From Prevotella sp. (GTDB lineage: Bacteria; Bacteroidota; Bacteroidia; Bacteroidales; Bacteroidaceae), in the NCBI GenBank assembly GCA_017556145.1, contig JAFZCU010000213.1, forward strand, positions 1 to 47,920: a stretch of 47,920 nucleotides of DNA. The letters are read 5' to 3'. The notes under the pieces are model-generated. The model worked only from the letters and a program-made list of their open reading frames with translations. It did no database searches and was not told where the DNA came from. This document shows, one piece after another, positions 1 through 47,920 of this stretch (positions are counted from its first letter, which is position 1; each line of letters begins with the position of its first letter). A program made the position numbers and the translations under genes.

Positions 1-69
1 ACCAACGGTGCGGCCACCGCTACCCAGTTCACGATTAATCGTAATAACAAATTTCGCGTTCTTGTTCAT
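1..69 (-). CDS. Cytidylate kinase-like family protein (5' end only)
   Basis: Only the first 23 codons are in the window. The translation starts MNKNAKFVITINRELGSGG, which matches the beginning of the cytidylate-kinase-like P-loop family: a short hydrophobic strand (FVITI) followed by the phosphate loop NRELGSGGR. In that family the P-loop binds ATP for phosphorylating a nucleotide or related substrate. The ATG at 67-69 is preceded by a Bacteroidetes -7 element at 114-121, so it is divergent from the gene at 297. The substrate cannot be judged from this fragment. Confidence 0.7.
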   Translation of the reverse strand, partial: MNKNAKFVITINRELGSGGRTVG

Positions 70-113
70 AATTGTTTTAATTAAAAGTAATTGTTGTTGG
101 TAAATTTTGCTTG

Positions 114-121
114 CAAAATTA
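114..121 (-). promoter_or_regulatory. Bacteroidetes -7 promoter element for the cytidylate-kinase-like gene
   Basis: Reading the minus strand, TAATTTTG fits the Bacteroidetes -7 consensus TAnnTTTG and would start transcription about 40 nt before the ATG at 67-69. I see no good TTTG at the usual -33 spacing, so it rests on the -7 box alone. Confidence 0.45.
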
Positions 122-225
122 CAACTTTTTTGGCAAAGAACAGTCGAAATGTTCAAGTTTCGCCAAATCTTTTTTTGTTTTTTATGATTTAAGCAAGCTT
201 AGCTCTACGCTCGTTTGGAAAAATA

Positions 226-257
226 TTTGGAGAATTGTATGAAATTTCTTATCTTTG
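226..257 (+). promoter_or_regulatory. Bacteroidetes promoter of the GH105-heparinase gene
   Basis: TTTG at 226-229 is followed after exactly 20 nt by TATCTTTG at 250-257, a full match to the Bacteroidetes sigma consensus. The expected transcript start is near 262. This excludes an upstream TTG at 255 as the translation start, because it lies inside the -7 box, and supports the ATG at 297. Confidence 0.75.
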
Positions 258-296
258 CCGACAAATTCAGGAACTTCTAAAACAAATGACGGAAAG

Positions 297-3122
297 ATGA
301 AAAGGCGATTCATGGTTTTAATGGCTGTGGTGGCAACCATGACCCTCCAGGCCAGGCAATGGACTACTAACGAGGTGGAAGACGTGATCAGGAAGGTGAA
401 TACCTACTGGCAGACGAATCATCCAGCCGAGGTGAGGTCTTTCTGGGACAATGCGGCCTACCATACAGGAAACATGGAGGTGTATCATTTACTTGGTGAC
501 CAGCAGATGCTGGACTACAGCATCCGTTGGGCAGAGCATAACCATTGGAAGGGTGCCACCGAGGCCGATCCGGCAAAATGGAAGTACAAGCAGTATGGCG
601 AGGGCCAGGATTATGTACTGTTCGGTGACTGGCAGATTTGCTTCCAGACGTATATCGACCTGTATCATATAAAGATGAGAGAACAGATGGTGGCGCGGGC
701 CATGGAGGTGATGGGCTACGAAGCTGATTCGAAGGCTAACGACTACTGGTGGTGGGCCGATGCGCTCTATATGGTAATGCCTGTGATGACGAAGATGTAC
801 AAGTTGACGGGCGACGAGAAATATCTGGATAAGCTCTACGCCAACATCTGTTACAGCGACAGCATCATGCTCGATAACGAGACAGGGCTCTACTTCCGCG
901 ATGGCAAGTATGTTTATCCAAAGCATAAGACCGCCAGCGGCAAGAAAGACTTCTGGGCTCGTGGCGACGGATGGGTTTTGGCAGGACTGGCCAAGGTGCT
1001 GCAGGATATGCCTAAGACCTATCGACATCAGCCGTTCTTTGCAGAGAAATTCGTTCGTATGGCCCGCGCCGTAAAACAGCTCCAGCAGCCAGAAGGTCAC
1101 TGGACCCGTTCCATGATGGACCCGGAACAGGCTCCTGGCTACGAGACATCGGGTACAGCATTCTTCTGCTATGGCTTGCTGTGGGGCGTCAACAATGGCT
1201 ATCTGCCAAAGAAAGCGTTTGAGCCAGCAATCGAAAAAGCCTGGAACTACCTTACAACCATTGCATTACAGCCAGATGGCAAGGTGGGCTATGTTCAGCC
1301 TATAGGCGAGCGCGCCATTCCAGGTCAGACCGTTGATGCCAACAGCGAGGCCAACTTCGGGGTTGGTGCATTCCTACTTGCTGCTTGTGAGTTCTACAGG
1401 TATCTTCAAACTGCTATGCTGCCACCTAAGGCCGACGATGCGTTCTGGCGCGACTCCATTCCTATAGAGATGCGTCAGAGCTATATCCAGTATGGCGAGC
1501 CGTATTTAGGCAAGCCTTGGACCGTGTTGCCATGGACGGTATTTGCCGAAAACAAGATTAATGGCAACCGCGTTAACTACGAGAAATGCTGTTTCGAGAA
1601 ACGACGCCAGTTGGCGGCACTCGTGATGGCTGAGATCATGGAGGGAAAAGGCAGGTTTATCAGCGATATCATCGATGGAATGGGTAGTTTTTGCGAGGAG
1701 ACCTGGTGGGGCATCCCCGCCCACTATAGCAAAGTTATCCCACAGTATGAGCTGCAAGAGGTCGACCTTTTTAATGCCGAAACCGCCAGTCTCATCGCCT
1801 GGACAAGGTATATGCTTGAAAAGCAGTTCGAAGCCTTCTCACCCGACCTGTGCAAACGTATCGACAGCGAGATAGAGCGCCGCATACTCAATCCAGCAGT
1901 AAAAGGAAACTACTGGTGGAAGACGGCAGGCATGAACTGGAACCCGTGGATATGCAGCAACTGGCTTACCTGTGTGCTGATATGTGAGAAAGACCAGACA
2001 CGCAAGTCAGAGGCTATAGATCAGATAAAAAAGGCCACCCAGGCGTTTATCGACGCCTATCCTGAGGATGGCGGCTGCGACGAAGGTCCGGGCTATTGGG
2101 ATCGTGCAGCAGCATCGATGTTCGAGGTTATGCGACTGCTTCCTGATTGCTCAGGCAATCCCGAAAAAGTCAGAAGAATGGCTGCTTATGCTTATAAAAC
2201 CTATATCGGCAATGACTACTGCGTTAACTTTGCCGATGCCCATGAGAACAAAGCCGTTCAGCAGGTAAATATCGTCTATCCTTTCGGACGCTGGCTTGGC
2301 GATAAAACCATGCGTGAGTTCGGAGCCTATCTGGGTCGTCAGAAACACGTTCTGGACAATCCGGCAGCACTCTACGACAAGAGTGGCAATTTTCCGACCC
2401 TTGGTCGCGAACTGATGTTCCTTTGGAATATCCGCGATTTCATCGCAGAAGTCCCCTCCGAACCTTTATTAAAGGATGTATGGCTACCCAACCTGCAGAT
2501 GATGACTGCTCGGAGAGGAAACCTGTTTGTGGCAATGAAAGGTGGTCACAATGGCGAAAGCCATAACCATAACGATGTAGGTTCGTTTATTGTCTATGCT
2601 AACAACGAACCGCTTTTCATCGATCCTGGTGTGGGCGAATATACCGCCAAGACCTTTGGTAAGGATCGTTATGACATCTGGACCATGCAGTCGCAGTATC
2701 ATAATCTGCCACAGATAAACGGTGTGGATCAGAAAGACGGCAAGCAGTACGCTGCTAAGGTTGTAAGTCATAAAGATGGTCAGCTGTGCCTTGATATCGC
2801 TGGAGCCTATCCCGCTGAGGCGATGGTGAATACGTGGAAACGTACGGTTTCATCGGGCAAATCAGCCATCACCATTACCGAAGAGTACCAATTGTCTGGC
2901 TATCGTCAACCAGCACGCCTTATGTTCATCACCCTCGATCCCGATGCTCTGAAACATATCCATTACGACACGAATCAGCTGTCGGCTTCGGTTGAGGACA
3001 TCAGTAACCAGCTCGATCCACTGCTCCAAGGAATATGGGGAAAGAAGATGTATCGCATCGTACTGACTATTAAGTCGACGAAAACAACCAACAGAATAAA
3101 ATATGCAATCAAACCCCTCTGA
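297..3122 (+). CDS. Secreted GH105-like unsaturated uronyl hydrolase fused to a heparinase II/III-like lyase
   Basis: The 941-residue product starts at ATG 297 with a signal peptide (MKRRFMVLMAVVATMTLQA). Residues about 25-375 resemble the GH105/GH88 (alpha/alpha)6 barrel of unsaturated rhamnogalacturonyl hydrolases, with WWWADALYM near 151-159 and ARGDGWVLAGL near 221-231. Residues about 390-935 resemble the heparinase II/III family: an alpha-toroid part with DEGPGYWDRAA near 595-605, then a beta-sandwich part with GGHNGESHNHNDVGSF at 749-763, the His-rich motif of that fold. GH105 enzymes remove the 4,5-unsaturated uronic acid that polysaccharide lyases leave behind, so the fusion may join cleavage and product trimming in one periplasmic or surface enzyme. 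The polysaccharide is unknown. It has its own promoter and no SusC/SusD pair nearby. The domain calls come from motifs and have not been aligned. Confidence 0.8.
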   Translation: MKRRFMVLMAVVATMTLQARQWTTNEVEDVIRKVNTYWQTNHPAEVRSFWDNAAYHTGNMEVYHLLGDQQMLDYSIRWAEHNHWKGATEADPAKWKYKQYGEGQDYVLFGDWQICFQTYIDLYHIKMREQMVARAMEVMGYEADSKANDYWWWADALYMVMPVMTKMYKLTGDEKYLDKLYANICYSDSIMLDNETGLYFRDGKYVYPKHKTASGKKDFWARGDGWVLAGLAKVLQDMPKTYRHQPFFAEKFVRMARAVKQLQQPEGHWTRSMMDPEQAPGYETSGTAFFCYGLLWGVNNGYLPKKAFEPAIEKAWNYLTTIALQPDGKVGYVQPIGERAIPGQTVDANSEANFGVGAFLLAACEFYRYLQTAMLPPKADDAFWRDSIPIEMRQSYIQYGEPYLGKPWTVLPWTVFAENKINGNRVNYEKCCFEKRRQLAALVMAEIMEGKGRFISDIIDGMGSFCEETWWGIPAHYSKVIPQYELQEVDLFNAETASLIAWTRYMLEKQFEAFSPDLCKRIDSEIERRILNPAVKGNYWWKTAGMNWNPWICSNWLTCVLICEKDQTRKSEAIDQIKKATQAFIDAYPEDGGCDEGPGYWDRAAASMFEVMRLLPDCSGNPEKVRRMAAYAYKTYIGNDYCVNFADAHENKAVQQVNIVYPFGRWLGDKTMREFGAYLGRQKHVLDNPAALYDKSGNFPTLGRELMFLWNIRDFIAEVPSEPLLKDVWLPNLQMMTARRGNLFVAMKGGHNGESHNHNDVGSFIVYANNEPLFIDPGVGEYTAKTFGKDRYDIWTMQSQYHNLPQINGVDQKDGKQYAAKVVSHKDGQLCLDIAGAYPAEAMVNTWKRTVSSGKSAITITEEYQLSGYRQPARLMFITLDPDALKHIHYDTNQLSASVEDISNQLDPLLQGIWGKKMYRIVLTIKSTKTTNRIKYAIKPL

Positions 3123-3140
3123 ATCACGGTGAATCAGAGG
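3116..3140. terminator. Hairpin between convergent genes, spanning both stop codons
   Basis: CCTCTGA (3116-3122) pairs with TCAGAGG (3134-3140), and the interior TCAC and GTGA can add pairs. The TGA stop of the plus-strand gene and the TGA stop of the minus-strand gene both fall in the stem. No U-tract follows on either side, so termination is an inference from position and symmetry. Confidence 0.4.
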
Positions 3141-3865
3141 AGTTCTGCGGGCATGAGCTCCTGGGCACGTTGGAAGTCCTCAGGGGTGTCGAGCTCGTAG
3201 GAGAAATAGTCGGTGGTGTCAATCACGCGGAAAGTATGGCCCTGGGGGATGAGACGCTCGAAGGCACGCTCGTAAAAGATGTCGATGAGGCCTTCTTTGA
3301 GGATCATCTGGTCAAGTTCGCAGAAGAGGGCCTCGCTGTAGGCAGCGGTCATCTTCTCGATACCCACCGATTCGCCCATGGCATCCTCAGGACGACAAGT
3401 CTTACTGATTTCCGTGATGTGCATCTGACTGTCGACCACCACCTTCATCTCTTCCTCACCCAACTCATGACGGTTGACGGCCAGCGCTGCCTCTGGTTCG
3501 CTGGCAATACGCAGCACGGCAGCGGGGTCGCAGAGGATGTCGCTGTCCATGAGCAGAAACTCCTGACCACGCACGATCTGACCCGCCATCCAAAGCGAGT
3601 AGATGTTGTTGTTGTGGGCGTAGTCGGTGTTATCCAAGAAGTGAAAGGTGAAAAGTGAAAAATGTGCGCTTGTGAGGAAATCGCGGATCATATTGCCGAG
3701 ATAGCCGGTGACGACGACGAACTCGGTGATGCCCGCAGCGGCCATCGCGTCGACGGTACGTTCCAAGAGCGTGCGCTCGCCCACCTTCAACAGACACTTG
3801 GGCTTCGTATCGGTCAGCGGGCGGAGGCGCTTGGCCATGCCCGCAGCTAAAATAACGCCTATCAT
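3134..3865 (-). CDS. Nucleotidyltransferase family protein (sugar/choline-phosphate cytidylyltransferase type)
   Basis: The 243-residue protein has the NTP_transferase signature LAAGMAKRLRPLTDTKPKCLL at residues 6-26 (nucleotide-binding loop and the PK pair) and a metal-binding LLMDSDILCD segment. NNNIYSLWMA at about 85-94 resembles the substrate loop of LicC-type phosphocholine cytidylyltransferases. The likely reaction is CTP or another NTP plus a phospho-alcohol to a nucleotide-activated headgroup. It is the last gene of an operon with a CDP-alcohol phosphotransferase, which fits a CDP-activated headgroup. Residues 68-76 (HFSLFTFHF) are encoded by a heptamer repeat (TTTTCAC type) that replaces the strand normally found between the FL helix and the N-x-x-Y motif. 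The exact substrate is not determined. Confidence 0.75.
   Translation of the reverse strand: MIGVILAAGMAKRLRPLTDTKPKCLLKVGERTLLERTVDAMAAAGITEFVVVTGYLGNMIRDFLTSAHFSLFTFHFLDNTDYAHNNNIYSLWMAGQIVRGQEFLLMDSDILCDPAAVLRIASEPEAALAVNRHELGEEEMKVVVDSQMHITEISKTCRPEDAMGESVGIEKMTAAYSEALFCELDQMILKEGLIDIFYERAFERLIPQGHTFRVIDTTDYFSYELDTPEDFQRAQELMPAELL
3641..3662 (-). repeat. Heptamer repeat in frame within the nucleotidyltransferase
   Basis: On the plus strand the units are GTGAAAG, GTGAAAA, GTGAAAA. The gene reads the complementary strand, giving alternating hydrophobic residues (FSLFTFHF). It is the same unit as the junction repeats at 12324, 32324 and 33511, here in the opposite sense relative to the gene. 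Confidence 0.75.
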
Positions 3866-3878
3866 TGCGGAAGCAAAT

Positions 3879-3906
3879 TATTCACTTTTCACTTTTACCT
3901 ATTACC
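3879..3906 (-). repeat. Heptamer repeat at the 3' end of the aminotransferase gene
   Basis: On the coding strand the units are GGTAATA, GGTAAAA, GTGAAAA, GTGAATA. The last residues of the aminotransferase (GKSEK) and its TGA stop are made from this repeat, which runs on into the short gap before the nucleotidyltransferase start. Confidence 0.7.
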
Positions 3907-4925
3907 TTCAAAATCGTGTCAACGACCGTCTGGGTCTGCTCCTTACGGCCGAGGGTGATGCGGAGGCAGGACTCCAGGCCCTTGTCCGACATGAACTTGA
4001 TCTTGTAGTCCTGAATCTTCAGAGCCTCCATCAGCGCCTCCTTGATTTCAAGTGGATACTTGATGAGGATGAAGTTGGCTACCGATTTATAGACCTTGAA
4101 GCCGGGCAGATGGCCAAGTTCCTTCTTATAGAGCTGGCGGCCCCATTCCATATCATCGGCCACGTGGCGGTAATGCTCGTCGCTGTCGAGGGCAGCCAAA
4201 GCGACAGCCTCAGAGAAGCGGTTGTAGCCCAGGTACTTGTTCACGTAGCTGAGGAATTGGTCGTGACCCTTGCCGATGAAGCCGAAGCCCACACGCAGGC
4301 CGGGAAGACCGTAGAACTTGGATAGCGTGCGCGAGATGATGAGATTGTCGTACTTATTCACAAGCGGGGCGATATAATCCGTATCACTTGTGATGAAACT
4401 GGCATAGGCCTCGTCGATGAGCACCATCGTGTCGGAGGGGATATGCTCCATGATACGCCCGATCTCTTCTGGGGTCAGGCCGTTACCCGTGGGGTTGTTG
4501 GGTGAGGCCAACAGCAGCATGCGGGGGTGTACGCGGTTGGTGTATTCAATGACCTCGTCGACATCATAGGCGAAGGTGTCGTCCTGCTCGTGCAGGGGGT
4601 ACATCTCAAAGGTACCGCCGCACTCGCTGGCCACACGGTTGTAATACCACCACGAAAACTCCGGGATAAGGATGCGCTTGTTGTCGTCGAGCATGAGGAA
4701 GTAATGGATGGCGTTCTTCAGCATGTCCTCACCGCCATAGGTAAGCAGCACCTGCTCTTCAGGTACACCGTAGATTTCGCTCAGGCGTACGGAGATCACA
4801 CTCTTCTTGCCTTGGTCGTAGATACGGGTATAGAAGCACAGGGTCTTCGGGTCGAAACTCTTGATAGCCTCTACCACTTTCTGGCTGGGCTCAAAATTAA
4901 ATTCATTTCTGTCGAGAAAATTCAT
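3882..4925 (-). CDS. HisC/CobD-type PLP-dependent aminotransferase or decarboxylase
   Basis: The 347-residue fold-type I PLP enzyme has SPNNPTG at 141-147, IDEAY at 170-174, Schiff-base lysine K203 in SRTLSKFYGLPGLRVG, and R211 for carboxylate binding. By sequence it would be annotated histidinol-phosphate aminotransferase, and a role in histidine synthesis is possible. However, it lies between a flippase-like gene and a nucleotidyltransferase, with no other his gene present. CobD-like relatives in this family decarboxylate phosphothreonine or phosphoserine to amino-alcohol phosphates. That would give the nucleotidyltransferase a substrate such as phosphoethanolamine. This is inference from context; motifs alone do not separate the activities. 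The gene is 29 nt downstream of the flippase gene. Confidence 0.75.
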   Translation of the reverse strand: MNFLDRNEFNFEPSQKVVEAIKSFDPKTLCFYTRIYDQGKKSVISVRLSEIYGVPEEQVLLTYGGEDMLKNAIHYFLMLDDNKRILIPEFSWWYYNRVASECGGTFEMYPLHEQDDTFAYDVDEVIEYTNRVHPRMLLLASPNNPTGNGLTPEEIGRIMEHIPSDTMVLIDEAYASFITSDTDYIAPLVNKYDNLIISRTLSKFYGLPGLRVGFGFIGKGHDQFLSYVNKYLGYNRFSEAVALAALDSDEHYRHVADDMEWGRQLYKKELGHLPGFKVYKSVANFILIKYPLEIKEALMEALKIQDYKIKFMSDKGLESCLRITLGRKEQTQTVVDTILKVIGKSEK

Positions 4926-4949
4926 AATGCTATATTTTTTTAATCTTTA

Positions 4950-4974
4950 AACTCTCAACTCTCAACTCTCAACT
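4950..4974 (-). repeat. Heptamer repeat GAGAGTT at the 3' end of the flippase-like gene
   Basis: On the coding strand GAGAGTT occurs three times after a partial unit. It encodes the last residues (RVES) and supplies the TGA stop. It belongs to the same period-7 class as the GTGAAAA tracts. Confidence 0.75.
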
Positions 4975-5998
4975 TCATCAGTCCGATGCCGATGATGATC
5001 CAGATGATCTCACGGACACGGCAGATGATGCTCACAAAGATGCCTAAGGCTGCGGAAAGGCCTAAGGCTGCAATGGAGAGTACGAAGCCGCCCTCCTGAA
5101 CGCCCAACTGCATAGGCAGGAATCCGATGAGGTTGGCAAAGAGGGTGGTAAATGATACGATGAGGATGCTGTGCAGGAAGGTGATGGTAAGTCCGCCAAA
5201 GCCGCCTCCGCAGTCGATGCCGAAGAGCAGCAGCATGAACATCACCTCGGAACTCTGTACCACACGGGAGAGATATTCCAGCACCAGACTCTTGTAGAAT
5301 GCTTTTGTATCCTGGGCATAGAGGGCCGCTATCTGCTGGTCGATATTCTGGATGGACTGCGAATGACGTGCCCAGAACTTCAGCGTCCAGCGCTTCAGCC
5401 CGGGGATGTGGCTGATCACCCCCAGGACATATTTCACCAGACCGTTTCTGTAACCCTTCGAGAAGAGGTAGAAGGCCAGCAGGCAGAACACCACAATGAT
5501 GCCCAGAGTGATGCCGATGGCGGTGCTGATGGGCAGGTCGCCGATCAGCACAAGACCCAGGTAAATGAAGATGCTGAGGAACCAGAACCAGAAATGGGCG
5601 AAGAAGTGCATCATGGCATAGAGGATGACGCTCGACGTGGCATGATGCTTGTCGATATCCTTCGAGAGTTCCATGATGCGATAAGGCTCGCCCCCCAGTC
5701 CGCCAACTGGTGTGGCGTAGTTCAGGGCATAGCCCGTGATGGTGAGGCGATAGATGCGCCAGAAACTGATGGGCGCCTTCTCGCCGATATTCCCTTCGAT
5801 GATGGCTTTCCAGGCGAGCGCATTCAAGCCGTAGACCACAATCCAGATGCCAACAATCGGAATCAGCCAGTAGCCGGCATGACACAGGTGCTGCCATAGT
5901 TCGATGAAGCTGACGTCGAACGTCAGCAACATCACTACGACGGCGATGATGCCGAGTAGGAAGAACAGATTGTTGAGTCGTTGCTTGGTCCACTTCAT
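4955..5998 (-). CDS. Flippase-like integral membrane protein (LPG synthase TM-region / UPF0104 family)
   Basis: The 347-residue protein is strongly hydrophobic with about seven or eight membrane segments, for example FFLLGIIAVVVMLLTF near residue 12 and two near the C-terminus. Motifs of the lysylphosphatidylglycerol-synthase TM-region family are visible: YALNYATPVGGLGGEPYR near residues 92-110 and the late LIGFLPMQLGVQEGG segment. Members without the cytosolic transferase domain, like this one, are thought to move or present lipids. The neighbours suggest it handles the lipid or intermediate made by the adjacent headgroup enzymes. It is 15 nt downstream of the CDP-alcohol phosphotransferase gene. 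Its C-terminus and stop codon come from a heptamer repeat. Confidence 0.8.
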   Translation of the reverse strand: MKWTKQRLNNLFFLLGIIAVVVMLLTFDVSFIELWQHLCHAGYWLIPIVGIWIVVYGLNALAWKAIIEGNIGEKAPISFWRIYRLTITGYALNYATPVGGLGGEPYRIMELSKDIDKHHATSSVILYAMMHFFAHFWFWFLSIFIYLGLVLIGDLPISTAIGITLGIIVVFCLLAFYLFSKGYRNGLVKYVLGVISHIPGLKRWTLKFWARHSQSIQNIDQQIAALYAQDTKAFYKSLVLEYLSRVVQSSEVMFMLLLFGIDCGGGFGGLTITFLHSILIVSFTTLFANLIGFLPMQLGVQEGGFVLSIAALGLSAALGIFVSIICRVREIIWIIIGIGLMKLRVES

Positions 5999-6013
5999 AC
6001 TGATTCTCCTTGG

Positions 6014-6994
6014 TTATAACTTGTCTGCAATACGCTTGCAGAAGGCTTCATGACGATGGTTAATGTAATAGGCCAGCAATCCCATGACGATGATCTCGAA
6101 GAGGAAATTCATAATGGGCACATCGAGCAGGCAGAAGAGGAAGAACCAGGCTGTGCGGAAGTTGAAGGTGAGCAGACCGTTCCACTTCATCAATGGTAAT
6201 GACTGGCTGTGGAACGCGTCGCGCACCTCGGCGGGCATGTTGCCGGCACTGCCGAATTTCTCGCGCAGCAGCGACATGAGGCGCTGGAACTGCGGGGTGA
6301 CCTTCTCTTGTTTGCGCGTATAATCGATGTACGACTTCTGGAAGGCGCGTTCTATCCAACTGCTGTCGGCGGGCATTTGCTCGTAGATCTCCTTCTGTCG
6401 CTGGCTGTCGTCGAGTTCACTGCCCTTCTCTCCCTTCAGGAAGAAGAGGTGTACCTGATAGTAGTAGTCGGCCAGACGTGACTGACCGCCCATACCGACA
6501 AAGCCGGAATAGAGTCCGATGAGATAGACCACGATGGTGGCGATGATGGTATTCTGCTGAGTGTCTTCGATGCCCAACCAGCCGAACTCGATGCTGTGAT
6601 GCATGTAGAAGCGGTAGATGAGCACGTGGTAGATGGGAATGAACCAGGTGAAGCCTGCGATGCCGTCGAGAATACGTCCCATGCGGCTTTTCTGCCCCGT
6701 GTAGCGTGCCAGTTGTCCGTCGGTGCAGTCGAGCAGGTCGGCTATCATCAGCAGGGCAATGGCGATGAGGTTGTAGGTCAGTCCTTTCGTGCCCTCATAA
6801 TAGAGACAGCCGCTGGCAAAGAAGTAGCTACTGGCAGCGCCGACGAACATCGACAGGATGGTGACGGTATTGGGCGTGATGCCCAGCCAGGCGAAGAACC
6901 TGACGAAGTAGAAACACAACGGACGGATGATGTGCAGGTCCAACCAGTCGTCGGTCTCTGAGGATTTCAGTGTCTTGGAAATATTCTCGTTCAT
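6014..6994 (-). CDS. CDP-alcohol phosphatidyltransferase family protein
   Basis: The 326-residue membrane protein has a CDP-alcohol phosphotransferase signature at residues 89-114: D89, D92-G93, A96-R97, then eight residues, G106 and D110. The family motif is D-x2-D-G-x2-A-R-x8-G-x3-D-x3-D. Here the fourth Asp position (114) is Gly, in LDGIAGFTWF, so the usual catalytic base is absent at its canonical place. The enzyme should join a CDP-activated group to an alcohol or lipid. A soluble charged insert around residues 185-265 separates membrane segments. It lies second in the operon, 15 nt after DUF5686. Lipid identity is unknown: phosphoethanolamine, phosphoinositol and ceramide-type headgroups are all possible. 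Confidence 0.8.
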   Translation of the reverse strand: MNENISKTLKSSETDDWLDLHIIRPLCFYFVRFFAWLGITPNTVTILSMFVGAASSYFFASGCLYYEGTKGLTYNLIAIALLMIADLLDCTDGQLARYTGQKSRMGRILDGIAGFTWFIPIYHVLIYRFYMHHSIEFGWLGIEDTQQNTIIATIVVYLIGLYSGFVGMGGQSRLADYYYQVHLFFLKGEKGSELDDSQRQKEIYEQMPADSSWIERAFQKSYIDYTRKQEKVTPQFQRLMSLLREKFGSAGNMPAEVRDAFHSQSLPLMKWNGLLTFNFRTAWFFLFCLLDVPIMNFLFEIIVMGLLAYYINHRHEAFCKRIADKL

Positions 6995-7009
6995 GATAAT
7001 AATCAGTGT

Positions 7010-9577
7010 TTAGAATGTTAATCGAATGACATATCGCATGCCCCATCTGTGGGCGGTCGGCAGTTCCATGTAGTTCAGACGGCGCACATATTCGATGTGT
7101 ACGATCTTGAAGATGTTATGGATACCGGCCACAATCTCGACATAGGGCTTGTGTGGGTCCATGAGATAACAGCCCTCGGGGAAGTACATCAGTTTGTCGC
7201 TACCGGCATTCTCGGGCAGATAGGGATTGTTCTTGTCGGTGAGATCGCCCCAGAGGGTGTTCACGGCAATGTATTCACGCCACTTCAGTTTCTTGATGAG
7301 GGGGATGCGGTTGAAGAACTTACCGTTTAGGTCCCATGAGAGCATCATCGAGGCATAGCGGTCGTTAAGGAACTCCATATTATTGATCAGGCAGAACATC
7401 TCTTCCTGACCGATATAGGAGAGGTTGGCCAGCGGATGGATGAGCAGCATGTAAGGCACCTGGTTCCATTGGATGCCACCCTTGAGGAATAGGTCGACCT
7501 TGCCCCAGCTGTTCAGCCAGAAGCGCTTGTAGAGCTTGGCCTCGGTGAAGTTGGACTCATACTGTCCGCCCAGCACGTTCTTGAAGCCGAAGGTGTGGGC
7601 GAGGGTGAGGGCAGGGGCATCCTTGTTGATGGTGACACGGCGCTGCTTGCTGTTGATATAGGTCTCATCGGGGGCATAGCGTATCTCGGCGAAGAGCTCG
7701 GTGGTACGGAGGAACTCGCGGTGGCGCTCCAATCCGGTGTAATCCACACGGGGCTGACTGAGTTTGCGGAACGACATGGCGCCGACGGCCTCGTGCTCCT
7801 CGGCCTTCAGGCTCAACGACGTTTTCAAGCCTCCGTACATCTCATACTCGAAGGCAATCTGCTGACGGTTGGCGAGGGTCATCTTGTTGACGTCGGCCCA
7901 CTTGAAGGCAACAAACATGTTGTCCTTATCGGTAGGCAGGTAACGGTCGCTGGGCGAGGCCAGGTCGTAGGAACTTTCAATCATCAGCGTGCGCTTGGGA
8001 TATTCCCAAGGCATGTAGATCTTATCGATGAAGGAGTAGGTGGCCTTCGTACTGTAGTAGTTGCGATGACTGCCCCAGGCATGGGCATAGTAACCCTGCC
8101 AGAACCAGCGTTTGCTGAGATTGGCGGTGGTCTGCATGCTCATACGGGTGCGCCAGCCGTCGATGAAGTTACGTGAGATGATAGTGTTCACCGGTGAGAT
8201 GTCGAACTTGTTGGGGTCGCTGGTCTCGATGGAGTTCTCAATCAGTGCGTTCAGACCGATCATGATATACTTAAAGCCCTTGATCTTCTGGATGTTCTTC
8301 ACGAAGTCGCCCATGGAATCCTCGCTCTTGGTGAGGTCTACCTGACGGTATTGGCTCCAGAAGTTCTTACCTCTCATGCCGGCATCAGGTTCTTTGATTT
8401 CCGTGCGCTTGCCCTTGAACATCTTCTTCGGGATCTCGGCAAAGGAGTATTCGCCCAGACGGGTGGTGCGGATCACGATGGCTTTCTGAATGAACTTGGC
8501 CAGTTCCAGCTCGGCAACCATATCATCTTGTGTGAGCACCCATTCGCCGTTGTCCAGCTGCTTGAATTCCTGTTCGATGCGCATGTTCTCGACGAAGTTC
8601 ACAGAGGTCTGCTTGGGCAGGGTGAGTTCGCAGCGGCGCACATGATAAGAAGAATCTTTCAGGATATAGAGATCGCCGCGGAATCCGAAGTCCATCTGGT
8701 TGTTGGGCAGGAAATGGAGGTGGATGCAGCTGTCGCGTTCGATCTTCACCGTGTCCTGGATGTAGAAACGGTAGAAGTTGATGGCATCCTTGCCGATAGG
8801 TGAGGTGAACGGGTATTGCACCAGACGGATCTGGTCGTCGTAGAGGTCAATGTCAGTGAAGACCTCTTTCAGCACCACATTCAGGACATCGCCCGTCTGG
8901 AACAGGTCGTTCAGACCTGATGATTGTTCACCCTTGATATAGGTCTTCTTCGACTGCGGATCCTTGCGGTAGACAACCTGCGAAACAGTCTCATCCACAC
9001 TGATCGGCAGGATCATCTTGTTGTTGTATTTGCAGACTTCGACCTGGTCCATCAGCCACGGGGTACTGGAGAATGGCTTCTGCTCCAGACGTGTGGGTGT
9101 GAGGTCGTTGGCTGCAAGCGTCAGTTTCTCGTATTTGTCGTATTGATAGTAGTCGTGGTTTGAAAGGTCGCTGAGTTTCTTGGCAGCGATTACCTTTTTC
9201 ATCAGTTCCACGGCGGGGTTGTTTTTCCTGCTGTATCGGCTCCGCTTGGTGGTGACGGTCACCTCAGACAGTTGTAGCTTATCGGATTTAAGGGCAATAT
9301 CGAGTTCGTTTTTCGTTTCGGAGGTTACGGTGATGACCTGCGACTTATAGCCGACGGCACTGAAGGTGATCTGCCACCCTAAGTGTCGCCGGATAGCGTA
9401 GGCACCATCGATGTCGGAGATGACAGCCTGGTTGTGGCCCTTGTAGACCACGCTGGCAAACGGAATAGCCTCGCCTGTCTCGGCATCTTTGATTGTTCCT
9501 TTTATGAGCTGCTGTGCAGTGACCGTCACATTTATTCCCAACACAAGCAGCAATATCAGATATATTCGTTGAATCAT
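7010..9577 (-). CDS. DUF5686 outer-membrane protein with carboxypeptidase-regulatory-like N-domain
   Basis: The 855-residue protein has a signal peptide (MIQRIYLILLLVLGINVTVTA, then QQ). Residues about 23-110 form a CarboxypepD_reg-like domain (LIKGTIKDAETGEAIPFASV, then DIDGAYAI), and the rest matches DUF5686, a Bacteroidetes family with a C-terminal beta-barrel. It ends in VIRLTF; the C-terminal Phe is typical of barrels assembled by BamA. The N-domain is the type that precedes TonB-linked receptors, but no plug domain is seen. It is the first gene of the lipid operon, with its own -7 element at 9615-9622, so it may deliver or place the lipid product at the outer membrane. That role is inference. 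Confidence 0.8.
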   Translation of the reverse strand: MIQRIYLILLLVLGINVTVTAQQLIKGTIKDAETGEAIPFASVVYKGHNQAVISDIDGAYAIRRHLGWQITFSAVGYKSQVITVTSETKNELDIALKSDKLQLSEVTVTTKRSRYSRKNNPAVELMKKVIAAKKLSDLSNHDYYQYDKYEKLTLAANDLTPTRLEQKPFSSTPWLMDQVEVCKYNNKMILPISVDETVSQVVYRKDPQSKKTYIKGEQSSGLNDLFQTGDVLNVVLKEVFTDIDLYDDQIRLVQYPFTSPIGKDAINFYRFYIQDTVKIERDSCIHLHFLPNNQMDFGFRGDLYILKDSSYHVRRCELTLPKQTSVNFVENMRIEQEFKQLDNGEWVLTQDDMVAELELAKFIQKAIVIRTTRLGEYSFAEIPKKMFKGKRTEIKEPDAGMRGKNFWSQYRQVDLTKSEDSMGDFVKNIQKIKGFKYIMIGLNALIENSIETSDPNKFDISPVNTIISRNFIDGWRTRMSMQTTANLSKRWFWQGYYAHAWGSHRNYYSTKATYSFIDKIYMPWEYPKRTLMIESSYDLASPSDRYLPTDKDNMFVAFKWADVNKMTLANRQQIAFEYEMYGGLKTSLSLKAEEHEAVGAMSFRKLSQPRVDYTGLERHREFLRTTELFAEIRYAPDETYINSKQRRVTINKDAPALTLAHTFGFKNVLGGQYESNFTEAKLYKRFWLNSWGKVDLFLKGGIQWNQVPYMLLIHPLANLSYIGQEEMFCLINNMEFLNDRYASMMLSWDLNGKFFNRIPLIKKLKWREYIAVNTLWGDLTDKNNPYLPENAGSDKLMYFPEGCYLMDPHKPYVEIVAGIHNIFKIVHIEYVRRLNYMELPTAHRWGMRYVIRLTF

Positions 9578-9614
9578 TTACAAAAATGTTACCTTTCTCA
9601 GGTTAATTCGAGTG

Positions 9615-9622
9615 CAAAGGTA
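9615..9622 (-). promoter_or_regulatory. -7 promoter element of the DUF5686 lipid operon
   Basis: The minus strand reads TACCTTTG, matching TAnnTTTG, and places the transcript start about 32 nt before the ATG at 9577. The -33 element is weak (ATTG at 22 nt spacing). It separates this operon from ispG upstream. Confidence 0.5.
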
Positions 9623-9669
9623 CACCTTTCTCGGCAATTTCCCGCAATTTGTTTTCCTTTATTAACGTT

Positions 9670-11145
9670 TCAGGCTCTTTTCCTGTCACTTCGAATCAAA
9701 TCGAGGAGCTTTTCTACAGCCTCTTCCTCGGGAATATTCTTCTCCACGCAGACCTTCTGCTTGTAGAGAGAGATCTTGCCGCGTCCAGCACCGACATAGC
9801 CATAATCGGCATCGGCCATTTCGCCGGGGCCATTGACGATGCAGCCCATGATGCCGATCTTCAGACCGACAAGGTCCTTGGTGGCAGCTTTGACCTCTTC
9901 GATGCGAGACGGCTCACGCTCGGCAATGCGAGCAAGTTCACATTGCTCTTGCTTAATCGCTGCCTTGATGCGGGCGATGGTCTCTTGCAGATTGTAGAGG
10001 GTGCGACCGCAGCCTGGGCAGGAGATGTATTCAGTCTTGGTGAACTTGATCCGAGCAGCCTGGAGGATAGCGTCAGCCAAGCTATTCAAACTAGTCGAAC
10101 TAGTCAGGCTAGTAGGACTAGCCAGGCTAGAATGAATGACCAGCTTCGTTGCCTTCCGGTCAATGAGCAGGGCACCTACAGCCATCGCAGCTTTTAGCTG
10201 CAAGGTTTCCATATCAGGCGCGTCCAGTGTGAGGGTGATGGTGTCATCCTTGATGCTGGCCTCTGCCTCCTGACGCAGGCGGCAGCACTCCGGGATTAGC
10301 TCTACCAGTTTGCGGGCTACGGGGATTTCGTATTCCGGTTCCTCGCTCAACGACACGCGGATGGTATCGCCAATACCCTCTGTCAACAGGGCACCGATGC
10401 CCACGGCACTCTTGATACGGCCGTCCTCACCTTCGCCAGCCTCCGTCACACCAAGGTGCAGGGGATAGTGCATATCCTCCTGATCCATCGTGGCCACCAG
10501 CAATCTGACGGTCGTCACCATCACCACCGTGTTCGAAGCCTTGATAGAGATGACCACGTCGTTGAAATTCTCGCGCTTAAGGATGCGCAGGAACTCCATG
10601 CAGCTCTCGACGATGCCTTCGGGTGTGTCGCCATAACGCGACATGATGCGGTCGCTGAGGGAACCATGGTTCACGCCGATGCGTACAGCAGTGTGATGTT
10701 CCTTGCAGATCTGGATAAAGGGGACGAGCTTCTTCTCAATCTTCTGCAGTTCGTTGGCATATTCCTCGTCGGTGTATTCCAGATGCTTGAAAGTACGGCC
10801 TGGGTCTACATAGTTGCCAGGATTGATGCGCACCTTCTCACAATAGAGGGCAGCGATATCGGCAGTATGGGCGGTGAAATGGACATCGGCCACCAGTGGC
10901 TGGGTATAGCCGTCAGCCTTCAACTGGGCAGAGATATATTGCATGTTCTCTGCCTCACGGGTTCCCTGTGTCGTGAAACGCACCAGTTCGCCACCAGCAT
11001 CGATGATGCGCTTGGCCTGAGCCACACTGGCAGCGGTATCGTTGGTATCGGTGGTAGCCATCGACTGGATGCGGATGGGGTTGCTGCCTCCAATGCCGAT
11101 GTTGCCCACATGTGCTTCTGTAGAGCGTCTTCTTTGATAACTCAT
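9670..11145 (-). CDS. ispG: 4-hydroxy-3-methylbut-2-enyl-diphosphate synthase (IspG/GcpE)
   Basis: The 491-residue protein is the [4Fe-4S] enzyme of the MEP isoprenoid pathway that converts MEcPP to HMBPP. The TIM-barrel A domain spans about 1-285 (VGNIGIGGSNPIRIQSM; LVADVHFTA; RINPGN). The B domain holds the cluster cysteines C376 and C379 (CPGCGR) and C435 (MGCIVNGPGEMADADYG). Bacteroidetes normally carry an extra A* domain between A and B. Here only about 80-90 residues lie between them, so A* looks shortened. Residues 340-356 of the linker are a 9-bp repeat product rich in Ser/Thr/Leu. It is 7 nt downstream of purE and last in its run. Confidence 0.95.
   Translation of the reverse strand: MSYQRRRSTEAHVGNIGIGGSNPIRIQSMATTDTNDTAASVAQAKRIIDAGGELVRFTTQGTREAENMQYISAQLKADGYTQPLVADVHFTAHTADIAALYCEKVRINPGNYVDPGRTFKHLEYTDEEYANELQKIEKKLVPFIQICKEHHTAVRIGVNHGSLSDRIMSRYGDTPEGIVESCMEFLRILKRENFNDVVISIKASNTVVMVTTVRLLVATMDQEDMHYPLHLGVTEAGEGEDGRIKSAVGIGALLTEGIGDTIRVSLSEEPEYEIPVARKLVELIPECCRLRQEAEASIKDDTITLTLDAPDMETLQLKAAMAVGALLIDRKATKLVIHSSLASPTSLTSSTSLNSLADAILQAARIKFTKTEYISCPGCGRTLYNLQETIARIKAAIKQEQCELARIAEREPSRIEEVKAATKDLVGLKIGIMGCIVNGPGEMADADYGYVGAGRGKISLYKQKVCVEKNIPEEEAVEKLLDLIRSDRKRA
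10082..10131 (-). repeat. 9-bp repeat in frame within ispG
   Basis: On the coding strand the units are CTAGCCTGG, CTAGTCCTA, CTAGCCTGA, CTAGTTCGA, CTAGTTTGA. In the permutation NNTGACTAG it resembles the TCTGANTAN tracts at 13638, 18120, 20437 and 38388. It encodes the Ser/Thr/Leu-rich linker at residues 340-356. Confidence 0.8.
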
Positions 11146-11152
11146 GGCAGAA

Positions 11153-11659
11153 TCAGTTGGTCTTATACTCGTATTTCACATCAGCCAGGTCTTTGTTGGC
11201 TTTTTCGATCTTCGCCCGCAGACCTCCTTTGTAGGCAGCCAGCCGCTGGGCAAGGGCTGCATCGCTGAGGGCCATCATCTCCACGGCCAGGATAGCCGCA
11301 TTCTGTGCACCGTTGATGCCGACAGTAGCCACGGGAATGCCAGGAGGCATCTGGATGATACTGAGCATGGCATCAAGACCGTCGAGCATGCCCTTGATGG
11401 GCACACCGATGACAGGCAAGGTGGTTGAGGCTGCGATGACACCAGGCAGGGCTGCTGCCATACCGGCTCCTGCGATAATCACCTTGATGCCACGGTCCCT
11501 GGCCGTACGGGCAAATTCCTCTACGGCATCGGGTGTGCGATGGGCAGAGAGGGCATTGACTTCAAAAGGAACCTGCATCTCATCGAGCAGCTTGCAGGCT
11601 TTTTCCATAACGGGCAGGTCACTGGTGCTGCCCATGATGATACTGACTAATGGTTTCAT
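11153..11659 (-). CDS. purE: N5-carboxyaminoimidazole ribonucleotide mutase (PurE)
   Basis: The 168-residue protein has the class I PurE fold markers: MGSTSDLPVM at residues 9-18, SAHRTPD at 38-44, AGAGMAAALPGVIA near 63-76 and the GVPI...LDGLDALLS-like loop (here GLDAMLSIIQMPPGIPVATV). It converts N5-CAIR to CAIR in purine synthesis. Length is normal for the family. It lies between a PAP2 phosphatase gene and ispG on the same strand, and no other pur gene is in the window. Confidence 0.97.
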   Translation of the reverse strand: MKPLVSIIMGSTSDLPVMEKACKLLDEMQVPFEVNALSAHRTPDAVEEFARTARDRGIKVIIAGAGMAAALPGVIAASTTLPVIGVPIKGMLDGLDAMLSIIQMPPGIPVATVGINGAQNAAILAVEMMALSDAALAQRLAAYKGGLRAKIEKANKDLADVKYEYKTN

Positions 11660-11702
11660 GTATTTTGATATTTGAACTTTAGAAACTGAAATAATTGATT
11701 AC

Positions 11703-12323
11703 TCACAGATATAAAATGCCGATGATGGCACAGACGATACCTACAAAGAAACCGGTTATGACTTGTGCCAGACTATGCTGCCGCAAGATCATACGACTGG
11801 TGCCCAGGATGCCGGCAACGATAAATGTCAGCGAGAGCCACCAGACGGGGTTGAAGCCGAAGAACTCTGCAAAGACGAAGAGACCTCCTGCCACACCGCC
11901 AATGGCTGCCGTATGGGTAGAGATCTTCCACCACACATTGATCATGGCACAGGTAATCTGGATGAACAGGGCAGCAGTAACGATGGCCGTCATGAAGTGG
12001 GGGATGTGGAGGAATTCCATGAGGTAGATACAGAGGAAGTAGCAGAGGATACTGATGACATAAGGTACCGCACGCCGCTCTTTCTGTCCCAAATCGATGA
12101 GCGACCAACCTTGATGGCGACGGTAGAAATGAATCAGCAGGGTAGGGAGCACCACTGTCAGCAGATAGACCATGGCGAGCAGTTGGAACTTGAAACTCCA
12201 GGGCATCTGTCTCATGTAACTGAACATGAACAGGCATATCAGACCTACCGTTGGCAGGTAGAATGGTGTGAACACCATACTGATCACCCTTGCTGCTAAT
12301 ATGATTCCCTTTTCTCTTGTCAT
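11703..12323 (-). CDS. PAP2 family membrane phosphatase-like protein
   Basis: The product is 206 residues from the ATG at 12321-12323. A GTG five codons upstream lies in the heptamer repeat and is a less likely start. It has about five or six membrane segments. PAP2-type motifs are visible late: KISTHTAAIGG (the S-x-H motif) and SRMILRQHSLAQVITG (SR...H...V). The first KX6RP motif is not clear, and Gln replaces the usual Asp in the last motif, so activity on lipid phosphates is uncertain. It lies between rpoN and purE. Possible roles are undecaprenyl-diphosphate or other lipid-phosphate dephosphorylation. Confidence 0.7.
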   Translation of the reverse strand: MTREKGIILAARVISMVFTPFYLPTVGLICLFMFSYMRQMPWSFKFQLLAMVYLLTVVLPTLLIHFYRRHQGWSLIDLGQKERRAVPYVISILCYFLCIYLMEFLHIPHFMTAIVTAALFIQITCAMINVWWKISTHTAAIGGVAGGLFVFAEFFGFNPVWWLSLTFIVAGILGTSRMILRQHSLAQVITGFFVGIVCAIIGILYL

Positions 12324-12361
12324 CTTTTCACTATTCACTTTTCACTATTCCCTATTCCCTT
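12324..12361 (-). repeat. Heptamer repeat between rpoN and the PAP2 gene
   Basis: On the coding strand the units are GGGAATA, GGGAATA, GTGAAAA, GTGAATA, GTGAAAA. The tract supplies the TAG stop of rpoN, fills the whole gap and runs up to the ATG of the next gene, also offering an in-frame GTG start. Confidence 0.8.
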
Positions 12362-13887
12362 CTCAGTCTTGCGATGGGGATGCCCAGAGCCTCGCGGTAT
12401 TTGGCGATGGTACGACGGGCGATGGGGAATCCCTTTTCCGTCAGTTGTTCGCGCAAGGCATCATCACTCAACGGATGGTGCTTGTCTTCTGCCTCGATGA
12501 GGTCGCGGAGCACAGCCTTGATCTGTCGTGTCGACAGCGCCTCGCCGCTTTCCGTGACATAACTGTCACTGAAGAAGTGACGCAGGGGAAAGGTTCCCCA
12601 GCGGGTTTGGGCATACTTCGAATTGCAGACGCGTGATATCGTCGAGAGGTCCAGTCCTGTCTTCTCTGCCACGTCCTTGAGAATCATCGGGCGTAGCGAG
12701 GTCTCGTCGCCATCGAGGAAGAACTGCCGCTGGAGGATGATGATGGCCTGCATCGTCACAGTGAGTGTGTGCTGCCTCACCCGGATTGCCTCGATGAAGT
12801 TCTGGGCAGCGTCAACTTTCTTCTTGATATAGAGCAGTGCCTCCTTGGTCTGACGGTTCAAGTGCTCTTTGTTCTGCTGATACTCATTCATAGAGTCGAT
12901 AAACGACTGCGAGAGGGTGAGTTCCGGCACCTCGCCATTGTTGAGGGTGAAGGTGATGGTACCGTCGTCCTGTGTATCCACGATGAAATCGGGCGTAATC
13001 TGCTGGAGGTTTCGTCCTACCGTCTCTCCCATCGAGGCTCCCGGACGCGGATTCAGTTTGCGCAATTCCCCGAAGAGCGCCTCACCCTGTTGGTCGTTCA
13101 ATGAGAGGGCCGTCTGTATGCGTCCCCAGTGCTTATGGGTAAACTCGTCGAAATAGCGTTCTACCACCTGCTGCATCAGTTGTTTCACGCGCGAGTCGTC
13201 ACGTCTGGCTATCTGCAGGAGCAGACATTCCTGCAGCGAACGGGCACCGATGCCGGCGGGGTCAAAGTCCTGCAGGATATGCAGCACCGACTCAATCTCC
13301 TTTTCATTGGCATCGATGTTATGGTAGATGGCCAGTTCGTCGCTGATGGTATAGAGGTCTTTACGGAGCAGACCATCATCATCCAGCGAACCGATGAGAT
13401 ATTCCAGGATGTCGCGCTGACGATCCGTCAGGTCGCTCTCTCTCATCTGTTCCAATAGCTGGTCGTAGAACGATTCCGTGGTGCCGAACACCATCTCTTC
13501 TCTCTCTTCTCTCCTCTCTCCTCTCTCAAAGATGCTGCCATCATGGTAAACGGGCAGCTCATCATCGTCGCGGCCGATATTCTCCAACGCGGCGTCGAGG
13601 GCAGATTGGCGCTCCTCGCGCTCAGAAAGAGATGTCTCGTCAGAGCGATCAGCGTTATCAGAATACTCAGAATATTCAGAGTAATCCGATAATTCCGCGT
13701 TTTCTCCTGGCGACTCTACCTCCAACGCGGGGTTGTCGTTCATCTCCGTGTTGATGCGGTCTGCCAATTGGGTAATGGGCAGTTCCACCAACGACGATAC
13801 CAGCATCTGCTGTTGCGAGATCGACTGTACCTGCTTCTGGCTTTGCGTCAGTTTCTGTTCCTCTATCTGCCAGTACTTATCGCTCAT
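12352..13887 (-). CDS. rpoN: RNA polymerase sigma-54 factor (RpoN)
   Basis: The 511-residue protein has the Gln-rich activator-interacting region I (residues 11-56, ending in DNPALE), an acidic variable region II (57-135), the core-binding domain, and a C-terminal RpoN box ARRTIAKYREALGI near 491-504. Sigma-54 directs transcription from -24/-12 promoters with enhancer-binding ATPases; none of these is in the window. The variable region carries two repeat-derived stretches: a Ser/Tyr/Glu stretch (about 66-87) from a 9-bp repeat and an Arg/Glu stretch (121-131) from a GA-rich heptamer-like repeat. It is 10 nt after the upstream hypothetical gene, and the stop lies in a heptamer tract. Confidence 0.95.
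   Translation of the reverse strand: MSDKYWQIEEQKLTQSQKQVQSISQQQMLVSSLVELPITQLADRINTEMNDNPALEVESPGENAELSDYSEYSEYSDNADRSDETSLSEREERQSALDAALENIGRDDDELPVYHDGSIFERGERREEREEMVFGTTESFYDQLLEQMRESDLTDRQRDILEYLIGSLDDDGLLRKDLYTISDELAIYHNIDANEKEIESVLHILQDFDPAGIGARSLQECLLLQIARRDDSRVKQLMQQVVERYFDEFTHKHWGRIQTALSLNDQQGEALFGELRKLNPRPGASMGETVGRNLQQITPDFIVDTQDDGTITFTLNNGEVPELTLSQSFIDSMNEYQQNKEHLNRQTKEALLYIKKKVDAAQNFIEAIRVRQHTLTVTMQAIIILQRQFFLDGDETSLRPMILKDVAEKTGLDLSTISRVCNSKYAQTRWGTFPLRHFFSDSYVTESGEALSTRQIKAVLRDLIEAEDKHHPLSDDALREQLTEKGFPIARRTIAKYREALGIPIARLRRE
13493..13527 (-). repeat. GA-rich heptamer-like repeat in frame within rpoN
   Basis: The coding strand is a run of GAGAGAG, GAGAGAG and GAGAAGA-type units encoding ERGERREEREE at about residues 121-131 in the variable acidic region II. 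Confidence 0.65.
13638..13696 (-). repeat. 9-bp repeat in frame within rpoN
   Basis: On the coding strand the units are GATTACTCT, GAATATTCT, GAGTATTCT, GATAACGCT, GATCGCTCT, giving Asp/Glu-Tyr-Ser triplets. It is the same consensus as the intergenic tract at 18120-18190. Confidence 0.8.
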
Positions 13888-13890
13888 ATG

Positions 13891-13906
13891 CTCACCTCTA
13901 ACCTCT
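13891..13906 (-). repeat. Short heptamer repeat at the 3' end of the gene upstream of rpoN
   Basis: The coding strand has two units, GAGGTTA and GAGGTGA. They contain the TAG stop of the hypothetical gene, and the second also provides a GAGGTGA ribosome-binding-like sequence just before the rpoN ATG. Confidence 0.5.
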
Positions 13907-14542
13907 AAAATAATCTTTCAGCTGTTCTGCATACGAGGCCAACTGTTCTGTCTCAGCATTGCCAAACCTTCGCCAGATTTCACGGCAGGGTTTTAACAGC
14001 AGACTGTTTACAGTGTCTCTACGATTGAGGTAGGGGTCACAGTGTTGGAACACTTCCATCACCTCCACCACCTTTAGGGGCATCAGCTTGATCAGTTTCC
14101 CCAATTCCTGTACCTCAGGCGTCTCTATGACCATCGTGGCGGGGGTCAGACGGAAGTAGAGGTCGAGGATCAGTATCAGCATGACAGGCGTTATCTTCGT
14201 GCCCTCGGCCACAGGCTTGAAGTCGCGCTCGAAGGTCTCCTTGACCTCCACCCCCTCGTAGAAAGCATCAGCATAGCCACGCATTTGGCGCCATAGCCTG
14301 ATGGCACGTGACAGTTTTCTTGGATTCCGTCCGTAGGTCTCCCAGAGATGCTCGATGCGTGGTGTTTCCAGATTGGCAATCTGACACATCTTGTTAAAAA
14401 GAAAACTGGGAGGCAGGTGCAGTTCCAGACTCAGGGCCACCATCTTGCGGTGGAACATAGGCTTCACGCCCACAGGCTTCTGTAGGTAAATCTGCATCAG
14501 AAGCAGCCAATAATCATCCGACCATTTAGCGTTTTTTGCCAT
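13898..14542 (-). CDS. Conserved hypothetical protein upstream of rpoN
   Basis: The product is 214 residues from the ATG at 14540-14542 (MAKNAKWSDDYW). Longer in-frame starts upstream would overlap the -7 element at 14561-14568, so I chose this one. It is predicted soluble, largely alpha-helical and basic, with no signal peptide or clear catalytic motif. It begins with a WSDDYWLLLMQIYLQKPVG helix. I do not recognise a characterised family. Its position 10 nt before rpoN with a shared promoter suggests co-expression only. Confidence 0.75.
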   Translation of the reverse strand: MAKNAKWSDDYWLLLMQIYLQKPVGVKPMFHRKMVALSLELHLPPSFLFNKMCQIANLETPRIEHLWETYGRNPRKLSRAIRLWRQMRGYADAFYEGVEVKETFERDFKPVAEGTKITPVMLILILDLYFRLTPATMVIETPEVQELGKLIKLMPLKVVEVMEVFQHCDPYLNRRDTVNSLLLKPCREIWRRFGNAETEQLASYAEQLKDYFRG

Positions 14543-14560
14543 ATACTCTCTATTTTTGTG

Positions 14561-14592
14561 CAAAAATACATTTTTTTTCGCAACTATGCAAC
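14561..14592 (-). promoter_or_regulatory. Promoter of the hypothetical-rpoN-PAP2-purE-ispG run
   Basis: The minus strand reads GTTG (14589-14592), 20 nt, then TATTTTTG (14561-14568): a perfect -7 and a three-of-four -33. The transcript would start about 15 nt before the ATG at 14542. It is the only promoter-like site I see for the five genes down to 9670. Confidence 0.6.
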
Positions 14593-14621
14593 CTAAACGG
14601 CAAAAACTTGTGATAAAAAAC

Positions 14622-14643
14622 AAAAAATCCCGCTTTAGCGGGA
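14622..14643 (-). terminator. Intrinsic terminator after nrdG
   Basis: On the minus strand TCCCGC, a four-base loop and GCGGGA (14628-14643) are followed by a run of six T (14622-14627). It lies just past the nrdG stop and ends the nrdD-nrdG transcript. Confidence 0.85.
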
Positions 14644-14652
14644 ATCTTCTTG

Positions 14653-15156
14653 TCAGACAGCCAAGGCAATGTCCGGTTGCCAGAGCACAACCTTGCCACT
14701 ATAGAGCGAGGCCTGCACGTCGATGAGGCGCTGGTTGCTGCTGCCTCGGAAGAGCAGGTCGGGGTTGCGCAGCTTCTCGATGTACGGACCGTCGACGAGC
14801 ACGTCCAGTTGTTCGAGGAGTTCCCGCTGCTCCTGGGTGATGAGCGACTCATACGTAAAGCCGGTGTAGCACCATACATCCTTGTTGGTGCGTTCGTGAA
14901 TCGCTCGGGCCAGTTCTGCGAATCCTGTGGCCTGAAACATCGGGTCGCCACCGCTGAAGGTGACATTGGCATAGGGATCAGCCTCGATGATCTTCATGAT
15001 CTCACAGGTGCTCATCTCATGTCCCTGATCAAAGGCCCACGACTGTGGGTTATGACAGCCCGGACAGTGGTGTCGGCAGCCTGCACAATAGATGGAGGTC
15101 CGGAAACCCGGACCATCCACCATCGTGTCCTCTATGATATCAAGAACCCTAATCAC
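14653..15156 (-). CDS. nrdG: Anaerobic ribonucleoside-triphosphate reductase activating protein (NrdG)
   Basis: The 167-residue radical-SAM enzyme generates the glycyl radical on NrdD. The CX3CX2C cluster motif is visible as CAGCRHHCPGCHNP near residues 24-37, and the SAM-binding glycine motif FSGGDPM follows at about 68-74. Length is typical. Its start overlaps the nrdD stop by 4 nt (ATGA), so the two are translationally coupled, and an intrinsic terminator follows. Confidence 0.95.
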   Translation of the reverse strand: MIRVLDIIEDTMVDGPGFRTSIYCAGCRHHCPGCHNPQSWAFDQGHEMSTCEIMKIIEADPYANVTFSGGDPMFQATGFAELARAIHERTNKDVWCYTGFTYESLITQEQRELLEQLDVLVDGPYIEKLRNPDLLFRGSSNQRLIDVQASLYSGKVVLWQPDIALAV

Positions 15157-17390
15157 TTCTCAAACATATCTTGAGAGCCATGATCGATGTGCGTCACGCG
15201 GTCGTTGAGCTCTGCCAGTTTACCGCTGTTCCAACGGTCGGTCGTTCCCACGAGATAGCCCGTGATACGCTGTAGCTTGTCGATGTTGGTGGAACCGCAC
15301 TTCGGGCACTTGACCAGATGGTCGTCGGCATTCTCGTAGCCACAGTCCATACAGCGGTTGCGGTTGTGGTTCACGCTGCCGTAGCCCATGTTCAGCTGGT
15401 CCATCATGTCTACCACACTCATGATGACCTGTGGGTTGTGGGTGGCGTCGCCGTCAATCTCCACGTAGAAGATATGTCCGCCACGGGTGATTTCGTGATA
15501 GGGTGCCTCCACCTCGGCCTTGTGACGGGCAGAGCACTTGTAGTACACGGGCACGTGGTTGGAATTGGTGTAATAGTCGCGGTCGGTGACACCCGGGATG
15601 CTGCCGAACTTCTTGCGGTCCTTCTTGGTGAACTTGCCGCTGAGACCTTCTGCCGGGGTGGCGAGTACGGAGTAATTATGGTGATAGTGCTCGCAGAAGT
15701 CGTTCACACGCTGACGCATATATCCGACAATCTTCAGACCTAACGCCTGACTCTCCTCGCTCTCTCCATGGTGTTTGCCTGTCAGGGCCACCAGACATTC
15801 TGCCAGTCCGATGAAGCCGATGCCAAGGGTGCCCTGGTTGATGACACTTTCGATGGTCTCGTTCGGCTTCAGCTTGTCGGCACCGATCCACAGACTCCTC
15901 ATCAGCAGGGGGAACTGCTTGGTCAAGGCGGTCTTCTGGAACAGGAAGCGGTCGTGGAGCTGCTTGGCAGTGACCTCGAGCATGTTGTCGAGCTTGGCAA
16001 AGAACATGTCAATGCGTTTCTGCTGATCCGGCTCCTCCCTACACTCGATGGCGAGTTTCACGATGTTGATGGTCGAGAACGAGAGATTACCACGGCCGAT
16101 GGATGTCCGCGGACCGAAACGGTTCTCAAACACGCGGGTACGACAGCCCATCGTGGCCACTTCGTGGACATAGCGCTTCGGGTCGTCGGCACGCCAGTCG
16201 GGATCCTGGTTGTAGGTGGCGTCGAGATTCAGGAAATTGGGGAAGAAGCGGCGTGCCGTCACCTTACAGGCGAGCTGATAGAGGTCGAAGTTGCGGTCCT
16301 CGGGCAGATAGTTCACCCCGCGCTTTTTCTTCCAGATCTGGATGGGGAAGATGGCGGTCTCGCCGCCACCCACGCCCTCGTAGGTGGAAAGCAGGATCTC
16401 ACGCATGACACAGCGTCCCTCGGCCGAGGTGTCCGTACCATAGTTGATGGACGAGAAGACCACCTGGTTGCCGCCGCGTGAATGGATGGTGTTCATGTTG
16501 TGGATAAAGGCCTCCATCGACTGGTGTACCCGGTTCACGGTCTTGTTGATGGCATGCTGCTGGGCACGCTCCTTGCCTGTCAGTCCGTCGAGTGGCTTCT
16601 TGAGATAGTCCATCAGCGGTTCGTCGTAGAGGTCCTTATAGCTCTCGCCGTTCAGTTCCTCCAAGGCTTTCAGTTCCTCGATATAACTCAGGCGTACGTA
16701 GGGGGCCAGATAGAAGTCGAAGGCAGGGATGGCCTGACCGCCGTGCATCTCGTTCTGTGCACATTCCATCGAGATACAGGCCAGCACCGATGCCGTCTCA
16801 ATGCGCTTGGCGGGTCTTGAGGCTCCATGGCCTGCGATGAAACCGCAGGTCAGGATGTTGTCCAACGGGTGCTGCACACAGGTCAGCGACTTCGTGGGGT
16901 AATAGTCCTTGTCATGGATATGCAGGTAGTTATGTTCAACGGCCTCGCGGGCCTCCTCACTGAGCAGATAGTCGTCGACGAAGGGTTTGGTGGTCTCCGA
17001 AGCGAACTTCATCATCATGCCGGCGGGGGTGTCGGCATTCATATTGGCATTTTCACGCGTGACATCATTATTCTTGATGTTCACGATATCGAGGAACACT
17101 TCGCGGGTCTTGGCCTTCCGGGCCACGGAGCGCTGATGGCGGTAGGCAATGTATTTCTGGGCCACATCCTTGCGGCTCGACTTCATCAGTTCCAATTCTA
17201 CGGCATCCTGGATCTCCTCCACGGTCATCTGACTCTCACCGCGCAGGGCGATGCGGTCGGTAATCTGATACAAGAGACGTTCGTCCTCACCCTTGTCTGT
17301 GTGAAGCATGGCCTTACGGATGGCTGCCATGATTTTCTGTTCATTGAAGCCCACAATGCGTCCGTCGCGCTTTACTACTGTCTGAATCAT
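15153..17390 (-). CDS. nrdD: Anaerobic ribonucleoside-triphosphate reductase (NrdD)
   Basis: The 745-residue class III ribonucleotide reductase makes dNTPs without oxygen. An N-terminal ATP-cone occupies residues 1-95 (VVKRDGRIVGFNEQKIMAAI). The catalytic barrel follows, with NTIHSRGGNQVVFSSINYGTD near 305-325. The C-terminus has the zinc site CMDCGYEN...CPKCGSTN and the glycyl-radical loop RITGYLVG at about 708-715. nrdG follows with a 4-nt overlap. A -7 element lies at 17424-17431. It fits an anaerobic organism. Confidence 0.97.
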   Translation of the reverse strand: MIQTVVKRDGRIVGFNEQKIMAAIRKAMLHTDKGEDERLLYQITDRIALRGESQMTVEEIQDAVELELMKSSRKDVAQKYIAYRHQRSVARKAKTREVFLDIVNIKNNDVTRENANMNADTPAGMMMKFASETTKPFVDDYLLSEEAREAVEHNYLHIHDKDYYPTKSLTCVQHPLDNILTCGFIAGHGASRPAKRIETASVLACISMECAQNEMHGGQAIPAFDFYLAPYVRLSYIEELKALEELNGESYKDLYDEPLMDYLKKPLDGLTGKERAQQHAINKTVNRVHQSMEAFIHNMNTIHSRGGNQVVFSSINYGTDTSAEGRCVMREILLSTYEGVGGGETAIFPIQIWKKKRGVNYLPEDRNFDLYQLACKVTARRFFPNFLNLDATYNQDPDWRADDPKRYVHEVATMGCRTRVFENRFGPRTSIGRGNLSFSTINIVKLAIECREEPDQQKRIDMFFAKLDNMLEVTAKQLHDRFLFQKTALTKQFPLLMRSLWIGADKLKPNETIESVINQGTLGIGFIGLAECLVALTGKHHGESEESQALGLKIVGYMRQRVNDFCEHYHHNYSVLATPAEGLSGKFTKKDRKKFGSIPGVTDRDYYTNSNHVPVYYKCSARHKAEVEAPYHEITRGGHIFYVEIDGDATHNPQVIMSVVDMMDQLNMGYGSVNHNRNRCMDCGYENADDHLVKCPKCGSTNIDKLQRITGYLVGTTDRWNSGKLAELNDRVTHIDHGSQDMFEK

Positions 17391-17423
17391 ATATTATGAA
17401 AGTTTTTAGTCAAAAATCGTTTG

Positions 17424-17431
17424 CAAAGATA
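17424..17431 (-). promoter_or_regulatory. -7 promoter element of nrdD-nrdG
   Basis: The minus strand reads TATCTTTG, a full -7 match, about 33 nt before the nrdD ATG. No convincing TTTG is seen at -33, where the sufE terminator sits instead. Confidence 0.55.
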
Positions 17432-17432
17432 G

Positions 17433-17472
17433 CAATAAAAAATGAAAAGCTCCCCATTTCGGGAAGCTTTTC
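17433..17472 (-). terminator. Intrinsic terminator after sufE
   Basis: GAAAAGCT and AGCTTTTC (17444-17451 and 17465-17472), extended by a CCC/GGG stretch, form a long stem. On the minus strand a T-rich tract (complement of 17433-17442) follows. It closes the U32-sufE transcript just before the nrdD promoter. Confidence 0.8.
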
Positions 17473-17515
17473 TTGTGTTAATAAATGCAAAGTTTTGCGT
17501 TTCGGAACCTGCCTT

Positions 17516-18109
<594 letters not shown>

Positions 18110-18119
18110 AAGTGTTGTT

Positions 18120-18190
18120 AACTCTGATTACTCTGATTATTCTGATTACTCGGATTATTCTGATTACTCTGATTATTCCGATTGCTCCGA
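18120..18190 (-). repeat. 9-bp repeat between the U32 gene and sufE
   Basis: The plus strand has about eight units of TCTGATTAC with variants TCTGATTAT, TCGGATTAT and TCCGATTGC. It encodes the last residues of the U32 protein (SSEQSE), provides its stop and then fills most of the gap to sufE. Confidence 0.9.
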
Positions 18191-19423
18191 AGAGACAAGC
18201 TTGAATAATTTGTCGCTGGGGCGGACTTTGGCGGTGACGGCGATAGAGACGCGGGTGCCCTGCTCGGCTATCTCCACAGGACCGTTGTCACCATGGATCT
18301 CATCGGCAGTGACGTACATCACCCCCGTTGTGGGACCCGTAATGAGCATCTTGTCGCCCACCTTGAAGGTGTTGGCCTCGACGGTGAACTCCGCCACGCC
18401 CAGTTTCGAGAAATATTTCACCCCCTTGCCGATATAGACCTTGCGCTCGGTGGCATTCGAACCGTAGTTCTTGTTCCACTCGCCCATGAGCTGTCCCTGG
18501 TAGTAGCCGTCCCAGAAACCGCGGTTGAAGACGGTGGCGAGTCGTTCGTCCCACGCGTCTTTCCTGTCCTCCGTGAACGTATCGTCGATGACGGCCTGGA
18601 TAGCTTCTTTGTAGCATTTAACCACTGTGTACACATATTCGGGTCCTCGCGCGCGACCTTCTATTTTAAACACCCGCACGCCGCTCTTCATCATGCGGTC
18701 GATGAAACGTATCGTCTTCAGATCCTTGGGCGACATGATATATTTGTTGTCGATGGCGAGTTGGTAGCCCGTCTCGTTGTCAGTGGCCGTATACGAACGC
18801 CGGCACACCTGGATGCACTCCCCACGGTTGGCGGAGCGGTTGGCGGCGTGCAGGCTCATGTAGCACTTGCCGCTGATGGCCATGCAGAGGGCACCGTGAC
18901 AGAACATCTCGATGCGGATCTGCTCACCAGAGGGACCGCAGATATGCTCATCCTCCACCTGACGGTAGATGTCTGCCACCTGGTCCATGTTCAGTTCGCG
19001 TGCCAGCACCACCACATCGGCAAACTGCGCGTAGAAGCGCAGGGCCTCGATGTTCGAGATGTTCAGTTGGGTGGAGAGATGTACCTCCTGTCCCACCTTG
19101 TTACAGTAGGTCATCACCGCCACGTCGGAGGCGATGACGGCAGAGATGCCGGCCGCTTTGGCAGCGTCGATGATGTCGTGCATCAGGGGGATATCCTCGC
19201 CGTAGATGATGGTGTTCACGGTGAGGTAGCTCTTGATGCCGTGCGACTCGCATTCCTGGGCGATGTCACGCAGGTCGTCGATGGTGAACACGGAGGCAGA
19301 GTGCGCCCGCATGTTCAGCTTCTCGATGCCGAAGTAGATACTGTCGGCACCGGCCTGTATCGCTGCCGCCAGGGACTCCCGGGAGCCCACGGGCGCCATG
19401 ATCTCAAAGTCTTCTATTCTCAT
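18173..19423 (-). CDS. Peptidase U32 family protein (TrhP-like tRNA hydroxylation protein)
   Basis: The 416-residue protein has the U32 signature around IEMFCHGALCMAISGKCYMS and SANRGECIQVCRRSY, whose cysteines bind an Fe-S cluster in studied members. It has a C-terminal U32_C-like domain (YIGKGVKYFSKLGVAEFTV). Proteins with this arrangement include TrhP, which works with prephenate to hydroxylate uridine-34 in tRNAs, so a protease role is unlikely. The start MRIEDFEIMAPVGS fits the family. Its -7 box is only 8 nt upstream, so the mRNA may be nearly leaderless. The last residues and stop are built from a 9-bp repeat shared with the gap to sufE. Confidence 0.88.
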   Translation of the reverse strand: MRIEDFEIMAPVGSRESLAAAIQAGADSIYFGIEKLNMRAHSASVFTIDDLRDIAQECESHGIKSYLTVNTIIYGEDIPLMHDIIDAAKAAGISAVIASDVAVMTYCNKVGQEVHLSTQLNISNIEALRFYAQFADVVVLARELNMDQVADIYRQVEDEHICGPSGEQIRIEMFCHGALCMAISGKCYMSLHAANRSANRGECIQVCRRSYTATDNETGYQLAIDNKYIMSPKDLKTIRFIDRMMKSGVRVFKIEGRARGPEYVYTVVKCYKEAIQAVIDDTFTEDRKDAWDERLATVFNRGFWDGYYQGQLMGEWNKNYGSNATERKVYIGKGVKYFSKLGVAEFTVEANTFKVGDKMLITGPTTGVMYVTADEIHGDNGPVEIAEQGTRVSIAVTAKVRPSDKLFKLVSSEQSE

Positions 19424-19430
19424 TTGGCTG

Positions 19431-19462
19431 CAAAGGTAGTGTAAAACGAGCGAAATACCAAA
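19431..19462 (-). promoter_or_regulatory. Promoter of the U32-sufE operon
   Basis: The minus strand reads TTTG (19459-19462), 20 nt, TACCTTTG (19431-19438): a full match to the Bacteroidetes consensus. The start of transcription would be only a few bases from the ATG at 19423. Confidence 0.75.
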
Positions 19463-19534
19463 TTATGCAAACGATTTTGCATGATTTAGCCAAAATATTA
19501 TGTTCTTATGTTCTTCTGTCTGAAAAAAAATGCG

Positions 19535-19542
19535 TATCTTTG
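19535..19542 (+). promoter_or_regulatory. -7 promoter element of the GH13 gene
   Basis: TATCTTTG matches the -7 consensus and lies 26 nt before the ATG at 19569. It overlaps an upstream in-frame ATG at 19530, which is therefore not the translation start. No clear -33 element is seen. Confidence 0.6.
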
Positions 19543-19568
19543 CAAAGTCATTAATAACTAAAGACGAT

Positions 19569-21599
19569 ATGCGTAGATTATTTATCCTAATGGCCCTTGT
19601 GGCTTTGAACATGACAGTGATGGCAGCAAAGAAGAGTGTAATAACCCGGATAGATCCTACCGACTGGTACGTGGGACTGAAGAATCCGACGGTGCAGTTG
19701 ATGGTCTATGGCAATGGCATCCGCGACGTGCAGAGCGTCACCACCGACTACCCTGGTGTCACCATCGACAGTTTGGTGCGTCTCGACTCGCCCAATTACC
19801 TATTAGTATATATGAACGTGCGTGATGCCCAACCCGGCACGATGACGTTGGTGTTTAAAGGAGAGAAGGAGAGAAGGAGTAAGGAGTTGAGATACGACTA
19901 TCAGTTGAAGGCCCGTGAGATGAGCGGTGACAAGCGGATGGGCTTCACCAATGCCGATGTGCTCTATATGCTCATGCCCGACCGTTTTGCTCAGGGTGCC
20001 GGCCATAATCCGCAGGTCAAGGGAATGCGCACCTATGTCGAGGACCGCAGCAAGCCCTCGTTGCGTCATGGCGGCGACCTGAACGGCATCCGTGAGCACC
20101 TCGACTATTTCAAGGAACTGGGTGTGACGGCCCTCTGGTTCACCCCTGTCCTGGAGAACGACTCGCCCGATCAGGAGAACGGTTTCTCGACTTATCATGG
20201 CTATGCCACCACCGATTATTATAAGGTAGACCCCCGCTTTGGCACCAATGCCGATTACAAGCTTCTCTGCGACGAAGCGCACGCGAAAGGCCTGAAGGTG
20301 GTGATGGATATGATTTTCAACCACAGCGGCTTTGAGCATCCCTGGACGCATGACATGCCCTCGAAGGACTGGCTCAATACCCCGGATTGGTTGAAGGAAG
20401 AGCAATCTGGCCGCGACCCCATGACCGGCTTCTCGAATTTATCAGAGAACTCCGAAAACTCTGAGTCCTCAGAGAACTCTGAAAACTCCGAGTCCTCCGA
20501 TAAGTCTGCCTATCTGCAGACCTCTTATAAGCTTACCCCTGTCCTCGACCCCTATGCCTCGAAGGTCGATCTCAAGGAGACCACCGAAGGCTGGTTTGTA
20601 CCCTCGATGCCCGACCTGAACCAGCATAACCCCCACCTCATGCGCTATCTCATCCAGAACAGCATCTGGTGGATCGAGACCGTCGGCATCGACGGTATCC
20701 GCATGGATACCTATCCCTATGCCTATGCTGATGCCATGGCGCAGTGGATGAAGGAGCTCGATGAGGAATATCCCAACTTCAACACCGTCGGTGAGACCTG
20801 GGTCACGGAGCCTGCCTATACCGCTGCATGGCAGAAGGGCTTTGTCTCCTCCCCTAAGTTAGGGGAGGCCGGGAGGGGTCTGAACCCGAGTATTGGCAAT
20901 ACTTACCTCAAGACCGTTATGGATTTCTCCTTCTTCGACAAGCTGAATCAGGCCAAGAATGAAGAGACTGATGCCTGGTGGAATGGTTTGAATCGTCTTT
21001 ACAATTCATTCGTCTACGACTACCTCTATCCGAACCCCTCGAGTGTGATGGCTTTCATCGAGAATCATGATACCGACCGCTTCTTGGGCAATGGCCGTGA
21101 TACCCTTGCTCTGAAGCAGGCTTTGGCTTTATTACTGACGGTGAACCGTATTCCTCAACTCTATTATGGTACCGAGATCTTGATGAACGGCACCAAGGAA
21201 GTGACCGACGGAAATGTGCGTAAAGACTTCCCTGGCGGCTTCCCTGGCGACACGCATAATTGTTTTACAAAAGAAGGTCGTTCAAAGGCAGAACAGTCGA
21301 TGTTCCAATGGCTCAGTCGTCTGCTCCATTGGCGACAGGGAAATGAGGTCATCACCAAGGGTAAGCAGATCCAGTTTATTCCTTATAATGGCATCTATGT
21401 CATTGCCCGTCAGTATCGGGGTCGTACGGCGCTCACCATCCTCAATGGCACCAGCAAACCCGCCACCCTCGACGTGGCCCGTTATGCCGAGGTGATCGGT
21501 CGTGCTGCCAAGGTGAAGGACATCCTGACGAACCGTTATTTCGATCTTTCCACCGACCTCGAACTCAAGCCCCGCCAGAGCCTGATCCTCGAATTTTGA
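19569..21599 (+). CDS. Secreted GH13 alpha-amylase / neopullulanase-like enzyme
   Basis: The product is 676 residues from ATG 19569 with a signal peptide (MRRLFILMALVALNMTVMA). An N-terminal cyclomaltodextrinase-type beta domain (about 20-115) precedes the GH13 barrel. Catalytic residues by motif are D380 (DGIRMDTYPY), E409 (VGETWV) and D501 (FIENHDTDRF). A C-terminal beta domain ends the protein. It should hydrolyse alpha-1,4-glucans in the periplasm, like SusA. Two stretches look foreign: a Ser/Glu/Asn tract near residues 290-313 from a 9-bp repeat, and SPKLGEAGRGL near 427-437 from a palindromic element. It stands alone, with a promoter before it and hairpins after it. Confidence 0.92.
   Translation: MRRLFILMALVALNMTVMAAKKSVITRIDPTDWYVGLKNPTVQLMVYGNGIRDVQSVTTDYPGVTIDSLVRLDSPNYLLVYMNVRDAQPGTMTLVFKGEKERRSKELRYDYQLKAREMSGDKRMGFTNADVLYMLMPDRFAQGAGHNPQVKGMRTYVEDRSKPSLRHGGDLNGIREHLDYFKELGVTALWFTPVLENDSPDQENGFSTYHGYATTDYYKVDPRFGTNADYKLLCDEAHAKGLKVVMDMIFNHSGFEHPWTHDMPSKDWLNTPDWLKEEQSGRDPMTGFSNLSENSENSESSENSENSESSDKSAYLQTSYKLTPVLDPYASKVDLKETTEGWFVPSMPDLNQHNPHLMRYLIQNSIWWIETVGIDGIRMDTYPYAYADAMAQWMKELDEEYPNFNTVGETWVTEPAYTAAWQKGFVSSPKLGEAGRGLNPSIGNTYLKTVMDFSFFDKLNQAKNEETDAWWNGLNRLYNSFVYDYLYPNPSSVMAFIENHDTDRFLGNGRDTLALKQALALLLTVNRIPQLYYGTEILMNGTKEVTDGNVRKDFPGGFPGDTHNCFTKEGRSKAEQSMFQWLSRLLHWRQGNEVITKGKQIQFIPYNGIYVIARQYRGRTALTILNGTSKPATLDVARYAEVIGRAAKVKDILTNRYFDLSTDLELKPRQSLILEF
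20437..20507 (+). repeat. 9-bp repeat in frame within the GH13 gene
   Basis: The units AACTCCGAA, AACTCTGAG, TCCTCAGAG, AACTCTGAA, AACTCCGAG, TCCTCCGAT encode Ser-Glu-Asn/Ser triplets. The core TCNGA matches the other 9-bp tracts. It lies in a loop before SYKLTPVLDPYASKVDL. Confidence 0.85.
20848..20878 (+). repeat. Palindromic element in frame within the GH13 gene
   Basis: Arms CCTCCCCTAA and TTAGGGGAGG flank a single G (20848-20868), followed by CCGGGAGGGG. It encodes SPKLGEAGRG between two well-conserved segments of the barrel. It looks like a small dispersed palindromic repeat that landed in phase. Confidence 0.75.
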
Positions 21600-21607
21600 T
21601 AAACACG

Positions 21608-21628
21608 ACACAAACATCCGTTTTGTGT
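21608..21628 (+). terminator. Hairpin just after the GH13 stop
   Basis: ACACAAA (21608-21614) pairs with TTTGTGT (21622-21628). It lies 9 nt past the stop codon and holds the left inverted-repeat arm in its loop. Its role as a terminator is uncertain. Confidence 0.35.
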
Positions 21629-21636
21629 TAACTACC

Positions 21637-21673
21637 CCCCCAACAGTTAAAAAGAGTTAACTTTTGGGGGTTT
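21637..21673 (+). terminator. Strong stem-loop between GH13 and the fimbrial locus
   Basis: CCCCC-AACAGTTAA (21637-21650) pairs with TTAACTTTT-GGGGG (21657-21670) with one mismatch and a six-base loop, then TTT. It should insulate the fimbrial promoter from GH13 transcription. The short T-run makes its strength uncertain. Confidence 0.6.
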
Positions 21674-21685
21674 ATCGGCAAAAAA

Positions 21686-21717
21686 CTTGTTTGGTAAGGA
21701 AATTTTTCTTACTTTTG
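21686..21717 (+). promoter_or_regulatory. Promoter of the fimbrial locus
   Basis: CTTG (21686-21689), 20 nt, TACTTTTG (21710-21717): a full -7 and a three-of-four -33. The transcript would begin near 21722, about 40 nt before the ATG at 21763. It is the only promoter-like site I noted for the locus. Confidence 0.6.
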
Positions 21718-21762
21718 CCTATTACAAGCGCATAATATACTTTGCGCGCGTATGTGAAACGG

Positions 21763-22578
21763 ATGTTAAAGACTTCTAAAATCGCCTTACTGGTACGACA
21801 AATTCTGTTGTTAATCGTCTTACTGGTGTCACCGCAAATCAGTCTGTTTGCGGCAGGTGGAGATGATGGCTCTAACCTTCCCGAGGAACAAGACACACTG
21901 CCTCGTCGCGAGCTGCTTTCTGTCAAGACGAACATGCTGCTCGACGTAGCCTATATGCCCGGTTACAACCGTTGGTGTCCCATCCCCAACATCGCTGTCG
22001 AGTACTATCCCAAGAACGGTCATTTTACCTTTGGTGCCTCGTTCGACTGTCCCTGGTGGCAGGACTACGATGCCCATAAGTATTTCCAGATACGCAACTA
22101 TCAGTTGGAGACCCGTTACTATCTGCGTCGGGGTGACTTGGCCGACAACCCGCCGGGTGAAGGTGCGGCCTTCCGCGGACTTTATCTGCAGGGTTATGGC
22201 AACCTCGGTCTGTTCGGCATCTGTTTCGATGCTGACCGCGGTTGGGTAGGCGAGGGCTTTGGCGCCGGTCTTGGCGTGGGCTATGTCACGCAGTTGTCGA
22301 AGAATGGTCACTGGCGTCTCGAGTTAGGGTTGCAGGCGGGCTTCTTCAGGTGCAAATACGACCCCTACCAATATGAGAACCCGGTGGACCCTACCTACCG
22401 CGACCATCTGTACTACTACAAATGGTCGCAGGACCCGGAACTCTTCAAGAAGCGCCAATATCGCTACACTTGGGTGGGTCCGACACGCATCGGGGTGACG
22501 TTGACTTACGACCTGCTCTATCGCAGGATCAGCAAGAAGGGTGTGAGCTTCAAGAACAAGGAGGTGATGACGAGATGA
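21763..22578 (+). CDS. DUF3575 outer-membrane protein of the fimbrial locus
   Basis: The product is 271 residues from ATG 21763; an upstream in-frame TTG is less likely. A signal peptide (to about LFAAGG) precedes the DUF3575 pattern ELLSVKTNMLLDVAYMPGYNRWCPIPNIAVEYYPKNGHFTFGASFDCPWWQDY, repeated amphipathic strands and many aromatic residues, consistent with a small outer-membrane barrel. DUF3575 genes commonly lead fimbrillin gene sets in Bacteroidales. It is probably an outer-membrane or assembly component. The stop overlaps the next start by 4 nt. Confidence 0.85.
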   Translation: MLKTSKIALLVRQILLLIVLLVSPQISLFAAGGDDGSNLPEEQDTLPRRELLSVKTNMLLDVAYMPGYNRWCPIPNIAVEYYPKNGHFTFGASFDCPWWQDYDAHKYFQIRNYQLETRYYLRRGDLADNPPGEGAAFRGLYLQGYGNLGLFGICFDADRGWVGEGFGAGLGVGYVTQLSKNGHWRLELGLQAGFFRCKYDPYQYENPVDPTYRDHLYYYKWSQDPELFKKRQYRYTWVGPTRIGVTLTYDLLYRRISKKGVSFKNKEVMTR

Positions 22579-23747
22579 TGAAGCGTAGCGACTATAATAT
22601 CCAGACGGTGACCCGCTCGGCGATTGTCCTTTCGCTGGCGTGGTTGTTGCTTTGCTGCATCCCTGAGCCGCCGCTGCACCTCTTCGACGGCGGTGATGTC
22701 ACCGTCGACCTGCCGATGGTGAAGCTCGAGCTCGATGCCTATTGGAACTACGAGACTTACGACAGCATACACACCTGGCGTGACGAATGGTACTACGGCT
22801 GGGACGAGACCGACCGGAGGATCTTCGGTGAGATTGGCTATACCGAGCCTACCGGCTTCAGCCTGCGCCGCTACTTCACGGGTTTGGAGCCGCTGGCACC
22901 CCATACCAGTGTGCTGGCGAATACGGTCAACGGCCACTCCTTCCAGGGGAAATACACCTGGGGCTTCTGGGATATCCTCGTCTGGAACGACATCAAGACC
23001 CCCGACGGCGTGCAGAGCCTGAACTTCGACGAGAAGACCTCGCTCGACTATGTGTTGGCCTACACCAACCCGTCGATGGTTTCCACCCGTTATGAGGAAC
23101 CGAAGTACACACGGTCGTACTACCAGCCCGAGGAGCTCTTCTCTGCCTATGAACAGGGTATTGAGATCGACCGCAACCTCACGGGCTTCGAATACGACCC
23201 CATTACCGGTGTCTATGTCAAGAAGCTCAACATGGTGCTCATGCCGATTACCTACATCTATCTCACACAGGTCATCCTGCACCATAACCGGGGCAAGATT
23301 GTCGGTGTCGACGGCATTGGCCGTCTCTCCGGCTTCGCACAGAACACCATTGTGAATACAGGTTTGGCTGCCGAGGACTACATCACCGTCTATTATGACA
23401 CGCGCTTCAAGAACAACTGCGACATGTTGGGCGAAGCGGTAGACATCGTGGGAGGACGGTTGCTTACTTTCGGAATTGGTGGGCAGAATGCCAACCATAT
23501 CAAGCATAGAGACGACGTGAAGGACAAGGTACCCCATTACCTTGACGTCACCATGCAGTTCAACAACGGCATGGACTCCACCTTTGTGTTCGACGTGACT
23601 GAAAAGGTGCGCCGCCGTTGGAAGGGCGGTGTCATCACCGTCGAATTGGACATGGATACCGTGGGTATCCCCTCTCGCTCTGGAGGCTCTGCCTTCGATG
23701 CTGTCGTGAAGGACTTCGAAGAAGAAACCTACGAATTTGACATGTAG
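22575..23747 (+). CDS. DUF5119 lipoprotein of the fimbrial locus
   Basis: The product is 390 residues from the ATG at 22575, overlapping the previous stop (ATGA). The N-terminus has a basic region, a hydrophobic stretch and LAWLLLCC, a plausible lipobox with the acylated Cys at 27 or 28. The following segment is a beta-rich domain typical of DUF5119, which regularly lies between DUF3575 and fimbrillins. By analogy it may be a fimbrial anchor or minor subunit. There is no enzymatic motif. Confidence 0.82.
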   Translation: MMKRSDYNIQTVTRSAIVLSLAWLLLCCIPEPPLHLFDGGDVTVDLPMVKLELDAYWNYETYDSIHTWRDEWYYGWDETDRRIFGEIGYTEPTGFSLRRYFTGLEPLAPHTSVLANTVNGHSFQGKYTWGFWDILVWNDIKTPDGVQSLNFDEKTSLDYVLAYTNPSMVSTRYEEPKYTRSYYQPEELFSAYEQGIEIDRNLTGFEYDPITGVYVKKLNMVLMPITYIYLTQVILHHNRGKIVGVDGIGRLSGFAQNTIVNTGLAAEDYITVYYDTRFKNNCDMLGEAVDIVGGRLLTFGIGGQNANHIKHRDDVKDKVPHYLDVTMQFNNGMDSTFVFDVTEKVRRRWKGGVITVELDMDTVGIPSRSGGSAFDAVVKDFEEETYEFDM

Positions 23748-23779
23748 TGAACGATGAATACTCATAAATATTGATCAAT

Positions 23780-26161
23780 ATGAAAAAGAATCTATTCCTT
23801 GCAGTTTTAGCGACGGTAGCGTTCGTCGCTTGTAACAGCGATCTCGCTGAGAATCCCCCTGTGGTGACTCCCCCGACACCGGAGACACAGGAGATCCCTA
23901 TTGTGTTTAGCTCAGCTTCAAACAACATGACGCGTACCGAGTACACCGGTGCTGTGGCTGCCGACCTGCTGGGCAAGAAGTTTGTGGTCACCGGCTACAA
24001 AGGCGACAAGACAGCTGAGGTCGGTGGCATCGTTTATGACAATTTCCTGGTAGAGTGGATTGAAAACACGGCCAATACCACTGCTTCAAACTCTTCCAAC
24101 TGGGAGTATGTGGGCCGTACGCCCATTGCTCCTGCCGTGGAGAATGGCGTCACCCAGCAGGCCATCAAATACTGGGACTACACCCAGAAGCAGTACGACT
24201 TCATCGCCTGGTCTGCCGGCAAGAAGGAGGCCATCTATTCCGGTACACCCGCTGACGGTCAGGTGCTCGTTTCAGCCATCACCCCTGCTACGGCTACGGG
24301 TGAAAACGGTACAGCCTATGTCTTCGAGGGTAAGGCCAAGGATCTGGTCGACTGCTATATTGCCGACCTCGTGACGGTGAAGAAGGACGGCACTGGAAAG
24401 GGTGCCTACGGTGAGCCCGTTACCCTTACCTTCCGCAGCCTCGGCACCAAGGTGCGTATCGGTATCTACGAGACCGTCCCCGGTTATTCAGTGAAGGAAG
24501 TGGAGTTCTACAGCGGAGCAGCTACGGATGATGCAGATGCCACAAAGCCCAGACTCTTCACCACCGAGCTCAATCAGATTTATCTGCAGGGTATCTATAC
24601 CGTTTACTATCCGACGGTTGATGCTGCCGACAACACCGATAACAATCAGGCCCATGTCCGTTTCACAGGAACAGGCGACAAGTCGAAGATTGTAGACTTC
24701 GGTGGGCTGCAGTATGGTGCAAAGGAAGATGCAGAGAAAACCGCTGGCAATGTGTTCCTTGGCCGTACGTCGAATACCGCTTCGATGGCTGGTGAGGCTG
24801 AGGGCAACTACTATACACAATACCTGCCCAATGAGGGTGGTACCAACCTGAACCTCCGTGTGAACTATACCCTCGAGAGTATCGACGGTACGGGTGAGAT
24901 CATCAAGGTGAAGGGAGCGACGGCCCAGGTGCCCAGCATCTACACCCAGTGGAAGGCAGGCTATGCCTATACCTATTTATTTAAGATAAGCGACAAGACC
25001 AATGGTCATACAGGCGACTATGATCCCCTGCATCCCGATGACCTGGACTATAATCCTGACCCTGCCGGTCTCTATCCCATCACGTTCGATGCAGTCGTCG
25101 TCAATGAAGAGGAGGATGCCACCCAGGAGACCATTACCCTGGTGTCAAGCCCCAGCATCACCACCTATCAGAAAGGTTCGAATGTGTGTAACAACGATGA
25201 GTATCTGGCTGCCACCGGTCCTATCTTCGTGACCGTCAATGATGGAAACACAGCCTCAACACCCGACCTTGCCAATGGCAAACTGGTTACGATGACTGCA
25301 TCTGGCGATGGTATGGCTGCCCTCTACACCATCCCTGCCGGTAAGACCGAGGCAGAAGTAGTGGATGCGTTCCAGATTCCAGACGATAATGCGGAAGAGG
25401 GTACGGCTAAGGGTCGTAACGGCCTGGTGCTGACCAACGCTGCCTTCACGCTGACCGACAAGATCGAGTACGGTGCCGACGGCAATACCATCAATGTTGG
25501 TACGAATCAGGCCATGAAGTTCACGGCTACGCCCGGCACCTACGCCTTTGTCTATACGAAGAAGGCCCCCACGGCCAACATCGAGAAGTTCCAGTATGTG
25601 ACCAAGGCTGCCGGAGCTGATGTGACGGGTCTCTACCGTAACTTCAGTCTCACGGAAGTCTCGGGCGATGCGAAGGCAGGTGTGACCTATATGAGCAAGA
25701 GTTCGACGGGTGCCTTGACCCGCGAGACACCTTTCTTAGGCCAGAGTGCCAGCAATCTGTATATCAAAAACGGCGAAGCATATACGGCGGCTACCACGGG
25801 TCATGCCGCAACAGGTACCACCTATTATTATACGCTCGATAATGGCGCCACTTATCAGCAGGCTCAGAACATTACTTTTGAAGCCTTTGCCGACAACTCC
25901 GTCACGCTTTACAAGGATCTTGCTCACACGATAGAGAAGACAGAGACCAAGCCTGTCTCAGGCCAGGCCTACTATACTTCAGAGGGCGTGTTATGTGTCA
26001 TCCTGCCGCAGCAGGTGGATGACTGGTACCGTTATCAGTACACACCTTCTGACAAATTTGCTTGTCTGGAAGGTGAGCTGGCCTTGGATGGAGCCACCTA
26101 CTTCGACAAGTACTACCAGAACAATGGTGTCTATTATACCAAAGTGATTAAAGTTCAATAA
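23780..26161 (+). CDS. Fimbrillin family lipoprotein 1
   Basis: The product is 793 residues from ATG 23780. A lipoprotein signal ends at C18 (AFVAC). A strand IVFSS precedes a Thr-Arg pair (R52 in NMTRTEY), the position where Porphyromonas fimbrillins are cut by an Arg-protease. The conserved fimbrillin blocks follow: NSSNWEYVG, AIKYWDY, QYDFIAWS, LTFRSLGTKVRIGIYETVPGYSVK, YLPNEGG and TQWKAGYAYTYLFKISD. It ends in YYTKVIKVQ, a strand shared with fimbrillins 2 and 3 and a plausible donor strand. The C-terminal third has extra strand-rich sequence with G-x-x-YY motifs. It is a probable major or variant shaft subunit. Confidence 0.88.
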   Translation: MKKNLFLAVLATVAFVACNSDLAENPPVVTPPTPETQEIPIVFSSASNNMTRTEYTGAVAADLLGKKFVVTGYKGDKTAEVGGIVYDNFLVEWIENTANTTASNSSNWEYVGRTPIAPAVENGVTQQAIKYWDYTQKQYDFIAWSAGKKEAIYSGTPADGQVLVSAITPATATGENGTAYVFEGKAKDLVDCYIADLVTVKKDGTGKGAYGEPVTLTFRSLGTKVRIGIYETVPGYSVKEVEFYSGAATDDADATKPRLFTTELNQIYLQGIYTVYYPTVDAADNTDNNQAHVRFTGTGDKSKIVDFGGLQYGAKEDAEKTAGNVFLGRTSNTASMAGEAEGNYYTQYLPNEGGTNLNLRVNYTLESIDGTGEIIKVKGATAQVPSIYTQWKAGYAYTYLFKISDKTNGHTGDYDPLHPDDLDYNPDPAGLYPITFDAVVVNEEEDATQETITLVSSPSITTYQKGSNVCNNDEYLAATGPIFVTVNDGNTASTPDLANGKLVTMTASGDGMAALYTIPAGKTEAEVVDAFQIPDDNAEEGTAKGRNGLVLTNAAFTLTDKIEYGADGNTINVGTNQAMKFTATPGTYAFVYTKKAPTANIEKFQYVTKAAGADVTGLYRNFSLTEVSGDAKAGVTYMSKSSTGALTRETPFLGQSASNLYIKNGEAYTAATTGHAATGTTYYYTLDNGATYQQAQNITFEAFADNSVTLYKDLAHTIEKTETKPVSGQAYYTSEGVLCVILPQQVDDWYRYQYTPSDKFACLEGELALDGATYFDKYYQNNGVYYTKVIKVQ

Positions 26162-26194
26162 CCTAAAAAACTATATAAAGGATTAATTAAAAAT

Positions 26195-28174
26195 ATGAGT
26201 GATATGAAGAAGAAGTTATTTTTCGCAGCATTAGCCCTCGTAGCGATGGCAGGCTGCACGAGCGACGAGAATGTGACGGTGGTTTCTCCCCCAGAGCCAA
26301 CTCCGGAAACCACGTCTGATGCCATTGTTTTCAACTCTGTATCTAAAGGCGCAACGCGTGCCGACCACTTTGGTGCTGATGCTGCTGCTATGTTGAATAA
26401 GAAATTTATTGTTGGTGGTTTCAAGGGCGACGGCTCTACCATGACTTCAGTTTTTGATAATTACATTGTAAAATGGGAAGAGAATACTGCTGCAACTACA
26501 GAATCTAATTCTTCTGATTGGGAGTATGTGGGAATAACTGCAGAGGCTCCGTCATCAATTGCTGGTAATACCCAGGCAATCAAGTATTGGGACTACAGCA
26601 CCACGCAGTATGATTTTATAGCCTATTCAACAGGTATCAAGGAACCCAATGCAGAACCTACGAGCACACCTCTTGGGGATAAAATACGTGTTTCTGCTAT
26701 TGACTGGGATGCGCTCGACACTAAAGCATATACGCTTGGTGGCTCTCGCGAGAATCTGGCAGAGTGCTACATTGCCGACATGGTAACTGTTTACAAGGAT
26801 GGTACTGACCCCCAATATGCATATCAGCAGGAGGTGCCCCTTGTTTTCCGTAGCCTTGCTACAAAGGTGCGTGTGGCTCTCTATGAGACCATTCCTGGCT
26901 ATTCGGTGAAGGATGTGAAATTCTATACTGACGATGCGACCCCAATCACAACAGGCGCTTCTGATGCTAATGGAGCCACTCTCTTTACATCTGGTGGCAC
27001 CGATACAAACAACAACTTCTATACTTTTGCTACAGCTTGGGTGTACTTCCCAACTACAGGAAAAGCAGCAAAGGAAGCCAATAATACTGACTATAATAAA
27101 GCGCATGTTGACCTCCATCCTGTAGCCTCTACTGCGAGCACAACGCAAGATTTTGGTGGACTGAACTATAATAGTACTGATTATGAGGGCAGCCTAAATT
27201 CTAATTTTGGCGCTTTCCTTGGCCGTACCCTAAATAGTGCTTCCTACGCTGGTAATAAAGCCGATAATTACTACACGATTATGCTCCCCAACGAGGAGGG
27301 TGCTGTGCTTGAACTCCGCATTGACTATACGCTGGTAGCTGTCGATGGTGCGGGCGAGGAGATTCATATACATGGAGCCAAGGCTTTTGTTCCTGCCATT
27401 TATACTCAGTGGAAGCCTAACTATGCTTACACCTATGTGTTTAAAATCTCAGACAACACAAATGGTTGGACTAACACAGATATGACAGAGCCATCAGGTC
27501 TTTATCCAATTACCTTTAATGCTGTCGTTGTTGATTCTGAGGAATACACCCAGAGTACCATTACTACGGTTGCTACGCCGAGCATCACAACCTATCAGTT
27601 GGGACACGATGTGTCGAAAAATGAATATGAGGCGTCAAAGGGTAATATTTATGTGATGGTAACAGAGGACGGAACTCCAAAGACAGACCTTGGTTCAAAA
27701 GGAATCGTTTATACCCTTGGTAAGGATTCTGAAAGTAAAGCAGAATTTTCAGAAGCAAACGTGATGGATGCTCTTAATATTCAAGAAAGCGAAGCTTCTG
27801 GAACTATTACGGGCTACAATGGCTTAATACTTACACCAAATAATCTCTATTATGCAAATACCATACCTGGTGTAGATGGTAATGACCTTATTGAGGGTAC
27901 TGATTATCCTCAATACTCTGCAGTTCGCTTCACCCCACAAAGCGGCGAGACCTATGCTTTTTGTTATAAGGTATCAACCGGTACTCCAAAGACTGTGTAC
28001 ATAGCTGAAACCCTGACTTCACAACCAGCCGATTGGGGTAGTGGTAAGTGGTTCAAAGATGCAAATGGTCAAACACCAGCTCCTTCTGATTTTGAAAAAG
28101 GTAACTACTATAAAGAGAGATACACCAACAAAAACGATGTTTGGGGTGTGAAGGTAATCAAGATTGCCCAGTAA
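26195..28174 (+). CDS. Fimbrillin family lipoprotein 2
   Basis: The product is 659 residues from ATG 26195; the ATG at 26204 is equally possible. The lipobox is AMAGC (C21). IVFNS and then R55 in GATRADHFG match the presumed Arg-cleavage site of fimbrillin 1. The same blocks appear in the same order (SSDWEYVG, AIKYWDY, QYDFIAYS, VFRSLATKVRVALYETIPGYSVKDVKFYTDDA, MLPNEEG, TQWKPNYAYTYVFKISD), and it ends VWGVKVIKIAQ. Base composition is clearly more AT-rich than in fimbrillin 1, suggesting a different history for this copy. It lies 33 nt after fimbrillin 1. Confidence 0.88.
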   Translation: MSDMKKKLFFAALALVAMAGCTSDENVTVVSPPEPTPETTSDAIVFNSVSKGATRADHFGADAAAMLNKKFIVGGFKGDGSTMTSVFDNYIVKWEENTAATTESNSSDWEYVGITAEAPSSIAGNTQAIKYWDYSTTQYDFIAYSTGIKEPNAEPTSTPLGDKIRVSAIDWDALDTKAYTLGGSRENLAECYIADMVTVYKDGTDPQYAYQQEVPLVFRSLATKVRVALYETIPGYSVKDVKFYTDDATPITTGASDANGATLFTSGGTDTNNNFYTFATAWVYFPTTGKAAKEANNTDYNKAHVDLHPVASTASTTQDFGGLNYNSTDYEGSLNSNFGAFLGRTLNSASYAGNKADNYYTIMLPNEEGAVLELRIDYTLVAVDGAGEEIHIHGAKAFVPAIYTQWKPNYAYTYVFKISDNTNGWTNTDMTEPSGLYPITFNAVVVDSEEYTQSTITTVATPSITTYQLGHDVSKNEYEASKGNIYVMVTEDGTPKTDLGSKGIVYTLGKDSESKAEFSEANVMDALNIQESEASGTITGYNGLILTPNNLYYANTIPGVDGNDLIEGTDYPQYSAVRFTPQSGETYAFCYKVSTGTPKTVYIAETLTSQPADWGSGKWFKDANGQTPAPSDFEKGNYYKERYTNKNDVWGVKVIKIAQ

Positions 28175-28221
28175 ATCTAATGAAATCGAAATAATATAAT
28201 AACAATAACAATAAAAACGTA

Positions 28222-30348
28222 ATGATTATGAAAAAGAATTTATTTTATGCAGTCGTCGCTATCGGAATGTTAGCCAGCTGCGTTGACAATGAGTTCGTGG
28301 GCGAAGTCACCCCGAATCCTGGAACTGAAGGCACTAATGCTATTGTGTTCAACTCTGGTGCAAAGACAGTAACCCGTTCTGGAGAGATTTATGGAGCAGC
28401 TGCTGCCGATTTGTTGAATAAGAATTTTGTGGTAGAAGGTATTAAGACTATCGTTGGTGAAAACGACGCTAAGAATATCGTAGAGGTCTTTGATAACTAC
28501 AATGTAAACTGGGTGAATAATTCTGCGAATACGACAGCCTCAAACACCGCTAACTGGGAGTATGCTGGCCAGCCCACTAACTCACACACTTTGGTTAGTG
28601 AGCAGTCTATTAAGTACTGGGATTTCGCTGCCTCGCAGTATGACTTCTGGGCCTATTCGCTTGGCAATGCCGCAGCTAATAGTGTAACGATTACCAGACT
28701 TGACCATGATGCAACTCTTAATGGTACTGCATACACCATTAAAGGCGCTTTGGCGAATTTAGCAAATGTGTATATCTCCGACCTTGTTACTTGTTATCCC
28801 GTTGGCACATCGTTTAAAGATAATGATAATAATGATGTAACAGTTCCTATCATGGGCGATCAGGTGAACCTCACCTTCCGCTCTTTGGTAACAAAGGTGC
28901 GTGTGGGACTCTATGAAACCATTCCAGGCTATTCTGTGAAAAATGTGTTGTTCTATACCGAAGCTGATGATGCTAATCCTGGTGCTAACGCTGTTCTATA
29001 TGCAACAGGTAATGTTTTGCCAACAGTGGGTACAGATAATACTGCTGAATATGTCGTCCAGTTCTCACATATTGGATCTACCAACATTCTTAGTAGTGAT
29101 TACAATAAAGCACATGTATTCCTTAACTCTTCAGATAAAACAAGTACGGTCGAGTTCGGTCAGTTGAACTATGGCAATAAACATGCTTATGAGAAGACAG
29201 CTACCGATAATATTTGGCTTCATATTAATTCTGCTCAGCCAACTTGGGCTAAAGAGACTAATGCCACCAAGGCAGGTGATTACAGTATAGTGCTGCCTAA
29301 TGAGACTGGTGCTGTGTTGACATTGAAGGTAGATTACACGCTTGAGTCTACCGATGGCTCTGGTGAGGAGATTACTGTTCACGGTGCTACTGCTCTTCTG
29401 CCCTCACAGTATACGCAGTGGAAGCCCAACTACGCTTATACTTATCTCTTTAAGATTAGCGACAACACAAATGGTCTGACCAATCCTGCTGTTACTTCAA
29501 AGGAAGGTCTCTATCCCATCACCCTTGATGCTATAGTTATTGCTCCAGAAGATGGTCAACAGGAAACAATCACCACAGTTGCCACCCCAAGCATCACAAC
29601 TTATTCGCTCACGTCAGACGTAACTCAGAACAACGAGTACACTGCGAGTGATGAAATTTATGTTACTGCCACTACTGATGGTTCGTTGATAGAAATGACT
29701 GGAAAAGCAAATCTCTATCAAATTACTATCAATGAAAACAATAGTGATGTTGCCTATGCTGCTACTGAGGCAGAGGTTTTGGATGCCCTTACCACCTATT
29801 CAGATTTAGCAAATGATGGAACATATACAGGACGCAATGGCATAAAGTTGTCTCCCGTAGATACTGAATCTTGGAATTTAACCGAAACATCGATTCCTCT
29901 CATTGATGGTAACACAGTTGGTGTTAATGCAGGTGAAGTGGCTAAGATTATTAAGAATAAGTTGACTGCTGGTAACTACTATGCTTTTGTGTATGAAGTA
30001 ACGGAACCAGGAACTCCAACAGAAAAGAATGAATATACAATTGTTTCTGTTTCATCGAATGATGATGTAACTAATTATTTTGTTTCTGATGATGGCGGTC
30101 AGAGTTTCAGAGCAGCAACAGCCAATGAACCGGCGAATACTATTTACTATCAGAAAGAAGTTTCGTATTCTGTGACAAATGGTGTTTATGGCATTAAGGT
30201 CATTAAGATTAAAGCTGCTGACCAGAATAGCAACGACCCAGGTAATGGTAATAACAATGGTAATAACGACCCGGGTAATGGCGGTGGTAATGACCCAGGT
30301 AATGGCAGTGGTAATGACCCAGGTAATGGCGGTGCTAGAACAAAGTAA
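28222..30348 (+). CDS. Fimbrillin family lipoprotein 3 with an NDPGNG-repeat tail
   Basis: The product is 708 residues from ATG 28222, or from the ATG at 28228. The lipobox is MLASC (C20). IVFNSG and R52 in TVTRSGE match the cleavage pattern. The fimbrillin blocks run NTANWEYAG, SIKYWDF, QYDFWAYS, LTFRSLVTKVRVGLYETIPGYSVKNVLFYTEAD, VLPNETG and TQWKPNYAYTYLFKISD. The end strand YGIKVIKIK is followed by an extra tail of about 35 residues made of Asn/Asp/Pro/Gly repeats from 24-bp DNA units. If the C-terminal strand is used in polymerisation, this tail could alter it or cap the polymer. Composition is AT-rich, as in fimbrillin 2. Confidence 0.88.
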   Translation: MIMKKNLFYAVVAIGMLASCVDNEFVGEVTPNPGTEGTNAIVFNSGAKTVTRSGEIYGAAAADLLNKNFVVEGIKTIVGENDAKNIVEVFDNYNVNWVNNSANTTASNTANWEYAGQPTNSHTLVSEQSIKYWDFAASQYDFWAYSLGNAAANSVTITRLDHDATLNGTAYTIKGALANLANVYISDLVTCYPVGTSFKDNDNNDVTVPIMGDQVNLTFRSLVTKVRVGLYETIPGYSVKNVLFYTEADDANPGANAVLYATGNVLPTVGTDNTAEYVVQFSHIGSTNILSSDYNKAHVFLNSSDKTSTVEFGQLNYGNKHAYEKTATDNIWLHINSAQPTWAKETNATKAGDYSIVLPNETGAVLTLKVDYTLESTDGSGEEITVHGATALLPSQYTQWKPNYAYTYLFKISDNTNGLTNPAVTSKEGLYPITLDAIVIAPEDGQQETITTVATPSITTYSLTSDVTQNNEYTASDEIYVTATTDGSLIEMTGKANLYQITINENNSDVAYAATEAEVLDALTTYSDLANDGTYTGRNGIKLSPVDTESWNLTETSIPLIDGNTVGVNAGEVAKIIKNKLTAGNYYAFVYEVTEPGTPTEKNEYTIVSVSSNDDVTNYFVSDDGGQSFRAATANEPANTIYYQKEVSYSVTNGVYGIKVIKIKAADQNSNDPGNGNNNGNNDPGNGGGNDPGNGSGNDPGNGGARTK
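30232..30336 (+). repeat. 24-bp tandem repeat encoding the NDPGNGGG tail
   Basis: Units begin AATGACCCAGGTAATGGC and are followed by two variable codons (GGTGGT, AGTGGT, GGTGCT), with a shorter, looser copy at the start. It encodes the Gly/Asn-rich extension of fimbrillin 3. Confidence 0.8.
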
Positions 30349-30363
30349 TTAATCCTCTTTTTC

Positions 30364-30391
30364 AGCCGGGCGGGGGTGGCCCCGCCTGGCT
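30364..30391 (+). terminator. GC-rich hairpin after fimbrillin 3
   Basis: AGCCGGGCGGGG pairs with CCCCGCCTGGCT through 12 base pairs (one G-U) and a four-base GTGG loop. No U-run follows; the downstream bases are AT-rich (ATAAATAAAAACA). It may be an mRNA 3'-end stabiliser or partial terminator separating the shaft genes from the rest of the locus. Confidence 0.5.
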
Positions 30392-30394
30392 ATA

Positions 30395-30436
30395 AATAAA
30401 AACAAGAAATAAAAACAATACAAGAAATAAAAACAT
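30395..30436 (+). repeat. A-rich direct repeats
   Basis: AATAAAAACA occurs at 30395, 30408 and 30426, and CAAGAAATAAAAACA at 30403 and 30421. It lies in the 402-bp gene-free stretch 30349-30750 between the hairpin and the 11-bp array. I see no gene or promoter box in this stretch. Confidence 0.6.
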
Positions 30437-30458
30437 TATAGATACAGAGAATAATGTT

Positions 30459-30744
30459 CGCGCGAGGGCGCATGGAGCTTCGACCTACTGACGCACTCCT
30501 TACGGAGATGTATCGGAGAAGATTCTGAGGAAACTCGGAGAAGGCTCGGACGATATACGGAGGATGTTTGAAGGATGGACGAAGGATGTTCGAAAGGAGT
30601 CCGAGACAAGAAGCAAGTTAGAAGCAAGCAAGAAGCAAACATCAAGCAGAGGTGAAGCAGAGGTATAGCAGAGGTGAAGCAGAGATGTAGCAGACTATAA
30701 GGAAGCTTTAAGGAAGCTATTAGAAAGAGTCAAACAGATAAGAA
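30459..30744 (+). repeat. Phased array of about 26 degenerate 11-bp units
   Basis: Dividing the sequence every 11 bp from 30459 keeps units in register to 30744. Examples are CGGAGAAGATT (30514), CGGAGAAGGCT (30536), CGGAGGATGTT (30558), CGAAGGATGTT (30580), CGAAAGGAGTC (30591), GCAAGTTAGAA (30613), GCAAGCAAGAA (30624), GCAGAGGTGAA (30646 and 30668), GCAGAGGTATA (30657), GCAGAGATGTA (30679), GGAAGCTTTAA (30701) and GGAAGCTATTA (30712). Neighbouring units are most alike, so the unit drifts gradually along the array. Unit starts are CG then GC/GG, followed by purines. The period is not a multiple of three and stops interrupt it, so it is non-coding on the plus strand. It ends 6 nt before the ATG at 30751. 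Confidence 0.85.
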
Positions 30745-30750
30745 GACGGG

Positions 30751-32334
30751 ATGAAATATCCGATAGGCATACAGAGTTTTGAGACGCTTCGCAGAGACGG
30801 CTACGTCTATGTGGACAAGACCGACTTGGTTTACAAGTTGGCCCAGGGACACATATATTTCCTGGCTCGGCCACGCCGCTTCGGTAAGAGTCTGCTTATC
30901 AGTACGCTAAAGGCCTATTTCGAGGGTCGGAAGGATTTGTTCCAGGGTCTTATCATAGGCTTTTTGGAAACCAAATGGACGCAATACCCTGTGCTGACAT
31001 TTGACTTCAACGGGCTGTCCCGTCAGGAAAAGAATCCGCTTCGCAATTATCTGCTCAGTCAGATTGTTGCTGCTGAGGAAAAATACAACATCATTCAAGA
31101 AAACACCGATGACCTTAATCTGCGTTTCCGTCGGCTTATTCCTGCCATACATGAGGTGACAGGTCAGAGGGTGGTGGTTCTCATTGATGAGTATGACAAA
31201 CCGTTGTTGGACCTTCTGGAAACAGGCAATCCAGAAGACGAACAGCTGCTTAACGACAATCGCGAGTTGATGAAAGCCTTCTTCTCTATCTTTAAAGCTA
31301 CAGATGAGCATTTACGCTTCGTGATGTTGACAGGTATCACCAAGTTTTCGCAAGTTTCAATGTTCAGCGGCTTCAATCAGCCAGATGATATCTCATTTGA
31401 AGATGACTATGAGGCCTTGTGCGGTATTACTCAGATAGAACTTGAGGCAGTGTTCCATGAATCTATATGGGAATTATCAGCAACGATGCATGTGTCGCAG
31501 GAAGAGGCCTTGGCATTATTGAAGCAGAATTACGATGGCTACCATTTCAGCAAGCGAATGACCGATGTGTATAATCCCTTCAGCGTGATCAATGCCTTGA
31601 AGAAAAGGAGTTTGGATGACTATTGGTTTGCGTCAGGCACGCCATCTTTTCTGGTGCGGCTACTCGGTAACACGCCAGAAGACGTGATGGCCTACACAAA
31701 TGGGGACTATACACGAGATGAGTTCGTCAACTACAAGGCTGACAGCGCTAGGCCATTGCCCATGATCTTCCAGGCTGGCTATCTCACCATCAAGAGTTAT
31801 GACCCTATATTCAAGACCTACACGTTGGATTTCCCCAACAAAGAGGTAAGACAGGGTTTGATAACACTGCTGGCCAACGACTATCTTCAGCAAGATGGGC
31901 TAATGCAATCAGTAGTTATAAAGATAGTCAAGTCCTTGCAGGTCGGTGATCTTGATCAAACCCGGAAGCTGTTTACGGGGTTCCTGGCCGGGACGCCATA
32001 CTCGATGCGGCCGAAGAAGGACCAGAAGGACAGGGAGTTGTATTTCCATTACACGTTCTATCTGATCATGCGGCTCATCTCTTGCTACACCGTCTATACG
32101 GAGAAGCAGCTCAGCGAGGGTCGTGCCGACTGCATCGTGGAAACCAACGACTATGTCTATCTCTTCGAGTTCAAACTCGACGGTACGGCAGCAGAGGCAT
32201 TGCAGCAGATTGAGGATCGGGGCTATTCGAAGGCCTACGAGGCCGACGCGCGCGCGTTATATAAGATAGGTGCCAGTTTTAGCAGTAAGACAGGCACCAT
32301 CGAAGAGTGGGAAGTCAGAGAAGGGAAAAGGTAA
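30751..32334 (+). CDS. AAA-ATPase-like / PD-(D/E)XK nuclease family protein (DUF1703 type)
   Basis: The 527-residue protein has an N-terminal AAA-ATPase_like domain: YPIGIQSFETLRRDGYVYVDKT, then an atypical P-loop ARPRRFGKSLL at 39-49, and Walker B VVLIDEYDKPLLD near 140-152. The C-terminal PD-(D/E)XK-like fold has GRADCIVE (Asp near 456) and LFEFKLDG (Glu and Lys near 472-474). The family is abundant in Bacteroidetes; its function is not established. There are no membrane segments. It lies on the same strand between fimbrillin genes, after a 402-bp gap with hairpin and repeat arrays, so it may be an insertion into the locus rather than a fimbrial gene. Its 3' end runs into a heptamer tract. 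Confidence 0.9.
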   Translation: MKYPIGIQSFETLRRDGYVYVDKTDLVYKLAQGHIYFLARPRRFGKSLLISTLKAYFEGRKDLFQGLIIGFLETKWTQYPVLTFDFNGLSRQEKNPLRNYLLSQIVAAEEKYNIIQENTDDLNLRFRRLIPAIHEVTGQRVVVLIDEYDKPLLDLLETGNPEDEQLLNDNRELMKAFFSIFKATDEHLRFVMLTGITKFSQVSMFSGFNQPDDISFEDDYEALCGITQIELEAVFHESIWELSATMHVSQEEALALLKQNYDGYHFSKRMTDVYNPFSVINALKKRSLDDYWFASGTPSFLVRLLGNTPEDVMAYTNGDYTRDEFVNYKADSARPLPMIFQAGYLTIKSYDPIFKTYTLDFPNKEVRQGLITLLANDYLQQDGLMQSVVIKIVKSLQVGDLDQTRKLFTGFLAGTPYSMRPKKDQKDRELYFHYTFYLIMRLISCYTVYTEKQLSEGRADCIVETNDYVYLFEFKLDGTAAEALQQIEDRGYSKAYEADARALYKIGASFSSKTGTIEEWEVREGKR

Positions 32335-32385
32335 AAGTGAATAGTGAAAAGTGAAGAGTGAAAAGTGAAGAGTGAATAGTAGAAG
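32324..32385 (+). repeat. Heptamer repeat joining the AAA gene and fimbrillin-like 4
   Basis: The units are GTGAATA, GTGAAAA, GTGAAGA, GTGAAAA, GTGAAGA, GTGAATA after a GGGAAAAGGTAAAA lead-in. The TAA stop of the AAA gene (32332-32334) and the GTG start of the next gene (32372) both lie inside the tract. Confidence 0.9.
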
Positions 32386-33514
32386 GTTCAGACATATCGC
32401 ATTGTGGGCACTGGCGGCTGTGATGACGGTCGGCTGCGGTCCGGCATCGGAGGAGGACACAGAGTTGCCCGTACCCCCACAGCCGGGAAGCGAGACCCCC
32501 ATCGCCTTCTCCGGCAACTTGCCGGAAGAGGGTTCTGGCAGCGTCACCCGTACTGAGCCAAGAGGACTGGAAACCGTCTTGCCAGAAGGCAACAAGAAGT
32601 TCCAGGTCTGGGCTTTTAAGACTGTCGGAAACTCTACTTCTGTCCAGATTGTCATCGACGGCTATATCGTCAAATGGATTGCTAACAGTGCCAATACCAC
32701 GACCTCTAATTCCAGCAATTGGGAATATGTGAACCAGGGTACGAACCAGTCCATCAAGTACTGGGACTACTCAGCCCTGTCCTACCGTTTCTTCGGTGTG
32801 GCAGGTGCCAGTTCAACCAATACCATTACTGGGGCTTATAAGCCCAGTGATGACAATCCTCAATGGTACGAGCTGGTTTATGAGAGCGATGCCACTAATC
32901 CCGCCGCCACGCCTTACTACAGCCACCTGTGGGTCGGTGGTAGCGATCAATACGGCCAGCCGGTACGGTTGGAGTTTATCCAGCCTCTGTCGAAAGTACG
33001 CTTCAAGTTCATCTTCGAGGATCCCACTCAAGCCAGCACTACTGAGCTGACTGCAAAGAGTTTCCGTCCTACCAACGGCACATCCATCAAGATGAAGGGA
33101 GATGTGTCGGTCAGCTATCCTCTGACGGGGGATGCCTCTGAGACGTTTGCCGCCACTGCTGAGGCTGAAGGTATGACAGATTTCACGCTGGACTATTATG
33201 AGTCGGTGGGATATGATAATAGCAATCCCTCGAAAGTCATAGAACCCTATTTGGGTGCTGATGCCACCAAGACTCGTCAGGAGTACAGCGTGCTCCCAGT
33301 CTCCGGTCAGGGCACCTACACACTCACGGTCAGTGTGAACGGAGAGCCAAAGACTACCGTTGTGCCTGCCGAATTTATGGAGTGGAAGCCCGGCTACCAG
33401 TACACGTATATCTTTAAGGTACACGTGGATAAGGGTGTTAGCATCAGTTCTGTGCAGGCGGCTTTTACGACGTGGTCGTTTTATGCTACCGACCACACGG
33501 TGTATAATTGGTGA
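32372..33514 (+). CDS. Fimbrillin-like lipoprotein 4
   Basis: The product is 380 residues starting at GTG 32372, which lies within the heptamer repeat. No downstream ATG would keep the signal peptide MNSRRFRHIALWALAAVMTVGC (C22 lipobox). R60 in GSVTRTEPRG fits the Arg-cleavage position. Fimbrillin blocks are present: SSNWEYV, SIKYWDYSALSYRFFGVAG and EWKPGYQYTYIFKV. It is about half the length of fimbrillins 1-3 and lacks their C-terminal extension, so it may be a minor or basal subunit. Its TGA stop starts the next heptamer tract. Composition is GC-richer than fimbrillins 2 and 3. Confidence 0.82.
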   Translation: MNSRRFRHIALWALAAVMTVGCGPASEEDTELPVPPQPGSETPIAFSGNLPEEGSGSVTRTEPRGLETVLPEGNKKFQVWAFKTVGNSTSVQIVIDGYIVKWIANSANTTTSNSSNWEYVNQGTNQSIKYWDYSALSYRFFGVAGASSTNTITGAYKPSDDNPQWYELVYESDATNPAATPYYSHLWVGGSDQYGQPVRLEFIQPLSKVRFKFIFEDPTQASTTELTAKSFRPTNGTSIKMKGDVSVSYPLTGDASETFAATAEAEGMTDFTLDYYESVGYDNSNPSKVIEPYLGADATKTRQEYSVLPVSGQGTYTLTVSVNGEPKTTVVPAEFMEWKPGYQYTYIFKVHVDKGVSISSVQAAFTTWSFYATDHTVYNW

Positions 33515-33556
33515 AGAGTGAAAAGTGAATAGTGAATAGTGAAAAGTGAAGAGGTG
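33511..33556 (+). repeat. Heptamer repeat between fimbrillin-like 4 and 5
   Basis: The units are GTGAAGA, GTGAAAA, GTGAATA, GTGAATA, GTGAAAA, GTGAAGA and then GGTGATA. It starts at the TGA stop of the previous gene and continues to about 12 nt before the ATG of the next. Confidence 0.9.
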
Positions 33557-33568
33557 ATATATAGGACG

Positions 33569-34792
33569 ATGAGATGGTTGCTGCTGTTGGCCGTTGTGCT
33601 GCTGCTGAATGCCTGCTCTGATGACCCGACGCCAGAAGGACAGCGGGTTAAGGTGGAGGCATTGTCATGCTCCACAGGCTTTGAGGAGGTGGGCAACAGT
33701 TCCGCCCGCACCACTCGCGCCTGGAATCCATCACCCTACGTCACCTATGATGTCATCTATGGCACCAACGGCATGTTCGCTGACCAGAAGGATCTGGTGA
33801 ACAAGTCTATCTATACGTTCTTCACTAACGATGAAAAGGACAACCAGGAGGGTATCCTCTATTTCAGGGAAACAGAAAGCAAGTGGTATCTGAATACGGA
33901 GATAGAGAGCAGCGGCTCTTTGCCTTATCAGGTCTATGGCTATATCCCCAAAGAGGATGCAGAGGGGGCCAGTATTGCTCCCTTGGAGAACAGTTATAGC
34001 ACTGGTGCCGTGCTGACCATCAACGGCCTCAGTACCGTTACCCCCAGCGATGTCTGCGTCATCATCGGGGCAAAGGATGGAATAGCGGACAATAATTCAT
34101 ACGATGAGAATGTGTCATATGAAGTTACCGGCTTTGCTCCTGGTAAGTTTGACGTTAGTTTCGTAGGCGGTGATCATGCGACGAACTACATCTTCCTGCT
34201 CTTCGACCACCTCTACTCCTCGCTGCGCTTCAGCTTTACCGTCGATGCTAACTACAACAAACTGCGTACCATCAGGCTGCGCAAGTTAGAGTTGATAGCC
34301 TATGCCGACGACCACGGCGGCGGTGTGAAGGCCAAATACAACGCCACCATTACCCTCAGGAAGAACGAAAGTGGCACATCACCCATCGTGGGGAGTATCA
34401 GGTTCACCCCCGACAACAGTAGTGCCTATGTTGCCCCCACGAAGCTCTATGAGGGCGAGTTGACGTTAACCACCTCACCGTCTGACTTCTTGGGCTGCTT
34501 CGTGCCCGGTGTCAATACCTATTTCAAGTTGCGCAGCACCTACGACGTCTACGATAAGAACTTTACCGAGGCACATCCGGAAGGCAACCTCATCCGTCAG
34601 GGCTGTCAGGCCGAGAATACCATTGACCTGCGCGACAAGTTCGGATCCTATATGGATTACGATAACAATACCGGCATATACCGTACCCGACGCGGTTACT
34701 GCTATACGTATAACATCATGGTTCAGCCCACCTATCTGTATATGCTCTCAGAGCCAGATGTGGACAACCCGACGATAACAATAGGAAGTTGA
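33569..34792 (+). CDS. Fimbrillin-like lipoprotein 5
   Basis: The product is 407 residues from ATG 33569 (MRWLLLLAVVLLLNAC, C16 lipobox). In-frame GTG codons upstream lie in the heptamer repeat and would put extra charged residues before the signal. R47 and R50 (SARTTRAWNP) match the cleavage pattern. The body is beta-rich (LPYQVYGYIPKED; FLLFDHLYSSLRFSFTVDANYNKLRTIRLRKLEL), like Mfa-type accessory fimbrillins, with weaker similarity to fimbrillins 1-3. It ends 4 nt into the start of the giant gene (TTGA), so the two are translationally coupled, suggesting it works next to that protein. Confidence 0.75.
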   Translation: MRWLLLLAVVLLLNACSDDPTPEGQRVKVEALSCSTGFEEVGNSSARTTRAWNPSPYVTYDVIYGTNGMFADQKDLVNKSIYTFFTNDEKDNQEGILYFRETESKWYLNTEIESSGSLPYQVYGYIPKEDAEGASIAPLENSYSTGAVLTINGLSTVTPSDVCVIIGAKDGIADNNSYDENVSYEVTGFAPGKFDVSFVGGDHATNYIFLLFDHLYSSLRFSFTVDANYNKLRTIRLRKLELIAYADDHGGGVKAKYNATITLRKNESGTSPIVGSIRFTPDNSSAYVAPTKLYEGELTLTTSPSDFLGCFVPGVNTYFKLRSTYDVYDKNFTEAHPEGNLIRQGCQAENTIDLRDKFGSYMDYDNNTGIYRTRRGYCYTYNIMVQPTYLYMLSEPDVDNPTITIGS

Positions 34793-37700
34793 AACTAAGA
34801 TATACCATAATAAGCTTGATGATGCTCCTGGCTGCAGTGACGGTCAGGGCGCAGGATACTACCCCGACTACCCCGGAAACGACTGACCCACAGACAGGAC
34901 AGTCGACCCAGTCAGCATCTCCGATAAAGATTGCCGGAAACGTGTATGGCGGCGGTAAAGCCGGTGCTATGACGGGTAGCACAAAGGTCACTGTGTATGC
35001 CGGCGACCTGAACGAGGTGTATGGCGGTGCGCAGATGGCCAATGTGGGTGGTTCCACTTTCGTCAACATCGACGGTGCGCATGCCTCCGACAATATCATC
35101 ATCAACAAAGTTTATGGTGGCAATGATGTTGCAGGAACGATCGGTCATGCCACGACGCTGCCCACAGAGCTGGAAGAGGTTGAGACGGTGGAAGGCACGG
35201 GCAGCACGACTGCCAACGGGAAAAGCGACATCGACAATACCTGGAGTGCCTTCGTCCGTACGAGTACGACGCAGGAAAACGGGAAGGACAAATACAGGGT
35301 TATCATCGGTAGCCTCTTTGGAGGCGGTAACGGTGATTACGACTATGCATCTGGTCCCTATGCCAACATGACCAAGCCCCTACTTGGCAAAGCTTATTTA
35401 GAGCTGAAAGGCGGTTGCATCGCCCATGTCTATGGCGGCGGTAACAATGCGACGGTCACGGGCAATACGACCCTCTGTATCAACAACCAGGGTAGTGTTC
35501 TTGCGGATTTGCTGACTGATGATGAGAAGACGCCTGCCAATTTCCTGAAACTTGCAAATAGACTGGGACTCAGCACTTCGCAATCTGACGAAAGTATCCT
35601 GACATATCATTTTGCCCGTGTCTTTGGTGGCAACAACAAGGCCGAGATGGCCATCATGCCGAAATGGAATCTGAAGAAAGGAAATATCCGCGATCTCTAC
35701 TCAGGCGGTAATGAAGGTAAGATGACCTCACCGACTGGCATTATGCTTGAGATACCGGTGAACTCTGATATTATGGCATATAACGTCTACGGTGGCTGTC
35801 GCAAGGCTAACGTGGAGCCTTTGAGCAACGGCACCTTGGTAGACCATGTATCGAATTTGTCAGGTTACTATTTCCCCAAGGACTTTGCTGCCCGTGTCAT
35901 TATTCGTGGCGGCGACATTTACAATGTGTATGGCGGTAACGACATATCCGGAAAGGTGTACTTCGGCAATGCCGTGGGCATCTATACCAGCATCAAGGGC
36001 AATGTCTATGGCGGTGGTAACGGCTCGTATGCTTATACCGACAATGCCGATTTGAAAGATGCAGAAGACTACCGTGACTACTATTATAACCCAGATAACG
36101 TGCTTCAGGAAGCAGGTGTTACCGTCACTGACAATACTCTGAAGTCAGCGACGGCTCTCAACTATTTCCGTCCTAATGCCGAGCAGGTGTCTATCTGCGT
36201 GGCGGGAAGAGTTGAAGGCGAGGGCGCTTCGCAAGTGATTACTCCTACTATTATCCACGGCTCCGTATTCTGTGGCGGTAATAGTGCCACATTGAAGCAA
36301 ATCAATATAACTAAGCCATTAGTAGAGCTGAAGATCGGTTATTATGCCATCATGGACAAGGTGTTCCTTGGCTGCAACGGCGAGAACATGATAGATGAGG
36401 ACGTCTTGAAACTATATGCTGGCAATGTGTCTGTCGGGCAATCTTCCTACCCATTCAGTCAGATGGACTTGACTGAGTCTGCTACTTTCAAGAAGTACAT
36501 GGAAGGCTGTGCGATGGATATCATACCAAGCGTGGTGTTCGAAAACACAATAAATGGTGACCGCCATACCTACATTGACTACACCAGTTCCGTTGGATCG
36601 TTCTATTGTGGCGGCAATGTCGGTAGCATGACGGGCGCGGGAACCACCACCATCGACTTCGACCATAAGATTATTGTCTACGACAAGTTGGTGGGTGGCT
36701 GCAACAACGCCATCGTAAAGGCAACCGACAATAATGCGCTTTATGAGGGCGGTCTTATCGGTTTGAATAATGATCCTACGGGTAACAAGCTGGTGCTCAA
36801 CCTCTCTGGCCTGAAGATTGAGCCAAAGCGGTGGGCTGTTCAGAGAGATGCCGACTATAAGCCTGTCCTGACCAATGGCCAGCCGACTTATCTGTTCACC
36901 GACGGTACCAACTACAATCTGACTGAACCCGCTCCAAACCGCCACCACTATCTTGAGTGGAACACCGTCGACAGCCGTACTTATAATACCGGAACAAAGA
37001 AATACACCGAGGTGCCAGCGGTGGAGCCTAACTCATCCACTGTATTCAACACTGCTGACCTTTACCGTCGTCTCTATGGTGGCAACATCTACGGTGGCTG
37101 TTGTGAGAGCGGTATCGTCAACGGCAATGTGGTCATTAACCTGAATGCCACCATCGTAGAACGCTCCTTGCTTTTCGACTCCGTGAAAGTGGACAAGGTG
37201 TTTGGTGAGGAAGACATCCTCTATGGTGAAACCCAGACCCAGGAACCAACCTATACGATTGAAGAGCGCCGCACGGGTGTCATCCTCGGCCGGCAGGGTA
37301 TGGACGTGTTCGGCTCGGCACTCAACGTGTTCGGTGGTGGTAAGGGTAAGAAAACAGAGATCTGGGGCAGCACCACTGTCAACCTGAATCAGGGCTACAC
37401 CTTCCAGATATTCGGAGGCAGTGAGGAGGGTGTCATCGGCAAGCCTATCGTTGACGGGAATGATGCCGTCATCACTACGGATAATAGCGATGGCATCATT
37501 GATACCAATGGCACTTACCACTTCAACGGCAGGACCTATACAAACAATCCAGCCTATAGCTGTTACGTGAATCTTCGGGGCAACAGGGCCGGTGTTTCCA
37601 AGAAAGCCGACCAGAGCGAGGAGATGGCCGAGTGCGAGTTTATGTATGGTGGCGGTTTCTTCGGTCCCATTCTCGGCAATACCGTTGTCAACCTGGGTAA

Positions 37701-40700
37701 GGGTCGTGTCTTCAACAGTTTTGGTGGTTCGTGTAATGCTGACATCCTTGGCCATGCTGAGTTATACATGGGTCGGCAGGTGAAAGCTGCGAATATGAAT
37801 CGCCTGGCGTTGTTGGCCCAAAACAGTCTGCTGAGTAAGGATACATGCTATGTGGATGGCTTCCCTTGGGTGCGCGACATGGTGTACGGTGGCAATGACC
37901 TGGGTGGAAGAATCCTGAGCGAGGTGAGCTTCAAGGACCGTGTGCGCAAAACCACGGATCCCTACGGCCTCAATGTGCTTGGTATGGTGCATAAATACAA
38001 TGCCTCCACAAACACTGATCCCGACGTGCTCACCGCCAGTGCCTATGTGGAGTATCTGGAGGGACGTTCAGATGCTATCTTCGGTGGCTGCTATGGTACG
38101 TATGACTATTCCGATCCGAAATTCGAACGCTATACCTATACGCAGGGTGAAACGGTTCCTACGGGTAAAGACCTTGGCGACTCCAAACTGGACACTAATG
38201 GTAATCCGTTGTTCTACAAGCCCCGTATAAACAACGCTTTCGTCAATTTCCGCCCCACCTATTACAATATCAACAATGTGGTGAAACGTGTCTATGGCGC
38301 AGGTCAGGGACAGTCGCGTGAGAAAGAGCGCGATTTGTTGCAGAACCGCAGTTACGTGCTCATCGACATCCCCCAGATTGCCACGACTTCAGAGTCTTCT
38401 GGGTCGTCTGATTCATCTGAGTCCTCTGAATCCTCAGAGTCTGAGAACTTCAACAAATACACAGCCATGGAGGTCTTTGGTGCCGGAGCCTGGGCTGGTG
38501 TTGGTATGAATGTGCCTGCGAAAAAGAAGACGACACCTGACGGTACTTCCGTAGAGGAGAATCCTGATAATGCCTCAGCCATTATCGACCTGGTGCGTGG
38601 TGACATCGGTGCTGTCTATGGTGCCAGCTATGAGGAAGGCGTCACGCGGCGTACGGTGGTCAACGTGCCTGCTGCACCGGCTGGTTCTCCTACAGGCACG
38701 AAAGGCTCTACCATCAAGGTTGGTAGTATCTTTGGCGGTGGTTTCGGCACCAGCAGATATTTGCCCTGCGATGCCTACGAGTCCCATGTGGAGTATCATA
38801 GCGGCGATGCCTGTTTGATTTACAACGAGAATGACAATAACCCCTTCAAGGCTCTCCAGAAGGGTGCTATCTATGGCGGTAACAATAGTAAGCGCCGCAC
38901 CCTCTATGCCAAGGTGAACATCGACGTGCCCCTGTGGCAAAGCCATATCAAATACGGCATGACCAAGGGAACGATCTACGGCTCTGGCTGTGGTGCGGAA
39001 ACCTGGTCGGAATATACTGAGGTGAATCTGAACCCCGGTGCAGATGTTTACGAGGTGTATGGCGGCGGACAAGACTCTAAGGTCCTCAATTCGGAGACAA
39101 TTTATAAGTACATCACTGACTATAAACCGGATGATTGGGGTGATGATGAAAACAATCCAACTGTGTTTACGGATGCAGACTGGGAGGCTGCCTGGAAGTT
39201 GGGCGGAGGCCTCGATCCCGCCTCTAACGTACCATACTGGCAAAACGAAGCTACGAACCTTTCCAACCCCTTGGTAAGAGTAGCAGAGGTGGATGACAGA
39301 GATTTCAGCGACCTTACGCCAGCAGATTTGGCATTAGTGCAGGGAAGGTATTGCGCTAACGTTATCATCAATGAGGGTGCCACTGTGAGAAACTATGCCT
39401 ATGGTGGTGGCTATGGTCCCGAAGCCTATGTGGCTGGCAGTACCTACGTTGCCTTGCTCGGTGGCGAAGTATGGAAAGACATCTACGCCTCAGGAACCAG
39501 TGGCTCTGTGGAGGATTATCATCGTGTAGGATATTATGATCAATCGAATCCCAGCGGATTCATGTGCAGTGCCAATGTCTATATCAAAGGTGGTACGGTA
39601 CGCAACGTGTATGGCGGCGGCTGGCGTGGTAACGTGGGAAAGCATGATGGCCTAATCAGTGATGTGGCTAATAATACCAACGACATCTTAGGCGAGGCTC
39701 ACGTTGTCATCGGTGACCTCGATGGCACCAGTCACACCAACGGCATACCATCCATTACCCGTAATGTCTACGGTGGCGGTGAGGGTGGTGTCATCTTTGG
39801 CGATGCCTATGTCACCATCAACAAGGGCTATATCGGCTATCGTTATGACGGCAGTCTCAATGATGACCAGGCCACCAAGGATTTCGACGAACGCTACGTG
39901 GCAGAACTCGACGATGCCAAGGCTGGCGATAACCAGCTTGACAAGGGCGGCAACGTGTTCGGTGGCGGCTATGTGGCCAACAGCTATGTGGATAAGTCGC
40001 ATGTCACCATGTGGGGTGGTATTGTTCGTGGCGGTCTTTATGGCGGCGGTGAGATCGGACCTATCGGCCGTGGTACGGTGAAAGAAGACGCTCCGGCACC
40101 AACGGGAACGATTACCAGCACGGATACAAGGAACAAGGCAAAAATATACAAGGGTGGTTCTACTGAGGTCTATCTCTACGACGGTCACGTCTTGCGAGAC
40201 GTATTCGGTGGTGGTCGAGGCTATGATAACTGGGGTGGTGAAGGTTGGATGACCGATGATGAAAAACTCACCATGGACCGCAGTTCGAAGGGCTATGTCT
40301 TCGGTCAGACCAACGTCCATATCTATGGTGGTGAGATTGGTACCGAAGCTGGCGTGCTGCAAGGCTACGGTAATGTGTTCGGTGGTGGTAATGAGGGATT
40401 TGTCTATAGTGCAACAGGAAAGAAAGTTGGTTCCGATAAGAGTGACCAGCACCTCACCAATGGAAAGCCGACCGATGGTGGCGGTTTCTATTACGAAGGC
40501 GGTAGTACGTCCAACCCCCTGACGCGCGACTGCTACGTGGAGGTGGCACCGAAGTGCAAGGTCACGGCTTCTGGCGGTATCTCTGGCTTTACGGCTGTAG
40601 AAGGTAAAGTCAAAGCTTCCTATTCTAAAGACGAATATGTGCCTGTGGAAGCGCTTAACCAGCTGAAGAACCGTAACGACGCGACTGCTGCAGCCCAGTG

Positions 40701-43700
40701 GGCAAAGCTCGATACCCGTGGCATCATTATCCACAACGCCCTCTTTGCAGGCGGTAACATCACCGAGGGTAGTGACAAGCTCTTTGCCAATACGATCACT
40801 GTGTATGGCAATGCCGCAGCCTCTTTGCGCGACGTTTACAACATCGACCTCATCACCCTCGGTACCGAGGACATGGGCGGTCTTTATGGTGACGGCAACC
40901 TCACGCTGGTCGATGGCTTCCGTGAGTTGCATATCGACAACTACGGCACCGACTACTATAGCTTGGACGAGACTTTGGATACCGCAGCATACTTTAGGCT
41001 GGCCGAGCGTCAGAGGGACTATTATAAGCTGAAGTACGTGACGGCATCAAGCCACACCTACGATTACTATGAGAGCAAGACCCTTCACACGTACGTTGTT
41101 AAAGACGAAGACAATAATGTTGTAAGTGAGACGCCTTATAAGAAAGGTCAGAAAATCACTGAGTCAGAATACCTCGCATTCCCTTCTGTCATTGAGGGCG
41201 GGGAAGAAAAAGGAGAAAGAAAGAACTGGGTAAAAGGTAGGAAGGCCTATCAGGATGACGACCAGATCGAGGAGAGTGAATACATCCTGATGGATGCGGG
41301 CGAGCAGGCTGCCTGGATGCTTTATGGCGTGACCAGCATCTATGCCGGCCGACCGATGAACACCATCCAGCGTGCCGATATGTGTGGCGTGTTCGGCAGC
41401 CGTATGGTGCTGAAGGGTGCACAGGACCGTGTGCCCGAGGCTGTGGACTACACCAGTTACACCATCAACCGTGTGGATGAGGTATCGCTGAACAAAAACA
41501 TCTCACAGGCGAACGACACGGGTGATGATGCTGTCCATGGCAACTACTTTGGCATCTACAATGTTGTGAACTACTTAGGTAATCTGACGAGCGACGTGTT
41601 CTTCGACGATGTGCGCAAGACGGATTCCAAACTCGATGCCAATAAAGCAACTTTTGATTATCCTGCTGCAGTTTATTATACACAAGAAGAATGTGATACA
41701 TATAATGCAGAACATGGTCTTGTTGAAGGACAAACAGGCTATAGAACTACCTCTGACATAAAAACCCCGGGTACACCACGTGCCTATGGAAGTGCCACTT
41801 ATTACCAGTGGAAAGCCGCCAAGCCCCAGGCCAAGAACCGTAATAACGGTACCAGTCACAACATGGTGGCCTTGGCATCGGGTGTCTATCTGGAAATCAA
41901 GCGTGAGGAAGGTGAAGCCACTGGTACGGACGATTGGGGCTACATTACCGGCATCGTTGAGCTCGACCTCATCAACGTGATGCAGGGCATGGGTGGCGGC
42001 TATGTCTATGCCCGCAACGAGCATGGTGTCAAGACGTGGCATTCGGAATATGGCAAGGTGACCATTTTGGACGAAAACCTTCCTGCCCGCACCTACCGAC
42101 GCTTCGAATATACAAAACCTGGGAGCAGCAAGCAGGTCATACAGACCTCCGGCAACTTTGTCCATAACACCAAGCAGATTGTGGACGACTGCTATCCCAA
42201 CAGCGGTATGTATAACCCAGACAAAGTCGCGTACGAGGATTCACCGGCCCACTACTGGTTCATCCGTGGTAGCATCTATGTTTACGACCAGTATATCTCA
42301 GCCTTTACCGGTTCTGCCAATGCCTACGCTGAGAAGGTGGAGATGCCTCTCACCATCGCCGCTGCCGCCAATGGCAGAATGACTTTGCGCGAGGTGCAGC
42401 CCAACTACTACGCCTACTACGATAAGAACGGTAACAAGCTGGGCGACAAGAGTCCAGGTGTCAATGCCGACGAGCAACTTATCATCAACAATGTCACCTA
42501 CAAGCTCAACGATCCCGTATCGTACTGGGAGTACCGTCTGATGAGCGATGCCGACAGGTCGCGCTTCGAGAAAGAGACCTATGTAGTCATCGAAGACTGC
42601 AAGGTGGGCAGCGTGGATTATCCGAAGGGAACTGTATTGACGCTTAGTGAGTATCAAAGTCTGAAGGGTACCGGTAGTGGTCCTGCCGTTACCTACACAG
42701 AGGGTGACGAGGTGAAGAATGACGGTAACTTTGAGTATTTCTTCCGTTCCTCGAACAACATCAGTCACGATACGGGCTATGTGCTCACCTACGATGTCAA
42801 TAATCCGGGTGTGTGGAACAACTACTACACCAAGACCGAAGCTCCTGCACAAGAAAACAAACTCAGCACAGCGTTGTACGACATCAGAAAGGATAAACAA
42901 GGAAATACGATCAGCAAGAGCGACTACACCGAAGGCCCCACCTTCTCACCGAAGTCAGGCAACAGTGTCTACGGCCAGGAGGAAATCATGGCAGGTAACA
43001 TCGTCTATGGTACGACCTATACCAATTATACAACCAATGTCAGTTCGAAACTTACGTCTTCAAATACTTACAAGGCTGTAGCGAATGGAACGACGCTGAA
43101 AAAAGGTAACACGTATTACACTTCTTCTACTGGTGCTGATGAATTCACGGCTTTAGGTACCGAGGTGGCAAATGGCACGAATTACTACATTGGTCAGGCC
43201 ACTGTGACGGAAAAAGCTTACGTGGTGACCAAGGAGTATTCTGTAAAGGAAAACGGTATTGAAGTGCAACACCTGAATCCCGGCACGCCTGTCTACAAGT
43301 CGAAGTACACAGATTCACAGTGGACAACCATGACCAGCGGCACCAGCCCCGCTGTTGAAGAGGCCAAGGTCTGCACGAAGCTTATCGAATTCTCTGGCAC
43401 TGACTATGTCTATGCCGGTCAGCTCCTGACAGCGGCAGAAGTAACTGCAATTAAGAACAAGTTGAAAGCCAAGAACTCCTGGACTGATGCCCAGGTTGAG
43501 GAATATCTCCAGGCTTACATTGACGATGCCTATTACTGCACGAAGAACGGTCTTTATGGCGGCAGCTACTTTGAGGCAAACAAAGCCTACCGTGCCATCG
43601 ATACCTGGTGCTCCATATCGGATGCCGACCGTGCCAACTTCGTCTACAACTACGATGCCCTCGACCTGCTTGTCGACCCAACCTACTGCGGACGTCTTGA

Positions 43701-46700
43701 GGATACTTTCAACTTGGATGAGCATTACGGCTTCAAGCCGCAGTACGACGGCTATGCCCCGGAAACCACAGAAGAAGAGATAGCAGCAGCCACCAGTGCA
43801 GACGCTCGGGAAGCATTGGCACAGTATACAGGCAGTACGCCGCTCTATGATGCCACAACGAAGACGGGACTCTACTCTGCAACGCAGCCCATCGACTATC
43901 AGGCAGAGTGTACGACAGCCGTCAGCTATACAGATGAGAACGGCGCTTCAAAATCTTATGCTACTACTGACCCATGGCTCAGCCGTGAGAAGTATGAGGA
44001 CATCCCCAACGAGAAGCACCACTACTCACCCATCTCCGTAACGGCTCCTGGCGACTACTATGTTGTGAAGAAAGCGTTTATGAAAGGCGACATTCCTTAT
44101 ACCACAGGTCAGGTCATCGATGGTGAGACCTACAACTCCATGACCCCACAACAGAGGACGAATATCGACGTGGTGACGTTTACGGAGGACCATACCCAAA
44201 AGAAATTGGAGAATGGCGTTCCCGTGATGAAAGACGGCGAATACGTCTACGAGTCCATCAATTACTTCTATTGCCGTGAAGCTTACAAAGTCAATGAAAA
44301 GGGTGAGGGTGAACCCGTCAAGGCTGTTGTGGCCAATGCCAATGGTAGGAATTCCGAGGGAACAACGGTTGCCATCAGTGTTGGTGATGAAGTGACAAGC
44401 GGTAATGAAGTACCCGCAGGCTTTATCATTGCCCAAGGTGCAAGTGATACGGAGCAATATAGCTATAACAGTCTGCCCAACTTCCAGAGCGGCAACTTCC
44501 TCATCCACGGCACCTCGCCCACCGAGGTCAGTACCTTGTACGTGTCGAGTGAGAGTGACATCAACGACCTCTCGAAGGAGAAGATCATCACCGTGATCTA
44601 CCTTTATGAATATGAGGAGAGCGATGAGTCTGGTCTTAACGTCGTGCCAGTGAGTGAGCGTCACGTTGTCAACATCCACATCAACTTCAAGAGCGGTGTG
44701 CCTGAGATTGGCGAGATTGCCCCACCGGCCACCGTGCTGCCTGGTACCACTTTGGGTCTGAATATCCCCACGGTGTCACAGGGAGCCTACCGTGTGACCG
44801 AGTCGGGATGGGAAATCTTCGAGAACAGTAGCGATGCCACGACTCACTACAACGGTCAGACCTACACCAATAACGAGACACCCGTGTGGTGGTATCAGAA
44901 CAATTACTGGATTGCCTACTATGCCAAGACGCGTCTCGGCAAGACCTACTCCAACTCCGTACCTGTCAGTGTGGCCAATTATCATGACCTGGCCAAGGTG
45001 ATGGGCGACAAGCAGCACCACTACTACATCGACCATAAGGACGTGGACCGTAAGCCGAAGATCTATATCAACGACTATAGCAAGGATGCTACGCCTCAGA
45101 ACGGCCTCGACCTGTTTAAGAACCTCATTGACCTGAGTCATGTACAGTTGACTTATACAACTAATTCAGAAGGTAATCAGGTTCCAGTACCTATCAGTGG
45201 CGGTACGCTCGACGGTCATGTGCCTCTGGAACGTACAAGTACAACAGAAACGCTGAAGCCCATGCGTGGCGGCAAGTATCTGGAGTTCTTCCTGAATGCC
45301 GACCAAGACCATGGCAAATCGGCATGGACATCGATTGCCAACAACTCTAATGAGTGCTTCAGTGGCATTCTGCATGGCGATGGCCATACCATCAGCGGAC
45401 TCTCCAGCTCGCTCTTCAACCACCTCTGCGGCGATGTCTATAACCTTGGCGTAACAGGTACATTCTCAGGTGCTGGCGTGGCTGAGACGGGTGAGGGCTA
45501 TGTAGAGAACTGCTGGATCAATACGACAGGAACGCCTGATGGCAGTGTCTATGCTGTCTTCGGTAATCCATCGGCAGCAGAAGGGACCAAGCAGATTGTC
45601 AACAGCTATTATCAGGCCACAAAGAACTACTTGACTACATCAAGTTCTCATGGCCTTGCCAAACCGATGTCCGACGAAGCCTTCTACAACGGTACTGTGG
45701 CCTACGACCTGAACGGCTTCTACCTCTGGAAGCGCTACTGCGACCAGACGGTGAGCGCGGGTACCGACGATCAGAAGTACCAGTATTACACCGTGGGCAG
45801 CGACAACCAACTGACGCTTCAGTCTGAAAAGTACTATGACGCTGATGCCTCCCTCTGCTCATCTGGCTATCGCGGTCAGAAGTATGTGGAGGACCGCTTT
45901 GCCGACGGCGACTTCATCTATGTAGGCGACGGTTTTGGCACCATACCAGGCAGCGCCAACAAGCGCCTCTATACCGACCCGGTCACAAAGAAGGAAATAG
46001 GTTACTTCCCCATCTGGCCTGACGACTATCTGTTCTTCGGACAGGCTCTGAACTATAGTCACATGGACGGACTGAACGGACGTGACCTGCGCACGCATCA
46101 GGATCTGCCGTCGGTCATCAAGAAGAGTGACGACCGTGTGCTGACTACCGATGACGGTAACCGCGTCTACCGTGCGCCGGCTTACTTCCGTTCGAAGAAG
46201 ATGGGTGTGGCACACTTCAACCCCTACGCCGTGTTCGCTGCCGAAGAGAAACTTACTACAGCCCAGATTACCGATCATGTCACTGCCCGTAAGGCTTATC
46301 CGAACATGACGGCCATCGACTTCACCGGCACCAACGAAAGTGGCTATCAGAAGGGTGCCATCTCCACGGGCGTCTATGCAGACATCACGGGTGGTGCCTT
46401 CTTCCCACCGCTGCTCGACGATGGTGGTGTGGAGGAATTCTACAATGCCGACCTGACGCGTAACCTGCTGGCATACACGATGACAGGCACAACGGCAGCC
46501 AACAAGACCAACGGCGTGGTGAGCGCCTACCTGCATGATGAAGCCTACGTTGAAACCGACAGCGAGTACCATACGGTGGATGTGTGGGACCGCTATTCAG
46601 ACAACGTTCGCGGTCACTGGGTTCAGAAGCAGTCTGACAACAGCTTCCTGGCCAAGAACGACCACATGCTTGTAGACAAGCAGGATTTCAATGCACCTAT

Positions 46701-47901
46701 TGAATACACCTTCGCCACAGACCAGCGTATGTGGTACCAGCGTATGCCGGGCAACTATGTAGAGCCCGTTTGGAGCAACGATGCAACGCCAGTTCGCAGC
46801 ACCAAGGGCTGGGAGGGTGTCAGCCTGCCCTTCAAGGCAGAGATCGTAACCACCGACGTGAAGGGTGAGATCACACACTTCTATGAAGACAGTTGGGAAA
46901 GTAAGAATGGTACACGTTCGAAGATCGGCCATGAGTACTGGCTGAGGGAGTTCATTAGCGGTGGCTCTACCTCTGGGGATATTTATAAAGCTAACTTTAA
47001 ATATCCTAACGCTAACAGCACAGATGGCGAGAAGGAGAATACCAATACCTTCCTCTGGGACTATTATTATTCATACAACAACTACAAGGATCAGAACGGT
47101 GATGACTATCAGGAGGATGACAGTAATCACGATTACTACAAGTCTTCCCGTACTCATGCCAACTATCCGCGCCTGGCTGCTGTCATGCCTTACATCATCG
47201 GATTCCCGGGTGAGCGCTATTATGAGTTCGACCTCAGTGGTAACTTCGAGGCACTGACGGCCAAGTCAACCCGTCCTGTCAAACTCAAAGCCCAGACCAT
47301 CACCTTCGCCTCTAAGCCCGGCGCCACAACCATCCATGTGAGCGACGATGAGATTGAGGCAATGAAGGCCAATACCACGCATGACAATTATACCTTCCTG
47401 CCCAGCTATATGAACGAGACGTTGAAGTCGGTAGCGGTGAATGACAATACAAAGCCGAGAAGCTATGCTCTTAATGCCGATGGCAATGCCTATATAGCAG
47501 TGACCAGAGCTGCAGACGCTGACGAAGGCACCGGCAATGTTTCGGTACTCGCCTTCCGACCGTACTTCACATCGGTTGCCGGTACCAGACCTGCCCGTAA
47601 CTACACCCGCAGCATCATCTTCAGCAATGAAGATTCGCAGCTGAAGGGTGTCGAGGAGCGTGGTGATCCTAAGGATGAGGCTGCAGGTGCGCTCAACATC
47701 TATGCCAAGAAGCATAAGATTGTCGTGGAGTCGTCGCTCGCCTATACCACCGATGTGCGCATCGTCAACCTGGCGGGCATCACCATCAACAGCTTCACCA
47801 TCGAGCCGGGCGAGACCGTCGAGACCCGCATCAACAATGCCGGTGTCTACATCGTCGAGCCTACCGAAGCCCGCTACATCAAGAAGCTGACAGTGAGATA
47901 A
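34789..47901 (+). CDS. Giant secreted repeat protein (4370 residues) of the fimbrial locus
   Basis: Translation most likely starts at TTG 34789, overlapping the previous TGA. This gives an ideal signal peptide, MKLRYTIISLMMLLAAVTVRA, before QD. Residues about 45-2040 hold some 35-40 copies of a motif like V[YF]GGGN (NVYGGGKAG, HVYGGGNNA, SIFGGGFGT, NVFGGGYVA), spaced 20-80 residues apart and alternating with short VxI strands, which suggests a beta-solenoid. Residues 1200-1221 are a Ser/Glu tract from a 9-bp repeat. Residues about 2050-3200 contain a second module (YVV..., G-x-x-I/L-T-x-x-E-Y). Near 3520-3570 is a GLUG-like segment (FSGILHGDGHTISGL). The last 70 residues (NIYAKKHKIVVESS to RYIKKLTVR) resemble a T9SS sorting domain. 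It is a likely adhesin or tip/stalk protein. The function is unknown, and I recognise no enzyme domain. Confidence 0.85.
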   Translation: MKLRYTIISLMMLLAAVTVRAQDTTPTTPETTDPQTGQSTQSASPIKIAGNVYGGGKAGAMTGSTKVTVYAGDLNEVYGGAQMANVGGSTFVNIDGAHASDNIIINKVYGGNDVAGTIGHATTLPTELEEVETVEGTGSTTANGKSDIDNTWSAFVRTSTTQENGKDKYRVIIGSLFGGGNGDYDYASGPYANMTKPLLGKAYLELKGGCIAHVYGGGNNATVTGNTTLCINNQGSVLADLLTDDEKTPANFLKLANRLGLSTSQSDESILTYHFARVFGGNNKAEMAIMPKWNLKKGNIRDLYSGGNEGKMTSPTGIMLEIPVNSDIMAYNVYGGCRKANVEPLSNGTLVDHVSNLSGYYFPKDFAARVIIRGGDIYNVYGGNDISGKVYFGNAVGIYTSIKGNVYGGGNGSYAYTDNADLKDAEDYRDYYYNPDNVLQEAGVTVTDNTLKSATALNYFRPNAEQVSICVAGRVEGEGASQVITPTIIHGSVFCGGNSATLKQINITKPLVELKIGYYAIMDKVFLGCNGENMIDEDVLKLYAGNVSVGQSSYPFSQMDLTESATFKKYMEGCAMDIIPSVVFENTINGDRHTYIDYTSSVGSFYCGGNVGSMTGAGTTTIDFDHKIIVYDKLVGGCNNAIVKATDNNALYEGGLIGLNNDPTGNKLVLNLSGLKIEPKRWAVQRDADYKPVLTNGQPTYLFTDGTNYNLTEPAPNRHHYLEWNTVDSRTYNTGTKKYTEVPAVEPNSSTVFNTADLYRRLYGGNIYGGCCESGIVNGNVVINLNATIVERSLLFDSVKVDKVFGEEDILYGETQTQEPTYTIEERRTGVILGRQGMDVFGSALNVFGGGKGKKTEIWGSTTVNLNQGYTFQIFGGSEEGVIGKPIVDGNDAVITTDNSDGIIDTNGTYHFNGRTYTNNPAYSCYVNLRGNRAGVSKKADQSEEMAECEFMYGGGFFGPILGNTVVNLGKGRVFNSFGGSCNADILGHAELYMGRQVKAANMNRLALLAQNSLLSKDTCYVDGFPWVRDMVYGGNDLGGRILSEVSFKDRVRKTTDPYGLNVLGMVHKYNASTNTDPDVLTASAYVEYLEGRSDAIFGGCYGTYDYSDPKFERYTYTQGETVPTGKDLGDSKLDTNGNPLFYKPRINNAFVNFRPTYYNINNVVKRVYGAGQGQSREKERDLLQNRSYVLIDIPQIATTSESSGSSDSSESSESSESENFNKYTAMEVFGAGAWAGVGMNVPAKKKTTPDGTSVEENPDNASAIIDLVRGDIGAVYGASYEEGVTRRTVVNVPAAPAGSPTGTKGSTIKVGSIFGGGFGTSRYLPCDAYESHVEYHSGDACLIYNENDNNPFKALQKGAIYGGNNSKRRTLYAKVNIDVPLWQSHIKYGMTKGTIYGSGCGAETWSEYTEVNLNPGADVYEVYGGGQDSKVLNSETIYKYITDYKPDDWGDDENNPTVFTDADWEAAWKLGGGLDPASNVPYWQNEATNLSNPLVRVAEVDDRDFSDLTPADLALVQGRYCANVIINEGATVRNYAYGGGYGPEAYVAGSTYVALLGGEVWKDIYASGTSGSVEDYHRVGYYDQSNPSGFMCSANVYIKGGTVRNVYGGGWRGNVGKHDGLISDVANNTNDILGEAHVVIGDLDGTSHTNGIPSITRNVYGGGEGGVIFGDAYVTINKGYIGYRYDGSLNDDQATKDFDERYVAELDDAKAGDNQLDKGGNVFGGGYVANSYVDKSHVTMWGGIVRGGLYGGGEIGPIGRGTVKEDAPAPTGTITSTDTRNKAKIYKGGSTEVYLYDGHVLRDVFGGGRGYDNWGGEGWMTDDEKLTMDRSSKGYVFGQTNVHIYGGEIGTEAGVLQGYGNVFGGGNEGFVYSATGKKVGSDKSDQHLTNGKPTDGGGFYYEGGSTSNPLTRDCYVEVAPKCKVTASGGISGFTAVEGKVKASYSKDEYVPVEALNQLKNRNDATAAAQWAKLDTRGIIIHNALFAGGNITEGSDKLFANTITVYGNAAASLRDVYNIDLITLGTEDMGGLYGDGNLTLVDGFRELHIDNYGTDYYSLDETLDTAAYFRLAERQRDYYKLKYVTASSHTYDYYESKTLHTYVVKDEDNNVVSETPYKKGQKITESEYLAFPSVIEGGEEKGERKNWVKGRKAYQDDDQIEESEYILMDAGEQAAWMLYGVTSIYAGRPMNTIQRADMCGVFGSRMVLKGAQDRVPEAVDYTSYTINRVDEVSLNKNISQANDTGDDAVHGNYFGIYNVVNYLGNLTSDVFFDDVRKTDSKLDANKATFDYPAAVYYTQEECDTYNAEHGLVEGQTGYRTTSDIKTPGTPRAYGSATYYQWKAAKPQAKNRNNGTSHNMVALASGVYLEIKREEGEATGTDDWGYITGIVELDLINVMQGMGGGYVYARNEHGVKTWHSEYGKVTILDENLPARTYRRFEYTKPGSSKQVIQTSGNFVHNTKQIVDDCYPNSGMYNPDKVAYEDSPAHYWFIRGSIYVYDQYISAFTGSANAYAEKVEMPLTIAAAANGRMTLREVQPNYYAYYDKNGNKLGDKSPGVNADEQLIINNVTYKLNDPVSYWEYRLMSDADRSRFEKETYVVIEDCKVGSVDYPKGTVLTLSEYQSLKGTGSGPAVTYTEGDEVKNDGNFEYFFRSSNNISHDTGYVLTYDVNNPGVWNNYYTKTEAPAQENKLSTALYDIRKDKQGNTISKSDYTEGPTFSPKSGNSVYGQEEIMAGNIVYGTTYTNYTTNVSSKLTSSNTYKAVANGTTLKKGNTYYTSSTGADEFTALGTEVANGTNYYIGQATVTEKAYVVTKEYSVKENGIEVQHLNPGTPVYKSKYTDSQWTTMTSGTSPAVEEAKVCTKLIEFSGTDYVYAGQLLTAAEVTAIKNKLKAKNSWTDAQVEEYLQAYIDDAYYCTKNGLYGGSYFEANKAYRAIDTWCSISDADRANFVYNYDALDLLVDPTYCGRLEDTFNLDEHYGFKPQYDGYAPETTEEEIAAATSADAREALAQYTGSTPLYDATTKTGLYSATQPIDYQAECTTAVSYTDENGASKSYATTDPWLSREKYEDIPNEKHHYSPISVTAPGDYYVVKKAFMKGDIPYTTGQVIDGETYNSMTPQQRTNIDVVTFTEDHTQKKLENGVPVMKDGEYVYESINYFYCREAYKVNEKGEGEPVKAVVANANGRNSEGTTVAISVGDEVTSGNEVPAGFIIAQGASDTEQYSYNSLPNFQSGNFLIHGTSPTEVSTLYVSSESDINDLSKEKIITVIYLYEYEESDESGLNVVPVSERHVVNIHINFKSGVPEIGEIAPPATVLPGTTLGLNIPTVSQGAYRVTESGWEIFENSSDATTHYNGQTYTNNETPVWWYQNNYWIAYYAKTRLGKTYSNSVPVSVANYHDLAKVMGDKQHHYYIDHKDVDRKPKIYINDYSKDATPQNGLDLFKNLIDLSHVQLTYTTNSEGNQVPVPISGGTLDGHVPLERTSTTETLKPMRGGKYLEFFLNADQDHGKSAWTSIANNSNECFSGILHGDGHTISGLSSSLFNHLCGDVYNLGVTGTFSGAGVAETGEGYVENCWINTTGTPDGSVYAVFGNPSAAEGTKQIVNSYYQATKNYLTTSSSHGLAKPMSDEAFYNGTVAYDLNGFYLWKRYCDQTVSAGTDDQKYQYYTVGSDNQLTLQSEKYYDADASLCSSGYRGQKYVEDRFADGDFIYVGDGFGTIPGSANKRLYTDPVTKKEIGYFPIWPDDYLFFGQALNYSHMDGLNGRDLRTHQDLPSVIKKSDDRVLTTDDGNRVYRAPAYFRSKKMGVAHFNPYAVFAAEEKLTTAQITDHVTARKAYPNMTAIDFTGTNESGYQKGAISTGVYADITGGAFFPPLLDDGGVEEFYNADLTRNLLAYTMTGTTAANKTNGVVSAYLHDEAYVETDSEYHTVDVWDRYSDNVRGHWVQKQSDNSFLAKNDHMLVDKQDFNAPIEYTFATDQRMWYQRMPGNYVEPVWSNDATPVRSTKGWEGVSLPFKAEIVTTDVKGEITHFYEDSWESKNGTRSKIGHEYWLREFISGGSTSGDIYKANFKYPNANSTDGEKENTNTFLWDYYYSYNNYKDQNGDDYQEDDSNHDYYKSSRTHANYPRLAAVMPYIIGFPGERYYEFDLSGNFEALTAKSTRPVKLKAQTITFASKPGATTIHVSDDEIEAMKANTTHDNYTFLPSYMNETLKSVAVNDNTKPRSYALNADGNAYIAVTRAADADEGTGNVSVLAFRPYFTSVAGTRPARNYTRSIIFSNEDSQLKGVEERGDPKDEAAGALNIYAKKHKIVVESSLAYTTDVRIVNLAGITINSFTIEPGETVETRINNAGVYIVEPTEARYIKKLTVR
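34942..40900 (+). repeat. YGGG-motif repeat region of the giant protein
   Basis: About 35-40 copies of a motif near V-[YF]-G-G-[GNC]-x-x-x occur from residue about 51 to 2036. The motif is often preceded by a two-strand unit such as STFVNIDG or KVTVYAGD. At DNA level the core is TATGGCGGCGGTAA with much variation, so the repeats are old and diverged rather than recent duplications. Confidence 0.85.
38388..38446 (+). repeat. 9-bp repeat in frame within the giant gene
   Basis: The units TCAGAGTCT, TCTGGGTCG, TCTGATTCA, TCTGAGTCC, TCTGAATCC, TCAGAGTCT encode Ser-Glu/Asp-Ser triplets (residues about 1200-1221). It breaks the YGGG pattern at this point and has the TCTGANTNN core of the other 9-bp tracts. 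Confidence 0.85.
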
Positions 47902-47920
47902 AAGAACAGGAGCAACGAAA

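Follow-up and report, generated by a model that had tools for sequence, protein, structure and literature searches.

A degenerate 11-bp tandem array before an AAA-ATPase_like/PDDEXK_9 gene of Prevotella sp., and arrays at multiples of 11 bp in the genus

In the window (the whole stretch of Prevotella sp. DNA analysed here, 47,920 nucleotides) a run of 11-bp units lies immediately upstream of a gene with ATPase and nuclease domains. The position of the array raises the question of whether it belongs to the gene, as a binding site, a curved segment or an RNA leader, or whether it is a repeat that grew in the space between two genes. An initial annotation, made from the letters and the open reading frames, had left these readings side by side and had suggested that array and gene could be one unit.

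Organization of the array and its surroundings

The identity at lag 11 over 30459-30744 is 0.60, compared with 0.282 ± 0.027 in 5000 dinucleotide-preserving shuffles, none of which reached the observed value; the periodicity described in the initial annotation is thus real. Within 30503-30744 the lag-11 identity rises to 0.645 (again 0/5000 shuffles), and the identities at lag 22 are 0.55 and 0.60 for the longer and the shorter interval, respectively. The four leading units taken alone have a lag-11 identity of 0.36, and their period is not significant (Table 1), so that of the approximately 26 units proposed for 30459-30744, about 22, starting at 30503, stand and the left end does not. A best-segment scan places the core of the array at 30503-30727, with 20.5 copies of an 11-bp period and an identity of 0.68 between neighbours; TRF picks up only short pieces of it. 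Cuts made every 11 bp hold their phase, free of slips as had been claimed, as far as 30744, which leaves the expected 6 nt before the ATG at 30751. The units are contiguous and the repeats are not split by unique spacers; a CRISPR array, which had already been discounted, is therefore rejected. No plus-strand ORF of at least 60 aa lies within the array, in keeping with its description as non-coding on that strand, and a 69-aa ORF on the minus strand (30436-30645) overlaps it.

Table 1. Features of the region between the fimbrillin-like gene and the AAA-ATPase_like/PDDEXK_9 gene.
Feature	Position	Strand	Basis
Fimbrillin-like gene; no Pfam hit, name from cluster similarity	28222..30348	+	ORF list, Pfam
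G+C-rich strong hairpin after the fimbrillin-like gene, no T run behind	30364..30391	+	Hairpin analysis
A-rich 18-bp repeat, 2.5 copies	30394..30438		Segment scan
Four leading units of the initial annotation	30459..30502		Alone not significantly periodic (564/5000 shuffles)
Degenerate 11-bp tandem array, ~22 units, purine-rich (plus strand), without array-wide consensus	30503..30744		Lag identity, segment scan, unit decay
AAA-ATPase_like + PDDEXK_9 (DUF1703-type) gene, 527 aa	30751..32334	+	ORF list, Pfam

The gap between the two genes measures 402 bp and contains, in this order, the strong hairpin, the A-rich repeat, a short stretch whose period is not significant and, last, the array of 11-bp units. 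There is a second, weaker hairpin, in which 30432-30439 pairs with 30451-30458. The two genes lie on the same strand and no TAnnTTTG box is found in the 400 bp upstream, which suggests that they are co-transcribed.

The product of the downstream gene passes the Pfam cut-offs for both AAA-ATPase_like and PDDEXK_9 (224.4 and 79.1 bits against cut-offs of 26.1 and 25.5), bearing out the ATPase and nuclease motifs noted earlier. Its description as a gene without known function is fair as regards function; the family itself, which shares this architecture, has already been described as DUF1703 (PMC6387759). According to that article, the family expands to many copies in some genomes; the phrase ‘tandem repeat’ is absent from its text. 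In contrast to such multi-copy expansions, the window's assembly (82.7% complete) has one match, lodged in a fimbrillin-like cluster. Searches with the AAA protein gave no match in NCBIfam, no significant match to solved structures and, as regards membership of a defence system, one weak Cas4-like match only (E 0.0022).

A DUF3575 gene, several fimbrillin-like genes (one of them Mfa_like_1) and a 4370-aa ORF share one orientation over 21742-47901; this is probably a fimbrial cluster, which the AAA/PDDEXK_9 gene interrupts. Fimbrillin-like genes also adjoin close relatives of this gene at five distinct loci besides the window, among the 95 searched (L003/L032, L004, L033, L035 and L037; L008 weakly). 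The two gaps that follow the AAA gene (32318-32380 and 33511-33553) are occupied by arrays of a 7-bp, AGTGAAA-type unit, and pieces of the first array match many genomes of the genus. Elsewhere in the window, a SufE-family ORF on the minus strand (17516-18109; Pfam SufE, E 4.3e-44, in two stretches) contains a tract, in frame and about 60 residues long, that derives from a 7-bp repeat of 25.7 copies (17743-17922).

Similarity between units and mode of growth

The identity between units falls with their separation: for units 1 to 11 apart it is 0.66, 0.61, 0.53, 0.46, 0.45, 0.43, 0.43, 0.43, 0.37, 0.32 and 0.26, while off-phase comparisons give 0.25-0.29 throughout. At 12-16 units apart it is 0.24-0.15 and at 17 units 0.27; the value of 0.36 at 18-20 units is computed there over at most 33 bases. 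Background similarity is thus reached about 11 units apart, and no consensus holding along the whole array was found. This decay backs the earlier statements that nearest neighbours are most alike and that the array grew by local duplication and drift: the units resemble each other because they were copied from their neighbours, not because one site was held constant. Nor is the unit palindromic; this candidate was rejected for the whole array at both periods (P 0.56 for 11 bp, P 0.29 for 22 bp), and four segments taken separately all gave P values of at least 0.05, the lowest being 0.063. A-tract-curved DNA is likewise rejected, since helically phased A/T runs are absent and every run of A or of T in 30503-30750 is shorter than four bases; the curved-DNA proposal of this type falls with it.

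The decay with distance, together with the lack of a single conserved site, of A/T tracts and of a palindromic unit, fits local duplication and drift. The array is probably a degenerate 11-bp minisatellite that arose in this way and belongs with a wider habit of the genus, arrays at multiples of 11 bp (11n), described below. Whole 11-bp units would have been duplicated locally again and again, by slippage or unequal exchange, within the gap between the fimbrillin-like and AAA/PDDEXK_9 genes, and would then have drifted by substitution; slippage is the origin that we infer. If the array acts at all, it would do so as a long, purine-rich leader or spacer that influences translation of the downstream gene. 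Like the bacterial intergenic minisatellites and VNTRs as a general class, the array consists of non-coding, spacerless, head-to-tail units, in register beyond chance, with a similarity that peaks at neighbours and fades with distance; it differs from them in being strongly degenerate (neighbour identity about 0.66) and in having its register fixed at 11 bp.

Some observations weigh against the drift account. There is no slip of register over 22 units, though neighbours differ at about one third of their positions, and selection on spacing could keep the register constant despite this divergence. The stability of the predicted RNA fold and a weak excess of arrays upstream of members of the gene family, both described below, weigh in the same direction.

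Relationship between the array and the downstream gene

Among 106 oriented loci with homologous genes, 95 were scanned over 500 bp upstream of the gene, the other 11 being set aside as duplicates. Tandem arrays scoring at least 18 (the best score in shuffled sequence from 60 loci was 12) were found at 16 of the 95. Their periods are 22 bp in seven cases, 7 bp in five, and 11, 15, 21 and 42 bp in one each; the only 11-bp array is that of the window. None of the duplicates has an array (their best scores are 8-10). For 11 of the 95 loci, 100 consecutive bases of the gene recur at another locus (L003 and L032 are one gene), and stricter removal of duplicates leaves 84 loci with the same 16 arrays. 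Also outside the scan are L001 (the same gene as L002), L054 and L097 (no upstream sequence) and L030, which has no 11-bp array, just 8-bp arrays scoring 16. No 11-bp array precedes the gene in its closest relatives, where the gap is mostly shorter and in some cases contains 7-bp repeats instead.

A DNA query comprising the array and the gene matches 124 of 398 genomes of the genus. Outside the window's genome, all of the matches listed start no earlier than query position 386, which lies 17 bp ahead of the ATG. The window's own genome has no second copy of the array, its nine other matches being no longer than 37 bases with E values of 0.09 or worse, and the plasmid and phage collections contain no relative of the array at E 0.1. 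With the 11-bp array missing from 94 of the 95 homologous loci, and arrays with 11n-bp periods occurring elsewhere without the gene, the situation is the one that the initial annotation had named as speaking against its own reading. The gene and the array are not one unit.

The presence of arrays of any such kind upstream of family members, compared with other genes, is at most weakly associated with the family. In the 500 bp upstream, 9 of 90 family members (window included) have an array with an 11n-bp or 21-bp period, against 27 of 633 for other genes (P 0.033), and arrays reaching to within 20 bp of the start precede 9 of 79 family members, eight of the nine having a period of 7, and 16 of 427 others (P 0.009); both tests are post hoc, with controls drawn from the genus and homologs from several families.

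A TAnnTTTG box lies upstream of many homologs, often near -33; the 400 bp upstream of the gene contain none in the window or at L003-L005, L008, L033-L037, L039 and L041. A search for a leader motif common to the close relatives yielded AATGTNCGCGC and GAGGCCGGGCCTC at few loci only, and the GAGGCCGGGCCTC-type pattern before the start occurs in 2 of 398 genus genomes. At L004, L037, L044 and L195 a perfect GAGGCCGGGCCTC palindrome stands before a copy of the AAA gene or before an ATGAARTAYCC start.

Alternative explanations

The array might encode a regulatory leader RNA, structured or purine-rich, by which translation of the AAA/PDDEXK_9 gene is controlled. It stops just short of the ATG, 72% of the bases in 30503-30750 are purines, and the purine fraction upstream of the gene, 0.69, is the highest of the homologous loci compared (mean 0.51, s.d. 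0.05). The RNA of 30459-30765 is predicted to fold more stably than dinucleotide shuffles (z -3.27, 1/100), and that of 30503-30744 more stably than its units when randomly reordered (0/200). Against this, the stability does not exceed that of permutations that keep the period (P 0.135), no homologous array was found on which covariation could be assessed, and Rfam has no match in the window at gathering scores or in 30340-30800 at E values up to 1. We consider such a leader unlikely. Less likely again are helically phased 11-bp sites that a regulator, or the AAA protein itself, would coat on one face of the DNA and thereby control the downstream gene. The period is close to a helical turn, the register is maintained immediately before the gene, and family members have arrays upstream slightly more often than other genes, but units more than about 10 apart are at background similarity and the other homologs lack the 11-bp array. 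ParR of plasmid R1 coats 11-bp iterons and controls the downstream gene. The R1-type parC iterons share with the window array unspaced 11-bp direct repeats beside a gene that they may control; unlike them, the array has no conserved unit along its length, and no ParM- or ParR-like Pfam match was found among 14 of the proteins encoded in the window. A uniform binding array, the simple form of the phased protein-binding proposal, is not supported, there being no consensus along the whole array.

Insertion of a dispersed element before the gene, a MITE with a minisatellite like BrickBuilt, is very improbable. Such an element is known from a Bacteroidales species: the description of BrickBuilt in Porphyromonas gingivalis (PMC4596501) gives a 23-nt unit, a leader and a tail with inverted ends, and many copies. 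The window array is a spacerless minisatellite in a Bacteroidales genome too, but its unit is 11 bp and it is a single copy, with no second one in its own genome, in the matches listed from 398 genus genomes or in the plasmid and phage collections. The degenerate minisatellite remains the preferred reading: the array is probably private, located in an intercistronic leader and of little function. Taken alone it is a private spacer repeat, and it cautions against inferring function from position.

Arrays with periods at multiples of 11 bp in the genus

Because the non-coding arrays around the homologs peak at 7 and 22 bp, stretches not selected for arrays were sampled from the genus: 52 stretches (L129-L140, L153-L172 and L197-L216; several per genome in places) with 1,003,389 bases, 144,007 of them non-coding by a simple ORF mask. 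Non-coding arrays with periods of 10-50 bp fall at multiples of 11 in 38 of 73 cases (period 11, n = 2; 22, n = 20; 33, n = 4; 44, n = 12), while an even spread over periods (4 in 41) would give about 7 of 73. When each period is counted once per stretch the figure is 28/58, and inside ORFs it is 8/24. A recount with TRF on 47 of the 52 stretches, skipping five with masked bases, puts 36 of 84 non-coding arrays at multiples of 11, with 22 as the top period (26 arrays). Block-shuffled sequence yields no non-coding arrays. Such arrays number 6 and 0 in two samples of 200 kb each, drawn from other orders of the same class, and are absent from 100 kb of E. coli.

These counts suggest, tentatively, that the Prevotella-like genus builds intergenic arrays quantised by 11 bp (11, 22, 33, 44), often of palindromic 22-bp units, with sequences that differ by locus; what is kept would be the length, near one or two turns of negatively supercoiled DNA, and not the sequence. 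The window array is non-coding and its period belongs to the 11n series, but it is not palindromic; the most plausible reading is that it represents this habit in a private, purine-rich form, and it would be the one-turn form of the 11-bp-quantised arrays. If the pattern is true, it points to a duplication machinery that slips or cuts by whole helical turns, or to a DNA-coating protein that tolerates different sequences. The 11-bp sequence period of bacterial genomes is commonly read as the supercoiled helical repeat (PMC4132750); equating the preference seen here with a single turn of negatively supercoiled DNA is guesswork, suggested by the number alone. Should the 11n pattern be valid genome-wide, it would bear on how duplications arise or persist relative to the DNA helix, and it merits follow-up more than the window array does. 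No published description of such a preference was recognised in the part of the literature covered.

The unit is palindromic (P<0.05) in 12 of the 20 arrays of 22 bp, and in 22 of 37 arrays in a set with periods of 18-24 bp that partly overlaps the former and is not independent of it. Compensatory changes in the palindromic 22-bp arrays number 15, against 10.6 ± 2.4 expected (P 0.046), too weak an excess for a claim of RNA structure. Examples of 22-bp arrays of tandem palindromes are found at L138:17603-17687, L162:18112-18195 and L165:3-88.
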